In this document: positions 1-64,000 of the stretch, piece by piece
Layout of the letters: the number at the start of each line of letters is the position of its first letter
Numbering within the stretch: the stretch's first letter is position 1
From: Idiomarina aquatica
GTDB lineage: Bacteria; Pseudomonadota; Gammaproteobacteria; Enterobacterales; Alteromonadaceae
Direction: 5' to 3'
Assembly: GCF_003987185.1 (NCBI RefSeq)
Contig: NZ_PIPS01000004.1
Coordinates: 124,001-188,000 of the forward strand
DNA: 64,000 bases
The notes under the pieces: generated by a model
The model's input: only the letters and a program-made list of their open reading frames with translations
Databases searched by the model: none
Told to the model about the DNA's origin: nothing
Made by a program: the position numbers and the translations under genes

Positions 1-2
1 CC

Positions 3-1007
3 TTTTTTTATCTTGGCTTACAAGATGACGATACCGCCTATCCCGATATCGTCAGTGGTAATGGCCGTATTGAAGCCGTTGAAATTAATATTGCCACCAA
101 AGTCGCCGGGCGACTTGAGCAACTATGGGTCAGCGAGGGCGATTTTGTGTTGGCCGGCGATGAGCTTGCTAAAATGGATACCACAACCCTTGAAGCGGAA
201 CATCACCAGACTGCGGCTCAACTGCGACAAGCGCAGGCTGCAATCGAGGCGGCGGCCAGCCAGGTTAAGCAACGACAGGCTGAACAGCAAGCAGCGCAGG
301 CATTGGTAAAGCAGCGGTTGGCGGAACAGACGCTCAGCCAAAAACGATTGCAACGTATCAAAACGCTGTCAGAACAAGGTTCGGTGTCATCGCAAGATTT
401 AGATGATGCTCAGGCAGCTGTTATCAGTGCCGACGCAGCCATTGCCGCTGCTCAGTCACAGCTTGCAGCCAGTGACGCAGCAATACAAACCGCCTTATCA
501 CAACTCAGCAGCGCCGAAGCAGCGGCTGAAGCGACGGCTGCCACGCTCGATCGTGTTCAGGCCGAAATTGACGATAGTATGCTGTACGCGCCCCGCGACG
601 GTCGTATTCAATACATTGTCGCTCATCCCGGCGAGGTTGTGCCTGCGGGAGGCCGCATCATTAATATGGTCGATGTCAGCGATGTCTACATGACCTTTTT
701 CCTGCCAACTTCGGCGATTGGTCGAATTTCCTTAGGCAGTGAAGCGCGAATTGTTCTTGATGCCCTGCCGGAATACAAGGTTCCTGCTTACATCAGCTTT
801 ATCTCCGACGTCGCTCAGTTCACCCCGAAAACTGTCGAAACCCGTGAAGAACGGGAAAAGCTGATGTTCCGCGTACGCGCCAGTATTAAAAAGTCGTTAT
901 TGGAGAAACACCTCGAGCAGGTGAAAACGGGGCTACCCGGAATCGCCTACGTAAAATTTGACAGCAGAACAAGCTGGCCCCCAGAGTTACAAACGGAGCT
1001 CGACTAA
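3..1007 (+). CDS. yhiI: HlyD-family periplasmic adaptor of ABC exporter, 5' truncated
   Basis: The frame is open to the window edge, so the start lies outside and about 334 residues are visible. The visible part begins in the lipoyl-like beta region (VAGRLEQLWVSEGDFV), continues through a long Ala/Gln-rich coiled coil, returns to a second lipoyl strand (YAPRDGRIQYIVAHPGEVV) and ends in the beta-barrel part. This is the membrane-fusion protein layout that bridges an inner-membrane exporter to the outer membrane. Its stop overlaps the next ATG by one base (TAATG), which implies translational coupling to the RbbA-like ABC protein. The gene trio matches yhiI-rbbA-yhhJ of enterobacteria. Confidence 0.85.
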   Translation, partial: FFYLGLQDDDTAYPDIVSGNGRIEAVEINIATKVAGRLEQLWVSEGDFVLAGDELAKMDTTTLEAEHHQTAAQLRQAQAAIEAAASQVKQRQAEQQAAQALVKQRLAEQTLSQKRLQRIKTLSEQGSVSSQDLDDAQAAVISADAAIAAAQSQLAASDAAIQTALSQLSSAEAAAEATAATLDRVQAEIDDSMLYAPRDGRIQYIVAHPGEVVPAGGRIINMVDVSDVYMTFFLPTSAIGRISLGSEARIVLDALPEYKVPAYISFISDVAQFTPKTVETREEREKLMFRVRASIKKSLLEKHLEQVKTGLPGIAYVKFDSRTSWPPELQTELD

Positions 1008-3721
1008 TGCATGCTGGATTGGTCGTTTCGGCGACTGACCTGTGTTATCACTATCGAAAAACCACCGCGCTCAATGGCATCTCGCTGGCGATTCCGCGAG
1101 GCCAACTTTGCGGCTTTATCGGCCCCGACGGGGTCGGCAAATCGACGTTATTATCCCTAATCGCCGGCGCCCGCGCAGTTCAGCGCGGCCAGTTGCAAGT
1201 CCTTGCACAGGACATTACTTCGCGACGATCGCGAAAGCTATTGATGCGGCAGATCGCCTATATGCCACAAGGGCTCGGGAAAAACCTTTATCCAACGCTG
1301 TCGGTACTGGAGAACTTAACGTTTTTTGCCAAACTCTTCGCCATTCCTGCCAAGCAGCGAGACGAACGGGTCAAACGGCTGCTAACCGCGACTGACTTGT
1401 GGTCGTTTCGTCACCGCCCCAGTGGCAAATTATCGGGCGGAATGAAACAAAAGCTTGGCCTTTGCTGTGCGCTGGTTCATAACCCCGATTTACTCCTGTT
1501 AGACGAGCCCACCACGGGTGTTGACCCCCTTTCACGCCGGCAGTTCTGGAAACTGATCAGTGAAATACGTCAACAGCAGCCTGATATCAGTATTATTGTT
1601 GCCACCGCTTATATGGAAGAGGCTGAACAGTTCGACTGGCTGGCCACCATTAACAACGGCCAATTACTCACCAGTGGCAAACCTGCGCAATTATTGGCAG
1701 ACACCCAGACGACCTCGCTGGAGCAGGCCTTTATGCGGCTGCTTGGGGTAACGTCTCAAGCAACCCCGAATCCACCGCAACCCCGACCCGAACACGACCG
1801 GGCTATCGCCATAGAAGCACAGCACCTGACGCTTAAGTTTGGAGCGTTTACGGCGGTTGATGACGCCAGTTTTCGGATCAATAAAGGCGAAATTTTTGGT
1901 TTTCTCGGTTCCAACGGTTGCGGCAAAACCACCACCATGAAAATGCTTACCGGGCTACTACCACCAACCTCCGGCAGTGCTGCACTGTTTGGTCAGCCGA
2001 TCACCCATTACGATATCGAAACGCGGAAACGGGTCGGCTACATGACGCAAACGTTTTCGTTGTACGAAGAGCTCACCGTTGCGCAAAACCTGAAACTGCA
2101 CGGCAAGCTTTTCGGACTGAGTCATGAACAGCTAACCGAGCGCATAGAAATATTGGCGCAACAACTGGATCTCAGCGCACTGATGCCACAACTCGCGAAA
2201 CAGCTTCCGGTTGGCGAACGTCAGCGCTTATCGCTGGCCGTTGCCCTTATCCACGAACCGGACATTCTCATTCTCGATGAACCCACATCCGGGGTTGATC
2301 CTGTTGCCCGAGACACGTTTTGGCGCCAGCTTCAGGTGCTGGCACGGCAACACGGCGTGACGTTATTCATTTCCACCCATTTTATGAATGAGGCTGAGCG
2401 TTGCGACCGTATTTCGCTAATGCATGCGGGTAAAGTGCTGGTCACCGATACTCCGGCGGCCATCACACAAGCCAGTGGTAAAGACAGCTTAGAGGACGCC
2501 TTTGTTTACTATCTTGCACAGGCTCAGCCTGATACGGCGACACCCCGCGTATCATCACCAACGCAGCGGGATGAGGTGGTGGTACAACGTCGCGGTTTTA
2601 GCCTGTCGCGCCTACTCAGTATCAGCCATCGTGAAACCATTGAATTGATGCGCGACCCGGTGCGACTTGCCATGGCATTGATTGGCAGCGTGATTCTGAT
2701 GTTTGTCCTCGGATATGGCATCAACATGGATGTCGATGAAATCGATTTTGCCGTGCTGGATCGTGACCGAACCAGTGTCAGTCGCGATTACACGCTCAAT
2801 TTATCGGGCTCGCCGTATTTTCATCAGCAGGACGAGCTCACCGACTACACCGAACTGGAGCAACGGTTACGCTCGGCCGACATTAGCCTGGCCATCGAAA
2901 TTCCGACAAACTTTGCCAGCAACCTGCAGCGCGGCAATCAGGTCGAACTGGGGGCGTGGATAGATGGTTCGATGCCGATGCGGGGCGAGACCATTCAGGG
3001 CTATGTGCAGGGCATGCACGCTGAATGGTTAAACTATCAACTGAGTCTGCAGCCAAGCGCGCCGTCTAACCCCGGCCGAATTTCGGTTGAAAGCCGATAT
3101 CGCTACAATCCTGACATAGAGAGCCTCGCTGCCATGGTACCTGCGGTCATTCCGCTGTTACTGATGCTGTTTCCTGCCATTCTCACGTCCCTGTCAGTAG
3201 TGCGCGAAAAAGAGCTCGGTTCTATCACTAATTTTTACGTAACCCCGACCCGTAAAAGCGAATTTTTCCTCGGTAAACAGTTGCCCTATCTGGCACTGGC
3301 AATGCTTAACTTTTTTATTTTACTGGTGCAGGCCATCTTTGTGTTTGACGTCGAGCTCAAGGGCAGCCTGATGGCACTGACGCTCGCCTCGCTGCTTTAT
3401 GTCGTCGTTGCGACGGCGTTAGGGCTTATTATGTCCGCCTTTCTCAATAGCCAAATCGCGGCGTTATTTGGCACCGCCTTAGCAACCATTCTGCCGGCAT
3501 CGCAGTTTTCCGGCATGATCACTCCGGTTACGTCGCTCGACGGACTGGCACGTTGGATAGGCGAAATTTACCCAACCAGCTACTACATGATCGCGAGTCG
3601 AGGCGCTTTCTCGAAAGCACTGGGATTTGGCGACCTGACAGTGATGTTGATCGGTCTAGCCGTTGCCGCCGTGTTGTTCACAATGATTGGCATTATGTTG
3701 GTGAAAAAGCAGGAGCGCTAA
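1007..3721 (+). CDS. rbbA: Fused ABC ATPase/permease, RbbA-like
   Basis: 904 residues, close to the size of E. coli RbbA. There are two ATP-binding cassettes: Walker A GPDGVGKST near residue 39 and GSNGCGKTT near 301. The first has the signature LSGGMKQK and the Walker B segment LLLLDEP; the second has ILILDEP. An ABC-2 type membrane domain fills the last ~350 residues. The second cassette carries LPVGERQR where an LSGGQ signature is expected, so the two sites are probably asymmetric. RbbA has been described as a ribosome-associated ATPase, and the family is also read as an exporter. The adaptor upstream and the permease downstream favour export. Substrate unknown. Confidence 0.85.
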   Translation: MHAGLVVSATDLCYHYRKTTALNGISLAIPRGQLCGFIGPDGVGKSTLLSLIAGARAVQRGQLQVLAQDITSRRSRKLLMRQIAYMPQGLGKNLYPTLSVLENLTFFAKLFAIPAKQRDERVKRLLTATDLWSFRHRPSGKLSGGMKQKLGLCCALVHNPDLLLLDEPTTGVDPLSRRQFWKLISEIRQQQPDISIIVATAYMEEAEQFDWLATINNGQLLTSGKPAQLLADTQTTSLEQAFMRLLGVTSQATPNPPQPRPEHDRAIAIEAQHLTLKFGAFTAVDDASFRINKGEIFGFLGSNGCGKTTTMKMLTGLLPPTSGSAALFGQPITHYDIETRKRVGYMTQTFSLYEELTVAQNLKLHGKLFGLSHEQLTERIEILAQQLDLSALMPQLAKQLPVGERQRLSLAVALIHEPDILILDEPTSGVDPVARDTFWRQLQVLARQHGVTLFISTHFMNEAERCDRISLMHAGKVLVTDTPAAITQASGKDSLEDAFVYYLAQAQPDTATPRVSSPTQRDEVVVQRRGFSLSRLLSISHRETIELMRDPVRLAMALIGSVILMFVLGYGINMDVDEIDFAVLDRDRTSVSRDYTLNLSGSPYFHQQDELTDYTELEQRLRSADISLAIEIPTNFASNLQRGNQVELGAWIDGSMPMRGETIQGYVQGMHAEWLNYQLSLQPSAPSNPGRISVESRYRYNPDIESLAAMVPAVIPLLLMLFPAILTSLSVVREKELGSITNFYVTPTRKSEFFLGKQLPYLALAMLNFFILLVQAIFVFDVELKGSLMALTLASLLYVVVATALGLIMSAFLNSQIAALFGTALATILPASQFSGMITPVTSLDGLARWIGEIYPTSYYMIASRGAFSKALGFGDLTVMLIGLAVAAVLFTMIGIMLVKKQER

Positions 3722-3723
3722 AT

Positions 3724-4839
3724 GTGCGTAGCATAAACATCATTTTTAACCTTGGCATTAAAGAGCTGGTCAGCCTGTCACGGGACCCAATGTTGCTGCT
3801 GTTTATCGTCATGGCGTTTACTGTTTTTGTCTACACCGCCGCCTCAGCAACACCACAAACGCTGCACAAAACTCCTATTGCGATCATCGACAATGATCGT
3901 TCACAACTGTCTCAACAAATCGTCAACGCATTTACCGAGCCCTACTTTTTACCCCCCGAGTATGTATCCGCTCAAACGGCTGATCGCGATATGGACCGCG
4001 GCCGGTTCACTTTTATTGTCGACATTCCCGAAGGCCTGCAACGCGACTTACTCGCCAACAAACAACCGGAAATTCAGGTGATCGTCGATGCTACCCGCAT
4101 GAGTCAGGCATTTACCGGCAACGGCTATGTGCAAGCCATTATCCAAACCGAAGTCGCGGAATTCACTCAGCAGAAAGCCATCATGCCCGTTACTGTCGCA
4201 CTTAGAGCGCGGTTCAATGCTGAGCTGAACAGTGGTTGGTTCAGCGCCATCATGGAGTTGATCAATCAAATCACCATGTTGTCGATCATACTGACCGGCG
4301 CGGCGCTGTTACGTGAGCGTGAACACGGTACCATTGAACACCTGATGGTAATGCCCGTTACCCCCATGCAAATTATGCTCAGCAAGGTCTGGTCGATGGG
4401 GTTGGTGGTGCTGGTCGCTGCGGCATTTTCGTTATTTATTGTGATCAAACAAGTGCTGGATATTCCAACCCTGGGTAGCGCCGGATTGTTTTTGTTCGGC
4501 ACCGCTCTGCACTTGTTTGCCACGACGTCAATGGGCATCTTTATCGGTACTTTTGCGCGCTCGATGCCGCAGTTTGGCTTATTGTTCTTACTGATTATAC
4601 TGCCAATGCAAATCCTTTCCGGAGGCATGACACCGTTTGACAGCATGCCAATCGCGGTGCAGTGGATCATGTCACTGGCGCCCACCTCTCACTTTACCGA
4701 ATTTGGTCAGGGACTTTTATTTCGTGGCGCAGGGCTGGATATCGTCTGGCCACAGTTGACCGCGCTGCTGGCCATTGGCCTGGTATTCTTTATCATTTCG
4801 TGGCGAAATTTTCACCAGCGCATCGCGCAAATGGCCTAA
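3724..4839 (+). CDS. yhhJ: ABC-2 type permease, YhhJ-like
   Basis: 371 residues from a GTG start two bases after the rbbA stop. A longer open frame reaches back into rbbA but has no family support, and the GTG gives the expected N-terminus (MRSINIIFNLGIKEL). It has one N-terminal membrane helix, a large periplasmic domain and about five C-terminal helices, the layout of ABC-2 permeases. It lacks its own ATPase and presumably works with the preceding RbbA-like protein and HlyD adaptor as one exporter. Its 3' end overlaps the convergent LOG-family gene by four bases. Confidence 0.85.
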   Translation: MRSINIIFNLGIKELVSLSRDPMLLLFIVMAFTVFVYTAASATPQTLHKTPIAIIDNDRSQLSQQIVNAFTEPYFLPPEYVSAQTADRDMDRGRFTFIVDIPEGLQRDLLANKQPEIQVIVDATRMSQAFTGNGYVQAIIQTEVAEFTQQKAIMPVTVALRARFNAELNSGWFSAIMELINQITMLSIILTGAALLREREHGTIEHLMVMPVTPMQIMLSKVWSMGLVVLVAAAFSLFIVIKQVLDIPTLGSAGLFLFGTALHLFATTSMGIFIGTFARSMPQFGLLFLLIILPMQILSGGMTPFDSMPIAVQWIMSLAPTSHFTEFGQGLLFRGAGLDIVWPQLTALLAIGLVFFIISWRNFHQRIAQMA

Positions 4840-5729
4840 CGATGGTTACCATTTTTCAGATCGTAACATCGGCAGATTTCTCGCCAGGCTTCCTCTGCCG
4901 TATCCACAATACTAAAAAGCTCCAGGTCTCGCTGTTCTACCGTACCTTCTTCGACCAACAGCTCAAAATTGATCAAACGCGACCAAAATGTCTTGCCGAC
5001 CAGCACGATTGGCACCGGCTCCGACTTTTGCGTTTGTACTAACGTTAGTGTCTCGAATAACTCATCCAACGTGCCATATCCGCCAGGAAAGGCAACCAGA
5101 GCCCGCGCTCGTTGCAGAAAATGCATTTTTCGAATCGCAAAATAATGAAACTGAAAGCAATACTCAGGGGTGATATAGGGATTTGGACGCTGTTCTTTGG
5201 GTAACACAATGTTGAGCCCAATACTCTCACCGCCAGCATCCATCGCACCGCGATTAGCCGCTTCCATCACGCCAGGTCCTCCGCCGCTGACGATCATCAA
5301 GTTTTCGTCCGGCCGTTTAAGGCTATGTTCTGTCGCAAGTCGGGAAAACTCCTGCGCCTGCTGATAATAAAAGCTGTTTTTAACGGCAATCTGTGCTCGT
5401 TTTACCTGTCCCCGCAACCGATCATCATTCGGCTTTTTGGCTAACTCTGCCTCGGCAATACGTAAATCATGAGAAGCTTGTTCCGGCGGCAAAAAACGCG
5501 CACTACCAAATACCACAATGGTCGCATCAATATTGTGCTGCTCCATGATCAATTGCGGCTTTAAATACTCCAACTGCAATCTCACGGCACGTAAATCATC
5601 CCGCAACAAGAACTCATTATCGGCAAATGCCAGTTTATAAGAGCCTTGTCCCTCGATGCGAGCAACCGCTTCGTCAGACTCCTTCGCCGACGCGAGCCGA
5701 CGGCGGTGCAGTTCGTCTTTGTCTGCCAT
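4836..5729 (-). CDS. LOG-family (TIGR00730-like) Rossmann protein
   Basis: 297 residues. The lysine-decarboxylase-like/LOG signature is visible: an SGGGPGVMEAANRGA segment, then PGGYGTLDELFE. Proteins with this motif are nucleotide 5'-monophosphate phosphoribohydrolases (cytokinin-activating LOG in plants, PpnN-type in bacteria), acting in the cytoplasm on nucleoside monophosphates. An N-terminal extension of about 65 residues precedes the core, so it is longer than minimal LOG proteins. It is transcribed convergently with yhhJ. Substrate is not decidable from sequence; older annotations call these lysine decarboxylases, which is probably wrong. Confidence 0.8.
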   Translation of the reverse strand: MADKDELHRRRLASAKESDEAVARIEGQGSYKLAFADNEFLLRDDLRAVRLQLEYLKPQLIMEQHNIDATIVVFGSARFLPPEQASHDLRIAEAELAKKPNDDRLRGQVKRAQIAVKNSFYYQQAQEFSRLATEHSLKRPDENLMIVSGGGPGVMEAANRGAMDAGGESIGLNIVLPKEQRPNPYITPEYCFQFHYFAIRKMHFLQRARALVAFPGGYGTLDELFETLTLVQTQKSEPVPIVLVGKTFWSRLINFELLVEEGTVEQRDLELFSIVDTAEEAWREICRCYDLKNGNHR

Positions 5730-5874
5730 GCATCTATCCCGTGTTTAGAAATCGAGCAAAAGGTGTCGATAGTGTAATCAGAAAACGGCATGAAAACGAC
5801 GATAATTTTACTTGGAAAGTGACGCAATTGTGACACAATAACCATATTAAAAGTAAGGATAAAGGTCGTCAGTC

Positions 5875-7185
5875 ATGTTCTTAACCAAAGGTAAAGTCAC
5901 TGAATATTTAGAGGCCTTCGCAGAAGGTAGCCTCGACGCAAACGAGGCTCCCGACTGGATGGCTCCCCTATTTCGGAATGATTCGAGTAGCATGGATGCA
6001 TTTGGGCTTGCTGATAGCAGCATCGACTCGATCCGCAACATCGTCCGTTTTGGCCGAGAAGGGCTGACATTCCAGGAGCAAATCAACGGTTTGGAGTCGG
6101 ACTCTGAGCAGTTGGCTACGGCCGTCGAAGAGTTATCGTCGTCAGCAACACAGGTTGCCGCCTATGCAGAACAAGTACTGTCGGCCGCTGAGCAATCCGC
6201 ACAGGATGCGGACAGTGGTTTACAGAAATTAAAAACCCTGGTGCAGCATATGGGGGAAGTCGAGTCATCGATTTCACGGGTTACTGAACACACCCGAGCA
6301 TTCGTTAATCAGACCGAACGCATCACTCATTTGACGCAAACCGTGAACGAAATTGCCGACCAGACCAATTTATTGGCGCTCAACGCAGCTATCGAAGCCG
6401 CGCGGGCCGGTGAGGCCGGACGGGGCTTTTCTGTTGTCGCCGACGCGGTTCGTGAGCTGGCTACCCGTAGCTCTGAAGCGGCTACCGAAATTGATACTAT
6501 CGTTACCGATGTTGTTAAAGGAGCGCGCGATATTGAAGCCGTTATCGAAACCAGTAACGAAGCATTAACCGAATCCCGTGACGATCGTTCGCAAGTTTGC
6601 GACATTCTCGAGCGTGCACGAAACTCGGCAGAAGAAAATCTCTCAGCCACAACCGAAGTGTCCTCGGCAACACGAGAACAATCGAATGTGGCGCGGGACA
6701 TGGCTGCCCGGCTTCAACACATGTCCGATGCAGTAAAGGTCGCAAATGCATCCTTTAATGATATTGCCAAAGTCATGCGCCAGCTGCGCGAAAACCAACT
6801 GCACGAATTACAAATGCTACCCGATGACGACCCCGCGATGCTACTTCGGTTGGCCAAGGCTGACCATATCGTGTGGGTCGATAAAGTCATTCGCTACGCA
6901 CTTTTCAATCAAACTTCGTTAACCGAGGGCGAACTCAAGGATCATACTCAGTGTCGACTGGGTAAATTCCTTGACTCTGATCGAGGTCAAACGATGCTTG
7001 CGGGTAAAAATAACTTCGCTGAACTGTACAACCATGTTCATCCTAAGGTGCATCAGTTAGGTCGGGATATTTTCAATAACGCCAAGAAAGGCAACCATCA
7101 CGAAGCGCTAGAGCCGATGATTGAAGAACTGATTGCCACATCGGATCGGGTTGTCGGGCTGCTCGACGAGTTTATTTCCGACTAG
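5875..7185 (+). CDS. Soluble methyl-accepting chemotaxis protein with C-terminal CZB domain
   Basis: 436 residues with no predicted membrane helix. The highly conserved MCP hairpin tip lies mid-protein ([20 protein letters not shown]), inside long amphipathic helices. The last ~110 residues carry the zinc-binding CZB pattern: a His in KADHIVW, CRLGKFL, and the HPKVH motif. CZB domains of soluble receptors and diguanylate cyclases bind zinc and can sense redox or hypochlorous acid, so this is likely a cytoplasmic sensor feeding the CheA/CheW array. It is a monocistronic gene preceded by an AAGGATAAAGG ribosome site and overlaps convergent yjbQ by four bases. Confidence 0.88.
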
Positions 7186-7601
7186 TCGCCCTGTAAGGTG
7201 AGGACGAGCCGTCGGGCACCTGCATTATCACGGTGCTCACACAAATACAGCCCCTGCCAGGTACCCATATTCAGACGACCATCGGTAACCGGAATGGTGA
7301 CACTTGTGCCCAGCAAACTCGCTTTCAGGTGAGCGGGCATGTCGTCTGACCCTTCAAAGGTATGTTTATAATAGGGCTGGTTTTCCGGAACCATGACATT
7401 GAAATGGCTTTCAAAATCCTGTCGCACCGTAGGATCGGCATTTTCATTAATGGTTAACGATGCCGACGTATGCTGTATAAATACATGCAGCAATCCGCAC
7501 TTCACTCTGGGTAACTCCGCGAGCGCACGCTCAACATCGTCTGTGATTAAGTGGAAGCCCCGGCGTTTTGGAGATAGTGTCAGCTCTGTTTGTGTGAACA
7601 T
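7182..7601 (-). CDS. yjbQ: YjbQ/UPF0047 family protein
   Basis: 139 residues, the usual family size. Conserved segments are [14 protein letters not shown], with the family's His and Asn/Glu cluster, and a C-terminal stretch with [14 protein letters not shown]. Family members have reported weak thiamine-phosphate synthase activity, but the physiological role is unclear. It is a cytoplasmic single-domain protein with no apparent operon partner; its 3' end overlaps the chemoreceptor gene by four bases. Confidence 0.88.
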
Positions 7602-7681
7602 AATTGACCTTTATTATATTGCTTTTGCGGCATTTCAGTGCCAGCCTAATATCATGTTAGTTTATCAAAGAGAACCAAGCC

Positions 7682-8119
7682 ATGCGTGCCCTATTCGTAT
7701 CGATGTTACTGTTGTTAAGCTCATTTTCAGTATCCGCTCAAACGGATTTAAAACAAGAGTTAACGCAAACACTAGAAACTTTTCTTTACGGTGCCAGCAT
7801 TAACGACCCCGAGGTTCATGCCAACTTTTGGGCCGATGACCTTACCTACACCAGTTCGCGTGGCACTCGCTATGGTAAAGCCACATTAATGAAGGGCCTT
7901 GAAGGCGTTGAAGCGAATGACCCGGAGCAGGTGGATACCTGGTACGGCGCAGAGAACATCGAAATTAAGCCCATCGGCGAGGTGGTAATCGTTAACTTCA
8001 CGCTCACTTCAGCGACAGGCGGCAAAGTAACTGATCGCTTTTATAACAGTGGTGTTTTCATCAAAAAAGACGGCCGCTGGCAAGCGATTAACTGGAATGC
8101 AACCGTGGCCAAAGACTAA
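7682..8119 (+). CDS. Exported NTF2-like (DUF4440/SnoaL-type) protein
   Basis: 145 residues with a cleavable signal peptide ending SVSA-QT. The mature part has the cone-shaped NTF2-like pattern: FLYGASINDPEVHANFWADDLTYTSS early, then a late GRWQAINWNAT strand. Such domains bind small ligands or act as isomerases, and no catalytic residues can be assigned here. Periplasmic location is inferred from the leader. It overlaps the convergent GNAT gene by four bases. Confidence 0.7.
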   Translation: MRALFVSMLLLLSSFSVSAQTDLKQELTQTLETFLYGASINDPEVHANFWADDLTYTSSRGTRYGKATLMKGLEGVEANDPEQVDTWYGAENIEIKPIGEVVIVNFTLTSATGGKVTDRFYNSGVFIKKDGRWQAINWNATVAKD

Positions 8120-8574
8120 TTGTCTTGGGCATGGTCGTAACGCATCGCGACCATGCCGCGGTTTTCGCCCACTTCGTTAAAACCAAGGCTCAGGTAAAGC
8201 TTTCTCGCTGGCGCATTATTCGGATAAACGTTGAGGGTGATGCGGTTCACACCCGAAATGGACAGCGCATGATTCATGAGGTCGGTAACAAACCGACGCC
8301 CAACACCCTGCCCGCGCGCTTGTGGTGCCACAATCAGGCAAGCAATATGACGGGCATTGGCCTCGCGCTCATAACATTGACCAAAACCGAGCTGACCCGT
8401 CTCATCGGTAAACACAAACGTGTCCCGCGAGTCCGCTTGGATTTGCTGCCAAATGGTATCGGCAGAACTGCCGTACACGATCTTATCACCAAACCAAAAA
8501 GCAAATTCAGCCTCATTCTCCGGCCATGTCAATGCGGTTACTAAATGCTCTTTTTGCGCTCTGCTAATCACCAC
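8116..8574 (-). CDS. GNAT-family N-acetyltransferase
   Basis: 152 residues. The acetyl-CoA-binding motif A is clear (LIVAPQARGQGVGRRFV), followed by the motif B region with LNVYPNNAPARKLYLSLGF. The substrate cannot be assigned; the short N-terminal part resembles general ribosomal or small-molecule acetyltransferases. It is probably expressed alone and is convergent with the exported NTF2-like gene. Confidence 0.85.
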   Translation of the reverse strand: MVISRAQKEHLVTALTWPENEAEFAFWFGDKIVYGSSADTIWQQIQADSRDTFVFTDETGQLGFGQCYEREANARHIACLIVAPQARGQGVGRRFVTDLMNHALSISGVNRITLNVYPNNAPARKLYLSLGFNEVGENRGMVAMRYDHAQDN

Positions 8575-8609
8575 TAAACTCCAGTTCCGGTATCGCCGGC
8601 TTCATAAAT

Positions 8610-8864
8610 TCAAGTCGACGGACTTAAGTCACCATGTAAGAATTTACACACAAACACCACCTTACCATAGCGCTCGAACGACCACTTAATACAACGCTGC
8701 AGCGCTTCCATCACGTCATCATAATCACCAAACACCTGGGTGCTGAGGGTATTGGTGATTACCTTAACGTCAGCGGTTTTGTTCAGCTCATCAATAAAGC
8801 CTTTTATTGGGCCGATGTAATCATCCGCCAATGGGTATTTGCTGATTTCTACCGTCAGTTTCAT
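8610..8864 (-). CDS. YkoF/MTH1187-type thiamine-binding-like small protein
   Basis: 84 residues forming one ferredoxin-like repeat. MKLTVEISKYPL at the start, a central VITNTLSTQVFGDYDDV and a C-terminal KVVFVCKF match the pattern of YkoF-related proteins, some of which bind thiamine or HMP. A strong AGGAGA ribosome site precedes the ATG. The function is a family inference only. It lies between the GNAT gene and divergent upp. Confidence 0.65.
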   Translation of the reverse strand: MKLTVEISKYPLADDYIGPIKGFIDELNKTADVKVITNTLSTQVFGDYDDVMEALQRCIKWSFERYGKVVFVCKFLHGDLSPST

Positions 8865-9096
8865 GGAGATTCTCCTTTTCGTTGTTCAGTATTCAGTGAG
8901 CGACATTCACAGACGCCACATACTACCATGAAGTCATCTGAGTCCATCGTTTGGCATTAACGCTGATGGATGTTCGCCTTAGTGGACTGCACCTTCGATA
9001 TCTTTATCGCTTCATTAAGCACCTTTACACCAGTACAATGGTAACTCGCTTGCGTGCCGTGTCTGCCGAAATTGCTAAGGAATAGGAAACATTACT

Positions 9097-9726
9097 ATGG
9101 GATTACAAGTTATCAAGCACCCATTGGTTCAGCATAAGCTGGGTCTAATGAGAAAATCCGGCATATCAACGAAAAGCTTTCGTGAGTTATCCAACGAAAT
9201 TGCCACCTTGCTTACTTACGAAGCAACCAGCGACTTTTTGCTGGAAAGTACAACCATCGACGGTTGGAGTGGCAATACCATTGAAGTACAGCAACTCAAA
9301 GGCAAAAAAGTTACCGTGGTACCGATTCTACGTGCTGGCATCGGTATGCTTGACGGGGTTTTGAATTTAATTCCGAGTGCTAAAGTCAGTGTGGTTGGCT
9401 TATACCGAAACGAAGAAACCCTAGAGCCAGTCAGCTACTTTGACAAATTTGTTAGTGCACTTGATGAGCGCATCGCACTGGTTATTGATCCTATGCTGGC
9501 TACCGGTGGCAGTATGATAGCCACGCTGGACATGCTGAAACAACGCGGCTGCAAAGACATCCGTGTGCTGGTATTGGTTGCAGCACCAGAGGGCGTAGAA
9601 GCGGTATTAGCCAAACACCCCGATGTACGCATTTTTACCGCCGCACTGGATAGCAACCTTAATGACAATGGTTACATCATGCCTGGACTGGGTGATGCCG
9701 GTGATAAAATATTTGGCACCCGCTAA
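9097..9726 (+). CDS. upp: Uracil phosphoribosyltransferase
   Basis: 209 residues, the standard Upp length. Converts uracil and PRPP to UMP in pyrimidine salvage. Visible hallmarks are [14 protein letters not shown], the PRPP-binding loop [10 protein letters not shown] and the C-terminal uracil-binding segment [13 protein letters not shown]. It stands alone behind about 230 bp of non-coding sequence, and no uraA permease gene follows. A short GC-rich dyad follows the stop. Confidence 0.97.
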
Positions 9727-9744
9727 GTTATTGCTACTGTCTAC

Positions 9745-9760
9745 GTGCGCCCCGGCGCAC
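9745..9760. terminator. GC-rich dyad between convergent upp and lipoprotein gene
   Basis: GTGCGC/GCGCAC stem with a CCCG loop, placed between two convergent stops. No clear T-run on either side, so function as an intrinsic terminator is uncertain. Confidence 0.35.
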
Positions 9761-9761
9761 G

Positions 9762-10184
9762 CTAGGGTTTCACATAAATGGCCAAGCCTTCGGCGGTTTT
9801 GTCGGTTAACCCGAATACCCGACCCAATTGCACACTGAGCCCAACGTTGCCGCTGTAACGACCAACACCGGTACCAACGTAGATCGAGTTATCGCGCTGG
9901 TCAGCCGTTGCCTGTAACAAGACCCCGTTGGCACCCACTTTGGCGGCTTCTTGTTTCAACAGCCTGATGACTGCATCCATCTTGGCTTGTTCACCAAAGC
10001 TCCAGGAACCATCACTGGTCACCGACAGCAAGGCTATCGGTTCGTAATTTTCTGGCTTTTCGGTATAAATCTGTACCTGTTCAGGTGCAATGGCAGCACG
10101 TTTCTCACCCACCAGTGTGGTTGACGTGGGCGACGCACACCCCACCAACAATAACGCCAATAACGTGATTAATACGTTATACAT
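9762..10184 (-). CDS. Small lipoprotein of unknown function
   Basis: 140 residues with a lipoprotein signal (LLALLLVGC, Cys16). The mature part has a conserved-looking tract, IRLLKQEAAKVGANGVLL, resembling the alpha/beta repeat of YbjQ/RcsF-like lipoproteins in which an Ala-Asn-Gly segment recurs. No cysteine pair is present, so it is not RcsF. It is likely anchored in the outer membrane. I do not recognise it further. Confidence 0.6.
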   Translation of the reverse strand: MYNVLITLLALLLVGCASPTSTTLVGEKRAAIAPEQVQIYTEKPENYEPIALLSVTSDGSWSFGEQAKMDAVIRLLKQEAAKVGANGVLLQATADQRDNSIYVGTGVGRYSGNVGLSVQLGRVFGLTDKTAEGLAIYVKP

Positions 10185-10227
10185 ACCACCATCCTTTCTC
10201 GCTTTGCGAACATTCTGTGACGTGCAT

Positions 10228-10905
10228 CTACCCTACACTGTAGGACAAAATTCGGGAAATGTGGCTGCGGGGTAAGCCTGTTTTTTCATGCCAGTGATTG
10301 ATTGCGGTCTGCACCTGCCGGAGCCCTTTCTGGCTGGTGACTGACGCATCCAGTAAGCGATAGTTAGCGAGCGCCCTGACAACATCAGGTGAGGTTACAA
10401 AACCGTCCCAACCCAGCATTCGTAACGCGTACTGCGAGGTGTTACCACCTAGCCTTGCGCCGTTTTTCTTTAACAACAATAATAGCCCAACCTGATCGCT
10501 ATTAGGCCACTGCGCCAAAAAGCGTCCAAAACTGCCATACTCTTCGCCGACCTCGACGATCATTCGGGCATTAATCGGCACCGTTATAATTTTTTGAAAA
10601 TTACGGACAATACGTTCGTCGTTTGCCAACGCTTCAAGACGCTCCGGCGGCACTTGTTGCCAGTACAGCGGCACAAAACCACTGAAGGCCTGTTCAAATT
10701 GCGGCCATTTATTATCAATAACCTGCCACACAAAGCCAGCGCGGAAAATGCATCGAGTGAGCAGTGATAAAACGCGATCGTCTGTTAACTGCATCAATTG
10801 TTCATCAGACGCCAATGTTGGCATTTGAGCAAGCATATTCTGCTCGCCGCCTTTGCGTTCGCACGCGCGGTCATAAAATATCGAGAAATCTGGGATTTTA
10901 GCCAT
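10228..10905 (-). CDS. DNA-3-methyladenine glycosylase I-like protein
   Basis: 225 residues from the internal ATG (MAKIPDFSIFYDRACERKGG). A longer frame starts at a GTG at 10950, but there is no room for a ribosome site there. The region LTRCIFRAGFVWQVIDNKWPQFEQAF matches the Tag-type HhH glycosylase core, with the Trp and Phe residues that stack on alkylated adenine. Late Tag zinc-ligand residues are not obvious. Repair of N3-methyladenine is the family role; exact specificity is open. Confidence 0.65.
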   Translation of the reverse strand: MAKIPDFSIFYDRACERKGGEQNMLAQMPTLASDEQLMQLTDDRVLSLLTRCIFRAGFVWQVIDNKWPQFEQAFSGFVPLYWQQVPPERLEALANDERIVRNFQKIITVPINARMIVEVGEEYGSFGRFLAQWPNSDQVGLLLLLKKNGARLGGNTSQYALRMLGWDGFVTSPDVVRALANYRLLDASVTSQKGLRQVQTAINHWHEKTGLPRSHISRILSYSVG

Positions 10906-11000
10906 GGTTAGATCCGCTCTGTCATCCGACTGAATAAACGATGCTATCACCTTTTAGGTTCAAAATTGTTAAACTAGCGCATGCATTATAAGGAGGCATC

Positions 11001-11279
11001 ATGGCACGCGCACACGCTCTACACATATTAGTACAAACCAAAGATGAAGCAGAAGATCTTAAGAAACAGCTAGCCGGCGGCGCTAAATTTGCCGATTTGG
11101 CACGTAAACACTCACTTTGCCCTTCCGGCAAAAAAGGCGGTGACCTGGGTGAATTCCGACGTGGCGAAATGGTACCGGCCTTCGACAAGGTTGTGTTCGG
11201 TAAACCGACACTGGAAGTTCACGGCCCGGTAAAAACGGCCTTTGGCTGGCATCTGATTAAAACGCTTTCCCGAGGCTAA
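11001..11279 (+). CDS. ppiC: Parvulin peptidyl-prolyl isomerase
   Basis: 92 residues, nearly identical in size to E. coli PpiC and consisting of one parvulin domain: [11 protein letters not shown], the [15 protein letters not shown] loop, and a C-terminal FGWHLIKTL. Cytoplasmic and without a signal peptide. A consensus ribosome site (AAGGAGG) precedes the ATG. A strong terminator follows directly. Confidence 0.95.
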
Positions 11280-11287
11280 CCACGCCA

Positions 11288-11320
11288 TTTGGCGCGCCGT
11301 TAAACGCGCGCCAAAATTTT
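11288..11320 (+). terminator. Intrinsic terminator after ppiC
   Basis: TTTGGCGCG/CGCGCCAAA stem (9 bp) with a 10-nt loop, followed by ATTTT. It overlaps the 3' end of convergent yaiI and could serve both directions. Confidence 0.7.
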
Positions 11321-11743
11321 ATCCAGTTCATTAGCAAACTGCATACGGTCGCGTTGGTGCAACGGCGGTGGGCCACCGGTGTGTTCACCACTACTGCGCA
11401 TGGTGTCCATAAAGTCGCGCATATTCAGTCGCGAGCCGATGTTACTCTTAGTGAATAATTCACCTCGCGGGCTTAACGCCAGCCCATCTTTTTTAATCAC
11501 ATCAGCGGCCAACGGAATGTCCGCCGTGATCACCAAGTCACCCGGCTGACAACGTTCAGCAATTTCGTTATCCGCAACATCAAAACCGGACGATACCTGC
11601 ATGGTGCGAATCCATTTCGACGGCGGTACACGCAACGGCTGATTGGCCACCAAAATCAGTGGCAGTTGCTTGCGCTCAGCCGCTCGATACAAAATGTCTT
11701 TAATAACCGTAGGACACGCGTCGGCGTCGACCCAAATCTTCAT
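11300..11743 (-). CDS. yaiI: YaiI/YqxD family (DUF188) protein
   Basis: 147 residues from an ATG with GGAG five bases upstream; an upstream in-frame extension is not used. The PIN-like DUF188 pattern is plain: [17 protein letters not shown] at the N-terminus, [25 protein letters not shown] mid-protein, and the C-terminal [11 protein letters not shown]. The acidic residues suggest a metal-dependent nuclease fold, but no activity is established. Its promoter region overlaps that of the divergent diguanylate cyclase gene. Confidence 0.9.
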
Positions 11744-11884
11744 CGTTGCTCCGTTGTCTCGAATAACCACAGTAAGTGTGAGCAAAAAAGCATTTTCTGT
11801 GCTAAAAAGCCCATAGAACATGCTTTTAATTCATTCCCTGCAGTGTATCGCTGTCGGAACAAATGGCAACTTTATCGTACTACT

Positions 11885-12772
11885 ATGATCACAAGCTCGT
11901 TTGCTGATATTGCTGAATACATGGATCTTCTGCTCGATGCCATCTGCGTCGTCGATGAGCACAGCCGTTTCCATTATCTCAGTCCCGGTGCTGAACGGGT
12001 TTTCGGTTACCACCCCGACGAAATGGTTGGTCGCTCCATGCTTGACTTTATTCATCCCGACGACCGCTTGATGACTCAAAAAACCGCACACCGGGTTAAT
12101 CACGGCGGGGAGGTGACACACTTCGAGAACCGTTATCTCCGTAAAGATGGCTCCGTTGTGCACATTTTATGGTCGGCGCGGTGGTCCGAACGCGATCAGA
12201 TGCGTGTCGGTGTCGCCCGTGATATCTCCGGCCAAAAACAGTTAGAAGCCGAACGAGAACGTCTGATCAAGCGGCTTGAGCAAATGGCGCTAACGGATGC
12301 TTTGACCGGATTACCCAACCGCGTATTGTTGTATGATCGTATTAAAACGGCAACCACTCGGGCGCAGCGTGACGGCAATGATATCGGCCTGCTGTATCTG
12401 GATCTGGATCGCTTTAAGCACATAAACGACACCTATGGGCATGCAACCGGTGATGAATTATTAAAAGCTGCGGGCTTGCGCATTCAAAGCGCCATTCGAG
12501 CAACGGACAGCGTCGCACGTATTGGCGGTGATGAATTCGTGGTGTTGGTGGATGCCATTGATACGCCGGACGCGTTAACGGCAGTGGCAGACAAGATCCA
12601 TGATGCCTTATGTCAACCGTTACAACTTCCGCACGGTGAAGACATTATTACCGCCAGTATCGGCATCGCCAGGTGGCCGGAGCATGGCCATACCATCGAG
12701 CAATTACTGCACCATGCCGACCAGGCTATGTATCGCGCCAAGCGTAATGGCGGCAACCGCGTTGCTGTCTAA
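11885..12772 (+). CDS. PAS-GGDEF diguanylate cyclase
   Basis: 295 residues when read from the ATG at 11885. Translation from 11666 is also open but the extra N-terminus has no domain character. A PAS domain covers roughly residues 8-125 (YLSPGAERVFGY, FENRYLRKDGS), followed by a short coiled coil and a GGDEF domain with an intact GGDEF active site. RATD sits exactly five residues before GGDEF, the product-inhibition I-site. It should make cyclic-di-GMP in the cytoplasm in response to a PAS ligand. No clear ribosome site, so the start is provisional. Confidence 0.88.
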   Translation: MITSSFADIAEYMDLLLDAICVVDEHSRFHYLSPGAERVFGYHPDEMVGRSMLDFIHPDDRLMTQKTAHRVNHGGEVTHFENRYLRKDGSVVHILWSARWSERDQMRVGVARDISGQKQLEAERERLIKRLEQMALTDALTGLPNRVLLYDRIKTATTRAQRDGNDIGLLYLDLDRFKHINDTYGHATGDELLKAAGLRIQSAIRATDSVARIGGDEFVVLVDAIDTPDALTAVADKIHDALCQPLQLPHGEDIITASIGIARWPEHGHTIEQLLHHADQAMYRAKRNGGNRVAV

Positions 12773-12784
12773 GCAGCAACGCGG
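12757..12784. terminator. Perfect 11-bp hairpin at convergent gene ends
   Basis: CCGCGTTGCTG/CAGCAACGCGG with a TCTAAG loop that contains the GGDEF gene stop codon. It lies between the convergent cyclase and DUF885 genes. There is no T-run, so it may be a bidirectional or Rho-assisted end. Confidence 0.5.
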
Positions 12785-12798
12785 CTCACTCGGTTTAC

Positions 12799-14664
12799 TT
12801 AAGCGCTTTTCTTCTCGCTAATGTAGTCATTAACGAACTGCTCAAGGATGTTTAACGGTACCGGACCACTGCCAAGCACAACATCGTGGAATTCACGGAT
12901 ATCGAACTTATCGCCAAGCTCCGTTTTCGCTTTCTCACGCAACTCCAAAATCTTATTCATACCAATTTTGTAAGCTGTTGCCTGACTTGGCATGACGATA
13001 TGACGTTCGACCATTTTCACCGCATCCGATTTTGCATTTGGCGTATTGGTCACATAAAAGTCGATACCTTCTTCACGCGTCCATTTCTTCGCATGAATGC
13101 CGGTGTCCACAACCAAACGCACCGCACGCCATAACTCCATCGCTAAACGACCAAAGTCCGAATACGGGTCTTTATACAGCCCAATTTCTTTTGGCAGCTT
13201 CTCGGTATAAAGTCCCCAGCCTTCGCTGTAGGCTGTATAGCGTCCGAAGCGACGGAATTTAGGAATGCCTTCCAGCTCTTGTTGAATCGCGATTTGCATG
13301 TGGTGACCCGGAATACCTTCATGGTAAGCCAGTGCTTCCATCTGGTAAGTCGGCATGGCCGCCATATCATAAAGGTTGGCATAGTAAGTACCCGGACGCG
13401 TTCCATCCATCGACGGTTGTTGATAAAACGCTTTACCCGCCGATTTTTCACGGAAAGGTTCAACCGCTTTCACAATTAAACCCGCTTTCGGTTTGTTAAT
13501 GAACAACTCGTCCAGACGACCACGCATGTTATCAATGTATGCGGTTGCTTCGTCCAGGTAGCGTTTACGCCCCTCTTCGGTATTCGGATAAATAAAGTCT
13601 TCATTGTTGCGCATGTGCACAAAGAATTCCTGCAACGTGCCTTCAAAGCCAACGTCTTTCATGATGCCGCGCATTTCCTCGTGGATGCGCTCAACTTCAC
13701 TCAAGCCGATCTGATGAATCTCGTCGGCCGTCAGGTCGGTCGTTGTTGTGCGCTGCAAGGCATTATTGTAAAACGCTTCACCTTCCGGGAATTTCCAGGC
13801 ACCGTCTTTGGTGTCCGCTTGCTCGGCAATCGCTTCTACCGACGCGATGAGGTTCTCGTAGGCCGGCTTCACGGATTCCAGCATGGCTTTTTCAGCCGCT
13901 GCCAGAAGCGCATCACGCTGGTCTTCTTCGATTTCCAGGTTTTCAACTTTTTTCGTAAAGTCAGCCCAAAGCGCGCTCGCTTCACCATCGTCAAATGGCG
14001 CGCCGGTAATGATGTTTTTGCTGTCGCTGATCACATACGGGTAGACGAATTTCGGCGCGATTATGCCTTTCTCGGCACGCAGCTCAAGGTTCTCCCCTAG
14101 CTGCTCAAATAACGCCGGAAGGCCGTTAAGACGCGCAATATAATCTTCGGCATCATCCACCGAGCTAATGCCATGCTGGTTAATCAGCAACGACGCTACG
14201 CTCGAATGCAGGCCAAACATTTGGTTTACCGGGTAGTTATAATGACGCCATTTGAAATCGGCAATCTCGTTTTCCAGCTTCTGCTTCATCAGCATCCAGC
14301 TGATCTTGGTCTGCTCATCAAGCTTCGACTCATCGATCGCAAGCACTTGTTGCAAATGCTTTTTCTGCAGCGCTAAGTCTTCTTGCGCCTGCTCTTCAGA
14401 AATATCATCCCACTTGTCCTGATCGTCTTTAATACCCAAATACGACTGATACATCGGGCTGCGCATGACATTTTCCATAAAAATGTCTTCGAATAACTGG
14501 TTCGCTTTTTCCGACTCACTTTGCTGCGTTTCTTGCTGAGCCGGCTCGGCCGCTGTTTGTTGCTCAGCCGTGGCCGACGTCGCTTCTTGTTTGCTTGCCT
14601 CTGAACAGGCGGTTGTCATCAGCACCAGCGACACCGCCAGCGCAATTCGTTTGTATTCGAACAT
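12799..14664 (-). CDS. DUF885 family lipoprotein, putative zinc peptidase
   Basis: 621 residues. Lipobox LMTTAC at Cys20, then a low-complexity Gln/Glu/Ala linker to about residue 52, then the DUF885 domain. The HEGIPGHH motif, typical of this family, and the downstream segment YSEGWGLYTEKL provide likely zinc ligands and catalytic Glu. Proteins of this family are suspected peptidases, and the lipid anchor places it in the periplasm or outer membrane. The leader and full-length domain indicate an intact gene. Confidence 0.85.
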   Translation of the reverse strand: MFEYKRIALAVSLVLMTTACSEASKQEATSATAEQQTAAEPAQQETQQSESEKANQLFEDIFMENVMRSPMYQSYLGIKDDQDKWDDISEEQAQEDLALQKKHLQQVLAIDESKLDEQTKISWMLMKQKLENEIADFKWRHYNYPVNQMFGLHSSVASLLINQHGISSVDDAEDYIARLNGLPALFEQLGENLELRAEKGIIAPKFVYPYVISDSKNIITGAPFDDGEASALWADFTKKVENLEIEEDQRDALLAAAEKAMLESVKPAYENLIASVEAIAEQADTKDGAWKFPEGEAFYNNALQRTTTTDLTADEIHQIGLSEVERIHEEMRGIMKDVGFEGTLQEFFVHMRNNEDFIYPNTEEGRKRYLDEATAYIDNMRGRLDELFINKPKAGLIVKAVEPFREKSAGKAFYQQPSMDGTRPGTYYANLYDMAAMPTYQMEALAYHEGIPGHHMQIAIQQELEGIPKFRRFGRYTAYSEGWGLYTEKLPKEIGLYKDPYSDFGRLAMELWRAVRLVVDTGIHAKKWTREEGIDFYVTNTPNAKSDAVKMVERHIVMPSQATAYKIGMNKILELREKAKTELGDKFDIREFHDVVLGSGPVPLNILEQFVNDYISEKKSA

Positions 14665-14758
14665 GTGTCATCTCCTATCAGTTTGCCAACTTGATAACCG
14701 TTACGCCGCGGGATGTCAACGCAAGGGCGACCGCAGGGGCGATTGTTACGTTGGGCGG

Positions 14759-16135
14759 TTAACGCAAGCGCCTAATCCAGGCCGCAATGTCAGTACTTAG
14801 GTTCTCGTCAAATCCTTCCGGTAGCTCTGCGTATAACTCAATGTTGCCATCCGTTGTCGGTTGCAGCATATGATTATAGTTAGCCAACATCTTTACCTTA
14901 GTAGCGGGATGACGGCAAGAGGCTAGCGCCTGCTCGAGGCCGGCAACGTTTTCAACCGCCGGCACTTGCACATCCTTATCCCCGTTTAGTATCAAAGCAG
15001 GAACGCAGACTCGTTGCCAATGCTGGGTGGGGTCCGTCGCCAAAATTGAAAATAACGCCTTATCGTTCACATTATCGACGGCCAGCGTATAAGTGTCTGC
15101 TCCGTATTGCTGATAGACGTCTCGCTGCTGCTCGCTCAGCGACGCCAACCATGCTTTGGCCTGTTGCTCCCGAGCCTTATCATCCGGCGCATTAAGCACA
15201 ATCGCATAATACTCCCGTGCGATCTGCTGCAGCACTTCAGCCTGTTCTGCGGAAGCGCCACGCGCCATCGACTCGGTTTTATCCTGCAAGACAATGGCAT
15301 CGATACCATTAAGTCCGACGCCACCCAGTGAGATCACAAAATCGGCATTGACCTCAGCCAGCGCCATCGCGACCACTGTTGCCCCCTCACTGTGACCAAC
15401 AAAACCAATTTTTTCCGGGTTGATCGCCTTCATGCTACGAATCAACTGGTACGCTGCCTGGATATCCTGCGCATACTGCTCAACCGTTGCCTGTGTATAA
15501 TCGCCGCCAGAACGTCTGACGCCTCGCTTATCGAAGGTAAACAGCGCAATACCCTGTTTCGCCAGTTCAATACCAAAGTTACGGTAGGGCTTTTTGCCGG
15601 CAAAAGAGCCATCACGATCGCTCGCACCGCTGCCGCCGGAGAGAATAACCACCGGCGCTTGCGGTTGATTCACCGGCTGATACAAGGTGCCGCTCAACCA
15701 CGAACCATCAGCGGACTGGAAACGCAGCTCATCAAGCTCTGTGACGCCTTCGGGCAGAGAAGCCAAATAATCATCATGGGTCAGGCTTTGAGTCGGGCAT
15801 AACTCAACCGGCAACGCCATACCCTGATTGAGCGCTCCGGCCAGGCAACCTTCATTATTTGGCTGTAACTGCAATGCCGCGCCCAGCGTCGGTAACTGCA
15901 TTGATAACGTGTTCACCGTTTGACGGAATGCAGTGACCGGAATGTTCTGTACACCTTGCGCCGGACTTCTCACGTTAGCCGTTGTAGTATGAGGGGTTTT
16001 AAACACCTCGAGTTCTAATGGCATCTGCTGGCCATTCGGCAACGCAACATGTCCAGCCCATTTTAAGTGTTCATCCTGCGCTACCGTTGCAAACGTCATG
16101 GGTATCAGTAACGCGGCAATACAAAATCTAATCAT
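14759..16135 (-). CDS. Exported alpha/beta hydrolase
   Basis: 458 residues from the ATG at 16135, preceded by GGAGA. A longer open frame would start at 16276 but would bury the signal peptide (MIRFCIAALLIPMTFATVAQ). A beta-rich N-terminal domain of ~120 residues precedes an alpha/beta hydrolase domain with the nucleophile elbow VGHSEGATV and the oxyanion/strand segment ILSGGSGASDRDGS. A late NGDKDVQVP and NYNHML supply the probable Asp and His. Likely a periplasmic esterase or peptidase; substrate unknown. Confidence 0.82.
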   Translation of the reverse strand: MIRFCIAALLIPMTFATVAQDEHLKWAGHVALPNGQQMPLELEVFKTPHTTTANVRSPAQGVQNIPVTAFRQTVNTLSMQLPTLGAALQLQPNNEGCLAGALNQGMALPVELCPTQSLTHDDYLASLPEGVTELDELRFQSADGSWLSGTLYQPVNQPQAPVVILSGGSGASDRDGSFAGKKPYRNFGIELAKQGIALFTFDKRGVRRSGGDYTQATVEQYAQDIQAAYQLIRSMKAINPEKIGFVGHSEGATVVAMALAEVNADFVISLGGVGLNGIDAIVLQDKTESMARGASAEQAEVLQQIAREYYAIVLNAPDDKAREQQAKAWLASLSEQQRDVYQQYGADTYTLAVDNVNDKALFSILATDPTQHWQRVCVPALILNGDKDVQVPAVENVAGLEQALASCRHPATKVKMLANYNHMLQPTTDGNIELYAELPEGFDENLSTDIAAWIRRLR

Positions 16136-16310
16136 CACAGTCTCCGGTCTACCAGCCCCGTTTGAAACAACAAGGCGATCTGTTGCGGAGTATAGCGACG
16201 GTACGGTTGTTCGCCAGTGAAATTTTTTATGCTGACCTCGTTCATCAGAGCGAGTCGATGCCGTTGGACTCGCCAATTTTGATTACTATACTGAAGCAAT
16301 CAGCCGTCGT

Positions 16311-17360
16311 ATGGGAAATGGCTATTTGTTAAACCCTGAGAATTGGACACTACTTCAAGGCGTGGCCGTATTTGGGCTCTGTGCCCTCGTCATTGCCATT
16401 GCCGGTACTCGTATTACACGCATTGTTGATCAGCTTGCCGACCGCACAGGGATCGGAGAAGCGGCAGCAGGTGCCGTGTTGCTGGGTGCAACAACCTCAC
16501 TGGGGGGATCGGTATTGTCGGTGACCGCTGCCTGGAACGGTAATGCCGATTTGGCGCTCAGTAATGCCCTTGGCGGCATTGCGGTGCAAACCTTTTTCCT
16601 GGCAGTGGCCGATATGGTCTATCGCCGCGCGAACCTCGAGCATGCCGCAGCGTCAGCGCCGAACATGATGCAAAACGCACTGCTCATCATGCTGCTGTCG
16701 CTGATTCTGATGACCCCGCTGTTACCTAACGTCACGATCTGGAACATACACCCGGTCACGCCGCTACTTTTTCTGGTTTATGTCTACGGTATTACCCTTG
16801 TGCATCGCGCGCACCATGCGCCTATGTGGGCGCCAACACAAACTCGGGAAACCCGTGAGGACAAGCCGGACGATATTAGCCAAATGCCGCCGATGGTGCG
16901 GCTGGTCAGCGAGTTTTTTGTGCTGTTTGTGGTATTGGGTTTTGCCGGCTATTTACTGGAACCTTCCGCCTCTGTGATCGCCGCCGAAACCGGGCTGACC
17001 CATACTGTGGTGGGTGTAATGCTAACCGCCATTAGTACCTCCACACCGGAGTTGGTCACATCAGTCGCTGCCGTTCGCCGTGGCGCCTTAACGCTCGCAG
17101 TCGGCGGCATCATTGGTGGCAACGCATTTGATACGTTATTTACCGCCGCGTCGGATATCGCCTACCGTAACGGCTCAATTTATCACTCGATGACCGACGA
17201 CATCTTATTCTGGCTTTGTCTTACCCTGTTAATGTCCGCCGTTTTGCTCATGGGGCTGATTCGGCGAGAGCGCCAGGGTCCGGGTCGTATTGGCCTCGAA
17301 AGCCTGCTGATAACGCTACTTTATATGGGTGGTGTGTGGCTGATGTTCAGCCAGGTTTAA
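16311..17360 (+). CDS. Sodium/calcium exchanger family (CaCA) membrane protein
   Basis: 349 residues with ~10 hydrophobic helices. The two inverted alpha-repeats are visible: the first near residues 47-85 (GATTSLGGSVLS, SNALGGIAVQT), the second near 228-275 (LTAISTSTPELVTS, GGIIGGNAFDTLF). These form the ion-binding core of cation/Ca2+ antiporters. The first repeat has Thr-Ser where an acidic Pro-Glu is common, so ion specificity may differ. Divergent from the exported hydrolase, with a 175-bp shared promoter region. The ribosome site is weak. Confidence 0.83.
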   Translation: MGNGYLLNPENWTLLQGVAVFGLCALVIAIAGTRITRIVDQLADRTGIGEAAAGAVLLGATTSLGGSVLSVTAAWNGNADLALSNALGGIAVQTFFLAVADMVYRRANLEHAAASAPNMMQNALLIMLLSLILMTPLLPNVTIWNIHPVTPLLFLVYVYGITLVHRAHHAPMWAPTQTRETREDKPDDISQMPPMVRLVSEFFVLFVVLGFAGYLLEPSASVIAAETGLTHTVVGVMLTAISTSTPELVTSVAAVRRGALTLAVGGIIGGNAFDTLFTAASDIAYRNGSIYHSMTDDILFWLCLTLLMSAVLLMGLIRRERQGPGRIGLESLLITLLYMGGVWLMFSQV

Positions 17361-17597
17361 CGTTTAAAGTCCCGTTATCCCCCGCTTAACCTTTTATACA
17401 ATATGTGTAAATTTTGTGACAGGTCTGCACGGGTCATAGCGTTTACCACTCGCATTATCGAAAGCCAATATTCCCACCCAGTAGAACTGTGTAATTTGTT
17501 AACAATACGTGATGTATCCGTAGGCAGTATCCAGCACTTAAAACACCTAAGTAGGTATCGCAAGTACCCGACAATCAAAGGAAAGTGGGAAAGAATA

Positions 17598-20306
17598 ATG
17601 GAACGACTTAATGGTATCACCCTCGGCATATTGCTCGCCTGTTCAATGCCAATGCTCGCACAGGCACAACAAGCAGAAGCTCAAAACTCTGACGCTCAAG
17701 AACAAAGTGACAATAACGAAAAAGTAGCAACAGAGAGCGGTTTAGAAGTTATTTCGGTGACCGCAACGAAACGAAAAACCAAGTTAATGGAAACCCCGGT
17801 TGCAATCTCAGCGCTAAGCGAAGAGGTACTTAAGCAAAATGGCGTAAATAATATTAGAGACATCGCAGACTTAGTTCCTGGTCTGGATATTTCAACCGCA
17901 ACCGATCAATCAGCCCCTGTTATTTCCATGCGTGGTGTTCGCTCAACAAACATTACTGAGCTGGGTGACCCGGCAGTAGGCGTCCATCTCGACGGTATAT
18001 ACTCACCCCGGATGCAAGGTGCGCTGGCACTGATGTACGACGTTGACCGAATCGAAGCGCTTCGCGGGCCACAAGGAACCTTGTTCGGCCGTAACTCAAC
18101 CGTCGGCAGCATTAATGTTATCTCTGCAAAACCTGAATTTGGTGAACTATTTGGCAGCGTGAGCGGCGAACTGGGACGATTCAATGCACGTAGCATTGAA
18201 GGTTTTATCAACATTCCAGTAAACAGCGAGTTTGCAATCCGCGTTTCTGGTAAAGGACTCAAACGTGATTCGTATCTTGAAGGCTACTGGGATCCGAATC
18301 AGTATGACCTACGCCGTTTATCCGATGAGGTTATCAATGCAGAAGTTATCGCCGAAGACTCGTATTCCGGTGTCGGCTCAACACTCACTCAGCGAGAGAA
18401 CTGGTGGATTGATGGTGCCGGTACCGATCCCGAAAGACAACGCATTAGAGCCCTGACTCGTGCCGGAGCAGATGATTTCTACAACAATGCGAACGAGTAT
18501 TCTTACCGGGTCAGTGCGCTTTGGGAACCGCTCGATAGCAACTTCTCCAATCACACCGTTTTCCAACAATACATAAATGATAGCGGCAACAACGTTGATC
18601 TCGTTAATTGTGAAAAATTATCAGGACGTTCCACCGAGTACGGCGGTGACTGCTCAACGTTTTTACCCAGCGACAATACCTACCAAGCGGTCGTCAACGT
18701 ACCGGGTGAGCTCAACCTAGACATAACTTACCTTCGAAACACCTTTAACTATACGTTTGACAACGACATGAGTGTCGTGTGGTTGCTCGGCTATGAGGAC
18801 ATGGAACGCGCCTCAGCCCAAGACAGTGAAGTGGCGTTGGATCCATGGGATGGAGCAACCTACTTCCTTGATGGCACTGGCGCAGAATCTTATTCTACCG
18901 AGGTGCAGTTGCAGTCGAATGATTACGGTGACTTAGTTTGGATAGCGGGACTGAATTACTTCCATGAACAAACAACCACCTACGGTTATTACGACAACCC
19001 CATGGACGACAAGTCATTTTGGGATCAGCCTGATCGCTCTACCGATGCCTACGCGTTGTTTGGCCAAGCCACTTACAATCTAACGCAGAAACTGCACTTA
19101 ACCTTAGGTTATCGGTTCAGCGACGAAACTAAGGAAGACAAAGGTGGGCGAACCTACCGTTGTTCCAATGCCGACGGTTGCGCACCGGGCTGGCTTAACC
19201 GCACGGCACTGAATGATTTACCCGTGGACTACTTCGAAGACCCATCGATTTACGCGTCTTACTTTGCCAATGACAATAAGGGAAGCTGGACACGTAATGA
19301 CTTTCGCGTTGGGCTTGATTACGACCTAACTGATGCGACCATGATTTACAGTTATGTCGCCTCAGGGTTTAAAGCCGGCGGTATTGGCGATGTGTATGAG
19401 GTGGTCAATGACCGAACCGGCGAAACCACCCGCTTTGAGACCCAGTTCGATCCCGAAGAGGTTCTCACCTGGGAGGTGGGAGCTAAGTCAAGCTTGCTGG
19501 ATAACTCATTAAACCTTCAGGCGGTGTTCTTCTATACGGATTACACCGATATGCAATACGCATCGGTTGGCTCTATTGGCAACGTCGAGCGTTTGTCACC
19601 GGTTGAAGGTGAAGATGGTACGCCGATCCTCGATGACGACGGCAACCCGATTCTCGACTACCAAAACCAACCGGTTATTGCCTACTACACACAAAATGTG
19701 CCGGGCTCAACCATCAAAGGTATTGAGCTTGAATTTGACTGGAAACCCTACGAAAACGGCCGCGTGAATGGTTATGTTACCTGGACAGATGCCACCATCA
19801 CGGAAGACTGGATTACCAAATGGGATTACGATCCAGAGTACTTGTTTAACTTATCCTACGAGGAGTCCATCGACCCGACTAATACGTTGCTTACCACCAA
19901 TTTAAAAGGCAACAACCTGGCGATGACACCAGAGTACACCGCCAATTTAAGTTACACCCACACCGTTAATTTGGGCGATTATGGATACATCCATGGTTGG
20001 TTTAACGTGAGTTGGAAGGATGATTCTTATTCAACCATCTGGAACGTCGACAAACATTTGGATGATATGGCGTTTGCAGTGCCGGATGATGCGGTAGCCT
20101 ACATGGATGACTCACGTGACGCTTTTGCCGTAGTGAATGCCTCACTGAAGTATGAGCCACAAAATCAAAACTGGTTTGCTGAGATCTTTGTCAATAACGC
20201 AACCGATGAAGTCATTCAATACTGGAACAATACAACCAAAGGCTTTGCTAAAGGTAGTTTCGGTATGCCGAGATACTACGGCATCCGCGCAGGTATTAAG
20301 TTCTAA
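17598..20306 (+). CDS. TonB-dependent outer-membrane receptor, probable glucan/oligosaccharide transporter
   Basis: 902 residues from the ATG preceded by GGGAAAGA; the open frame extends upstream but lacks a leader there. Signal peptide ends AQAQ-QA. The TonB box region (LEVISVTATKRK) is followed by a plug domain (residues ~60-190, with LRGPQGTLFGRNSTVG) and a ~680-residue barrel with a C-terminal aromatic residue (IKF). It lies directly upstream of an exo-glucanase and a two-component pair, so import of beta-glucan fragments is the best inference. Confidence 0.85.
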   Translation: MERLNGITLGILLACSMPMLAQAQQAEAQNSDAQEQSDNNEKVATESGLEVISVTATKRKTKLMETPVAISALSEEVLKQNGVNNIRDIADLVPGLDISTATDQSAPVISMRGVRSTNITELGDPAVGVHLDGIYSPRMQGALALMYDVDRIEALRGPQGTLFGRNSTVGSINVISAKPEFGELFGSVSGELGRFNARSIEGFINIPVNSEFAIRVSGKGLKRDSYLEGYWDPNQYDLRRLSDEVINAEVIAEDSYSGVGSTLTQRENWWIDGAGTDPERQRIRALTRAGADDFYNNANEYSYRVSALWEPLDSNFSNHTVFQQYINDSGNNVDLVNCEKLSGRSTEYGGDCSTFLPSDNTYQAVVNVPGELNLDITYLRNTFNYTFDNDMSVVWLLGYEDMERASAQDSEVALDPWDGATYFLDGTGAESYSTEVQLQSNDYGDLVWIAGLNYFHEQTTTYGYYDNPMDDKSFWDQPDRSTDAYALFGQATYNLTQKLHLTLGYRFSDETKEDKGGRTYRCSNADGCAPGWLNRTALNDLPVDYFEDPSIYASYFANDNKGSWTRNDFRVGLDYDLTDATMIYSYVASGFKAGGIGDVYEVVNDRTGETTRFETQFDPEEVLTWEVGAKSSLLDNSLNLQAVFFYTDYTDMQYASVGSIGNVERLSPVEGEDGTPILDDDGNPILDYQNQPVIAYYTQNVPGSTIKGIELEFDWKPYENGRVNGYVTWTDATITEDWITKWDYDPEYLFNLSYEESIDPTNTLLTTNLKGNNLAMTPEYTANLSYTHTVNLGDYGYIHGWFNVSWKDDSYSTIWNVDKHLDDMAFAVPDDAVAYMDDSRDAFAVVNASLKYEPQNQNWFAEIFVNNATDEVIQYWNNTTKGFAKGSFGMPRYYGIRAGIKF

Positions 20307-20321
20307 AAACTCACCCCACCT

Positions 20322-20354
20322 ACCTGCAGTCACTTGAGAAAAGTGATTGCAGGT
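20322..20354 (+). terminator. Stem-loop between TonB receptor and GH3 genes
   Basis: 14-bp stem ACCTGCAGTCACTT/AAGTGATTGCAGGT (one G-T pair) with loop GAGAA, starting 16 nt after the receptor stop. With no T-tract it may attenuate or stabilise mRNA rather than end transcription, giving different receptor and enzyme levels. Confidence 0.5.
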
Positions 20355-20413
20355 CACTCGTTAACACCAAATTTAGTCGTTATATCAGCCGAATACCCAC
20401 GAGGAGAACCTAA

Positions 20414-22939
20414 ATGCTAAAGCGCAAGTTCACTAGAAGATCGATACCCCTATTGGTTTCGATGGGTTTAATGAGTTTTAGCAACCTAGCGTCAGCCCAA
20501 ACAATAGACTGGTCCTTAGAAAAGCAACCCCAAACCCATAGCACCCGCGTTGAGCAGAAAGTTCAGGAACTCCTGGCAAACATGACGGTTGAACAAAAAG
20601 TTGCGCAGATGATTCAACCGGAGATTGGTTACTTGACCGTGGAACAAATGCGCACCTACGGCTTTGGCTCCTATTTGAATGGCGGTAATACCGCCCCCTA
20701 CGGCAATAAGCAGGCGGATCGAAATACCTGGTTACGATACGCCGATGAAATGCACCAAGCGTCCATCGATGATTCTATCGATGGCAGTTCAATACCCACC
20801 ATGTGGGGAACCGATGCCATGCATGGTCACAGTAACGTATTTGGTGCAACGCTGTTTCCGCACAATATTGGTTTAGGGGCTACTCGTAATCCCGAGCTGA
20901 TCAAAATGATAGGTGAGGCAACAGCCAAGGAAGTTGCAGCAACCGGTATTGAATGGAGTTTCTCGCCCACCGTCGCCGTTGCCAGGGATGACCGTTGGGG
21001 GAGAGCCTATGAGAGTTACTCGGAAGACCCGGAAGTCGTAAAACAATACGCTAAAGCCGTGGTTGAAGGTATTCAAGGCACCGTCGGCAAAGACTTTTTG
21101 AAAGGCTATCATCGGATTGCCACGGCCAAACACTTTATCGGTGATGGCGGAACCACCGCTGGTATCGATCGCGGCGATACTCGCGTTGATGAGGCCGAGC
21201 TTCGTGATATTCATGGAGCCGGATACTTTTCGGCGCTTGAGGCGGGTGTGCAGTCGGTAATGGCGTCTTTTAATAGTTGGAATGGCACCCGAGTTCATGG
21301 TCACAAGTATTTATTAACCGATGTGCTGAAAAATCAAGTGGGGTTTGACGGGTTTGTCATCAGTGACTGGAACGCACATAAGTTTGTTGACGGATGCGAC
21401 CTGGAACAATGTGCCGCCGCTATCAATGCCGGTATCGACGTATTAATGGCACCGGAACATTTTGAGGCACTCTATAAAAATACCGTTGCACAAGTAAAAT
21501 CAGGCGTCATCCCACAAGCACGTATCGACGATGCTGTAACTCGTATTCTCCGGGTTAAAGTACGCTGGGGACTGTTCGAGCGCAACAAGCCATCCTTACG
21601 CCCCGAAACCCAGCACGCAGAGTGGTTTAATGCAAAACAGCACCGGGAGCTTGGCGCTCAAGCAGTGCGTGAATCGCTGGTGTTGTTAAAAAATAACAAG
21701 CAAGTCCTGCCGATATCTCCTAAAGCCAATATTCTCGTTGCTGGCAAAGGCGCACATAACATCGCTATGCAGGCCGGTGGATGGAGCGTTTCCTGGCAGG
21801 GTACTGACAACACCAACGCAGATTTTCCAAATGCGACCTCAATCTACGAGGGTATCGAGCAGCAAGTTGTTGCTGCGGGTGGCTCGGTCACGCTCAGTGA
21901 GGACGGCAGCTTTGATGAAAAGCCCGATGTCGCTATCGTCGTCTTTGGCGAGCAGCCTTATGCTGAGTGGTTTGGTGATATTCAATCATTAGATTTTGGC
22001 CAGGTGGATAGCGAGAGCTATGCGCTACTTAAACAACTCAACGATCAGGGCATTCCAACGGTTTCCGTGTTTCTGAGTGGACGTCCTTTATGGGTCAATA
22101 AAGAACTGAATGTATCCGATGCTTTTGTCGCCGCATGGCTACCTGGTTCGGAAGGGCAAGGCGTAGCCGATGTCATTTTGCGAGATGCCAATGGCGCAAT
22201 CCAACATGACTTTAAAGGTAAGCTGAGTTTTTCCTGGCCCAAGTATGACGACCAATTCACCTTAAATCGTTATGATGACAATTACGATCCACTGTTTCCG
22301 TACGGTTATGGGCTCACCTATGAAAGTGAGCAGCACATTGGCTTACTGAACGAAGAAAAGCGGCTCGCTGACAACCCTTCGGAATCGAACAGCGTTCCGT
22401 TGTTTGTACGGAACTTAGCAAAAGGCTGGTACTGGGGTTTTGCAGAGGTTAATAACGCGTTGACACCCATCTCAGGTCCTTCAGGAACCAGTGCTGACAA
22501 ACAGTCAGTGACAATGCAGTCGGTCAACCTGGCTTATCAGGAAGACGGGCGACGCTTTGTCTGGCATAAAGCCAACACGTCTGTTGCCGCGATCTTAGCC
22601 CGAGAAGAGCCGCTTGAATCGCTTACGAATGGCGAAGCTCGTTTTCTGCAGGCAAAAGTCCGTTTCAGCGATAACCTCAGTGAGCCGGTTCGACTGGGTG
22701 TGCTATGTCACCAACAACAGTGTACTAACGCAGTGCAGTTAAGGGAGTCGACGCCACAATTGAAACTGGGAGACTGGAATACGCTGGCGATTGAAACAGG
22801 ATGCGATAATTCGAACCTTAATCAGAAGGCATCGATAATGCTACGCCTGGATAGCTCCGCGCAAGCGAGCTTATCGATTGCTGACGTCGCTTTGGTGAGC
22901 AAACCGAGCGAACAAGCCTTGACGGTGCCGTGTAACTAA
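20414..22939 (+). CDS. Exported family GH3 exo-beta-glucosidase/glucanase, ExoP-like
   Basis: 841 residues with signal peptide ending ASAQ. The GH3 N-terminal barrel spans residues ~45-390 and carries the catalytic Asp in FVISDWNAH; a GH3 C-terminal sandwich follows, then a ~190-residue beta-rich C-terminal extension. Length and architecture match marine ExoP-type exo-1,3/1,4-beta-glucanases (known from Pseudoalteromonas). It releases glucose from beta-glucans in the periplasm or at the surface. Good AGGAG ribosome site. It is in one direction with the TonB receptor before it and LytS/LytTR regulators after it. Confidence 0.9.
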   Translation: MLKRKFTRRSIPLLVSMGLMSFSNLASAQTIDWSLEKQPQTHSTRVEQKVQELLANMTVEQKVAQMIQPEIGYLTVEQMRTYGFGSYLNGGNTAPYGNKQADRNTWLRYADEMHQASIDDSIDGSSIPTMWGTDAMHGHSNVFGATLFPHNIGLGATRNPELIKMIGEATAKEVAATGIEWSFSPTVAVARDDRWGRAYESYSEDPEVVKQYAKAVVEGIQGTVGKDFLKGYHRIATAKHFIGDGGTTAGIDRGDTRVDEAELRDIHGAGYFSALEAGVQSVMASFNSWNGTRVHGHKYLLTDVLKNQVGFDGFVISDWNAHKFVDGCDLEQCAAAINAGIDVLMAPEHFEALYKNTVAQVKSGVIPQARIDDAVTRILRVKVRWGLFERNKPSLRPETQHAEWFNAKQHRELGAQAVRESLVLLKNNKQVLPISPKANILVAGKGAHNIAMQAGGWSVSWQGTDNTNADFPNATSIYEGIEQQVVAAGGSVTLSEDGSFDEKPDVAIVVFGEQPYAEWFGDIQSLDFGQVDSESYALLKQLNDQGIPTVSVFLSGRPLWVNKELNVSDAFVAAWLPGSEGQGVADVILRDANGAIQHDFKGKLSFSWPKYDDQFTLNRYDDNYDPLFPYGYGLTYESEQHIGLLNEEKRLADNPSESNSVPLFVRNLAKGWYWGFAEVNNALTPISGPSGTSADKQSVTMQSVNLAYQEDGRRFVWHKANTSVAAILAREEPLESLTNGEARFLQAKVRFSDNLSEPVRLGVLCHQQQCTNAVQLRESTPQLKLGDWNTLAIETGCDNSNLNQKASIMLRLDSSAQASLSIADVALVSKPSEQALTVPCN

Positions 22940-22950
22940 CGCAATCATGA

Positions 22951-22976
22951 TGTGGGCAGCCGAGTTACTGCCCACA
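22951..22976 (+). terminator. Stem-loop after GH3 gene
   Basis: TGTGGGCAG/CTGCCCACA (9 bp) with an 8-nt loop, 12 nt after the GH3 stop and 25 nt before the kinase start. Weak T content follows, so partial termination before the regulatory pair is likely. Confidence 0.5.
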
Positions 22977-23001
22977 GTCGTATGTGATAAGTGAGCCGGT
23001 G

Positions 23002-24060
23002 ATGTCAAAATTAGTTGAGCGATTGCGGTTGTTTTGGTTCTGTCAGTTCTGCGGATGGTCTATTTATGCGCTATTGACCGAACTCTTGATCAAACTGCCA
23101 AGTGATGAACCGTGGCAGATCCACGTTCCCCATCTGTTGCTTGATGTCAGCTCCGGCTTTCTTATTACAATGGGCCTGCATACGTTTTACAAGCGGGCAA
23201 AGCGCTTTGATAAATATACCGTTGCTGCACACGTTATATTGATCATCGTCGCAGCGCTGGTCTGGACACAATTTCAATGGTATGCGTTGCAAGCGCTGTA
23301 TGGTGGAACATGGGATCCAATGTCATGGTTTGACTTTGGTACCTGGACCAGCGCTTCACTAACCATGCTGTCCGCCTGGACCGCAGTGTATTACAGCATC
23401 AAAAACTATCTCGACAACGTAGAGCAACGCGAAAGAGCCGAGCGCGCGACACACCTGGCCAAAGAAGCTCAGCTAAAAATGCTCCGCTATCAATTAAACC
23501 CTCACTTCATGTTTAACAGCATCAACGCGATCTGCACGCTTATTCTCAAACATGAAAATGACCGTGCGGTTGATATGTTAGAGCAATTGTGTGATTTCTT
23601 ACGCTACAGCTTATATACCGATCCGCTAAAAAAGATTCCGGTATCAGAGGAGGCAGCACTGCTTAAGACCTATCTGGAAATTGAGAAAAATCGATTTCAG
23701 ACGGCGCTGGATGTCTCGATAACAACCGATCCCGATTGCGAAGCAGCCTTGATTCCGCCTTTATTAATACAACCATTGGTCGAAAATGTACTGAAACATG
23801 GCATGCTCGCCAATCAAACCATGTCAATTGCCGTTGACTTTAGCGCCAGCCAAGAAGGTATTCACATCCAGGTCACGGATAATGGTAAAGGCTTTGAGGA
23901 GCAGTACCATTGCCAACGCGGCATCGGCTTAGACAACTGCCAACAGCGCCTACGACTGACTTATGAGGACGACGCTCAGTTATCTATGGGAAACCGACCC
24001 GAAGGGGGTGCTTGGGTGAACATTTTAATACCTCGCGAACTACAAAGTAGCGCCTTATGA
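23002..24060 (+). CDS. LytS/YehU-type sensor histidine kinase
   Basis: 352 residues from the ATG at 23002 (a GTG at 22984 is also possible). Four N-terminal membrane helices (residues ~10-150) precede a short coiled coil and the His_kinase domain with LRYQLNPHFMFNSINAI, containing the phospho-accepting His. An HATPase_c domain follows (QPLVENVLKHG, DNGKGFE, GIGLDNCQQRL). It overlaps the response regulator by ATGA and is therefore translationally coupled. The likely stimulus is a sugar or cell-surface signal, given the upstream glucan genes. Confidence 0.88.
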   Translation: MSKLVERLRLFWFCQFCGWSIYALLTELLIKLPSDEPWQIHVPHLLLDVSSGFLITMGLHTFYKRAKRFDKYTVAAHVILIIVAALVWTQFQWYALQALYGGTWDPMSWFDFGTWTSASLTMLSAWTAVYYSIKNYLDNVEQRERAERATHLAKEAQLKMLRYQLNPHFMFNSINAICTLILKHENDRAVDMLEQLCDFLRYSLYTDPLKKIPVSEEAALLKTYLEIEKNRFQTALDVSITTDPDCEAALIPPLLIQPLVENVLKHGMLANQTMSIAVDFSASQEGIHIQVTDNGKGFEEQYHCQRGIGLDNCQQRLRLTYEDDAQLSMGNRPEGGAWVNILIPRELQSSAL

Positions 24061-24860
24061 AAACATTAAACACGTTATTAGTTGACGATGAACTGAGTGC
24101 TATTGAAGGCCTGAAGCTAAGACTCGAACGAGTGGATGGTATTCATATTATTGATATGGTGACCAGTGTCGATGAAGCCATTGAGTGCGTTAAAAATGAT
24201 CTACCGGATTTAATTTTTCTCGACATTCAAATGCCGGGAAAAAGCGGCTTTGACCTACTCAAGCAATTTCAACCCGAGCAACATCCAGCCATTGTTTTTG
24301 TGACCGCATTTCATCAATACGCGGTTCGGGCATTCGAGGTTGAAGCGGTTGATTACTTGCTAAAGCCCGTACGCCAAGCCCGTCTGAATGAGGCCATTGA
24401 ACGGGTTAGAGCAAGGCGCCCAGATCCGCTGTATAAGCAACAACTACTGACCGCTTCCGATGCCCTGGATGGCAGCCCTGGAGCTGGCTCATCGTCCTCA
24501 TCCAGCTATCGGGTAGAAAGTGAAAAACTGATCATTACGGATGGACGTAACTCAGGCCAATTCGTGCCCTTTAATGAGATTGTTTGGGTTGATGCCGCCG
24601 GTGATTATATGTGTATTCACACGCATAACGAAACCTATGTTATGAGAGCCCGACTTAAGCATTTAGTCGAAAATATATTACCCCCCGAGTTTGTTCGCAT
24701 TCATAAATCGACAGCCGTCAATATTCGCTACATCAAGCACATCGAGGCGCTCAGAAACTCCGAGTACAGCATTGAACTGACCAATGAAAAAACGCTTAAA
24801 GTCAGCCGAACCTATAGCGCCTCCCTGAAAAGTCATTTGTTCTCAGCGGTCGAAAAATAG
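24057..24860 (+). CDS. LytTR-family response regulator
   Basis: 267 residues. Receiver domain ~5-120 with phospho-acceptor Asp in LIFLDIQMPG, then a Ser-rich linker (residues ~145-155), then a LytTR DNA-binding domain ~160-267 (VWVDAAGDYMCIHT, FVRIHKSTAVNIRYI). Partner of the kinase whose stop it overlaps. Probably regulates the neighbouring receptor and glucanase; no binding site was identified. Confidence 0.9.
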   Translation: MKTLNTLLVDDELSAIEGLKLRLERVDGIHIIDMVTSVDEAIECVKNDLPDLIFLDIQMPGKSGFDLLKQFQPEQHPAIVFVTAFHQYAVRAFEVEAVDYLLKPVRQARLNEAIERVRARRPDPLYKQQLLTASDALDGSPGAGSSSSSSYRVESEKLIITDGRNSGQFVPFNEIVWVDAAGDYMCIHTHNETYVMRARLKHLVENILPPEFVRIHKSTAVNIRYIKHIEALRNSEYSIELTNEKTLKVSRTYSASLKSHLFSAVEK

Positions 24861-24920
24861 CTGTTTTCAGCACTCCTTGTTCCATTAGCCTGGATTCGCA
24901 ATACAGCATCAAACTTAAAG

Positions 24921-24943
24921 ATATTTACGTTTTACGTAAATAT
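24921..24943. promoter_or_regulatory. Perfect inverted repeat, putative operator of the DUF2975-XRE operon
   Basis: ATATTTACGT-TTT-ACGTAAATAT, a perfect 10-bp dyad 64 bp upstream of the first gene of the operon and inside AT-rich promoter-like sequence. The natural candidate binder is the XRE protein encoded as gene two, by autoregulation. This is inference from position and symmetry. Confidence 0.5.
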
Positions 24944-25006
24944 TTTATTGCAAAAGATTAATTTTTAGACTAGATTTTGACCATCGTCCAATATCCGAAG
25001 CTCGTT

Positions 25007-25642
25007 ATGACAACCACTCATTCATACCGATTAATCAATTTCGCTCTCGTTATTACGGTGATCGCTACCCTAAGTTTAGCCGTTGTCGCCATCATCCTGC
25101 CGGCGTTTGGCGAGCATATGCTAACGACTTGGCACATTGAGTTTGCCAGCTCAGCAGGGTCTTATCATGACGTTCTTCCCGCAGGAAAGTGGGGAATAGA
25201 GAGCAATCAAGGCACCCTATATATTCAGACATCTGGGTTTGGATTCGCGATCAGCCGTGCACTGACCATTTTATTGATTGGTGGACTGATTAGTTACGCT
25301 TTATGCGGTCTACGACAATTCATGAATGACTTGCAAACGGACAGGCCCTTTAAAATCTCCACTCCCACGTTGTTGAAGAAAGTGGCTACCTCGTTTATCG
25401 CGCTCGCCGTATTGCTCTACGTCGAAGTCATTATTCGCTTTTATCTGTTTATGCCCGACGCCTTTGAGATTGCTTCCTTCTATGTCACGCATATCAAAGT
25501 ATCGCCTGCGCATGGCGAGAGCTTTTATATTTTTGGCTCGTTTTATTGGGGCTTGCTTGCTGCCGGGCTATTTCTTTTGGCCATCTCACGAGCATTTACT
25601 TTGGGACTGTCACTACAAACCGAAAACGACGAGATTATCTAA
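25007..25642 (+). CDS. DUF2975 membrane protein
   Basis: 211 residues from the ATG at 25007; an in-frame TTG lies 30 nt earlier. Four hydrophobic helices (about residues 10-35, 80-105, 125-145 and 178-200) with an intervening extracytoplasmic loop of ~45 residues. DUF2975 proteins are regularly paired with YozG-type regulators, as here. Its stop overlaps the regulator's start (TAATG). Function unknown; a membrane sensor controlling the regulator is a reasonable guess. Confidence 0.75.
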   Translation: MTTTHSYRLINFALVITVIATLSLAVVAIILPAFGEHMLTTWHIEFASSAGSYHDVLPAGKWGIESNQGTLYIQTSGFGFAISRALTILLIGGLISYALCGLRQFMNDLQTDRPFKISTPTLLKKVATSFIALAVLLYVEVIIRFYLFMPDAFEIASFYVTHIKVSPAHGESFYIFGSFYWGLLAAGLFLLAISRAFTLGLSLQTENDEII

Positions 25643-25854
25643 TGCCAATTATTGTAAACCTAGATGTGATGATGGCTCGTCGGAAAATAAAGATGAAAGA
25701 TCTTGCCGACGCCATTGGCATCTCACAAACCAACTTGTCGCTGTTAAAAAACAGTCACGTGCGTGGTATCCGTTTTAATACCTTAGAGAAGTTGTGCGAG
25801 GTGCTGGATTGCCAACCGGGTGATTTACTTGAATACATTGAGGATAAATCATGA
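25642..25854 (+). CDS. YozG-like XRE/Cro-type regulator
   Basis: 70 residues from the ATG overlapping the DUF2975 stop; a longer frame upstream is inside that gene. The helix-turn-helix is clear: MKDLADAIGISQTNLSLLKN, with a C-terminal FNTLEKLCEVLDCQPGDLLEY typical of the family. Its last four bases overlap the next gene (ATGA). It likely represses its own operon, perhaps through the dyad at 24921-24943, under control of the DUF2975 partner. Confidence 0.88.
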   Translation: MPIIVNLDVMMARRKIKMKDLADAIGISQTNLSLLKNSHVRGIRFNTLEKLCEVLDCQPGDLLEYIEDKS

Positions 25855-27125
25855 AACGGCTCTCTTTCCTATGGCTGTGCCTGTTCATTTCAGGCTGCCA
25901 AAACTACGATGTCGCGACGCTCACCGATATCCCGCCAGACGTTAAGCAAAGCATTCATTCAGCCGTCGACAATCAGCACCGACCCGGTGTTGTTATCGGC
26001 TTGGTTAATCCCAAAGGCACCCATTTTTACAGTTATGGCGTGTCGCAAGCGGGAGGATCGCAAAAGCTAACCGATCAGTCACAGTTTGCGGTTGGTTCAT
26101 TAGCGAAACTCTTTACCGCAGAGCTTTTCGAGACACTCGAAAGGAAAGGCATCGTAACCCGCCAAACGTTGCTTACTGATATTTGGCCAGATGTTAAAGA
26201 CAACGCCAATACCCGCCTCGCGTACTTACTTAATCACACCGCAGCATTGCCTCGGGATCTATCACACGAAACATTATCCAAAAACAGTACCGAGCATTTG
26301 CTCGCAACCCTATCACGTGAAGCAAACCTACCTGCCGATGACTCATACTCCAGTGTTGGCATGGCCATACTTGGGCTGTCGTTGGGTCAAATAACCGACT
26401 CAGATTTTAACACGCAACTGAACACAGAAATCCTGACGCCACTTAAACTAAACGAGACGAGCTTTAAACCTCATCCGGACCTTCTCGCCACTCGCCATCA
26501 AACCACAATTCCTATCAGCGCCCCTGCCGAGATACCGGATGTTGCCTACGGAGCCGGCGGCCTTTACTCCACCGCCCAGGATTTGATGAGCTTTTTAAAA
26601 CACGAAATGCAACAACCCGAGCATTTAGGCTGGAAGCACTATCAAAACGACACTTTTGAGGCGTTTTATCATGGTGGAGACGGCAATGGTCACCAGGCAT
26701 TTATTGCGTTCCGTCCAGACAATCATGTCGGTGTCGTGTTACTGAGTAATTCAACCTCTGACGATGCACTACAGGATATTGCCCTTCATTTCATCGACCC
26801 CAGAATGGACTTACCAAACTTTGATCACCGCCCACGTCAACAGTTGCCGGAAGAAACACTGACACTGTATGAGGGAAGCTATCAACTGCAAGATGATGAC
26901 AGTGGAAACCAAATACAACTGAGTATTTCGGCTAACCGCCTCGTTTATCATGAGCTGGCCCCTGACGGTAGTACCGTTCGACAAACACCACTACACGCAA
27001 TTGACGCGCAAACCTTTGAATTAGCCGATCTGCCGGTAGTCATTTCATTTAAAGGCGCTACCAATAAGGCTGATGCGACATTACGGTTTGGAGACCAGGC
27101 ATTTACGATGGTGCGCTTAAATTAG
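25851..27125 (+). CDS. Serine beta-lactamase-fold hydrolase, lipoprotein
   Basis: 424 residues. Lipobox LFISGC at Cys16. The class C/PBP4-like fold has its SxxK nucleophile in GSLAKLF; the Tyr motif reads YSS instead of YxN; FYHGGDGNG replaces the usual KTG/HxG region. A C-terminal beta-rich domain (~residues 320-424) follows. Family members are esterases or D-Ala-D-Ala peptidases, mostly not resistance enzymes. It is coupled by ATGA overlap to the XRE gene and followed within 11 bp by a second hydrolase. Confidence 0.82.
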   Translation: MKRLSFLWLCLFISGCQNYDVATLTDIPPDVKQSIHSAVDNQHRPGVVIGLVNPKGTHFYSYGVSQAGGSQKLTDQSQFAVGSLAKLFTAELFETLERKGIVTRQTLLTDIWPDVKDNANTRLAYLLNHTAALPRDLSHETLSKNSTEHLLATLSREANLPADDSYSSVGMAILGLSLGQITDSDFNTQLNTEILTPLKLNETSFKPHPDLLATRHQTTIPISAPAEIPDVAYGAGGLYSTAQDLMSFLKHEMQQPEHLGWKHYQNDTFEAFYHGGDGNGHQAFIAFRPDNHVGVVLLSNSTSDDALQDIALHFIDPRMDLPNFDHRPRQQLPEETLTLYEGSYQLQDDDSGNQIQLSISANRLVYHELAPDGSTVRQTPLHAIDAQTFELADLPVVISFKGATNKADATLRFGDQAFTMVRLN

Positions 27126-27136
27126 GAGCCGTGACA

Positions 27137-29554
27137 ATGAAAAAGCAGATGCTAATTGCGCTGTTACTGTTAACGATTATCGGAAGTTCCGTTTCAGCCG
27201 AACCGATAAAGCACATTCAATCGATTGAACAACAGTTGCTGCCAAATCAATTTTTAGAAGGCCATTTGAAAACCACGTCAATCGCCGAGGTCATGCTGAG
27301 TGACAGCATTGCGGGTGTCAGTATGGCCTTTATCGATAACGGGAAAATTGCCTGGCGGCGAACCTACGGCTATGCAGAACTCAGTAAGCTTTCGCCAGTG
27401 ACACCTCAGACTGTATTCGCCGGCGCCTCACTCAGTAAACCGCTAACAGCAGTCACTGCAATGCAGTTGGTTGACGCCGGCAAGGTCTCTCTGGATGAAG
27501 ATATAAACAACTATCTAACCTCGTGGCAGTTGCCCGACAATAAGTTCATCAATACCCAGCCAGTAACGCTTCGGCAGCTTATTGGTCACCGCGCAGGGAT
27601 TAGTAACTACGTACCAGCTCCATACGCAGTCGGTGAAAAAGTGCCCACCGTGACTCAAATGCTGAAAGGCGAATCACCCTATAACGGCCCCGGGATCACA
27701 CTTTTTTCCAAGCCCGGTGAGCAGTATCACTATTCGAACCCTGGCTATACGATAATTCAACAGCTTATCGAAGATGTCACAAAAACAAGCTTTGAAGCTG
27801 CGGTGCAAAACCGGGTATTTGAGCCACTTGATATGGAAAGCAGTTCATTCAGGCAGCCCATACCGGCAAGCCTCAAGGTTCGCCGCGCGACGGGGTATAC
27901 CGAAGACGTGGCTCCATACCCCTACCAACTTTTCCCTTTTAAAGGCGCTGGCGGCGTTTGGGCAACGCCGACCGACTTGGCCACGTTTACGATGGCTCTC
28001 ATCGACGATTATCATTCCGATCAAGGTCAATTGGTTTCGCAACAAATTGCCAGGGAGATGTTTACTCGAGACCCGATCCGGCTGGGTTTCAAAAAGCACT
28101 ACGTTGACGGCTCTAACGATATTATTTTTGACCACTGGGGCAGTATTCCGGGCTTTACCAGCTATATGGTTGGCTCCGTTCAAAACAAACAGGCGTTAGT
28201 CATCATGACCAATAGTGATAGTGGTTTTAACTTAATGGCCGCTATTGCCAGAACGGTTGCACAGCAGTATGGCTGGGAGCCCATTCAACCCAAAGTTTAC
28301 CAACGATATGATATTGATTCTAAGTTGTTTCCCAAGTTAGCCGGGACATTTGGTAAACCAGCGGGTAATGAGGCGCAGCACACTTTTGCAGTGAATAACG
28401 ACCAGTTGCATTTAACCTTGAATCTTGAAAGTGGCACCACCCCACTCGTTGCTGTCGGTGACTATAAGTTTATCGACCCGGCCTCAAATACCACATTTGA
28501 GTTTCTGCCCAGCAAAACGGGTGAAGTGAACTGGGTACGTGTAACCTTAGAAAGCGGTTACAACTACGACCAACCGAGACAGCAGACACTGACAAGTTTT
28601 ATTCATAAACGTCGGGTTGAGGCTGACGTAGAGGGACTCGCGGTCGCTGTGATTCAGGACGGCGAGGTCGTATTTAATCAAGGTTTTGGTTTAGCTAATA
28701 AAGATACTGGCGATAACATCTCATCGCAAACCCTATTTGAAGCGGCGTCTTTATCCAAACCCGTTTTTGCGTATTTTACGTTACTGCAGGCTGAAAAAGG
28801 CCTTATCGAACTCGACCAACCGCTTTATAGCTACTTACCCCACCCTGATCTTGCGGAAAATGAATGGCATCAATTAATCACCGCGCGGATGCTTTTAACG
28901 CACACCTCAGGTTTGCCCAACTGGCGCTCTAGCGCGAATGGTAAGCTCTCACTGTTGTTCAAGCCCGGTACACAGTTTCAATACTCAAGTGAAGGTTATG
29001 AGTATTTAAGACGCGTTCTGCAGAAACGACTAAACGTTGATGACAGTGGGCTGCAGGCTCTAATCGACGAGCAAATAACACATGAAATTGGCGCAGACTT
29101 CATTAAATATATCTGGGATAACGAGATAACCGAACGTAAAGCCTTTGGTCACCGCGAGGGCAAGCCAACCGATAATCACAAGCATGATCACAACTTTGGT
29201 GCCTCATACAGTCTAATAACCACTGCTGGCGACTACGCTAAATTTATCGCCGATATTTTAGTACCTGACACAGCGGAAAAGCAGAAGGTCGTTGAAGAAT
29301 TACTTGAGCTCCAAACGAATGTTCCGCATGAAAATGGAAAGCTTCATCGAGCCATAGGCTTCGCTGCCAAGCAAGTCGATGGACGACTGAAATATTATCA
29401 CTCAGGCAATAACGGGGATTTCCTTTCATACGTAGAGTTCGACCCCACTACTCGAAACGGTGTCGTTATCTTTAACAATTCTGACAAGCTCTTTTCGTCA
29501 AATTTGGCGAAAGACATTGTCGATTACGTGAACCGCAACAGAGCATCGCTATGA
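27137..29554 (+). CDS. Tandem two-domain serine beta-lactamase-fold hydrolase
   Basis: 805 residues starting at the ATG that lies eight bases after AGGAG; a GTG six bases earlier is less likely. A signal peptide ends VSAE. Domain one (~residues 45-370) has SLSK, YSNPGY and HWGSIPG. Domain two (~490-800) has SLSK again, YSSEGY and YHSGNNGDF. The repeat suggests internal duplication, with the second copy carrying a less canonical Tyr motif. Periplasmic esterase or peptidase activity is expected, substrate unknown. Last gene of the DUF2975-XRE-hydrolase operon. Confidence 0.82.
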   Translation: MKKQMLIALLLLTIIGSSVSAEPIKHIQSIEQQLLPNQFLEGHLKTTSIAEVMLSDSIAGVSMAFIDNGKIAWRRTYGYAELSKLSPVTPQTVFAGASLSKPLTAVTAMQLVDAGKVSLDEDINNYLTSWQLPDNKFINTQPVTLRQLIGHRAGISNYVPAPYAVGEKVPTVTQMLKGESPYNGPGITLFSKPGEQYHYSNPGYTIIQQLIEDVTKTSFEAAVQNRVFEPLDMESSSFRQPIPASLKVRRATGYTEDVAPYPYQLFPFKGAGGVWATPTDLATFTMALIDDYHSDQGQLVSQQIAREMFTRDPIRLGFKKHYVDGSNDIIFDHWGSIPGFTSYMVGSVQNKQALVIMTNSDSGFNLMAAIARTVAQQYGWEPIQPKVYQRYDIDSKLFPKLAGTFGKPAGNEAQHTFAVNNDQLHLTLNLESGTTPLVAVGDYKFIDPASNTTFEFLPSKTGEVNWVRVTLESGYNYDQPRQQTLTSFIHKRRVEADVEGLAVAVIQDGEVVFNQGFGLANKDTGDNISSQTLFEAASLSKPVFAYFTLLQAEKGLIELDQPLYSYLPHPDLAENEWHQLITARMLLTHTSGLPNWRSSANGKLSLLFKPGTQFQYSSEGYEYLRRVLQKRLNVDDSGLQALIDEQITHEIGADFIKYIWDNEITERKAFGHREGKPTDNHKHDHNFGASYSLITTAGDYAKFIADILVPDTAEKQKVVEELLELQTNVPHENGKLHRAIGFAAKQVDGRLKYYHSGNNGDFLSYVEFDPTTRNGVVIFNNSDKLFSSNLAKDIVDYVNRNRASL

Positions 29555-29589
29555 GTGATTTAAGAGCTCGGATGGTGCGTTTTTATCCG

Positions 29590-29886
29590 CTAATGCATTG
29601 TGTGTTCGTAGCGCGCCTCAATCTGACGTGCAGGCAACTCACCACCCACGATGGGCTTCAACGCGCGCTGTACCTCTGGTACTAACGCGGCCAAAGCCGA
29701 CAACATCGCTGGCTCACTGACATACTCATCAAACACCAAGGTCACCACCAAGCTCTGTGGAAAGCGCTGATAATTCACCTCGTGCGTGAGCCACACGAAG
29801 CCCTCATGCTCAACCTTCGCATCTTCGCAGACCTCGGTCAGCGCACGAATAATGTCACGTTCGGTGTGTTTGTGTTTTGGGGGCAT
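29590..29886 (-). CDS. Small conserved-type hypothetical protein
   Basis: 98 residues, no signal peptide or membrane segment. It begins MPPKHKHTERDIIRALTEVC and contains GFVWLTHEVNY. Similar short proteins in related gammaproteobacteria have been labelled as Fis-family regulators, but I see no Fis helix-turn-helix. Convergent with the tandem hydrolase. Function unknown. Confidence 0.6.
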   Translation of the reverse strand: MPPKHKHTERDIIRALTEVCEDAKVEHEGFVWLTHEVNYQRFPQSLVVTLVFDEYVSEPAMLSALAALVPEVQRALKPIVGGELPARQIEARYEHTMH

Positions 29887-30060
29887 GGTTAAAAAGCCTT
29901 GAGGTGATTTATGATACTTTCTGCCTTATCGACACCCCCTTTCGCTAGATAGAGATGCCGATTCTCGGAATGCCTTAGGTTCAAGCGGTGGAATAAACAG
30001 CTAAACCCGAAAAGCAAAGACAAGTTACTTTTTACTATACGGACTTGATTGGATTCATCA

Positions 30061-30240
30061 ATGCCTGGCTACGACAACCAAAAACCATTATTCATCGGAC
30101 ACTACTGGATGAAAGGAGAGCCTTGCCTTTAATCCAGCCGTATCGCCTGCGTCGACTGGTCTGTCGCGGCTGGAGGTAAAATGGTCGCCTACCGACTCAA
30201 TTCGTCTTCGCTAAATAATGACGCCTTTGTTGCAGTTTGA
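30061..30240 (+). pseudogene. 3' remnant of a metallophosphoesterase gene
   Basis: One frame over 60 codons reads FIGHYWMKGEP, then an in-frame TAA at 30130, then IACVDWSVAAGGKMVAYRL and a TGA at 30238. The GHYW...CVDWSVA pattern is the C-terminus of calcineurin-like phosphoesterases, whose last metal-ligand His sits in GHYW. The frame upstream is closed and no ATG gives a full domain, so this is a decayed fragment. It is the last chromosomal feature before the island. Family assignment is from motif memory. Confidence 0.55.
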
Positions 30241-30257
30241 GAAGCGGCGGTAGCTGA

Positions 30258-30276
30258 GTCGCGCCAAAGGCGCGAC
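30258..30276 (-). terminator. Hairpin, probably the original yicC transcript end
   Basis: Read on the minus strand: GTCGCGCC-TTT-GGCGCGAC, a perfect 8-bp stem directly after the displaced yicC stop (TAG). The pyrE 3' end carries a hairpin of the same design (49649-49667), so this looks like a genome-wide repeat or terminator type. Confidence 0.5.
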
Positions 30277-30278
30277 CT

Positions 30279-30301
30279 ACTCAATGTTTTGGATCTTCTC
30301 A
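30279..30301 (-). repeat. attL: displaced yicC 3' end
   Basis: Matches 46689-46711 at 20 of 23 positions (differences at 30286, 30289 and 30297). On the minus strand it reads GAGAAGATCCAAAACATTGAGT plus the rest of a TAG stop, and similarity ends at the TGAG. This is presumably the original chromosomal end of yicC. Confidence 0.85.
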
Positions 30302-30370
30302 TTGATTGAAATTTTAAATACGTGAATTTAAATGCATTTAAGTCAATTTAAGGCACCTGACTATCTTTTT

Positions 30371-30390
30371 ACCCACCAATCTGCCCACCA
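30371..30390 (+). repeat. Left-end integrase arm-type repeats
   Basis: Two copies, ACCCACCA at 30371 and GCCCACCA at 30383, spaced 12 bp apart, inside the left junction. The same octamer occurs at 46528, 46561 and 46573 near the integrase gene, also with one 12-bp spacing. Probable arm-type binding sites of the island integrase. Confidence 0.55.
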
Positions 30391-30431
30391 TTTAGATTCT
30401 AACTGAATCAGACTAATCAGTTCAGTAAAGA

Positions 30432-31667
30432 TTAGCTTCTTTTATCCTTAAACTCTTTAGTTATCGAGTCAGTTATGGGAGTTTCTTCCATTACCGGGTC
30501 TGACTTTTGGCTCGGTTGCGTCTCATTCACTACGCTCTGCTCAAGACCTCTGGCCCGCGCATAATCTGCAGCAACTAACCCCTCTAAATAATTACTGTAG
30601 TTGCCTTTTCCACCAGACAGCTTATCAATTAATAGCAACGTATGCCGTGACAGTGAGAAATTCTTTCTCACTCTCGCAGAGGGATCCTGGCGTTCTTTTG
30701 CCTTTTGTTTTAGTGCTTTATTAGCTTGTTTTTGAACGCCCTCACGGAATTCCGGGCTACGATCCCAAAGAAAAAACTCCGCATAAATTCGCTCGAATTT
30801 AAACTTATCCATACCATCACTTAAGATGCCAGGCATTCGATGGCGCTGCCCAATTTTTGAGTCATTACCTCTTAAGTAAGCCCAAAGCCACTCGAGCAGT
30901 TTTTCGTCTGAACCTTTAGCAAAAAGACACCATTTGGAAGCTTTACTGTCATCAATCATTCTTTTCAGATAGCGAATGTAATCTCGTTTAGGTCGTTGAT
31001 CATGATGCCAAGAAGACACGAAATCTAAAATACTCCACTTCAATGACTGGCGGGAATCGAGAGCTTTAGGTAACTTCATCATGAGGTATGCCTGATTGAA
31101 TATCGTCAACGGTAAGGAACCCTTTCCAGGCTCAAAAAAAACTGACTCATGCTCTTCATCCGCATCTCTATATTTCTTTAAATCAAATCCGGCTGACTGC
31201 TGTGTCGCTTGTTGATCCATTGAGGTCGTCCTTACGATGATGAGCCAAGCTAAATAAAGCAACTCTGCTTCAACGTCTTTCGCTAACAACCAACCTAAAT
31301 CACTCTCGGAAAGGCCAACCACAAAGTATTTATTATGGTACATCTCAGCGAGACGGGATGTCTCTGTTTGCCTTTGCTCGCTTACACCGAACTCAAGGTC
31401 AAAGAAGTTTGTGAGCTTCTCTTTACGCTCCTTTAAATCAGGAGGCGATATTGTCCTATCGATTTTCCCGATCCTAACAAACTCGTTATACAACCATATC
31501 CACTGAGCATCACTATGCGGAAGTAACTTTTGTGGAAATTTTACTCGCCCATTATCACCAGACACTTTTACCTCTACATTCAAATCACTAGCTAAATCAC
31601 ATCGAAAAAGCAGACAAGCAACTGCTTTTTTGGAGTGAAAATCACACGCGTTACACAACGAACACAT
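30432..31667 (-). CDS. Island protein of unknown function with possible RHH C-terminus
   Basis: 411 residues; I do not recognise the family. The N-terminus is Cys/His-rich (C2, C5, C8, H11, with further Cys at ~18 and 23), suggesting a metal site. The middle is helical and Trp-rich. Near the C-terminus, VRKNFSLSRHTLLLIDKL followed by NYLEGLVAADYAR resembles a ribbon-helix-helix DNA-binding segment, then an acidic tail. No ribosome site precedes the ATG. First gene inside attL, with no neighbour on its strand. Confidence 0.6.
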   Translation of the reverse strand: MCSLCNACDFHSKKAVACLLFRCDLASDLNVEVKVSGDNGRVKFPQKLLPHSDAQWIWLYNEFVRIGKIDRTISPPDLKERKEKLTNFFDLEFGVSEQRQTETSRLAEMYHNKYFVVGLSESDLGWLLAKDVEAELLYLAWLIIVRTTSMDQQATQQSAGFDLKKYRDADEEHESVFFEPGKGSLPLTIFNQAYLMMKLPKALDSRQSLKWSILDFVSSWHHDQRPKRDYIRYLKRMIDDSKASKWCLFAKGSDEKLLEWLWAYLRGNDSKIGQRHRMPGILSDGMDKFKFERIYAEFFLWDRSPEFREGVQKQANKALKQKAKERQDPSARVRKNFSLSRHTLLLIDKLSGGKGNYSNYLEGLVAADYARARGLEQSVVNETQPSQKSDPVMEETPITDSITKEFKDKRS

Positions 31668-32102
31668 ACAGTAAACACACTAAAAACACAAACTATTCAC
31701 ACGAAATACACAAGGGATACACACAAATATTCTTTACTTTTTCGTTCTTTAGACACTGTTTTTATAGGGTCTATCTAGTTAATTGCCCAATCAAGCCTCT
31801 TGTACGCTACAGTTTTTTAGATCAATCGACAACACTTCTATATTATCCCAGAACCAACTTATAAGAATCTTAGGCCCCTGCTAACTACTTGAAACGAAAG
31901 CACCGTAAATGCCATTCGTTACTAAGTTGGTATTAGTAATATATACAACCCTCACTACTACTGGTTGCATCATTCATTGGTACGTCTAGTAACCAGTACT
32001 TAGCCACTGATATCGGTAAGCCTCAAAGCTTACCGTCTGACTGATGGTTAAAAATTACAGGATCAGATCTCATATGAACCCATAACGAGATAGAGGTCTG
32101 AA
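31668..32102. other. Divergent intergenic region with dyads and ACACA-rich tract
   Basis: 435 bp without a credible gene. Beside the left gene (31669-31730) there are repeated ACACA/ACACTA words in AT-rich DNA. An 8-bp inverted repeat TACTGGTT/AACCAGTA (31959-31966, 31991-31998) and a hairpin CGGTAAGC-CTCAAA-GCTTACCG (32014-32035) lie upstream of the Gp2-like gene. Candidate replication origin, oriT or operator region; none is proven. Confidence 0.45.
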
Positions 32103-32786
32103 ATGACAAAACGTAACACCAACAACCACAACCACACGCTACATTACGATGCTGAATATGCGGGCTTTGATTTACATACCGCTAATGCACCATACATCCT
32201 GCCGTTTCTAGACCGCTTCCATACGGTCATGCAGCGAGTGCTTCAGAGCCATAAGCGAGTACTGGCAGTAAAGTTCGACCTGCACCTACCTACTCATACG
32301 AACCCTTACCTGCAACGTAACGCGATTACGGAGTTTATTGAGCGAGTTAAAGCAGGTATCGTTAGCTACCAAAACGCTGTAGCACGTCGTAATCAAAGGG
32401 TTTACCCAACGGAGGTCGAATACGTTGCTAAAGTTGAGCAGACAACAGACAGCGAATTAGAGCATTACCATGTCGTACTATTCACTAACAAGGACACGCT
32501 ATACCCAGTTGGTAACTTAAGCCATGAGGACCCCACCAAGCTGGGTCAAATTATCCGACAGGCGTGGTTAAAGACGCATGGGTTATCGGCTGATTCGCGG
32601 GTAGCGCTCCTTCACACATCAACGCCAGTGTTTAGGGTTCTGCAAGGACCACTCAGCACATATGACCCAGTGCACAGAGACGCATTTCTGCACTTTAGTT
32701 ACCTGTGTAAAGAGAAGACGACTAAATACCAGGGCAAGCGTCAATCGTTTTACAGCAGCAATGCAAAAAATAAAGCGCCAGCATAA
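32103..32786 (+). CDS. Inovirus Gp2 / YagK-YfjJ-type protein
   Basis: 227 residues. The pattern LDRFHTVMQRVLQSHKRVLAVKFDLHLP, followed by VEQTTDSELEHYHVVLFTN and a late FLHFSYLCKEKTTKY, matches the YagK/YfjJ C-terminal family (inovirus-type Gp2) common on P4-like satellites and integrative islands. The HYHVVLF segment resembles the HUH-like strand of rolling-circle initiators, but no clear catalytic Tyr pair is assigned. It may take part in island replication or excision. It is preceded by the dyad-rich region at 31668-32102. Confidence 0.7.
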   Translation: MTKRNTNNHNHTLHYDAEYAGFDLHTANAPYILPFLDRFHTVMQRVLQSHKRVLAVKFDLHLPTHTNPYLQRNAITEFIERVKAGIVSYQNAVARRNQRVYPTEVEYVAKVEQTTDSELEHYHVVLFTNKDTLYPVGNLSHEDPTKLGQIIRQAWLKTHGLSADSRVALLHTSTPVFRVLQGPLSTYDPVHRDAFLHFSYLCKEKTTKYQGKRQSFYSSNAKNKAPA

Positions 32787-32849
32787 GTCACCAAGCAACG
32801 TAAAAGAGGCCCAGGGAAAACCTCTTCTACGCGCTTAGCGGCATTACAA

Positions 32850-33323
32850 CTACAACAATCCCCTTTCAGCAAACGAAACCGTGTCTTGGCCTACTACAAT
32901 GTGGTCAAGCACGGGGACGTCTATGTGATTGAGTGCATCCTTGATACGCTTGGTCACACGCTTGTCAGCTTCCGATGGCTCAGTCACACCCGATGGGTGG
33001 TTGTGCGCCAGGATGACAGCAGCTGCGTTTTGCTGCAGCACTTCCTTCATCACCTCACGGGGATAAACCGGGGCGGCGTTAATGGTCCCAAAGAACAACT
33101 CCTTGTACTCAATCAGGCGATGCTGCGAGTCCATCAGCAGGATGGCGAACACTTCACGCTTTTGATGCGCCAGCTTGTACCTAAGAAAGTCTTTGGCCGC
33201 AGACGGACTGGTAAAGCCCTCCCCCTTTAAAAACTTTGTCTCGAGTATCTCAGACGCTTTATTCAGCACATCAACCTCAGTCATTGGCCCATTCGTTACA
33301 TACTCAGCGTTTTGCTCGTGCAT
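32850..33323 (-). CDS. radC: Short RadC-family JAB/MPN protein
   Basis: 157 residues, lacking the N-terminal helix-hairpin-helix of full-length RadC. The MPN metal site is intact (ILAHNHPSGVTEPSEAD), and the family start of the core (KDFLRYKLAHQKREVF, LIEYKELFFGT) is present. Short RadC proteins are regular passengers of integrative elements; the proposed role in DNA repair is not established. Convergent with the Gp2-like gene and divergent from alpA. Confidence 0.9.
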   Translation of the reverse strand: MHEQNAEYVTNGPMTEVDVLNKASEILETKFLKGEGFTSPSAAKDFLRYKLAHQKREVFAILLMDSQHRLIEYKELFFGTINAAPVYPREVMKEVLQQNAAAVILAHNHPSGVTEPSEADKRVTKRIKDALNHIDVPVLDHIVVGQDTVSFAERGLL

Positions 33324-33455
33324 TTTGTGTCTCCATGTTTTCGATTCTTGTATGCACGTGCGTGATATAGGCCTGAAATACGGTGGATTCGTTGTTCATG
33401 GTTATTCGTTACAGGATCTCCCCATCCTCTGAGACAAACCAAAGTAGAGGAATTC

Positions 33456-33665
33456 ATGATGAGATTTTTGCGACTGAATGAAGTGAAAGAGCGAGTTGGC
33501 CTCGGGCGCACCTCGATTTACAAGCTAGTCAATGAAAACAATTTCCCAAAACCCGTTCATGTCTTAGGGCGGAACGTTGCCTGGATAGATTCAGAGATAG
33601 ACGAGTGGATGATGCAGCGCATTGCCGACGAGCGAGGTGACGCCGTTCCCAACATCAATTACTAA
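33456..33665 (+). CDS. alpA: AlpA-family excisionase/regulator
   Basis: 69 residues with two adjacent ATGs after an AGAGGAATTC ribosome site. The AlpA/MerR-type winged helix is clear: FLRLNEVKERVGLGRTSIYKLVNENNFPKP in two parts, then VAWIDSEIDEWM. AlpA proteins activate integrase or excision genes in P4-like elements, so this is probably the island's excision control. It is the first of a rightward gene series on the island. Confidence 0.9.
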   Translation: MMRFLRLNEVKERVGLGRTSIYKLVNENNFPKPVHVLGRNVAWIDSEIDEWMMQRIADERGDAVPNINY

Positions 33666-33719
33666 CCCTTCATTACTCAATGGCACCACTTAGCCGCCAC
33701 TTATCACTCGGAGAAAATT

Positions 33720-34274
33720 ATGATTATACGCCTATTCACGCCTATGGATATCATCAAAGTACACAACGCAATGCACCCCGAAACGATTCATCAACCGAAC
33801 TTTGCTCAACTGGTCGATATTTGCGAAGCCATTGACCGCAAGTATGGTGATTACAGCGTTAACCTAGACTCGACATATTCAATAGCCGCCGAATATGGGG
33901 TGCGTTTGGCACACCTCCACTGGACGGAGGATATCAACCGCGCCTCTGAAACGGCTTTCGCCGTCTGTCTGCTATTTTTAAACCAGTACGGTATACCAAT
34001 GAAAGGTAACGACCAGATATTGTTCAACGTCATGCGTGATGGCTGGACAACCGTTGACAAGTTTGCACCTCGACTCATGTTAGAGTATGCGAACACTATC
34101 ATTAATGACTCAGTTGAGCCTCTAACCGCTGGAGAAGCGCTCGAAATGACAAAGCGGTCAATACAGTCGACAATTCGGCTTCGACCGCTGACAAGAGGTT
34201 TACCAAGCTTACGGAAACACTTTACGGTATCGGGCAGCAAAGGAGTTCAGTGGGATAACTTCGTTAACGACTAA
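33720..34274 (+). CDS. Fic/Doc-fold-like protein with eroded catalytic motif
   Basis: 184 residues, GGAGAAAATT ribosome site. The N-terminus (PMDIIKVHNAM) and the stretch YSIAAEYGVRLAHLHW followed by ETAFAVCLLFLNQYGI resemble Doc/Fic helices. Where Doc has H-x-F-x-D-x-N-K-R, residues 67-75 read HWTEDINRA, keeping His, Asp and Asn but losing Phe, Gly and the final Arg, with two extra residues before the next helix. If real, it is an inactive or altered AMP/phosphotransferase. No Phd-like antitoxin is next to it. Fold assignment is by eye. Confidence 0.5.
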   Translation: MIIRLFTPMDIIKVHNAMHPETIHQPNFAQLVDICEAIDRKYGDYSVNLDSTYSIAAEYGVRLAHLHWTEDINRASETAFAVCLLFLNQYGIPMKGNDQILFNVMRDGWTTVDKFAPRLMLEYANTIINDSVEPLTAGEALEMTKRSIQSTIRLRPLTRGLPSLRKHFTVSGSKGVQWDNFVND

Positions 34275-34388
34275 CTCATTGAATCTGTGAAAGTAAGCAA
34301 GTAATGTCACCCTCTCGCACTGGGGTAATTAACCAACACTAATCATCAAATCGATTACTCCAGTTAAACCAAAACAAGGAGTAACGTT

Positions 34389-35039
34389 TTGAAATTTGAT
34401 CCCCAAGAAGGTTATATAGCCGGACTTCGTCACGAATCAATGCCATATATCGACGTATTCGATACAGCGTCTAACAGCATGACGTCCATGAGGTTAAACG
34501 AGGCTTATGATGCCGGAGTACAGGTGGCTGAACTCAATGTTACGCCAGTGACTAAAGAGTTTTTAATGGCTATCAAAGACTCAGTGAATTCGGCAAAGTG
34601 GGATGCTGATTGCGAACGAGTAGTAATGACACAATTAGGATCGGTATCCTACAGCCATTTAATTGCCGCCGTGCAAGCACCCGATCCATTTGTTTTCATT
34701 GCATCGTATGCCTACCAAGCAAATAAATATGCACCCAAAGCATCTGAGTCAGCTAAGTACTTCAGGGAATACCTTGCACGCGTCGTGACAGTATATTTAC
34801 AGTCTAATGGCTACTACATGCCAAACACAATCTATCCCCTTCTGATTCAAGCTATTGCTAGCGCTTCGGCGACACGGATCGACAAGATCATCAAAGGCAT
34901 GCACATTCAGATAGGTATCAAGACATTGGAAAAATACCTGAACGAAAAAGAGCAGCTAAGCGACGGTGTCCCAGCAGTAACAGTAAGAAAAAGAATTCGC
35001 GCAACTGATGCAAAACGATATGCCGAGGCATTAGATTGA
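34389..35039 (+). CDS. Island hypothetical protein
   Basis: 216 residues from a TTG with a strong AAGGAG eight bases upstream, which decides the start. No signal peptide or membrane helix. The middle is Ala/Tyr-rich and helical (FIASYAYQANKYAPKASESAK), and the C-terminus is basic (VRKRIRATDAKRYAEAL). I do not recognise the family. It follows the Fic-like gene by 114 bp on the same strand. Confidence 0.6.
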   Translation: MKFDPQEGYIAGLRHESMPYIDVFDTASNSMTSMRLNEAYDAGVQVAELNVTPVTKEFLMAIKDSVNSAKWDADCERVVMTQLGSVSYSHLIAAVQAPDPFVFIASYAYQANKYAPKASESAKYFREYLARVVTVYLQSNGYYMPNTIYPLLIQAIASASATRIDKIIKGMHIQIGIKTLEKYLNEKEQLSDGVPAVTVRKRIRATDAKRYAEALD

Positions 35040-35176
35040 TATCAATAGTTAGCAATGCCTGCGGACCAACACAACAATAACACTGATAAACACAACAGTT
35101 ACTGAAACTCGTCATTGAAAATTAAGTCTGGCTGGGCTAGCGTTGACTGTTCCATTAGTTAACTTAAGGAAGGCAC

Positions 35177-35443
35177 ATGGAACAGTTTACGTGTGACAAA
35201 TGCCAGAAGCTATTCACTCGACAGCAACTAATAGATAGTGTCGGCACATATCAAACTATCGACTCGGACACTAGAGGCTCTGGTGAGGCGGTATATCTGA
35301 AAGGCGAAAACACAGTAGAGTGTGACTGCGGTCATCAAATATCAGTTCAACATGAGCATTGGGACTTCCCCGTTGGAGTTGAACCAAACATTAAAGACGA
35401 TGAACAGCTTAAAGTGAGTGGCGCTTCTAGTATATACAAATAG
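35177..35443 (+). CDS. Small zinc-ribbon-like protein
   Basis: 88 residues, AAGGAAGG ribosome site. CDKC at residues 6-9 and CDCG near 48-51 suggest a four-cysteine zinc ribbon, with an acidic C-terminus. Nucleic-acid or protein binding is possible. It is followed by a good terminator, so it is probably the end of a transcript. Confidence 0.65.
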   Translation: MEQFTCDKCQKLFTRQQLIDSVGTYQTIDSDTRGSGEAVYLKGENTVECDCGHQISVQHEHWDFPVGVEPNIKDDEQLKVSGASSIYK

Positions 35444-35450
35444 TGTAAAT

Positions 35451-35484
35451 GGCTCACATAGTTTTTGTGAGCCTTCCCCGTTTT
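35451..35484 (+). terminator. Intrinsic terminator
   Basis: GGCTCACA/TGTGAGCC stem (8 bp) with a 7-nt loop, followed by TTCCCCGTTTT, eight bases after the zinc-ribbon gene stop. Confidence 0.7.
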
Positions 35485-35668
35485 AAAATTGCCTATCGGC
35501 AACCTGCCAAAAATATTTTCGGGGACAGAACCCCCCATTTAAAGGATAAAAGCAACACTATTGCTTTCAGATGTAACGGTTGCTAAAAACCAGTAAATTC
35601 ATGCACTTGACGGCCTATCTGCTTTGCTGACAGTCTATCTTCCTACCTACATCAAAAGGAGATTTACG

Positions 35669-35836
35669 ATGTCACAAGTCAAGTGCCCTGAATGTCGAGG
35701 TCGAGGTGAAATTCCATGTCCACTCGAATACGGAGGAGGCCCCCACCCAGAAACATGCCCGACGTGTGGCGGAGACTCTCGTGTTCGTATCGAGTGTCTA
35801 TATTGTGATGGCAGCGGAAAAATTGACGACGAATAA
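35669..35836 (+). CDS. DnaJ-type zinc-finger mini-protein
   Basis: 55 residues from the ATG behind AAAAGGAGA; the frame is open further left but has no ribosome site there. It has three CxxC clusters: CPECRGRGEI, CPTCGG and CLYCDGSGKI, i.e. the CxxCxGxG repeats of the DnaJ cysteine-rich domain with nothing else attached. Likely binds two zinc ions; role unknown. Confidence 0.7.
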   Translation: MSQVKCPECRGRGEIPCPLEYGGGPHPETCPTCGGDSRVRIECLYCDGSGKIDDE

Positions 35837-35882
35837 GGATTGTCGCGGAGTTCACTGCTCCGCATTACATTGAGGGATTACA

Positions 35883-36122
35883 ATGGGGTTTTGGGATACT
35901 GTATTTAAAGTCGGCAAGGAAGTTCTCTCAACGACGTCAGAGCATGCTTCTGACGTATCTGACGAAGTGAAGCGCCTTCGAGGAAAAAGCGACCGAGAGC
36001 TATTAGATATCGCTAAAAAGCCTCTTTGGAAAACAGAGGGCAAGGAGCAAAGCGTAGCTAAGAGTATCTTGAGAAAAAGAGGGTACTCCGATGCTCAAAT
36101 GAAAAGTAAAGATGACCAATAA
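35883..36122 (+). CDS. Small island hypothetical protein
   Basis: 79 residues, GAGGG ribosome site. Charged and helical (VSDEVKRLRGKSDRELLDIAK), with a C-terminal pattern AKSILRKRGYSDAQ. No membrane helix. Not recognised. It is 46 bp after the zinc-finger mini-protein and probably cotranscribed with it. Confidence 0.6.
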   Translation: MGFWDTVFKVGKEVLSTTSEHASDVSDEVKRLRGKSDRELLDIAKKPLWKTEGKEQSVAKSILRKRGYSDAQMKSKDDQ

Positions 36123-36196
36123 CTTTGATGGTAATTTTTTCTTAAAAGGGCTTGAAACTTGAGGGCATTACAGCCTTTGGCCCTCATATCAAAACA

Positions 36197-36355
36197 CTAA
36201 TTTTTACAGCCATCCTTTTTACAAGTGACCTTGTCGTTAGTGTTCTTCCAGTGAGAGGCGTTTTCCCGAGTGTTGAAGCCACAGCCCGTTTTACCACCCT
36301 CTTTTCCTTTATGAACTACGCTCTCGCCGCTTGGTGGTGAGTGTCTTACATTCAT
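36197..36355 (-). CDS. Cys-rich microprotein, 52 residues
   Basis: A short frame on the strand opposite to its neighbours, with AAGGA about nine bases before the ATG. The C-terminal half holds Cys25, His35, Cys45 and Cys50 in a GCGFN...SHWKN...VTCKKDGC pattern that looks like a small zinc-binding motif with constrained spacing. The opposite-strand frame (36152-36340) has a TTG start and no domain character. I favour the minus strand; function unknown. Confidence 0.5.
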   Translation of the reverse strand: MNVRHSPPSGESVVHKGKEGGKTGCGFNTRENASHWKNTNDKVTCKKDGCKN

Positions 36356-36486
36356 ATCATTATCCTTAACGCTATTTGCCTGTATTGGCGCTTTGAGCTT
36401 AGTACATCACTCTCATTTGTAAACGTGGGCTTTTTTTGATCCAGAACGTTGTCGCTAAAATAAACAGTAGAAAATTCGGGTGAATA

Positions 36487-36525
36487 GGATATGTTAATTA
36501 TGGATACCCACTGAAATGGATTTCA
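36487..36525 (+). promoter_or_regulatory. csrA leader with three GGA sites, one in a hairpin loop
   Basis: GGA occurs at 36487, 36502 and 36518. The last sits in the loop of TGAA-ATGGAT-TTCA (36512-36525) and is also the only Shine-Dalgarno-like element before the csrA ATG at 36527. GGA in a hairpin loop over the ribosome site is the known CsrA-binding arrangement, so translational autorepression is likely. Confidence 0.5.
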
Positions 36526-36526
36526 T

Positions 36527-36718
36527 ATGCTCATACTAAGCCGAAGAGCTTCCGAGAGTCTAACGATTGGAAGCGACATAAAAATCACCGTCCGTAGAAT
36601 AAAAGACGGGCAAGTTAAGCTCGGGATAGATGCCCCAGCAGACATACCAATTTTACGGGATGACGTTGTTAAAAACGTACCCAAAACAAAAAATAAGCCC
36701 AGGGTTCAGTCTCCCTGA
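36527..36718 (+). CDS. csrA: CsrA/RsmA-family RNA-binding regulator, island-encoded
   Basis: 63 residues, standard CsrA length. MLILSRRASESLTIG at the start and GQVKLGIDAPADIPILRDD match the strand and binding-site pattern of CsrA, which binds GGA motifs in mRNA leaders. The C-terminal tail (KNVPKTKNKPRVQSP) differs from the usual EEI/YQRI end. As an extra copy on a mobile island it may interfere with host carbon/motility control or regulate island genes. It converges on the LytTR gene. Confidence 0.9.
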   Translation: MLILSRRASESLTIGSDIKITVRRIKDGQVKLGIDAPADIPILRDDVVKNVPKTKNKPRVQSP

Positions 36719-36727
36719 GCTCACTAC

Positions 36728-37069
36728 TTACAAACCAAGATCAAGCATAAGCTGGCGCTTGTAATGCCCTCCCAATGGAAGCACCGTCTCGTCAGCCAGC
36801 TCGACTTCCTGGTAGCGACCAAGTTCAGATAGCAGCTTTCTCAGTTGGTCACGTCGCACAATATGGCTGCGATGAATTCGGATGAACCTGTCATCAAGCA
36901 TGGCTTCCATCTCGGATAAAGTCGCACGATGAAGAACACGCTCATTACCGAAGTAGATTTTCACGTAGTTACCAAACGCTTCAATACGCTCAATAGACGC
37001 AATAGCGACAAACCGAACTTCACCGGGTCGGGTTTTCACTGCAATAATGTTTCTGCTCATCTTAGCCAT
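36728..37069 (-). CDS. Stand-alone LytTR DNA-binding regulator
   Basis: 113 residues made of one LytTR domain with no receiver: VRFVAIASIERIEAFGNYVKIYF, then DDRFIRIHRSHIVRRDQL, then PLGGHYKRQLM. It overlaps the upstream membrane-protein gene by eight bases, indicating coupled translation. The pair resembles LytTR regulatory systems, in which a membrane protein holds an orphan LytTR regulator inactive. A dyad upstream of the pair (37466-37491) is a possible binding site. Confidence 0.85.
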   Translation of the reverse strand: MAKMSRNIIAVKTRPGEVRFVAIASIERIEAFGNYVKIYFGNERVLHRATLSEMEAMLDDRFIRIHRSHIVRRDQLRKLLSELGRYQEVELADETVLPLGGHYKRQLMLDLGL

Positions 37070-37448
37070 GATCAGTCCTCTCCATGACTAGATCAGCGTC
37101 AATGCTATTACCTCCAGCTAACTTGATTGAGGAGCTACCTTTAATCGAGTAGTCGTTGTATACCGCAAAAATTAGAGTCGTACTGAGCCCGATAGCGACA
37201 ATCGCAGTGATCAACGTACCGGTTGATAGTGTACCGATAATACCTGAGCCCCATCCCAGCGGGTTCCAAAAGTTAGTTGCAAATACACCTACTGACCCAA
37301 TAGCTAAAGCAAAGGCACCCGACGATGCTGACTTAATTGTTTGCACATCACTCGCAAGTGCACGGCTTTTTATGACGATCCTTTTATCACGCCGATCTAT
37401 TGCTTTTTCCAGTTCGGTTTTGGTGTGGACTATTGTTACATCCGACAT
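37062..37448 (-). CDS. Two-helix membrane protein partner of LytTR regulator
   Basis: 128 residues. A charged N-terminal ~38 residues (TKTELEKAIDRRDKRIVIKS) precedes two hydrophobic helices (about 42-62 and 75-98) and a short hydrophilic tail. First gene of the pair with the LytTR regulator, eight bases overlapping. By analogy with LytTR regulatory systems it may be the membrane inhibitor or sensor. No homology recognised. Confidence 0.7.
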   Translation of the reverse strand: MSDVTIVHTKTELEKAIDRRDKRIVIKSRALASDVQTIKSASSGAFALAIGSVGVFATNFWNPLGWGSGIIGTLSTGTLITAIVAIGLSTTLIFAVYNDYSIKGSSSIKLAGGNSIDADLVMERTDHG

Positions 37449-37465
37449 AATTAATCTCCTAGTGA

Positions 37466-37491
37466 CAGTTAAGTGACTGCAGCTGTAACTG
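37466..37491. promoter_or_regulatory. Inverted repeat upstream of LytTR pair
   Basis: CAGTTA (37466) and TAACTG (37486) with a 14-bp spacer, ~20 bp upstream of the membrane-protein start. Also ~165 bp before the divergent helicase gene, so it could affect both. Putative LytTR operator, from position only. Confidence 0.35.
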
Positions 37492-37655
37492 CCAATGGGT
37501 GATATATTCCTGAAAAGAGGTTATTTACTCACAATTTCAGAATACTATTTTCAAGTAGATATTAATGTTCTAGATGCTAATATGAGCGATAAATTTCATC
37601 TCAAAGCCTTGCTGTCAGCCATTAAAATGCATGTTAGGCCAATTTGGAGTGTATG

Positions 37656-39794
37656 ATGATAAAAGTGGTTTGGGGATCAAACCAGTCAGCCCCCGTCGTA
37701 TCTGAGCAACTCGCTAATGAAGTTCAAAAGCTAACGCAAGATGATGGCTATTTGTATATAGGTTACCCTATAGTCGGGACTCCTAGAGGTCCTATGAAAT
37801 GTGATGCTCTCCTTTTAAGCAAAACTCACGGGTTAATTGCTTTTGATCTTGTTGAAGGGAAAGAGCTTGACGACTTTGAGGGACGACAAGACGAAATAGC
37901 GACAATGCTTGAAGTAAAATTAAAACCCTTCCCAGAGTTGAAAGATCGTCGTAACCTTAAGTTCGCTATAAATACAATAACATTTGCCCCAACCGCAAAA
38001 CTGCCTCAAGTTTCAGAGGATTCAGTTTCTCGAGTAGCGAATTTAGAGAGCCTACTTGAAGAAATATCGGTTTTATCGTGGCAAACCAAAGAAGATAAAA
38101 CTTTCGAGCACCTTACTGCAGCGATACAATCGGTTACTAGCTTGAGAGCAGGTTCCTCTAAACGCCAAGGAGTCTCGCCTAACTCTTATGGTGCAAGGCT
38201 AAAAAAGCTTGAAGAGTCTATTGCAAATTTAGATCAGCAGCAGTCTGAAGCTGTGATTGAGAGTGTAGAAGGCGTTCAGCGTATTAGAGGCTTAGCTGGC
38301 TCAGGAAAAACCATTGTACTCGCCTTGAAAGCTTCATACCTACATGCTCAAAACCCCGACTGGAACATTGCTGTAACATTTAATACTAGATCGTTGAAAG
38401 ATCAATTTCTCAGGCTCATCAATAATTTCACCATTGAACAAACCGGTAGCGAACCAGACTGGGATAAGTTACATATAATCAATGCATGGGGGGCGCCTGG
38501 CAGAGCCACCAATGATGGTTTGTATCACAAATTTTGTGCTCAACATAACCTAACTTATTACGACTATACCTCTGCTAAAAATAACTTCGGAGCTTCATCC
38601 GCGTTTAACGAAGTCTGCAAAATTGCTTTGTCTGAGTTTCAAAAAACTGATTCGCAAGAACTTTATGACTCAATATTAGTTGATGAAGCTCAGGATTTTC
38701 CCGCTAGCTTTTTGAGAGTTTGCTACCAGTTTCTAAAGAAACCTAAACGGCTTGTGTACGCCTATGACGAATTGCAATCACTAACAGGTGCTACAATGGC
38801 GCCACCAGAGGAGATCTTCGGGAAAAATAGCGACGGAGCACCGCTCGTTACTCTTGAGAGTGAAGGAAGTACTATGGGCAAAAGAGATATAATGCTCAAA
38901 AAATGCTATCGAAATTCACGCCCTCTTCTCACATCAGCCCATGCCCTTGGATTTGGGATCTATAGAAAAAGCGGATTGATTCAGTTCTTCGATCAAGATG
39001 AGTTGTGGACCGATGTCGGTTACACGGTTAAATCGGGAAGCCTAAGCGGTAACTCTAACATCGTACTCACTCGTACTGAAGAAACGAGCCCGAAGTTTCT
39101 AGAGCAGCACTCATCTGTAGACGAATTAATAGATATTCGAGTCTTCGACAATCAAGATGAAATGGATGAGGCTTTAATCGAATCAATAAGAAAGGATATT
39201 AGCGAAAAAGAACTAAAACCAGAGGATATTTTGGTAATCAATCCAGATCCATTCACAACAAAAAAGAATGTTGGGAGGATTAGAGCTGATTTAATGGATT
39301 ATGATATCAATTCAGAGCTTGCCGGAGTCTCTACATCTAGGGACACATTTAAAGTTGAAGGGGCAGTCACTTTTACAGGAATATTTAGAGCCAAAGGCAA
39401 TGAGGCCGGTATGGTCTATGTTATCAACGCTCATGACTGCAACAATAGTCAAATTCCCAGTAACTTAGCATTGGGCCGGAATCGGTTGTTTACTGCAATA
39501 ACTCGAAGTAAGTCGTGGGTCAGAGTTTGGGGAATAGGCCCAAAAATGGAAGAATTAAAAGATGAGTGGCAACGGCTTAAAAGTAATAACTTTGAGCTCA
39601 AGTTTAAATATCCAACTGATCAGCAAAAGTCGCAGCTCAAACTAATAAATAAAGACTTAAGCACTAGCGAAAAAACAAAAAAAATGCGCTATATGAGGTA
39701 CTTGAATGAACTTTCTGAGGCGATAACAAATGGAGAGATCGAACCAGATGAAATTCCTTCAACAATTCGAGAGCAACTAAAAGCGCTTAAATGA
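37656..39794 (+). CDS. SF1 (UvrD-like) helicase with NERD-like N-terminal domain
   Basis: 712 residues from the second of two ATGs, six bases after GGAG. The N-terminal ~170 residues resemble a NERD nuclease fold (KCDALLLSKTHGLIAFDLVEG), but the usual E-x-K is D-L-V, so nuclease activity is doubtful. Helicase motifs are complete: GLAGSGKT near 210, ILVDEAQDF, YAYDELQSL, KKCYRNSRPL, FRAKGNEAGMVYV and ALGRNRLFTAITRS. It overlaps the next gene by ATGA. The pair looks like an antiphage or plasmid-defence module; that role is inferred from context. Confidence 0.82.
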   Translation: MIKVVWGSNQSAPVVSEQLANEVQKLTQDDGYLYIGYPIVGTPRGPMKCDALLLSKTHGLIAFDLVEGKELDDFEGRQDEIATMLEVKLKPFPELKDRRNLKFAINTITFAPTAKLPQVSEDSVSRVANLESLLEEISVLSWQTKEDKTFEHLTAAIQSVTSLRAGSSKRQGVSPNSYGARLKKLEESIANLDQQQSEAVIESVEGVQRIRGLAGSGKTIVLALKASYLHAQNPDWNIAVTFNTRSLKDQFLRLINNFTIEQTGSEPDWDKLHIINAWGAPGRATNDGLYHKFCAQHNLTYYDYTSAKNNFGASSAFNEVCKIALSEFQKTDSQELYDSILVDEAQDFPASFLRVCYQFLKKPKRLVYAYDELQSLTGATMAPPEEIFGKNSDGAPLVTLESEGSTMGKRDIMLKKCYRNSRPLLTSAHALGFGIYRKSGLIQFFDQDELWTDVGYTVKSGSLSGNSNIVLTRTEETSPKFLEQHSSVDELIDIRVFDNQDEMDEALIESIRKDISEKELKPEDILVINPDPFTTKKNVGRIRADLMDYDINSELAGVSTSRDTFKVEGAVTFTGIFRAKGNEAGMVYVINAHDCNNSQIPSNLALGRNRLFTAITRSKSWVRVWGIGPKMEELKDEWQRLKSNNFELKFKYPTDQQKSQLKLINKDLSTSEKTKKMRYMRYLNELSEAITNGEIEPDEIPSTIREQLKALK

Positions 39795-40453
39795 AGTACT
39801 TAGAAATTCGTAGACAAGCAGAGATTATGATTGATAGGCTGATAGAATCCAGCTTATCTGTACGGCAGTTTCGTCCCTCAACCGGCACAGGGGCTAACTC
39901 TAAAACCTACGGAAGTATAAAAGCAGTAAGAGAAACTCTAGCTATGAAGTCGGTTCCTTACCAAGATATATATGACAGCTTACTTGAAAAAAACTCTTAC
40001 CACGTAATGATGGTAGACGGCTCATTATTAAGTTTTCAGTACACATTTAATGCCGGTGGGGAACAGCTAGAGAAGCATCGACTAACCTATTTCCCCAGCC
40101 CTAAGCTTCCCGAGTATGATCAACTTTACGAGGAATATCTTTGTGACGATATTTATATAGATGCACACGATGAAAGCTTAGTAAAATTTCCGATGCGATT
40201 TGACTATGATCCGGTAAATGCAAGAGGAATAATGCATCCGGCATCTCACATGACTCTCGGACAATATACAAATTGCAGAGTGCCAGTAACCATGCCAGTT
40301 ACCCCAAGAAAGTTCATACTTTTTATCGTTAGGAATTTTTATTTTACTGCTTACAAGGCAAACAAGAACCTGTTTGACAAGTCGGCTCCTTTCGTTACGC
40401 CTGTAACCGCAATTACTGAAACAGAGCGGCAGATTAGTCACTTCATAATTTAA
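39791..40453 (+). CDS. DUF2290-like protein coupled to helicase
   Basis: 220 residues, start overlapping the helicase stop (ATGA). No membrane helix or signal. Visible tracts are SVRQFRPSTGTG, HVMMVDGSLLSFQYTF, LPEYDQLYEEYL, PMRFDYDP and PASHMTLGQYTNCRVP. I recall this pattern as DUF2290, a family found beside helicases in defence islands; the label is from memory. It probably acts as the effector or specificity subunit of the helicase, by inference. Confidence 0.6.
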   Translation: MKYLEIRRQAEIMIDRLIESSLSVRQFRPSTGTGANSKTYGSIKAVRETLAMKSVPYQDIYDSLLEKNSYHVMMVDGSLLSFQYTFNAGGEQLEKHRLTYFPSPKLPEYDQLYEEYLCDDIYIDAHDESLVKFPMRFDYDPVNARGIMHPASHMTLGQYTNCRVPVTMPVTPRKFILFIVRNFYFTAYKANKNLFDKSAPFVTPVTAITETERQISHFII

Positions 40454-40469
40454 TGCTAATCTCCAAAAA

Positions 40470-41030
40470 TTATATTTCCAACTCTACAAAATCCCGATCA
40501 ACATCTTCCTGAGTAATTCCGATATAACGAAGCGTCACAGCTTCAGAGCTATGACGCAGCATCTTCATTACCCTTGCGATGTCGTTTGTGTTTTTATAAA
40601 GGTGGTAGCCTCGGGTTTTTCGCATTGAATGAGTTCCAAGTTTAATGCCAACCTCCTCCCCTATCGCCGCGAACGCACGCGAAACGTAGCGGCGGCTAAT
40701 CGGGGCCTCGTCCAAGCCTTTGGACCATTGATTTCGATAGGACTGGAACAAGTAAATATGGTCTGGATGCTCGTCTTTAATACGAGCAACAATCGATCGT
40801 GCCTTTTCGTTCAATTTAATGGTTGCTTGTTTCGATGTCTTCCCTTCAACCAGAGTCAGACGCTCATCGTGTATGTTTTCAAACTTGATGGATAGTAAAT
40901 CTGAAATCCGTAACGCCAGATTCAAGCCCACATCCCAAACGTCGGCAATTTGCTGACCATAGGTTCGTTTGAGAAGGTAGCTAATCAGCTTCACGGTATC
41001 CAGATCTTTAACCGCTTGTACTTCGGCCAT
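40470..41030 (-). CDS. Short tyrosine recombinase (catalytic domain only)
   Basis: 186 residues, about half of a phage integrase and near the size of FimB/FimE invertases. Catalytic residues are present: Arg in LNLALRISDLLSI, HSMRKTRGYHLY (His and Arg), LRHSSEAVTLRYIG (His and Tyr). There is no arm-binding or full core-binding domain. It is oriented towards the DUF2290-like gene and divergent from the DUF4747-like gene. It could invert or resolve DNA nearby, or be a relic of an older integration. Confidence 0.82.
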   Translation of the reverse strand: MAEVQAVKDLDTVKLISYLLKRTYGQQIADVWDVGLNLALRISDLLSIKFENIHDERLTLVEGKTSKQATIKLNEKARSIVARIKDEHPDHIYLFQSYRNQWSKGLDEAPISRRYVSRAFAAIGEEVGIKLGTHSMRKTRGYHLYKNTNDIARVMKMLRHSSEAVTLRYIGITQEDVDRDFVELEI

Positions 41031-41118
41031 GATCGGGTTCCTTTTTTGCTGTAAAACGTGATTTTGAGTACTTAAGAGGGTATAAAGGGGGAAATAGCCC
41101 GTTTTTAGTGGGTTTGCT

Positions 41119-41145
41119 TGTTCCCGTTATTGTATTTTGGGAACA
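41119..41145. promoter_or_regulatory. Inverted repeat between recombinase and DUF4747-like gene
   Basis: TGTTCCC (41119) and GGGAACA (41139) with a 13-bp spacer in the 225-bp divergent region; an AAAGG/CCTTT dyad follows at once. Candidate operator or recombinase site. Confidence 0.35.
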
Positions 41146-41255
41146 TAAAGGTAGAGCCTTTACCTACTGAATAATATATATCTGGGATTCTGTTGTTTGA
41201 TAGGCGCTGGCTTAACGGCACTTTTTTCTTTCTTCAATACAGGACAGGGACTTAA

Positions 41256-42146
41256 ATGGCGAAAATCTATTTTTTCAATACTCAGGTAAAGCCGTTGAAA
41301 ACATCGGATGGTTTCATAGGAGAGGCAGGTTATAACGCAGTATTCGAATTTTTATCTGATTCTGTTTCAGAAGCAGTGAAAACTAAAAAATTACATAACC
41401 TGGGAAGTAAGCTTTACAAGTCAAAATTTCACCTTGTTTTCAGGAAGGTCGAGGTGCTCGATGGGTATGCTCAAGGCTTGATTCGCAAATATGACAAGAT
41501 CAACTCGTTAAAGGATTTTTATACAGACAACCCTATATACGAGGCAGCACCAGGAGAAGCAGCTTCGAGCAGCGCAACAGATTTCAAATTTGTTTTCGAC
41601 TACTCAAGCCATATCCTCGCGATAGAAGACGTAGACAACAAGTTCCCTAACCCCTCGTCTGTTGAGCAATCAGTTATCGATCTTTTAGAGCCTTTTGTAC
41701 ACAGGCATAGATCAGATGCGTCGACATCCTGCAATGTTCTAAAGGAGACATCTTCCCTCAGTAGACTCATGAATTCTGATGGTTTTAAGTCGATAAAAAT
41801 TGAACTTACTTTTTCTAACCCGAACGGCTTAGAAGATGAGTTCGAGGCTGAAATAGAAAAAGATTTAAGAGATCGAAATGTAGACAAGTTAGTCGTCCAG
41901 GAGAAAGCGGCAAGCGGGGGGCACATTACTGAGCTTAACCACCGTGAAAAAGCACTGTTCAAACTTGCTGGTAGATTTGGGGATGCTTCCGCTCGTTTTC
42001 TTAATGAAGAAAATAAGCTTGAAACGTATCAAATGAAGGAGCACCCCGTAAAAATCCAATTACGTCATGGTCGTAAAGATACTACAGAGAGCATTTTTGG
42101 AAAAATTAAAAGTGCCATTAATTCAGCTCTAAACCGAGCAAGTTAG
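41256..42146 (+). CDS. DUF4747-like protein
   Basis: 296 residues, soluble. Begins AKIYFFNTQVKPLK; a central strand pair FKFVFDYSSHILAIEDV and the segment IKIELTFSNPNGLEDEFE resemble DUF4747 proteins, by recollection rather than search. The C-terminus is basic (KIKSAINSALNRAS). The next gene, a membrane protein, starts two bases after its stop. Possible two-gene defence module in front of the restriction-modification genes; mechanism unknown. Confidence 0.55.
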   Translation: MAKIYFFNTQVKPLKTSDGFIGEAGYNAVFEFLSDSVSEAVKTKKLHNLGSKLYKSKFHLVFRKVEVLDGYAQGLIRKYDKINSLKDFYTDNPIYEAAPGEAASSSATDFKFVFDYSSHILAIEDVDNKFPNPSSVEQSVIDLLEPFVHRHRSDASTSCNVLKETSSLSRLMNSDGFKSIKIELTFSNPNGLEDEFEAEIEKDLRDRNVDKLVVQEKAASGGHITELNHREKALFKLAGRFGDASARFLNEENKLETYQMKEHPVKIQLRHGRKDTTESIFGKIKSAINSALNRAS

Positions 42147-42148
42147 CG

Positions 42149-42763
42149 ATGACTGATACCCGGAAAAGCATAGTAAAATCGGTTTTCCGTCTCCCTATAA
42201 TTGGACCGTGGATTAAACACGCGAATTCATATGTCTGGCAAGGTAAAGGCGATTACACTTGGCGCTTAGCTCCATTGTCAAAATGGGCCCGTTCAATTGG
42301 CTCCGATATCGTTTCTGCAGCTATATTTTCGTTAAGCTTGGAATTAACTATCTGCTATTTTCAGCTCAATTCAATAGATTACAGTAGCCTAATTCAAGAG
42401 TTTTTCCCAAGCTTCATCGGCTTTGCAATCGGGGTATATGCACTAACTTTCATTCTACCCTCTACTGTAACAAAGCAATCGTTAAATGAGGGAAGGAAAA
42501 AGTATGAAGCACTACCTTCTAACCTTGGCTATCCGATAATTAGTATTATTTTTATGCTTTTTGCTTCAGTTATACTCACCATTTTTCCTCAAACACGGTT
42601 AGTAACTTCAATTCAAGGGTTCTTGCTCGTATATGGTTTTATGCTAATGATTGAAATTACTTCGTTAGTTACAACCATAGGAAGAGCTCAAGTGAGTCAG
42701 CGACTAAGTTCAAATACAGATGACGCAACCCGTGATCAAACACCAAAGAAAGACCCAAGATAA
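42149..42763 (+). CDS. Four-helix membrane protein paired with DUF4747-like gene
   Basis: 204 residues. The cytoplasmic-type N-terminus (~50 residues, Trp-rich: YVWQGKGDYTWRLAPLSKW) precedes hydrophobic helices near 53-75, 86-105, 128-146 and 157-178, then a charged tail. Abortive-infection systems often pair a soluble sensor with a membrane effector of this kind, and the two-base spacing implies they work together. No family recognised. Confidence 0.6.
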   Translation: MTDTRKSIVKSVFRLPIIGPWIKHANSYVWQGKGDYTWRLAPLSKWARSIGSDIVSAAIFSLSLELTICYFQLNSIDYSSLIQEFFPSFIGFAIGVYALTFILPSTVTKQSLNEGRKKYEALPSNLGYPIISIIFMLFASVILTIFPQTRLVTSIQGFLLVYGFMLMIEITSLVTTIGRAQVSQRLSSNTDDATRDQTPKKDPR

Positions 42764-42772
42764 CAAGCATGT

Positions 42773-42798
42773 GACTTATAGTCCGTAGACTTAAAGTC
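42773..42798 (+). promoter_or_regulatory. C-box operator of restriction-modification controller
   Basis: GACTTATAGTC at 42773 and GACTTAAAGTC at 42788, separated by CGTA. This is the canonical two-dyad C-box recognised by C proteins of type II systems, and a further AGTC/GACT half pair follows (42795-42808). It lies 43 bp before the controller gene, as expected for cooperative activation and later repression. Confidence 0.85.
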
Positions 42799-42841
42799 CC
42801 TATAGACTCAGCATAAAAGAACTAAAAAAGGAATAAACTCG

Positions 42842-43087
42842 TTGCCATCCAAGCTAATACCCGCTGTAGCAGAAACCGTTAAGAGTTTGAGGAAGTCCTC
42901 AGGCCTTACTCAAGAGGAGCTAGCCGCTGCAGCAGAGCTTGATAGGACATACATCTCTGGCATAGAGCGGGGCGTTAGGAACGTATCTTTATCGTCGATA
43001 GAAAAATTATCTAACGCTTTATCAATGACGTTGCCAGATTTCTTCGACGAGCTTCGAAACGTGCTAATACAAAGGGACGCTGATTAA
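42842..43087 (+). CDS. Controller (C) protein of restriction-modification system
   Basis: 81 residues from a TTG start supported by AAGGA nine bases upstream. It is a compact XRE domain (TQEELAAAAELDRTYISGIERG) with VSLSSIEKLSNALSM, matching C proteins. These time expression so the methyltransferase protects DNA before the nuclease accumulates. The C-box directly upstream and the restriction gene four bases downstream support the assignment. Confidence 0.9.
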   Translation: MPSKLIPAVAETVKSLRKSSGLTQEELAAAAELDRTYISGIERGVRNVSLSSIEKLSNALSMTLPDFFDELRNVLIQRDAD

Positions 43088-43090
43088 AAC

Positions 43091-44050
43091 ATGGCAAAGT
43101 TACCTCAACTTCTTCAGAGAAAAATATATAAAACTGGACAAACTCGGGGGGCGGATGATGATGTCATATACCAAAACCGCGTAAATCGTAATAGCACCGT
43201 GCTAATTCCTTTATCGCTTTTCACTAAATACGGTAACCCTCCGCAGGGTGAAGAAGACTTCGATAATGGCTCAATCGTTTTACTAACCCCAGAAGAATAT
43301 TTCACTGACGAAGATATTACTGACAAACTTGAATCTATGGGTTTAGAGATTGGGGTAAATGCGCTAGTTTTCTACCAAAAAAGAGTAGATTGGATGCAGT
43401 TCCCTCCGCTGGAGTCATGGCAAATCCCCACCTCCAGGACGGCTCCTCTCGGCGGGGAGTATGTAGCAAGAATTGCCGGCACAACAGCTCAGGAAAATGG
43501 TGACCCAATTCGTTTAGGTTATACAGAAACAGGGTTAAAAGGCGCAGGAATCAGGCTATATGAGTACTCGAGTCGAGAAACTATTGCACTTTGTCGGTCT
43601 CAGCTCGAACTTTTGTATTGGCTATGTTTTGATTCCCTTGAAGCTGCAGAAGAGTTTGCAATGTTGAAGGAAGAAGCCGAGTCAAGGCGTGAAGAATGTA
43701 AAAAGAAAGCAGAGTCTAAAGAGCTTTCAAATTACGAGCTTATGAAAAAACAGAGAATGGTTAACGAAGAGGGCTTCACTATTTGTCCTTTGTGCATGGA
43801 GCCATTGTCTGCGAGAGGTTTTTACGCACGAATGGCTCAAGCTGAAGGCCGTGAAGTTCACGACCTTACTGTTACAGAAGTAAACTTATTTCACATAAAC
43901 GAAGTTAAATATGGCGATTATAACCATAAGCCATACAACTTGGGTTGGGGCCACCATCATTGTAATGTCGTAGTTAAAGACTCAGGCATTGAAGAAACTT
44001 TAGACTGGATGGCCGAAGTTTTAAAGCGCAACAAGAAGCTAGAAGAATAG
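43091..44050 (+). CDS. Type II restriction endonuclease, HNH-like
   Basis: 319 residues, starting three bases after the controller stop and without its own clear ribosome site, so translation is probably coupled. CPLC at 232-235, HINE at 268-271 and GHHHCN at 287-292 form an HNH/beta-beta-alpha-metal pattern with a structural zinc. I think it may belong to the BstXI-type family, but that is a memory-based guess. Convergent with the methyltransferase, five bases apart. Confidence 0.75.
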   Translation: MAKLPQLLQRKIYKTGQTRGADDDVIYQNRVNRNSTVLIPLSLFTKYGNPPQGEEDFDNGSIVLLTPEEYFTDEDITDKLESMGLEIGVNALVFYQKRVDWMQFPPLESWQIPTSRTAPLGGEYVARIAGTTAQENGDPIRLGYTETGLKGAGIRLYEYSSRETIALCRSQLELLYWLCFDSLEAAEEFAMLKEEAESRREECKKKAESKELSNYELMKKQRMVNEEGFTICPLCMEPLSARGFYARMAQAEGREVHDLTVTEVNLFHINEVKYGDYNHKPYNLGWGHHHCNVVVKDSGIEETLDWMAEVLKRNKKLEE

Positions 44051-44054
44051 CTTC

Positions 44055-45155
44055 TTAGGTTCCCTCTAATGCATATTGTTGTGTGACAACAGAATCTGTT
44101 TCTGTGTTAGTTGAGTCCACATTTTCTACGTTCGGCTGTGTATGATCACTACTCCTGCCAATTTGGTTGTGAGTAGTAACCTTTCTAATACTTGACTCGA
44201 CCCAGTCTTCATCAATTTCAATGCCAATCGCATAACGGCCCTCATCCAAAGCTGCCACTAGCGTGTTACCAGAACCCGAAAAGCAATCCAAAACTATATC
44301 GTCTTCAAATGTAGACGATCTTATAATGTGAGATAGCAAGTCAAGCGGCTTTTCTGCGGGGTGTTTACCTTTGTACTGTCTTACGGAAGGAAAGTGCCAG
44401 ACATCTGTATACTCCACATCGTTATTAACGAAAAATGGACGGACTACATCCTCATAAGGTGGCATGTAGTCAACTTTGTCTGTTCCTAGAATAGCCTGTC
44501 TTATTTTTTCATATTGCTCTCTGCTTGGCGTATTTCTTCCTGCCTCCCAATTCGATACCGCGCCACCGTGATTGACTTTGCCGTAAGCTCCAACCAATTC
44601 AGTTAACTGATGGCCACTCAAACCGGATTTTTTTCTTGCTTCCCTCAAAAAGTGAGCAAAACATGAGCGGTGTAGATTACCATCTAATGCAGGTTCAGCG
44701 AATATTATTCGTTCAGAATGACCATACCACTGGCGCAAAGAAGACTTTTTCATTTTTCCTTTCCATCCGTCATAACCCGGTTGGTTTGGTTTGGTCCATA
44801 CTACGTGCGACAGAATATTATATTGCTCACTAAATAGCACTTCGATACGAGCAGCCATCTCGGAGTCACAAAAACAGTAAAGAGAGCCGTTCGGCTTCAA
44901 AATTCTGCGCCACTCTTGAGCATACTCTCTTAGCCAATTTAAGTACTCACCATCCTCCTTAAACCGTGTATCTCCTTTTATATTCTTCTTTTTTGTTACA
45001 TGATACGGGGGATCCGTCAGTATTAAAGATACCGATTCACTAGGCAGCTTACGCAAAATCTCAATCGAGTCGCCATGGTAGACGGAGGCATTACCTTCAA
45101 TAAAGGTAGGGGTCACTGATTCGGCTATTTTTTTGAATGTAAGTGCTCGGGTCAT
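44055..45155 (-). CDS. Type II DNA methyltransferase with inserted HTH domain
   Basis: 366 residues. The catalytic motif DPPY (48-51) comes before the SAM motif FSGSGNT (292-298), i.e. the beta-class order, so it is an N6-adenine or N4-cytosine enzyme. The target-recognition region contains a helix-turn-helix-like block (about 165-222: LREARKKSGLSGHQLTELV, AVSNWEAGRNTPSREQYEKI), which may recognise DNA or regulate its own promoter. It protects the sequence cut by the adjacent endonuclease. Confidence 0.88.
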   Translation of the reverse strand: MTRALTFKKIAESVTPTFIEGNASVYHGDSIEILRKLPSESVSLILTDPPYHVTKKKNIKGDTRFKEDGEYLNWLREYAQEWRRILKPNGSLYCFCDSEMAARIEVLFSEQYNILSHVVWTKPNQPGYDGWKGKMKKSSLRQWYGHSERIIFAEPALDGNLHRSCFAHFLREARKKSGLSGHQLTELVGAYGKVNHGGAVSNWEAGRNTPSREQYEKIRQAILGTDKVDYMPPYEDVVRPFFVNNDVEYTDVWHFPSVRQYKGKHPAEKPLDLLSHIIRSSTFEDDIVLDCFSGSGNTLVAALDEGRYAIGIEIDEDWVESSIRKVTTHNQIGRSSDHTQPNVENVDSTNTETDSVVTQQYALEGT

Positions 45156-45265
45156 TTTTCATCCGTCATTAAGATAACTTTGCAATTCTAGTAGCATTTT
45201 ACACTAGTTCTCACTTTAATCGTCTTCTCTTTGCATTATTCGGTAGAGAAGGGTTTTGTATAGTT

Positions 45266-46489
45266 TCATAATAAATCTCTCAGTTGTAACGAAAGCTTAG
45301 TAAGGGCACTTTTTCGTTCCTCAAAGTAATCATGCCGATCATAAATCCCCTCAATTCCCTTCAGTTTGTGATTGAGGCAGCGCTCAGCAACATGACCAGG
45401 AACACCAATACTAGCTAATAGTGTTCGGCATGTCCTTCGTAAATCATGCACTCTGAAGTACTCCATGTCTCCCATTAGGTTAGGAGGGTTAGTATTCTTA
45501 CCTGGCTCGTAACCAAACATTTTCCCAATTGCGCGGTTCAGCGTATCTTCCCCCATATGAGGTCTCTTCGCTTGTCTTCGACTAGGTAATACATACTCTG
45601 AATCTGAAGAGCGCACTTTAAGCTCTGTAATCATTTCTAAGGCCAGTTCCGGTAAAGGTATGGTAAGGCCTACCCCAGACTTACTTCGTTCTTTAGGTAA
45701 TTCCCATATGGCCTTATCAAGGTCAAACTCGCTCCACTTAGCCTCACATATCTCTGACTTTCTTACTCCCAGCAAAACTAGCAAAGCACACGCAAGGTAG
45801 TTATCTCGAGTGAATACGTGTTGATGCTCGCGAAAAGTTTTAAATGCTGTCGTTACTTCATCCAGTGTTAAAGCTCTATCACGACTTTTCTCTACCCCAC
45901 CAGCATCACTGACCTTAAATGAACTTGCTGGGTTAGCCCCCACAACATCTATCTTAATCCCATGGTTAAACAACTGCTTGCAGTATAGGAGCGCGTCATT
46001 CGATATGGTTGGACGCCCGGACTCATTGATTGATGTGATGATCCTACGAATATCTCTCGCAGTCACTTGGTCAAGGTTCAACTCTCCAATTAAAGGGGCT
46101 ATGTCCTTTCGATAAACTCTTTCAGGGATATTCCAATGTTTCAGCCGTTTACGGTTGTCTTCCTGCCAGTCCTCAAACAGATCGTTAACTGTTTTAATCT
46201 CCTGCATTTCAGACTGCTTTTTGAGCGCCAGCGGATTTTGTCCCCCTCGCACCTGCTTCATTTTCAAGGCGGCTTCTGCCCTTGCCTCCGCAAGGGACAA
46301 GTCAGAATACTTTCCGAGAGTCATTTCACGACGCTTTTTATTGAAGCTATAGCGAAGCATCCAGTAGGGGATTCCAGGTCCACCTGAAGTTGTGGCCGGA
46401 ACAACAAAATATAACCCACCACCATCAGGGTGACGCCCTACCTTATTCTTAGCTAGGGACTTAATCCCATTAACCGTTAATTTTGCCAA
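45266..46489 (-). CDS. int: P4-type tyrosine integrase of the island
   Basis: 407 residues. The N-terminal DUF4102 arm-binding domain (GRHPDGGGLYFVV, MTLGKYSDLSLAEAR) is followed by the core-binding domain and the catalytic domain with Arg in LLGVRKSEICEA, HDLRRTCRT, and the final His/Tyr in CLNHKLKGIEGIYDRHDY. It lies next to the intact yicC end, with ACCCACCA repeats just upstream of its start. It should catalyse integration at, and excision from, the yicC 3' end together with AlpA. Confidence 0.93.
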   Translation of the reverse strand: MAKLTVNGIKSLAKNKVGRHPDGGGLYFVVPATTSGGPGIPYWMLRYSFNKKRREMTLGKYSDLSLAEARAEAALKMKQVRGGQNPLALKKQSEMQEIKTVNDLFEDWQEDNRKRLKHWNIPERVYRKDIAPLIGELNLDQVTARDIRRIITSINESGRPTISNDALLYCKQLFNHGIKIDVVGANPASSFKVSDAGGVEKSRDRALTLDEVTTAFKTFREHQHVFTRDNYLACALLVLLGVRKSEICEAKWSEFDLDKAIWELPKERSKSGVGLTIPLPELALEMITELKVRSSDSEYVLPSRRQAKRPHMGEDTLNRAIGKMFGYEPGKNTNPPNLMGDMEYFRVHDLRRTCRTLLASIGVPGHVAERCLNHKLKGIEGIYDRHDYFEERKSALTKLSLQLRDLL

Positions 46490-46527
46490 CGTCTTGATTC
46501 CTATGGTTTTACTTAACCAGGCAAATT

Positions 46528-46600
46528 ACCCACCACCTGAATATTTACAAACCATAGCACACCCACCACCTTACCCACCATATTTTTCTGGCTACCCACG
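46528..46600. repeat. Right-end integrase arm-type repeats
   Basis: ACCCACCA at 46528, 46561 and 46573, with a partial copy (ACCCAC) at 46594, between the integrase start and attR. The last two full copies are 12 bp apart, the same spacing as the pair at the left end. Confidence 0.6.
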
Positions 46601-46686
46601 AAAAAAAGCGAATAACCGCGAACAACCTGAAGCTAAAAACCCTTAATAATAAGGGTTCTGCGGTATGACACGAACACAAGCGAACA

Positions 46687-47550
46687 TCACTCAATATTCT
46701 GGATCTGCTCACGCATCTGCTCAATCAACACTTTCAAATCCACGGCGGCGGCGGTGATGTCGGCGTTAATGGATTTAGAGGCGAGGGTGTTGGCTTCGCG
46801 GTTGAACTCTTGCATCATGAAATCGAGGCGACGTCCGCACGGCCCACCTTTTTTGAGGATTTTGCGGGCTTCTTCTACGTGAGCGTCCAAACGATCGAGC
46901 TCTTCAGCAACGTCGACTTTTTGCGCCAGCATGATCATTTCCTGTTCAAGGCGCTGAGGGTCAAGTTCGATTTTCGCTTCTTCGAAACGGGTTAGTAAGC
47001 GCTCACGTTGCCATTTCATCACTTCTGGCATACGTTCACGGACAAAAGTTACCTGTTTACTGACACCATCAAGGCGTTCCTGCAACATCCGGTCAATGGC
47101 CGCGCCTTCGCTTTTGCGGTTATCAATAAAGTCAGCGGTGGCTTTATCCAGCGCCTGCAAGATTTCATGTTGCAAAGCGTCCATATCCTGCTCTTCGGCG
47201 CTCACCACGCCGGGCCACTTTAATACGTCAATCGGGTTGAGTTGTCCGGCCGCCGCGTGCTGACTGACCCATTTAGCACCGGCAATAACACTTTTCGCCA
47301 GCTCTTTATTGATCGATAGTTCGGTCTGACGTGTTTCGTCCATGTGGACATACAGCTTGCATTCGACTTTGCCGCGCTGCAGTTTTTTACGGAATTGATC
47401 GCGCAGGGTGTTTTCCAACGCACGGAAGTTTTCCGGCAAGCGGAAAAAGGTTTCCAGATACCGCTGGTTTACCGAGCGTATCTCCCACGTTGCGGTACCC
47501 CAATCTGCTTTATGTTCGTAGCGAGCATAGCCCGTCATACTTTGAATCAT
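46687..47550 (-). CDS. yicC: YicC-family endoribonuclease
   Basis: 287 residues, full family length, with IQSMTGYARYEHKADWG at the start and the C-terminal DUF1732 segment (GRRLDFMMQEFNREANTLASKS). E. coli YicC is an endoribonuclease implicated in small RNA turnover. The last seven codons are supplied by the island (see attR) and differ from the displaced copy by one amino acid (Q for K). Its native downstream sequence now lies 16 kb away. Confidence 0.95.
   Translation of the reverse strand: MIQSMTGYARYEHKADWGTATWEIRSVNQRYLETFFRLPENFRALENTLRDQFRKKLQRGKVECKLYVHMDETRQTELSINKELAKSVIAGAKWVSQHAAAGQLNPIDVLKWPGVVSAEEQDMDALQHEILQALDKATADFIDNRKSEGAAIDRMLQERLDGVSKQVTFVRERMPEVMKWQRERLLTRFEEAKIELDPQRLEQEMIMLAQKVDVAEELDRLDAHVEEARKILKKGGPCGRRLDFMMQEFNREANTLASKSINADITAAAVDLKVLIEQMREQIQNIE
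46689..46711 (-). repeat. attR: yicC 3' end at island junction
   Basis: The last seven codons of functional yicC (EQIQNIE) plus part of the stop; 20/23 match to attL at 30279-30301. The island copy restores the reading frame, a common property of integration into gene 3' ends. Confidence 0.85.
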
Positions 47551-47559
47551 GGTCTTTCC

Positions 47560-48147
47560 TTATTTTTTCGCGTGTTTTTCGCGATTTTTTTGTTTCTGTT
47601 CGGCGTTTTTCTTCAGCATCACATACACTGCACCGCGGCCACCGTGCGGTCGTTGCGCGCTGTGAAAGGCTAATACCGGCGGCATCTCGCGCAACCATTT
47701 GTTGGTGTAACTCTTTATTAATGCCGGATGCGGCTTGCTGTGTTTGCCCTGGCCGTGAATCACCAACGCGGTACGGATACCAGCCTGGTGACAGTCCTGA
47801 ATGAAGTTAAACACCGCTGTACGGGCTTCCCGTAGTGTGTGGTGGTGCAAATTCAGGCTCGCCTCCATCGCATAACGGCCTTGTTTAAGGCGTTTAAAAA
47901 CACCGGTTTGCACGCCATCACGTTGATATTCAATCACTTCGTCCGGCTCAACCAGCTCAACGTATTCGGTCGAAAGAAAATTCACATTTTCCTGTTCTTC
48001 CGCTTCCGCCGCCCGACGCCGCTCCTTCTGCGCTAATGTCGGCTCAAACGCTGTGCGGATATCCGCCACCTCATCGCCGACTAAGGGCGTTACATCGTTC
48101 ATTTCCTGGCGGAACAATTCAAACTCTTCGTCATCTGAACGCGACAT
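47560..48147 (-). CDS. smrA: Smr-domain endonuclease SmrA
   Basis: 195 residues, close to E. coli SmrA. The N-terminal acidic helical region (~80 residues) precedes the Smr domain with LNLHHHTLREA, IHGQGKHS and HGGRGAVYVML. Smr domains act as nicking nucleases on DNA or RNA; the LDxH motif of MutS2-type Smr reads LNLH here. It is nine bases upstream of yicC on the same strand, so the two are likely cotranscribed. Confidence 0.88.
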   Translation of the reverse strand: MSRSDDEEFELFRQEMNDVTPLVGDEVADIRTAFEPTLAQKERRRAAEAEEQENVNFLSTEYVELVEPDEVIEYQRDGVQTGVFKRLKQGRYAMEASLNLHHHTLREARTAVFNFIQDCHQAGIRTALVIHGQGKHSKPHPALIKSYTNKWLREMPPVLAFHSAQRPHGGRGAVYVMLKKNAEQKQKNREKHAKK

Positions 48148-48274
48148 ACTGCCTCCCGCTCATCGTTGCTTGTCGTATAGTGTAATACGTTGATGGAGGT
48201 TAAGCGATCCATTAACTGCACGAATTTGCTACAATACGTGCTCATAAACCTTCAAGCCAATCACAGGAGATGCC

Positions 48275-48988
48275 ATGCGTCCAAGCGGCCGTACTGCCCA
48301 ACAAATTCGTCCGGTTACCATTACTCGCAATTTCACCAAACACGCGGAAGGCTCAGTACTTATCGAGTTTGGCGATACCAAAGTACTTTGCAATGCTACC
48401 GTTGAAACGGGCGTACCACGTTTCTTAAAAGGTCAGGGACAAGGCTGGGTAACGGCTGAATACAGTATGCTGCCACGCTCGACGCACACTCGTTCGCAGC
48501 GCGAGGCCGCACGTGGTAAACAAGGCGGCCGCACCATGGAAATTCAACGGCTGATCGCCCGTTCTCTTCGTGCCTGCCTCGATTTAAAAGCGCTGGGTGA
48601 GAACACCATTACGTTGGACTGTGATGTGTTACAGGCTGACGGTGGTACCCGTACGGCGTCGATCACCGGTGCCTGTGTGGCGTTGGTCGATGCAATTAAT
48701 TACATGCGCAGCAAAGGCTTAATTAAAGTGAACCCATTAAAGGAAATGGTTGCGGCCATTTCTGTCGGCATCGTCAATGGCGAACCGGTCAGCGACCTCG
48801 AGTACATTGAGGACTCAAAAGCAGAGACCGACATGAATGTGGTCATGACCGAAGCCGGCAAGTTTATTGAAATTCAGGGCACCGCCGAAGGCGAAGCCTT
48901 CAGCTACGATGAAATGCAAAGCCTGGTGGAAATTGCCCGCCACAGCATCAAAGAGCTGATTGATATCCAGAAATCGGCATTGGCGTAA
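48275..48988 (+). CDS. rph: Ribonuclease PH
   Basis: 237 residues, standard length. [26 protein letters not shown] and [19 protein letters not shown] are diagnostic. Phosphorolytic 3' exonuclease in tRNA maturation, hexameric, cytoplasmic. An AGGAG ribosome site precedes the ATG. pyrE follows 18 bp later, the classic rph-pyrE operon. Confidence 0.97.
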
Positions 48989-49006
48989 GCGGTCAGGAGT
49001 CACACA

Positions 49007-49648
49007 GTGAAAGACTATCAAAAACAGTTTATTGAGTTTGCCATCGAGCGAGGCGTGCTAAAATTTGGTGAGTTCACGTTAAAATCAGGTCGCACCAGCC
49101 CGTACTTTTTTAATGCGGGTTTATTTAACAAAGGTTCGGACCTTGCCAAGCTGGGACGCTTCTACGCGGCCGCACTGATGGATGCAAATGTCGACTTTGA
49201 TGTGCTCTTTGGCCCAGCCTACAAGGGCATTCCCATTGCTACGGCAACCGCTGTAGCATTATACGACCATCATCAGAAGGACACGCCGTACTGTTTTAAC
49301 CGTAAAGAAAAGAAAGACCACGGCGAAGGCGGTAACCTGGTCGGCGCTGAACTGACCGGCAAGGTCATGCTGGTGGACGACGTCATTACCGCCGGCACGG
49401 CCATTCGTGAATCCATGGAAATTGTCGAAGCCAATGGCGCCAGCCTGGCCGGTGTGCTGATTGCACTGGATCGTCAGGAAAAGGGCAAAGGCGAATTGTC
49501 CGCCATTCAGGAAGTGGAACGCGACTTTGGTGCGACCATTATCTCTATCGTTGGCCTTAATGACATCATCGAATTCTTGAAAGACGATCCGGAGTTCAAC
49601 GAGCACTTACCAAAAGTACAAGCCTACCGCGAGCAATACGGCGTGTAG
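49007..49648 (+). CDS. pyrE: Orotate phosphoribosyltransferase
   Basis: 213 residues, starting with GTG behind AGGAG. PRPP loop [16 protein letters not shown] and the N-terminal [14 protein letters not shown] are diagnostic. Converts orotate to OMP in pyrimidine synthesis. Cotranscribed with rph; in enterobacteria pyrE is controlled by attenuation in the rph end, but no attenuator is evident here. Confidence 0.97.
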
Positions 49649-49667
49649 GTTGCGCCTTTGGCGCAAC
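49649..49667 (+). terminator. Hairpin after pyrE
   Basis: GTTGCGCC-TTT-GGCGCAAC, overlapping the end of the pyrE stop region. Same design as the hairpin at the displaced yicC end. No T-run. Confidence 0.5.
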
Positions 49668-49669
49668 AC

Positions 49670-49830
49670 AAAAGCGGACGGGGGAGGATTGCTGGGCATC
49701 TTAACCCCTTTTTCAAAAGACGCCCGCAAGTACGTCCCTGTAGGGCTTGACTGGCGCCATCCCTGGCGCCAGACACTTTTGAAAAAGGGGGTTTTCGATG
49801 CCTTAACGCAATCCACCCCCGCCCACTTTT
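49670..49830. repeat. 161-bp imperfect palindrome, MITE/REP-like element
   Basis: Arms 49670-49719 and 49776-49830 are near complements: AAAAGCGGACGGGGGAGGAT pairs with the far end, and AACCCCTTTTTCAAAAG pairs with CTTTTGAAAAAGGGGGTT. The centre holds nested hairpins (CCCTGTAGGG and CTGGCGCCATCCCTGGCGCCAG as two parts). It lies between convergent pyrE and the cyanophycinase-like gene. It probably ends transcription from both sides; an 81-codon open frame inside it is not a gene. Confidence 0.65.
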
Positions 49831-49848
49831 CAGCGCGATTAACGCAGG

Positions 49849-51528
49849 TTATAGCTGCTCTTCTGGTTGGTAAGCAATACCAATTTTGCCGTTAATGATT
49901 TGACATTCACCACCTGCGCTGGCCGTACGGCTGCTGTCATCGATGCGTGCAACCAGACGGTAGTCGTTATTTAATAACGTCATTTCTTTACGATCGCCAC
50001 ACAATACTCGCATCGAATCGATTAAGCCGCGATCACTCAAGAAGTTGGTGGTTGGCTCGGTTTTAACGATGTTGCTGCCTTTCGAAAACTCTGCCGTTTG
50101 CAGGCCAAACGGGTTCATCATACCGGACGCTCCAGCGACCAAATAATGAAACGTTGCCGCGACGGCGTTTGCTGCACCTTGCGCATGTTCGACGAAGAAC
50201 ACCCCACGTTCACCGATGATATCGAAATCGCCTTTTTCCAGATTTACCAGCATGGCGGTATTCTCATCAATACCGATGGATAGTGGCGTGGTGCTGTCAG
50301 CAGCTAATCGAATTAAACGGCCCTGCCGGCCACGCTCTGAGAAGTGTGTATCCAGGCTGGCAAAATGAAACAGTGCCAGGCCACCAAACGGGTGATAAGT
50401 CAGCGTATCAGGGCCGGTATTAGCCGGGCAGGTGTTATCCAGGTCACAGCCGAACGGCGGTGGATTGGTGGCGACGCTGCCATCTTTAATTGCCGATGCT
50501 GTGGTACCGTTGGAAATCATTGGTTTTGCGGTTAACACCGCAGTACCTGCGCTGGTTCCGCCGACCACCAGCTTCTTCTGCTGGACTCTGGCGACGATCA
50601 TACGCAGTAGATCTGATGGGCTGTTATCGTCCTTGACGAACGTATTACGTGTCAGGTTCTGGTCACCGCCATTAAAAAATATCGCGTCGGCATTGGCGAG
50701 CATTTCATACTCTGCTTCCGCGGACTTACAAAATTCTACCTGTTGCTGGTAATCGTCACGATGGACCCGATCCCGATCGTACGCACCGAGCACTTCTTCC
50801 TGAACCTCGTTGAGTTCGTCACAACGGCCTTCTGCGCGCGCTTCAACCACCGCTGAATCCAACGGCAACCAGCGTGCATCGGCGCCAAGCTGGGTAAATA
50901 AGCTGTGATAGAAATCGATGGCTTCATATGGGTCACGAGAGGCTGAGGTTGAAAAGTAAACGACCGGCTGCTTACCTTCTGCGACATTTTGAGCGGCAAT
51001 GTCCATGAAGCGGCGGTACAGTGATGCAGCCTCTTGGTTCAATGATTCGTCGACATTGACCACTTCCGGGAAGTCACTCGACATCGGTACTTCCAGCAGA
51101 TCAATGATCTTCGCATACTCGGCGTCAGACAGCAGGTTGTACGTTGGCAGTGTCGCCCGGCGGGTAAACTCGCGTTCGAAAACACGCTCGGAGATGATGT
51201 CTTCATTCACCCGTTCGTGAATCAACTCCAAGGCATCGACGACTTTCTTCCGGGTTTCCTCACGGTAAGCGCTCCAGACTCGGTCAGAGGTGGCCTCAAG
51301 ACGAAATTTCTCGGATAGATTCAAATAACGGTCAGTGCGCATTTTTTCGCTATCAATCCAGTCAACCTCATCACAGTTGTTGGAATTAAAGCTTGAGCAC
51401 AACGTCAGTGCACCACCTGCCATGAATAAATGGCGATAGTTGTCGTCATTTTCCTGAGCTACCGCGCTCGACATTCCGGCTGCCGTTAATGCAGCGAACG
51501 CAAGACTTTGAGTAACGCGCTTGAACAT
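49849..51528 (-). CDS. Secreted cyanophycinase-like S51 peptidase
   Basis: 559 residues from the ATG preceded by AGAGG; nine more codons are open upstream. Signal peptide ends AVAQ. Peptidase S51 features: FFNGGDQNLTR near 284-294, nucleophile elbow GGTSAGTAV with Ser326, and DTHFSERGRQGRL near 393-405, a signature of cyanophycinases. These cut multi-L-arginyl-poly-L-aspartate into beta-Asp-Arg dipeptides. It is longer than typical cyanophycinase because of a ~130-residue N-terminal region. Divergent from a TonB receptor and peptide genes. Confidence 0.82.
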   Translation of the reverse strand: MFKRVTQSLAFAALTAAGMSSAVAQENDDNYRHLFMAGGALTLCSSFNSNNCDEVDWIDSEKMRTDRYLNLSEKFRLEATSDRVWSAYREETRKKVVDALELIHERVNEDIISERVFEREFTRRATLPTYNLLSDAEYAKIIDLLEVPMSSDFPEVVNVDESLNQEAASLYRRFMDIAAQNVAEGKQPVVYFSTSASRDPYEAIDFYHSLFTQLGADARWLPLDSAVVEARAEGRCDELNEVQEEVLGAYDRDRVHRDDYQQQVEFCKSAEAEYEMLANADAIFFNGGDQNLTRNTFVKDDNSPSDLLRMIVARVQQKKLVVGGTSAGTAVLTAKPMISNGTTASAIKDGSVATNPPPFGCDLDNTCPANTGPDTLTYHPFGGLALFHFASLDTHFSERGRQGRLIRLAADSTTPLSIGIDENTAMLVNLEKGDFDIIGERGVFFVEHAQGAANAVAATFHYLVAGASGMMNPFGLQTAEFSKGSNIVKTEPTTNFLSDRGLIDSMRVLCGDRKEMTLLNNDYRLVARIDDSSRTASAGGECQIINGKIGIAYQPEEQL

Positions 51529-51937
51529 AAATTCAGACCTCTGTTGATACATCACCGCATACGTAGAGCGACACTACTATGCTATTTAGTAAAATTGACA
51601 GCCTTTCACGCTAATGCTATCCCTATAAAACAGTCAATGCTGACTGCGATAATAAGAACATTATAACGACTATGCTGAAAAAAGCTTATCAACTATCCAG
51701 CTATCACTACGATAGCTTCTACTTGTCAGAATGGTTTGACGAATAGGCCACGGTAACCGCCCGGTTACTGCGGCGAGCGTGTGTCGAATCACCTCTTCCG
51801 CTTTGGCTATCTAGCCAACTCATCGTTATTCATGAGCCGCCGTCTGTCCGATTTGTGACAGGACTCGTGACATAAAATTCCCTGCCGTTGAGCAGGTTTC
51901 TCTAAAAATAATTAAAAAACCACAAAGGAGATTTATT
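51529..51937. promoter_or_regulatory. Divergent control region of cyanophycin-type locus
   Basis: 409 bp without a gene. TTGACA at 51595 with TATCCC 17 bp on could be a rightward promoter with a long leader. Two direct GTGACA words at 51855 and 51867 lie near the receptor start and may be regulator half sites. The receptor has a consensus AAAGGAG ribosome site. Assignments are by eye. Confidence 0.4.
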
Positions 51938-54535
51938 ATGTCCAAGTGGAGTCTGATCGTACCCGTAGCGGGTCTGTGCCTATCCCCGATCGCGGCTGCT
52001 ATGCAGCAAGCGCAGGACGCACAACAAACCGAACAACAACAAGACGTTGAAACTATCCAGGTCACCGGTTCACGCCTAAAAGGGGTGGACATGGAAGGTG
52101 CTAATCCAGTTCAAGTATTTAGCCAGGAAGATATTGTCGATCGTGGTCACCTTACCATCGGTTCGTTTCTGCGCGATTTACCTCAGGCGGCAACAGCCGG
52201 CACGTTTACCACCAACGGCAACGTCGGTGGTGCTGATGGTGCGCCGGCGGGTTCAGCCGGGGTTAGTTTACGAGGTTTAGGAAGCAGTTCGACATTGGTG
52301 CTGGTTAACGGTCGCCGTGTTAACGTCAGCTCGTTTGCCAATGGCTCCGATTCGTTTGTCAATGTGAACAACATCCCTATGGCGGCGATTGAACGGGTGG
52401 ATGTACTCACCGACGGCGCGTCCAGTGTCTACGGTTCTGATGCCATCGCGGGTGTCATTAACTTTATTCTACGCGATGACTACGAAGGCCACGAACTCTC
52501 GCTGATGTACGGTGATGACACCGCCAGTTCCGATGCCAGCCGTGTCAATGCCACTTATGTCGGTGGTTTCTCCACCAAGAATTCAAACACCACGGTCATT
52601 CTTGATGTGGTCAAACAAAATGCTCTATTTAACTCAGACCGCCCCATCGATGTTACTTATGAGTCAAATACCTTTGTTGAAATCGACGGCACCGAATACG
52701 CCGAACCGTACTGCAACGACGGTACCGCGGTAGCCGGCGAGCGTTGTGATTATGACTACGTCATACAGCGTGCGATCCAACCGGATTATGACAACATGGG
52801 GGCTACGCTCAGTCACATTTATCGTATCGACGACACCACTGAGTTTTTTGCTGAAGCGATGTACCAACAGAATGAAGGGCACGCCTACGATTCGGGTGCG
52901 GCCTTTTCGGTTACCGTTCCTGCTGACTCACCGATGATTCCCGATTGGGCTAAGCAAATCGATCAGCAGGACGGCAGCGAAGACCCTATCTATGTTGATT
53001 CCCGTTTTCCGGATCGCCGAACACAGAGTTACACCGATGAATCAATCCGGGTATTGGCCGGCCTGCGTGGTGAATTCGATTACTGGCAATGGGAAACCGC
53101 GTTAGCCTACGGCAAGACCGAAAATGAAATTCTGCATACCGGTGGCTTTTATTCAGTAGCCGCGGTCGATGCGGCAACGGCGGCTGGCGAGTTTAATCCA
53201 TTCAACTTGGGGCGTGACAACAGCGAGGCTGTGCTGGCATCGCTACGCACATTAGCGCCGCGTCGTGGTGAATCGGAGCTTACCTCTTTTGATTTTAACC
53301 TCAGTGGCGATCTGTTCCAATTACCCGCCGGCTACGTTAAATCCGTCTTTGGGGGCGAATATCGTACCGAAGAAATTTGGGATAATCCCGCTGATATTGC
53401 CGCCAACAACGGTGTGTTTGCGTTAGGTGCGAGTCAGGCCGCTGCCGATCGTGACCAGTATGCTGTTTACGGTGAGTTTCATGTGCCGTTAACCGATACC
53501 ATTGATACCATTTGGGCGTTGCGCTATGACCATTATTCCGACTTTGGCGGCGACACCAATCCAAAAGTATCGATTCGCTGGCGTGCAACCGATGATCTTG
53601 TCCTGCGTGCTTCGGCAAGTACGGGTTTCCGCGCGCCATCGCTTAACCAGTTGGGTGCCGGAACGTCATTATCCGCGGCCTATGTTGACTGTGAAGCAGG
53701 TTCTCCGTATGCCAGCTTATGTGGTGACAATGGCGCAGCGTTGGGCGAATTAGAGCTGGATCAGGAAACCATCGGTAACCCTAATCTCAAAGCCGAAAAC
53801 TCAACCGCCTATAATACCGGTGTGTCATGGAACATTACTGAAAACTGGCAAGTTACCGCCGATTACTGGCGTTACGACCATGAAGATATTGTCGATATCG
53901 ATGCCAATACAACGTTGGACGCCTGTGTTGCCGGTAACGCGCCTGTGGTCAACACCATTGCTGAATTAAACGGTGAGTTTGGCTGTGTGGTCGATGGTGA
54001 CGGTGATATTTTTTATATGCGCACCGGCTACTTTAATGTTGGTGAGCAAACCACCGATGGCCTCGACATCAACACCAATTACGATCTCGACACAGACGCT
54101 TATGGCCAATTCAAATTGTTTGCAACGGCCACAAAGACCTTCAGTTATGAGCGTAAGGCCACCGAGGATGCCGAACCCGAAGACTTGCTCGGTCGTTTGA
54201 GCGGGGCTGCCGAAATTGCCCGTCCTGATTTTGTTGCCGACTTCGGTGTGCAGTGGTATCAAGGCGCAATTGATGCCAGCCTGATCGGCCATTATGTCAG
54301 CAGTATGGGCGACGGTGACTTCCAGTGGGGCGGCAACACTGAGGTCGATTCCTGGCTAACCTGGAATGCCAGCTTTGGTTATCAAATTATGGACAACCAC
54401 AAACTGTTGTTAACGGTCAGTAACCTGTTGGACGAGGAGCCTCCTTATGCCTCATCGCCAACCAATGGCTATGCGTCGTCAATTCATGACTGGATGGGAC
54501 GTGAAGTCGGTTTACGTTACACCGTTAACTTCTAA
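51938..54535 (+). CDS. TonB-dependent receptor, probable beta-aspartyl peptide/cyanophycin fragment importer
   Basis: 865 residues. Signal peptide (SKWSLIVPVAGLCLSPIAAA), a Gln-rich stretch, TonB box VETIQVTGSRL, a plug to ~residue 210 (SLRGLGSSSTLVLVNGRRV, TDGASSVYGSDAIAGV) and a large barrel ending in VNF. Receptors of this subclass are common next to peptidases in marine gammaproteobacteria. Substrate is inferred from the divergent cyanophycinase-like gene and the downstream transporter and dipeptidase. Confidence 0.85.
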   Translation: MSKWSLIVPVAGLCLSPIAAAMQQAQDAQQTEQQQDVETIQVTGSRLKGVDMEGANPVQVFSQEDIVDRGHLTIGSFLRDLPQAATAGTFTTNGNVGGADGAPAGSAGVSLRGLGSSSTLVLVNGRRVNVSSFANGSDSFVNVNNIPMAAIERVDVLTDGASSVYGSDAIAGVINFILRDDYEGHELSLMYGDDTASSDASRVNATYVGGFSTKNSNTTVILDVVKQNALFNSDRPIDVTYESNTFVEIDGTEYAEPYCNDGTAVAGERCDYDYVIQRAIQPDYDNMGATLSHIYRIDDTTEFFAEAMYQQNEGHAYDSGAAFSVTVPADSPMIPDWAKQIDQQDGSEDPIYVDSRFPDRRTQSYTDESIRVLAGLRGEFDYWQWETALAYGKTENEILHTGGFYSVAAVDAATAAGEFNPFNLGRDNSEAVLASLRTLAPRRGESELTSFDFNLSGDLFQLPAGYVKSVFGGEYRTEEIWDNPADIAANNGVFALGASQAAADRDQYAVYGEFHVPLTDTIDTIWALRYDHYSDFGGDTNPKVSIRWRATDDLVLRASASTGFRAPSLNQLGAGTSLSAAYVDCEAGSPYASLCGDNGAALGELELDQETIGNPNLKAENSTAYNTGVSWNITENWQVTADYWRYDHEDIVDIDANTTLDACVAGNAPVVNTIAELNGEFGCVVDGDGDIFYMRTGYFNVGEQTTDGLDINTNYDLDTDAYGQFKLFATATKTFSYERKATEDAEPEDLLGRLSGAAEIARPDFVADFGVQWYQGAIDASLIGHYVSSMGDGDFQWGGNTEVDSWLTWNASFGYQIMDNHKLLLTVSNLLDEEPPYASSPTNGYASSIHDWMGREVGLRYTVNF

Positions 54536-54546
54536 CGGCAAACGCG

Positions 54547-55992
54547 ATGACAAATCATAACCAAAAGATGGCCATGCCCGATGCGTTGGTCATCTTATTC
54601 TTCGTTTCATTGTTCGCAGCACTAACCGCCTGGTTAGTGCCTGCGGGCGCTTTTACGGTACAAACCGTTGAGCAAGACAGTGCCAATGGCACAACCTCAA
54701 GAACCGTTATCGAACCCGGAAGTTTTCAATACGCCGACGAAGCATCCAGTGCACCACCGCTATTTGCCGAAGGTGGTGACATGGGCCTGGCTAATGTTGC
54801 CTTCGAAGGGTTGGTGTCCGGCACCAAATGGGGTTCTGCCATTGGCGTTATTGCCTTCATTCTTATCGTTGGTGGCTCCTTCGGTATCATTTTAAAAACA
54901 CAGGCCATTGAGAATGGCGTATTGCGTCTGATTCAAAAAACGCAGGCCTTTGACCGCGCGTTTTTAGTCGCCATGTTTCTCTTATTTTCACTGGGTGGCG
55001 CCATTTTTGGTATGGGAGAAGAAGCCATCGCATTTTGTCTGGTGCTGTATCCGGTGATGCGGTCGTTGGGCTATAACGCCGCCACGACGGTACTCATCAC
55101 CTATGTTGCCACACAAATTGGCTTTGCTACGTCATGGATGAACCCGTTCAGCGTCGCCATCGCTCAGGGCATCGCCGAAGTACCGCTGTTGTCCGGTGCT
55201 GCATACCGCGGTTTATTGTGGTTCTGCTTTACCTTGCTGGGATTGGTTTTTACGCTGCGGTACAGCGAACGAACCAAGTCACAGGCGGCGAGAGGCCAGG
55301 CGGAAACCATCAACGCACGCTTTAGCGCCACCGACGGCAGTATTTTATTGGTGTTCTTGGTTGGCTTAATTTGGGTTATCTGGGGCGTAACCACCCGTGC
55401 CTATTACATTCCCGAAATTGCCGCACAATTCTTTGTTATTGGGATTATTGCCGGTCTCGTAGCCATAGTCGGTAAACGCTTGACAGCCAATGGTGTCGCT
55501 GACGCGTTTAATCAGGGCGCTAAAGACTTGTTGCCGGCGGCTCTAATCGTAGGCTTTGCCAAAGGGCTGGTTCTGCTGCTTGGCGGCGACGACCCGGCTA
55601 CGCCATCAACACTAAATACCATTTTGCACCATACCAGTAACGCCATCGGTGATTTTTCAGCCGCCAGCAGTGCGGTGTTGATGTTGGTCTTCCAGTCGGT
55701 ATTTAATTTCTTTATTGCATCCGGTTCGGGTCAGGCGGCACTTACCATGCCGCTGATGGCACCGTTATCGGACCTCGTCGGTGTCAGTCGTCAAATCGCC
55801 GTACTGGCCTTTCAACTTGGTGATGGGCTGACTAATATTGTGATTCCAACGTCTGCTTCATTAATTGGCTGTCTCGGCGCCGTCAAATTAGGCTGGGGTG
55901 ACTGGCTGAAAGTGATTTGGCGCTTCCAGCTTTTGCTCATGTTAATGTCTGTCGCCGCCATCGTTATCGCTGTACTGATAGGATTTAAGTAG
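54547..55992 (+). CDS. YfcC-family inner-membrane transporter
   Basis: 481 residues with ~12 hydrophobic helices. YfcC family landmarks: an early FAALTAWLVPAGAF, GGAIFGMGEEAIAF, SWMNPFSVAIAQGIAEVPLLSG split over two helices, and NFFIASGSGQAALTMPLMAP. Related carriers take up amino acids, arginine/ornithine or peptides. It starts 12 bp after the receptor stop and is followed three bases later by the dipeptidase-like gene, so it likely brings the dipeptide into the cytoplasm. Confidence 0.82.
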   Translation: MTNHNQKMAMPDALVILFFVSLFAALTAWLVPAGAFTVQTVEQDSANGTTSRTVIEPGSFQYADEASSAPPLFAEGGDMGLANVAFEGLVSGTKWGSAIGVIAFILIVGGSFGIILKTQAIENGVLRLIQKTQAFDRAFLVAMFLLFSLGGAIFGMGEEAIAFCLVLYPVMRSLGYNAATTVLITYVATQIGFATSWMNPFSVAIAQGIAEVPLLSGAAYRGLLWFCFTLLGLVFTLRYSERTKSQAARGQAETINARFSATDGSILLVFLVGLIWVIWGVTTRAYYIPEIAAQFFVIGIIAGLVAIVGKRLTANGVADAFNQGAKDLLPAALIVGFAKGLVLLLGGDDPATPSTLNTILHHTSNAIGDFSAASSAVLMLVFQSVFNFFIASGSGQAALTMPLMAPLSDLVGVSRQIAVLAFQLGDGLTNIVIPTSASLIGCLGAVKLGWGDWLKVIWRFQLLLMLMSVAAIVIAVLIGFK

Positions 55993-55995
55993 TTT

Positions 55996-57168
55996 ATGTT
56001 AACACTGATTAAAAACGCCCGTGTTTTTTCACCCGCCGATCAGGGCCTAAACGATGTTTTGATGGCCAACGGTAGTATTGCCGCTATCGCACCTGAGCTG
56101 ACCTTAACCGGTTCCGGCGTTGACGTCGAAACGATAGATGCAGAAGCACGCTGGCTGGTGCCGGGCTTTGTTGACCCGCTCGCTCACTTTAACGGTGGCG
56201 GTGGCGAGGGTGGTTTTCACACTCGCACGCCGGTTATGCCAATTACCGACGCCATTGAGGCAGGTATCGCAACCATGGTATCCGGGCTTGGCACCGACGC
56301 GTCGACCCGCACCTTAGAAGATATGCTGGCGAACGCCCATGGTTTGTCCAACCTGGGCTTAACCACCTATTGCTATACCGGCAGCTACCAGTATCCTGTC
56401 GTGACCGTGACCGGCAGCATTCGCAATGACCTTATCCTGATCGATAAGATGATAGGCATTGGTGAACTGGCGATCGCTGACAAGCGCGGCTCACAGCTTA
56501 CTGCTGCCGAACTCGCCCGGGTCGCCAGTGAAGCAAAAGTTGGTGGTTTGCTGAGCGGGAAAGCCGGCGTTACCTTTTTGCATGTCGGCGACGAACAAAG
56601 CCAACTCTCTCTTATCGAGCAGGTAACGCAGGACTTCGACGTTGACGTTAATCAGTTCTATCCAACTCACATTAATCGCCACACCGGGCTTGTGCAGCAG
56701 GGAGCTCACCTTGCCAAGCAAGGTATGATGCTCGACCTTACCTGCTCGACGACACCCGAGCTTGTCGCTGAAGGGGAGATCCCGGCCGCTAAATGCGTCG
56801 CGAAACTGCTTGATCTTGGTGTCGCTGTCTCACAGATCAGCATCAGTACCGACGCCAATGCCAGCCTGCCGGACTTTGACGCCCATGGACAATTACGAGG
56901 GTTAAAGGTTGGTCGCGCCGTCAGTCTGCTAGAAACCGTACAGGAATGTCTGCGTGACGGCATTCCACCGGCAACGGTTTTTGCTGTGGCGGCCAGCAAT
57001 GCGGCTAAGCGGCTTAAGTTAGACCACAAGGGAACCATTGAAATCGGTGCTGATGCCGACCTCAACTTGCTGTGCCCGGACAGCTTCACACTCACCGATG
57101 TCTGGTACCGGGGTCGTAGGATGATGAATAATGGCGAAATTTTGCAACGTGGATATTTTCAGCCGTAA
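55996..57168 (+). CDS. Isoaspartyl-dipeptidase-like amidohydrolase with altered metal motif
   Basis: 390 residues, IadA length. PGFVDPLAHFNGGGGEGG corresponds to the IadA start motif, but the expected H-x-H reads L-A-H (Leu62, His64). Other landmarks remain: VGGLLSGKAGVTFLHVGD, PTHINRH (His225) and STDANAS (Asp286). IadA cleaves isoaspartyl dipeptides, the product class of cyanophycinase, which fits the operon. The missing His may reduce the active site to one metal or change the reaction. Confidence 0.75.
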   Translation: MLTLIKNARVFSPADQGLNDVLMANGSIAAIAPELTLTGSGVDVETIDAEARWLVPGFVDPLAHFNGGGGEGGFHTRTPVMPITDAIEAGIATMVSGLGTDASTRTLEDMLANAHGLSNLGLTTYCYTGSYQYPVVTVTGSIRNDLILIDKMIGIGELAIADKRGSQLTAAELARVASEAKVGGLLSGKAGVTFLHVGDEQSQLSLIEQVTQDFDVDVNQFYPTHINRHTGLVQQGAHLAKQGMMLDLTCSTTPELVAEGEIPAAKCVAKLLDLGVAVSQISISTDANASLPDFDAHGQLRGLKVGRAVSLLETVQECLRDGIPPATVFAVAASNAAKRLKLDHKGTIEIGADADLNLLCPDSFTLTDVWYRGRRMMNNGEILQRGYFQP

Positions 57169-57218
57169 ACTGGTATACTGACTCGGTCTTATTCTGTCAT
57201 CCAAAGACCCGTTGTTGT

Positions 57219-58574
57219 ATGAAATTTATTGTTTTACTTGCATTGTTGAGCACCCTGCTATCGGTGTTCTCTGCCGGAGCTCAACAATCACTGACTTTTC
57301 GCGAGCCTACTCCCGGGCCGATGGTGAATTATGTCACTGCGGTACTGGAAGAGGCATACGCCGATTTAGGGGTAGAGCTTAACTATCAGCCTCTGCCTCG
57401 TTTGCGTGCGGAACAACTCGCAGAAAGCGGTGAAATTGCGGGTGAACTTGGCCGCCTGGCCAACTTAGAAGAACAACTGCCGTCGTTAAACCGGGTACCC
57501 TTTCGCTTGTACGAATTTTCCATTGTGCTTGTGGCGAAGCGCAGCGAGTGTGGCCTGTGCACAATAAAAGCGATTGATAGCGTCGCCCACGTAAGCGGTA
57601 TGCGAGCTGCCGAAAAAGTACTGGAGGATGCCGACTTTGACCGGCCGGTATTTCAACAAACGAAATTCGAGCAGGTCGCGAAACTGCTCAATTCAGGGCG
57701 CATCGATGCCGCGTTAATCGCCGATTTTCAATTACGCAACCTAACCTTGGAAAATCCCGGCGACTATGTGATTTACCGTTTACGAGATGAAGCCGGGTAC
57801 CATTACCTGCATGACAGCTATAAACACTTGATTGAGCCGCTCTATCAGCGCCTCAGCGCAATGAAAGCATCTGGTCGATTGGCGGCGTTGAAAAAACAGT
57901 ATCAATTGGAGCTACCTGATCAACTGCGCCCGATCGATATGCCAACGCAATTCGTCGCCGCCAGTTCCATTCAGCCGGGCCTGACCAATGCCGACGGCAG
58001 CGGCAGTTTATGGGAATTGATAAGCCAACTGCTGGCCAATGCCGTAGACGAGCTTGAAACCTCAGCCAGTAATTGGCCTCGCGCACGCAATTTGTTAGTG
58101 GAGCAACGCGCGCACCTGCTGGTTGGTGTACAGAAGCATCAGTTCGAGGCTGATTTCATCTATTCTGAGCTGCCCATCGCCATGGACGACGCTTTATACC
58201 TGTTCACAACGGATGACACGGTCGAGCAAGAACTGCTCAGCGGCAACCAGGACCATACCGTTTGTTATTCGGGCAGTGACGTACAGCGCACATTTTTGCC
58301 CAAGCACGTGTCCTATTATAAAGCCAATGCGCCATTGGACTGCTTTGCTATGCTGGACTTAAATCGTGTCGATGGTGTTATCGACTATAAACACAACTTG
58401 CCTGACTGGACTGAAAAGCCATATCGGCGCGAGCGTCTGAGAGATCCCGTACCGCTGTACCTGGCATTTAATAACAATGAAATCGGGCAATTGCTAAAGG
58501 CGCACTTAGATCGCGCCCTCAAATCCCAACTGCCGCCAGGCCTCGTAGGCGAAAATCGCAACACAATTCGATAA
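57219..58574 (+). CDS. Exported tandem periplasmic-binding-fold protein
   Basis: 451 residues with a signal peptide ending SAGAQ. Two type II binding-protein-like halves: residues ~25-230 ([25 protein letters not shown], a small-ligand-binding pattern) and ~245-445, the second more diverged. Such double proteins without ABC genes may be sensors or scavengers. Follows the dipeptidase-like gene by 50 bp and may belong to its operon. Its last 69 bases overlap convergent trmL. Confidence 0.65.
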
Positions 58575-58970
58575 GTTCAGGCTACGGCTGTTACCCGCCA
58601 TAGGTAAGCGTAACCATTGTTGTTGATCAAAGGTCTGCAACACCTCCATCGGTAACCCGCGTGTTTCCGGTCCAAACAATAACACGTCGCCGGCTTGGTA
58701 CTGCACGTCGGTGTAACGTGTCGAACCACGTGTTGTGCAAGCAAAGATGCGGCCATGTTCAACGTTTTCTAAAAACGCCGACCAATTCTTATGAATACTG
58801 ACATTGGCCAGATCTCGATAATCGAGGCCGGCTCGACGTACTTTTTTTTCATCGAGTTCAAACCCCAGCGGCTCAATCAAATGCAGTTTCATATTGGTAT
58901 TAGCTGCCAGCCGAATGGCGTTACCGGTATTCGGCGGAATTTCGGGTTCAAATAGGACTAAATGCAACAT
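58506..58970 (-). CDS. trmL: tRNA (cytidine/uridine-34 2'-O) methyltransferase TrmL
   Basis: 154 residues, SPOUT fold: [19 protein letters not shown] at the start, [11 protein letters not shown], and the knot segment [25 protein letters not shown] (in two parts). Methylates the wobble base of tRNA-Leu isoacceptors. A 69-base 3' overlap with the convergent binding-protein gene is unusually long for this window. Confidence 0.94.
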
Positions 58971-59048
58971 GATAATTTTATTAACAGCCTAAAGAGCGCT
59001 AGAATATCAAAATAACGCCCGCCGTACTCGCAACTTTTTGGCTGTAAC

Positions 59049-59963
59049 GTGAAACCAGAAAAAAACTATCAAAACCAGTATTCTTTTTGGGTCAAGCTGG
59101 CCAGTACCGCGTCGGTTCTGGTTGCTTTTACGCTTATCGTCATGAAGCTACTGGCGTGGTTACAAACCGAGTCGGCCAGCATGCTGGCATCCATGACCGA
59201 CTCGATTCTTGACAGTGGTGCATCCGTTTTCAGTTTTTTTGCCATTCGCTATGCCCTCCAGCCTGCGGATGAAGAGCATCGCTTTGGTCACGGCAAGGCC
59301 GAATCGTTGGCGGCACTGGCGCAGAGCGCGTTCATCTCCGGTTCAAGCATGCTGTTGATTTTTCACAGTGTCGAACAGCTCATTCAGGGTCCGCAATTGC
59401 CATCGATTGATCTCGGTATTTGGGTATCCGTTGTCGCGATTGCGTTGACGTTAGCGCTTATTACCATCCAACGAATGGCAATAAAGCACACCGATTCACA
59501 GGCGGTTAAAGCGGATCACCTGCACTATCAGTCGGATATCCTGCTTAATGTCGCGGTGATTGTCGCGCTGTTGCTGAGCGGGTGGGGACTACTCTGGGCG
59601 GACAGCGTATTCGCTATCGGTATCGCCATCTATTTAATCATCGGCGCAATCCGCATTGGCTCGGAGGCTTTCAACTCACTGATGGACAGGGAATTGCCAG
59701 AGTCCACACAGCGTCAGATCGTCGACATCGTCACTGCCGTCGACGGGGTACTTGGCATTCACGGATTACGAACACGCGAGGCGGGTCCAACCCGTTTTAT
59801 TCAGTTACATATTGAACTCGACAACCGCCTGTCCCTGCTTAAAGCCCATGCCATTTCTGATGTGGTCGAGGCAGAACTGATGAAGCACTTCCCTTATGCC
59901 GATATTATCGTGCATATGGATCCGGAGATTGTTGCCCAGGTCGAAGGCTCTACTAACCCGTAA
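59049..59963 (+). CDS. fieF: Cation diffusion facilitator, FieF-like
   Basis: 304 residues, six-helix CDF transporter. Metal-site motifs: MLASMTDSILDSGAS (helix 2) and HLHYQSDILLN (helix 5), with a C-terminal cytoplasmic domain (HGLRTREAGPTRFIQLHIELD). Exports Zn2+/Fe2+ against protons at the inner membrane. Overlaps the convergent hydrolase gene by 11 bases. Confidence 0.92.
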   Translation: MKPEKNYQNQYSFWVKLASTASVLVAFTLIVMKLLAWLQTESASMLASMTDSILDSGASVFSFFAIRYALQPADEEHRFGHGKAESLAALAQSAFISGSSMLLIFHSVEQLIQGPQLPSIDLGIWVSVVAIALTLALITIQRMAIKHTDSQAVKADHLHYQSDILLNVAVIVALLLSGWGLLWADSVFAIGIAIYLIIGAIRIGSEAFNSLMDRELPESTQRQIVDIVTAVDGVLGIHGLRTREAGPTRFIQLHIELDNRLSLLKAHAISDVVEAELMKHFPYADIIVHMDPEIVAQVEGSTNP

Positions 59964-60927
59964 TGGTGAGTAACTTGTCGACCACGGGCTGACGGTAGGC
60001 ATCCGCTTCCATCAACAGCTCATGCCGAGCGCCCGTAATGACGATTTTTTCCACCCGCGCATTCTGCTCGGCAAAACGATTTTGCCCTGCGGCTGAAACA
60101 ACGGTATCGGCCCCCGCCTGAAACAAGGTAACCGCGCAGCCGGTATCCATCGCACTCGCGGTCGTTTGCTCACAAGCCATCAAAGCCTGATGCAACCAGT
60201 TAAAGGTTGGTCCGCCAAGTTGTACCGTGGGCTGTTGTTCATACACTTCACGAAAAACGCGATAGCGATTACGGCTATGGGTCAAATCATTTTTTTCGAA
60301 ACTGAGCGGGGCATAATCGCCCATACCAAAAAAGTACCAGGGTCTGTTAGGCATCAACGTGCTGTTCAACCAACTTCCCGCTGCCGCGATGGCTTTAGCA
60401 ACCGCAACCGGAACCCCTGCGGTGTTGATGGAAAACATCGGCGAACTCAAAATCAGTTCATCAAATTGACCGGGATGGTCCTTTAAATAGAGGGTCGCAA
60501 TGGCGCCGCCCATAGAGTGCGCCAATAGCCAGCGTTTTTGACTGCGCGGGAATACCGCGCTGAGCTGCGCTTCAAACTCTCCAAAGTCGTCAACGAAGTC
60601 GCGGAACCGGTGCACATGTCCCTGCTGTGGGTTAGCGCTCAAGCGCTGCGATTCGCCTTGTCCGCGGTGGTCGAGAACCGCGCAGGAAATGCCCGCCTGA
60701 GCCAGCTCCCAAACCAGTTCCTGATATTTCACGGTCGCTTCAATACGGCCTGGACTGATAACAATCAGCGGCGCCTGCTCACTGACTTTATAAAAACACC
60801 AGTGTAACTCGGTGTTATCAAAGCTGTTCAATGAGCGGTGCTCGACCCGCTGCCAGAAAGGCTTTACGGTATCCCGATAAAACGTTAGCCAGTCAGAATT
60901 GCCGTCATTTGGGCGGTTAATGATCAC
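59953..60927 (-). CDS. Alpha/beta hydrolase, lysophospholipase (PldB)-like
   Basis: 324 residues if read from the GTG at 60927, which avoids overlap with cpxA; an ATG at 60999 is also open. The nucleophile elbow LAHSMGGAIATLYL, preceded by LDHRGQGESQRL, and the late Asp (FQAGADTVV) and His (ITGARHELLMEA) give a complete triad in the order of the monoglyceride lipase/lysophospholipase L2 family. Probably cleaves lysophospholipids at the inner membrane. Start uncertain. Confidence 0.8.
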   Translation of the reverse strand: MIINRPNDGNSDWLTFYRDTVKPFWQRVEHRSLNSFDNTELHWCFYKVSEQAPLIVISPGRIEATVKYQELVWELAQAGISCAVLDHRGQGESQRLSANPQQGHVHRFRDFVDDFGEFEAQLSAVFPRSQKRWLLAHSMGGAIATLYLKDHPGQFDELILSSPMFSINTAGVPVAVAKAIAAAGSWLNSTLMPNRPWYFFGMGDYAPLSFEKNDLTHSRNRYRVFREVYEQQPTVQLGGPTFNWLHQALMACEQTTASAMDTGCAVTLFQAGADTVVSAAGQNRFAEQNARVEKIVITGARHELLMEADAYRQPVVDKLLTITG

Positions 60928-60955
60928 AAGTTGTCTCAGGTTTGTTACGAAAGCA

Positions 60956-62311
60956 TCAATAGTGCGGCAATAGTAACACAACCTCAAGACCGCCTTCATC
61001 GCGATTGAAGGCAGACAATTCGCCGCCTAACACGGTCGCCGCTCGTTGACTCAGGGCAAGACCCAGGCCGACACCGGATTTGTGGGTACGGGAGGGATCC
61101 CCTCGATAAAAGGGCTCAAACAGTTTTTCTAACAACTCCGGAGCAACTCCCTGACCGTGATCCCGAATAGCAATACGATGCTGGTTACCGACGCTTCGAT
61201 AGTCCAGCTCAACCGGACCTTCTGTATAGTGCAACGCATTGCGCACCAGGTTCTCCAGAATCATGCGTAATAACTCAGGATCGGTTTGCAATATCGGCCA
61301 GTCGCCATCGTGCTGTTGCAGCCGCTGACCCAGCTCCGCGTTGGCATAATGAATGTCATCAACCAGCTGCGTAACCAACTCGCCGACATGAACGTCCTCA
61401 CGGTTTAAATTCACCAGACCATTTTCCAGCTTAGACAAGGACAGAATGCGCTCGATGATGGAGTTGAGGCGCTCAGTGTCCCGCCGCAATTGCTGCATGT
61501 GCCGATCATCAGCCGCGGCATCGGTTAAATCCAGCGCCACTTGCATGCGCGCCATGGGCGAGCGCAGCTCATGGGATACATCGCTCAGTAATCGCCGTTG
61601 AGCATCGCGGGAAGTGGCCAGATCTTTGGCTGTTTGTGCGAGCGAGCGTGCTAACTCACCAATCTCATCACGTCGCTGAGGTAGCTTCGCTAAATGGGGT
61701 TCCGCACTGCCCTCGGCAATTTCACGAGTCGCCGCACTCAGCCGCCGAATCGGTCGAATGAGCCAAATACCCAGTAAAATCGCTATCACTAAACTGCCGC
61801 TCAGAATGGTCCAGGCGCGGGCGCGGGTGAGTTCACGTTCGGCTTTGGCTTGATCTTGCCACTCTTGGGCTTGTAGCGGTCTGGTTATCAATACCTTATT
61901 ACCACCCAACTCAAACGGCCCAATTAACAGCCGGTCATCCAGCGGCATTTGCATGGTTTTGTCGTAGTTCAAAAAGCGTAACAGGGTTTGGCTGTAACGC
62001 TCCCCTAAAAAGTCATCCAGCATCAGTTTTTGCTGGCCACTCTCCAACACTCTGGCTGCCACACGATAATCCCCGGCCAGTAGCCGTCCTGGCTGCAAGC
62101 TTAAAAAGGTCGCGGGGTCTTCTAATAAGGGTTGCAGTGTGCGGCGAATGGGTTCCGCTACGGGTTTAGGCTCCGGCGCTGCACGATTCCAGACAGCAAG
62201 AAAATAACCGCTACTGGCGGTAAAAAAGAGGAGCGCCCAAAATAACAGTAAAAGCCGCCAAGTGAGCGAGTGATACCAGCGGCTTTTCGGCCGTTTACGG
62301 GCTTCATTCAT
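60956..62311 (-). CDS. cpxA: Envelope-stress sensor kinase CpxA-like
   Basis: 451 residues. Helix at ~17-36, periplasmic domain to ~155, second helix ~168-190, HAMP (IRPIRRLSAATREIAEG), dimerisation His in DVSHELRSPMARMQ, HATPase with LRMILENLVRNALHY and DHGQGVAPELLEKLFEPF. CpxA-type kinases respond to misfolded envelope proteins. It overlaps cpxR by four bases. The periplasmic domain is poorly conserved, as usual. Confidence 0.88.
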   Translation of the reverse strand: MNEARKRPKSRWYHSLTWRLLLLFWALLFFTASSGYFLAVWNRAAPEPKPVAEPIRRTLQPLLEDPATFLSLQPGRLLAGDYRVAARVLESGQQKLMLDDFLGERYSQTLLRFLNYDKTMQMPLDDRLLIGPFELGGNKVLITRPLQAQEWQDQAKAERELTRARAWTILSGSLVIAILLGIWLIRPIRRLSAATREIAEGSAEPHLAKLPQRRDEIGELARSLAQTAKDLATSRDAQRRLLSDVSHELRSPMARMQVALDLTDAAADDRHMQQLRRDTERLNSIIERILSLSKLENGLVNLNREDVHVGELVTQLVDDIHYANAELGQRLQQHDGDWPILQTDPELLRMILENLVRNALHYTEGPVELDYRSVGNQHRIAIRDHGQGVAPELLEKLFEPFYRGDPSRTHKSGVGLGLALSQRAATVLGGELSAFNRDEGGLEVVLLLPHY

Positions 62312-62985
62312 ACTTGTGTCGTAAGGCGGTAACCGCGACCACGTACCGTTTGAATGCGCTCAGGTTTGCTTGGTAATTTCTTACGAATATTACTGATGTG
62401 CACATCAAGGCTACGGTCAAAAGGTCCCATTTTTCTTCCCAGTGCAGCGACTGACAGCTGATCTTTGCTGACCATTTGCCCTGCTTGTTGCATTAAGCAA
62501 CGTAAAATATCAAATTCTGTGGGGGTAATCACCAACGACTGACCATCACAGCTGACTTCAGCTTTTGCCGGGTCCAGTTCAAAGCCACCGGCAACCAGCT
62601 TTTCAGCCTGCATCGTGGTGTTTGCGGTACGGCGCAATAACGCCCGCACACGAGCGATCAATTCCCGCGGATTGAACGGTTTAGGTAAATAATCATCGGC
62701 CCCCAACTCCAGCCCCATGACTCGATCGTCGTCATCGCCACGAGCTGTCAGCATCAGTACAGCCGTATCGCGGTGCTGCTGACGCAGGCGTTGTAACAAT
62801 TGCATACCATCGATGCCCGGCAACATCACATCCAATAGAATCAACTCATAATCGCCATTTAACGCAGCATCAAGACCCTTTACGCCATCATCGACGACAC
62901 TGAGCTCGACTGATTCGCGTTTGAATAGCTCCGTCAGCATCGCTGACATTTCGTGATCGTCATCAATCAGTAGTACAGAGTGCAT
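62308..62985 (-). CDS. cpxR: Envelope-stress response regulator CpxR-like
   Basis: 225 residues, OmpR/PhoB class. Acidic pocket LLIDDDHEM, phospho-Asp in LILLDVMLPGIDG, Lys in YLPKPFNPRELI, then a winged helix with LGRKMGPFDRSLDVHISNIRKKL, a segment close to that of CpxR rather than other OmpR-type proteins. ATG follows a GGCTAACC region with a weak ribosome site. First gene of cpxRA. Confidence 0.9.
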   Translation of the reverse strand: MHSVLLIDDDHEMSAMLTELFKRESVELSVVDDGVKGLDAALNGDYELILLDVMLPGIDGMQLLQRLRQQHRDTAVLMLTARGDDDDRVMGLELGADDYLPKPFNPRELIARVRALLRRTANTTMQAEKLVAGGFELDPAKAEVSCDGQSLVITPTEFDILRCLMQQAGQMVSKDQLSVAALGRKMGPFDRSLDVHISNIRKKLPSKPERIQTVRGRGYRLTTQV

Positions 62986-63064
62986 GGTTAGCCTTTTGGT
63001 TTAGAAAACATCGCTCTTATCTTCTACAAAGCTCGGCGTTAGAGCGATGCCTTTTACAAAAGAT

Positions 63065-64000
63065 TTACGTTAATAATAGCTTCATTTTGCGGGTTAGGGT
63101 ATTTCGTCCCCAGCCCAGCCAGCGCGCCGCCTTTTGCTTATGTCCATCAAATTTTTGCAAGGCAAAAACCAACGCTTGACGCTCCAGCTCTTCGCTCATT
63201 TGATTTAACACATCGTGCTGGGTTGTCCGACGTTTGAGCTCCCTTTCAATACTGTCTGACCAACCATCTGAAGTGTTGACCACCGATTCGGGCTGGGGTT
63301 CCGAAACCACCTTAGCCGGCACCAAAATATCTTCCGGTAGCTCACTGCGTTGCACCGTCTGCCCCGGAGCCATGACCGTTAACCAGCGACAAACGTTTTC
63401 CAGTTGCCTGACGTTGCCCGGCCATTGGTAATCCATCAACGCCTGCATCGCATCCGCACTCAACACCTTAGCGCTGATATCGAGCTCCTGTGCCACGCTT
63501 TTTAAAAAATACTGAGTCAGTTGACGAATGTCGTCACCACGTTCTCTTAGCGCCGGTAATTTCAGTTGAATCACATTTAAGCGATGATAAAGATCTTCAC
63601 GAAATTCGCCCCGTTGCACCGCCAACTTTAAGTCTTTATGCGTGGCCGCGATAACCCTCACGTCGACACTGACTGGCTGGTGCGCACCAACCGGATAGAA
63701 CTGTCCTTCAGCCAACACCCTGAGCAGTCGGGTTTGCACGGTCAACGGCATATCACCGATTTCATCCAAAAATAAGGTGCCATGGTTGGCTTGCTCAAAA
63801 CGCCCGGCGCGACGCTTATCCGCTCCGGTAAAAGCCCCTTTTTCATGCCCAAACAGCTCCGATTCAATCAATTCGTTTGGAATCGCCGCCATGTTCAGTG
63901 CGACAAAGGGTTGCTTTGCCCGCGGGCTGTGCTGATGCAGCGCTCTGGCCACTAGCTCTTTGCCCGTTCCGGTTTCGCCGGTAATGAGTACACTGACACT
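63065..64000 (-). CDS. ntrC: Sigma-54-dependent regulator, NtrC-like (5' truncated)
   Basis: About 311 residues visible; the frame runs off the right edge, so the receiver domain is not seen. AAA+ features: Walker A GETGTGKE at the edge, the sigma-54 contact loop [15 protein letters not shown], Walker [12 protein letters not shown] and [14 protein letters not shown]. The C-terminal Fis-type HTH with [13 protein letters not shown] is the NtrC signature. Controls nitrogen assimilation with sigma-54. The neighbouring ntrB would lie beyond the window. Confidence 0.85.

Follow-up and report, generated by a model that had tools for sequence, protein, structure and literature searches.

In the window, which is the whole 64,000-nucleotide stretch of Idiomarina DNA that was analysed, a gene for an S51 cyanophycinase-like protein diverges from a TonB receptor gene that is followed by genes for a YfcC-family carrier, an IadA-like dipeptidase and a binding protein. 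An initial annotation had described this arrangement, and all five ORFs were recovered where it had placed them. It had overlooked a short leader ORF between the divergent genes, which is the most unusual feature of the locus. The features are as follows.

49849..51555, minus strand: ORF of the S51 cyanophycinase-like gene; from the ATG, 49849..51528, 559 aa, predicted to be secreted
51672..51746, plus strand: 24-codon leader ORF, MLKKAYQLSSYHYDSFYLSEWFDE and a stop, 191 bases upstream of the TonB receptor start
51747..51846, plus strand: start of the spacer between leader and receptor (100 bases), with C in excess of G across relatives; candidate Rho-loading stretch
51938..54535, plus strand: TonB-dependent outer-membrane receptor, 865 aa, with Pfam plug and barrel matches
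54547..55992, plus strand: YfcC-family inner-membrane carrier, 481 aa
55996..57168, plus strand: IadA-like isoaspartyl dipeptidase, 390 aa; its HxH metal motif has Leu62 instead of the first His
57219..58574, plus strand: tandem periplasmic binding protein, 451 aa, an accessory component confined to certain lineages

The intergenic gaps in the plus-strand run are 11, 3 and 50 bases, which fits a single transcription unit. The S51 ORF opens at GTG 51555, which had been taken as the start. However, the alternative ATG at 51528 gives a protein of 559 aa, and since this length is also found in I. aquatica and I. seosinensis, the ATG is probably the true start. The binding protein had been counted as part of the module, but it lies outside the widely conserved core. 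A neighbour common to three inactive loci was considered as its analogue and rejected, as its sequence reads as the small subunit of glutamate synthase. A functional link to pyrE, rph, trmL or fieF was also rejected because these are common neighbours in related genera and the module occurs elsewhere in other surroundings; the initial annotation had likewise seen no link in the nearby pyrE. A promoter scan of the region was uninformative (7 found, 9.8 expected in shuffles), and terminator-like sites numbered 18, with 12.3 expected in shuffles.

The S51 protein passed the Pfam S51 cut-off (26.0 bits; cut-off 23.9) and scored under that of the NCBIfam cyanophycinase model TIGR02069 (100.7 bits; cut-off 126.6). 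Numbered from the GTG, its triad is Ser335-His404-Glu431 and its pocket consists of Gln299, Asp402, Thr403, Arg408, Arg410 and Arg413. The excerpts of PMC3235067 give nine catalytic and pocket residues of CphE, a secreted S51 enzyme of Pseudomonas alcaligenes, and describe those matching Gln299, Arg408, Arg410 and Arg413 as critical for cyanophycinase activity and the binding pocket. All nine (9/9) are identical in the window protein, including the CphE-specific Thr where CphB has Gln. At about 550-630 aa, most of the long-form S51 proteins read are larger than CphE (about 420 aa); an additional stretch of about 150 residues lies at their N-terminus, and they also extend further at the C-terminus. 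The best nine PDB matches of an AlphaFold2 model (mean pLDDT 91.9) were chains of 7uqv, 7uqw and 3en0, which we took as cyanophycinases by molecule name; their TM-scores were 0.73-0.77 by target length and 0.34-0.37 by the longer query. As modelled, the protein has a cyanophycinase fold. The N-terminal MFKRVTQSLAFAALTAAGMSSAVA-Q was read by eye as a secretion signal, and conserved cysteines are compatible with export. Judging from its sequence, we regard the protein as a putative cyanophycinase.

Pfam matches in the plus-strand unit are to DcuC, amidohydrolase, and the TonB receptor plug and barrel. The carrier scored 652 bits against the NCBIfam YfcC model (cut-off 500), whose name is putative basic amino acid antiporter; its cargo might be Arg rather than a dipeptide, and the papers listed in a literature search showed nothing on the substrate of YfcC. 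The suggestion that Shewanella proteins are the closest to the YfcC and IadA proteins of the window was refuted upon comparison with the window's own proteins. The IadA-like protein scored 402.1 bits against the isoaspartyl dipeptidase model TIGR01975 (cut-off 331.25), and by sequence its known counterpart is IadA (PDB entries 7cdh, 7cf6, 5xgw and 8dqn). However, it has Leu62-Ala-His64 where the HxH metal motif is expected. Here and below, a cassette denotes YfcC and/or IadA within 8.5 kb of an S51 gene. The first His of HxH, which we take to be a metal-site residue, is replaced by Leu in 132 of 133 cassette IadA proteins, the window's included, and the remaining metal-site residues are kept in all 133. 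In contrast, the five PDB sequences shown of the nine matched have the His. This Leu is a new observation.

Cyanophycin is a nitrogen-rich storage polymer. No CphA1 match over the cut-off was found in the genome; the strongest CphA-like match, a protein of 804 aa containing two ATP-grasp halves plus an acylphosphatase domain, reached 345.9 bits (cut-off 850). This protein is not CphA1, and storage of the organism's own cyanophycin was rejected on these grounds.

This set of genes is found together in many related genera, both within the family and outside it, and in changing surroundings, so that its grouping is not due to chance. A cassette accompanies 75 of the 123 long-form S51 loci in several arrangements, some with cassette and S51 gene in a single operon. 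We scored the intactness of S51 on the S/H/E/Q residues. These were intact in 74/75 loci with a cassette, the exception (L207) being a truncated ORF, compared to 10/48 loci without it, where 38/48 were altered. On a tree of 118 loci with 10 independent pairs, a mean of 6.8 pairs changed in the same direction and 0 in the opposite one (median p 0.016, range 0.008-0.063). Where selection is measurable, it is purifying for most of the altered forms, and their sequences point to pseudoenzymes under selection. The coupling of S51 to the cassette is a new observation. It could be argued that the neighbours are grouped by accident and that the S51 gene has nothing to do with the TonB-YfcC-IadA unit, since all genomes of the genus have S51 (19/19) and few have a full-length IadA (3/19, plus one broken copy). 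Both the recurrence in changing surroundings and, strongly, the altered catalytic residues of S51 in loci that have lost the unit speak against such an accident, which we consider extremely improbable.

Tang et al. 2012 proposed cyanophycin as a TonB-receptor substrate, the receptor gene being near a cyanophycinase gene in one case, Citromicrobium sp. JLT1363 (excerpts of PMC3400609). The claim of the initial annotation that such a receptor would be new therefore does not hold. Compared to that case, the module described here occurs in many genera, together with IadA, YfcC and the leader. The excerpts of Sharon and Schmeing 2023 (PMC10206079), which cites Ben Hania et al., describe scavenging clusters of a cyanophycinase, an isoaspartyl dipeptidase (IadA) and a transporter at most 5 kb apart, in genomes that lack CphA1. 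The window has this gene order and its genome gave no CphA1 match over the cut-off, with S51 as the putative cyanophycinase. It differs from the excerpted clusters in adding a TonB receptor, YfcC, the leader and an IadA without one metal-site His; the word TonB is absent from the main text of that paper. While the clusters and a cyanophycin TonB receptor are already in print, the leader is new here.

We consider it likely that the locus is a leader-controlled operon for scavenging cyanophycin or a closely similar beta-aspartyl polymer. Outside the inner membrane, the polymer would be cleaved to units of beta-Asp-Arg by the secreted S51 enzyme; the TonB receptor would take the products across the outer membrane, YfcC would bring the dipeptide into the cytoplasm, and the IadA-like enzyme would split beta-Asp-Arg to Asp and Arg. 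This degrade-import-cleave scheme had been put forward in the initial annotation and stands as the best reading, with its substrate presumed. It is strengthened by the recurring module, the CphE-type active site, the lack of a CphA1 match and the catalytic decay without the cassette. The TIGR02069 miss, the antiporter name of the YfcC model, the metal-site Leu of IadA, the cassette loci without a leader and the ten cassette-less S51 genes that retain all four residues count against it.

The leader was found in all 119 divergent S51/receptor spacers read (119/119) with a nearly invariant end, YLSEW[F/W][D/N]E followed by the stop. Among 116 non-identical leaders, 110 have exactly 24 codons from the ATG, and the stops are TAG in 80, TAA in 36 and TGA in 0, all of them readable by RF1. 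For codons 17-24, pN/pS is 0.09, compared to 1.15 and 1.25 in the other two frames, and the full sets of six Ser and six Leu codons are in use at two fixed positions. The leader is conserved as a peptide. Families differ in its N-terminal part, whereas the last residues before the stop are fixed. For one of the two L183 copies, no ATG lies within reach. The 24-aa ORF is apparently undescribed. Pfam and NCBIfam models gave no match, which has little weight for so short a query, and no mention of SEWFDE, SEWFNE or SEWWDE was found in the open-licence literature. The excerpts of a Shewanella cis-RNA paper (PMC2659441) contain nothing on the leader, and both TonB entries in them are TPP and cobalamin riboswitches.

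The leader is present in 70/75 cassette loci compared to 1/48 loci without a cassette, the latter (L186) being on a contig of 3,795 bases. The cassette loci without it are L197-L199, which form one S51 branch, L207 and L209. For the 111 of 116 leaders that could be placed, the first module gene downstream is the TonB receptor in 99, YfcC in 10 and neither in 2, so that the leader stands first in the receptor or carrier unit, whichever is there. Three genomes with the receptor and YfcC-IadA apart have two copies each (L183; L191; L095 with L264). Searching 192 family genomes for the leader-end pattern returned 62 matches, and 0 for a control pattern. At S51 loci lie 58 of the 62; of the other four, three precede a receptor and one another S51 gene. 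From position and duplication, we infer that the leader acts in cis. The very strong peptide-level conservation, with all six codons in use at the Ser and Leu positions, would also suit a trans-acting small protein, for instance a membrane- or receptor-associated microprotein. Such a protein is improbable in view of the placement ahead of whichever module gene comes first, the doubling where the unit is split, and the variable N-terminal part before a fixed end.

In a second family, the leader pattern gave 48 matches, 2/48 ending in TGA. In 5/5 contexts read of these 48, the leader precedes a binding protein and IadA, and the 3-kb stretches at these five loci contained no TonB receptor or S51 gene. 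For this reason, the common factor of leader loci may be beta-aspartyl peptides in general rather than cyanophycin. The same five loci favour a different function, namely an operon for isoaspartyl peptides generally, as from aged or damaged protein, with S51 as a secreted beta-aspartyl peptidase and cyanophycin as one source. The excerpts of PMC10206079 also report one IadA and one IaaA of cyanophycin clusters as promiscuous. However, the S51 gene shows close linkage to the cassette and retains the CphE pocket residues Arg408, Arg410, Arg413 and Gln299, and we regard this general function as unlikely compared to scavenging of cyanophycin or a similar polymer.

After the leader, C exceeded G in 94 of 114 cases for the first 50 bases, in 92 of 114 for the second 50 and in 56 of 114 for the third, compared to 50 of 115 upstream. 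In the second family the corresponding values were 5/5, 4/5 and 5/5, yet the upstream DNA shows the same excess (5/5), which makes these values uninformative on Rho loading. A terminator-like hairpin was found in 18/115 spacers and in 0/115 mononucleotide shuffles; six of the 15 hairpins shown are near-copies of one sequence. Since RNAalifold gave no alignment-wide structure for 43 non-redundant leaders and no general terminator was found across the leader spacers, it is base composition that points to attenuation. A riboswitch was rejected, the sole Rfam match lying within the S51 gene (19.3 bits; gathering score 35) and none in the spacer. Classical amino-acid attenuation, in which pausing at scarce leader codons controls an intrinsic terminator, would agree with the typical position and length of the leader and with the excess of hairpins over shuffles. 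It is very doubtful all the same, as no codon, whether for Arg, Asp or another residue, occurs as a run in the leader, terminators are not general and the RNAalifold alignment has no consensus.

According to the excerpts of PMC8429421, TnaC and SpeFL are likewise short ORFs before uptake and catabolism operons and conserved up to the stop; TnaC also has 24 residues, and SpeFL inhibits RF1, which can read the leader stop in 116/116 compared. The leader differs from the excerpted peptides in lacking a WFNID motif and in ending in Glu rather than Pro, and no sequence relation was seen by eye. By this analogy, the leader is probably a TnaC/SpeFL-like sensor with a presumed ligand, and would control the receptor-carrier-dipeptidase unit in cis. 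In the presence of a pathway metabolite, its fixed C-terminus would stall the ribosome at termination, and the stalled ribosome would block Rho-type termination before the structural genes, as described for TnaC.

A more extensive reading, which we offer tentatively and would not favour as a whole, combines a new leader family of metabolite-sensing nascent peptides, an LxH IadA subfamily and constrained S51 pseudoenzymes. The ribosome would be held at the RF1 stop by a beta-aspartyl dipeptide or its product Arg in the exit tunnel, and stalling would turn on the import and utilization of cyanophycin breakdown products in five or more bacterial families (f1, f7, f16, f92, f99). The dipeptidase under this control would form a separate LxH subfamily with an altered metal site. 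Where the unit is lost, S51 would become a constrained secreted pseudoenzyme, paired with the tandem binding protein in Idiomarina and its sister genus g27.

To our knowledge, how other bacteria detect and take up cyanophycin is largely unsettled, and we know of few natural metabolite-sensing arrest peptides. The module supplies candidate genes for every step of cyanophycin uptake and use. The catalytic changes where the cassette is missing amount to a natural experiment that connects uptake genes and secreted enzyme, and the S51 pseudoenzymes under selection form a secreted set lacking an assigned role. As a candidate sensor, the leader is small and open to experiment in marine genera that are in culture (Idiomarina, Shewanella, Rheinheimera and Alteromonas), and what it senses may be a food source, a polymer made by other microbes.

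The initial annotation named five protein-coding genes at this locus; all were found in place, and family scans back their names. Together with the leader ORF they are:

49849-51528, minus strand, putatively secreted cyanophycinase-like S51 protein (residues numbered from the GTG at 51555)
51672-51746, plus strand, leader ORF of 24 codons
51938-54535, plus strand, TonB receptor
54547-55992, plus strand, YfcC carrier
55996-57168, plus strand, IadA-like dipeptidase
57219-58574, plus strand, tandem periplasmic binding protein

The last four genes are tightly spaced (gaps of 11, 3 and 50 bases), and the host genome comprises 2.97 Mb in 8 contigs. A phage-type integrase gene (Arm-DNA-bind_3 and Phage_integrase domains) lies at 45266-46489 on the minus strand, near a conserved rph-pyrE block. 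Elsewhere, stretch L003 (contig C1, near 788-792 kb) holds a putative ligase pair in overlapping ORFs (103-2517 and 2514-3578, minus strand), in which an 804-residue protein, carrying an acylphosphatase domain besides its two CphA-like ATP-grasp halves, overlaps a TupA-like ATP-grasp ORF at the latter's end.

The S51 protein is 81% identical to an I. aquatica homologue and 77% to one from I. seosinensis, and these nearest named relatives place the window in Idiomarina. It scores above the Pfam S51 cut-off, and the NCBIfam cyanophycinase cut-off was not reached in the profile scan. Cyanophycinases were its best solved relatives by sequence search. The AlphaFold2 model (mean pLDDT 91.9) had as its nine top PDB matches chains of 7uqv (registered as pseudo-CphB of Pseudobacteroides, molecule name cyanophycinase), 7uqw and 3en0, with 6nqc next and dipeptidase E chains after it. 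The residues Ser171, His224, Glu251, Gln136, Asp222, Thr223, Arg228, Arg230 and Arg233 of CphE, the extracellular enzyme of Pseudomonas alcaligenes, as given in PMC3235067, have as counterparts Ser335, His404, Glu431, Gln299, Asp402, Thr403, Arg408, Arg410 and Arg413. Compared to CphE, the window protein is about 150 residues longer at the N-terminus and also extends further at the C-terminus. On sequence it is CphE-like at each residue compared, yet belongs to a longer, divergent branch; it is a putative cyanophycinase.

Sampling of 196 genomes from the window's family turned up the S51 protein in 88. We read these places, the remaining genus genomes and 20 places in other families; leaving out 13 S51 loci that were distant or of the short CphE type gave 123 long-form loci, with YfcC and/or IadA at most 8.5 kb away in 75 (cassette loci) and absent in 48. 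Another set, of 80 named loci, was found by patterns requiring intact motifs and is kept out of these counts; 71 of them have YfcC or IadA. Most commonly S51 is divergent from receptor-YfcC-IadA; YfcC-IadA also occurs without an adjoining receptor (e.g. L076, L086, L095), in a single operon receptor-YfcC-IadA-S51 (L117, L146, L148, L156, L258), or in the order S51-YfcC-IadA (L198, L199). Apart from module and leader, the surrounding genes differ by lineage. Shorter S51 proteins with a DQHF motif (L213-L218, L231-L233) occur in some of the genomes carrying the long form, and YfcC, IadA and leader were all absent from the stretches read around them.

The catalytic residues Ser, His, Glu and Gln of S51 were all intact in 74 of 75 cassette loci, the sole exception (L207) being a truncated ORF, compared to 10 of 48 loci without cassette, one of these ten (L186) lying on a 3.8 kb contig; for the Ser-His-Glu triad alone the values were 74/75 and 11/48. 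We placed 118 of the 123 loci on a tree with motif columns removed (five truncated or short rows omitted), where the altered state requires at least nine changes along supported branches. Ten independent pairs gave a mean of 6.8 concordant and 0 opposite (median sign-test p 0.016, range 0.008-0.063), these statistics being approximate for a quick tree with long branches. At three syntenic sites where relatives carry the cassette it is missing (L075, L088, L096), and the serine is altered in all three. Seven altered pairs (Idiomarina, Aliidiomarina, genus g27) had dN/dS of 0.02-0.08, five of them rough with dS near or above 1; of further altered pairs one gave 0.19 and two no value. Ten intact pairs gave 0.03-0.36, three gave no value, and neither did a mixed pair. 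Altered forms with measurable dN/dS thus look selected rather than decaying. Altered secreted homologues, several under strong purifying selection, were seen at L042, L044, L045, L047-L057, L075, L088, L096, L220, L221, L224, L225, L227-L230 and others.

Within the genus, the S51 gene occurs in 19 of 19 genomes and full-length IadA in only three (the window genome, G072 and G202); other IadA matches, about 85 residues within longer, different amidohydrolases, were not counted. In a fourth genome, G199, YfcC as well as IadA is split between two frames. Its stretch (L222, 5394-8022) has the window gene order with S51 and receptor open and the cassette apparently decaying. Since G199 and Pseudidiomarina aestuarii (L104) both keep the order S51 / receptor-YfcC-IadA-binding protein, we infer as the simpler reading that other genus members lost the middle three genes. 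The window receptor is 89% identical to that of G072 (L046; YfcC 75%, IadA 74%), 76% to the next closest, in G199, 61-64% to Shewanella-type receptors and about 30-34% to those of most other genera. Rheinheimera texasensis has a second TonB receptor beside its module (L066, 5583-8216, minus strand; 62% to the window receptor) without its own leader. Because the Shewanella bias is not seen in YfcC (51-59%) or IadA (45-53%), the receptor may have a separate history of its own. The initial annotation suggested that a dedicated outer-membrane receptor for cyanophycin products would be new; PMC3400609 already proposes a TonB receptor for cyanophycin, and PMC10206079 proposes cyanophycin scavenging clusters.

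The window IadA scores above the curated dipeptidase cut-off. Its position 62 is Leu, where all five solved sequences shown have His, and this replacement of the first His recurs in 132 of 133 cassette IadA proteins (some organisms counted twice). The second His, a bridging Glu, two more His and an Asp, which we take to form the metal site, are kept in 133 of 133. Some other amidohydrolases are one-metal enzymes and, by analogy, the cassette IadA is possibly one too. For the binding protein, Pfam and NCBIfam gave no match at E 0.001, and its family profile gave weak matches to amino-acid binding proteins, the best at E 0.0004. Its model, built from seven sequences (pLDDT 84.6), resembles GlnPQ (tandem binding domains) as well as BvgS and EvgS (periplasmic parts). 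The gene adjoins S51 in Idiomarina, P. aestuarii and genus g27 whether S51 is intact or altered, and no permease gene was found adjoining the window copy.

The leader was detected as a short ORF in an alignment of S51/receptor spacers, and was present in 119 of 119 divergent spacers shorter than 900 bases (some genomes counted twice, as the named and unnamed sets overlap). Dropping identical copies left 116, of which 110 have exactly 24 codons from ATG; the stop is TAG in 80, TAA in 36 and TGA in none. Tyr17-Leu-Ser-Glu-Trp21 and Glu24 do not vary among the 111 ends that span 24 residues; position 22 is Phe or Trp and 23 is Asp or Asn. All six Ser codons are used at position 19 and all six Leu codons at 18. 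The pN/pS ratio was 0.31 for codons 2-24 and 0.09 for codons 17-24, compared to 1.15 and 1.25 in the two other frames. RNAalifold found no consensus structure for the leader, Rfam no match within the spacer, and Pfam and NCBIfam no match to the peptide, the last being weak tests for so short a query. Codons vary, and pN/pS is low in the leader frame only, so what is conserved is the leader peptide rather than its DNA or any RNA fold.

The leader occurs in 70 of 75 cassette loci (absent from L197-L199, L207 and L209) versus 1 of 48 without cassette (L186). Of the 111 leaders placed, out of 116, 99 have the receptor and 10 have YfcC as the nearest module gene downstream; the other two precede a contig end (L186) and an S51 gene (L120). 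L183 and L191 have the receptor in a transcription unit separate from YfcC-IadA, and there each unit has its own copy (one at L183 with no ATG within reach), and genome G033 has one before YfcC and another before a distant receptor. A strict DNA pattern for the leader end gave 62 matches in 59 of 192 family genomes and a control pattern none. Of these, 58 lie at S51 loci (59 if L074 is included, whose genome is not among the 192), three precede a receptor 64-91% identical to module receptors (L262, L263, L264), and one is at L261. There the leader ends at 1527, ahead of an ORF (1610-3001) for another secreted S51 kind with PPC and S51 domains; at L120 it ends at 6316, likewise ahead of another secreted S51 kind. 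The cassette was absent from the stretches read near both. Across the phylum, the pattern was present in 9 of 396 sampled genomes: five belong to the window's family, three are Shewanella-type, and one, G587, comes from another family of the same class. A scan of 250 genomes of G587's family gave 48 with the pattern, two of the 48 ending in TGA. All five contexts read (L273-L277) have leader, binding protein (SBP_bac_3 in L273, a homologue in the other four) and IadA-type match in this order, with Leu again replacing the first His in 5/5. Leaders were also read in families f92 and f99. Since the leader tracks the cassette, heads whichever unit is present and is duplicated where units lie apart, it behaves like a cis-element.

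The leader has a C-terminus fixed up to an RF1-readable stop, a variable N-terminus and no codon runs, and the spacer 3' of its stop is richer in C than G; in this it resembles the TnaC and SpeFL of PMC8429421. C exceeded G in 94 and 92 of 114 in the first and second 50-base blocks and in 56 of 114 in the third; in the upstream control it did so in 50 of 115. In G587's family, however, the excess is also seen in the upstream control (5/5). We propose that the leader is an arrest-peptide-like sensor akin to TnaC and SpeFL, which would act through stalling, a ligand and Rho. Beta-aspartyl peptide use is what the receptor, YfcC, S51 and binding protein-IadA units have in common, so the likeliest signal would be beta-Asp-Arg or a product of it. 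No publication on the leader was found in the open-licence literature, and it is the part of the locus likely to surprise specialists.
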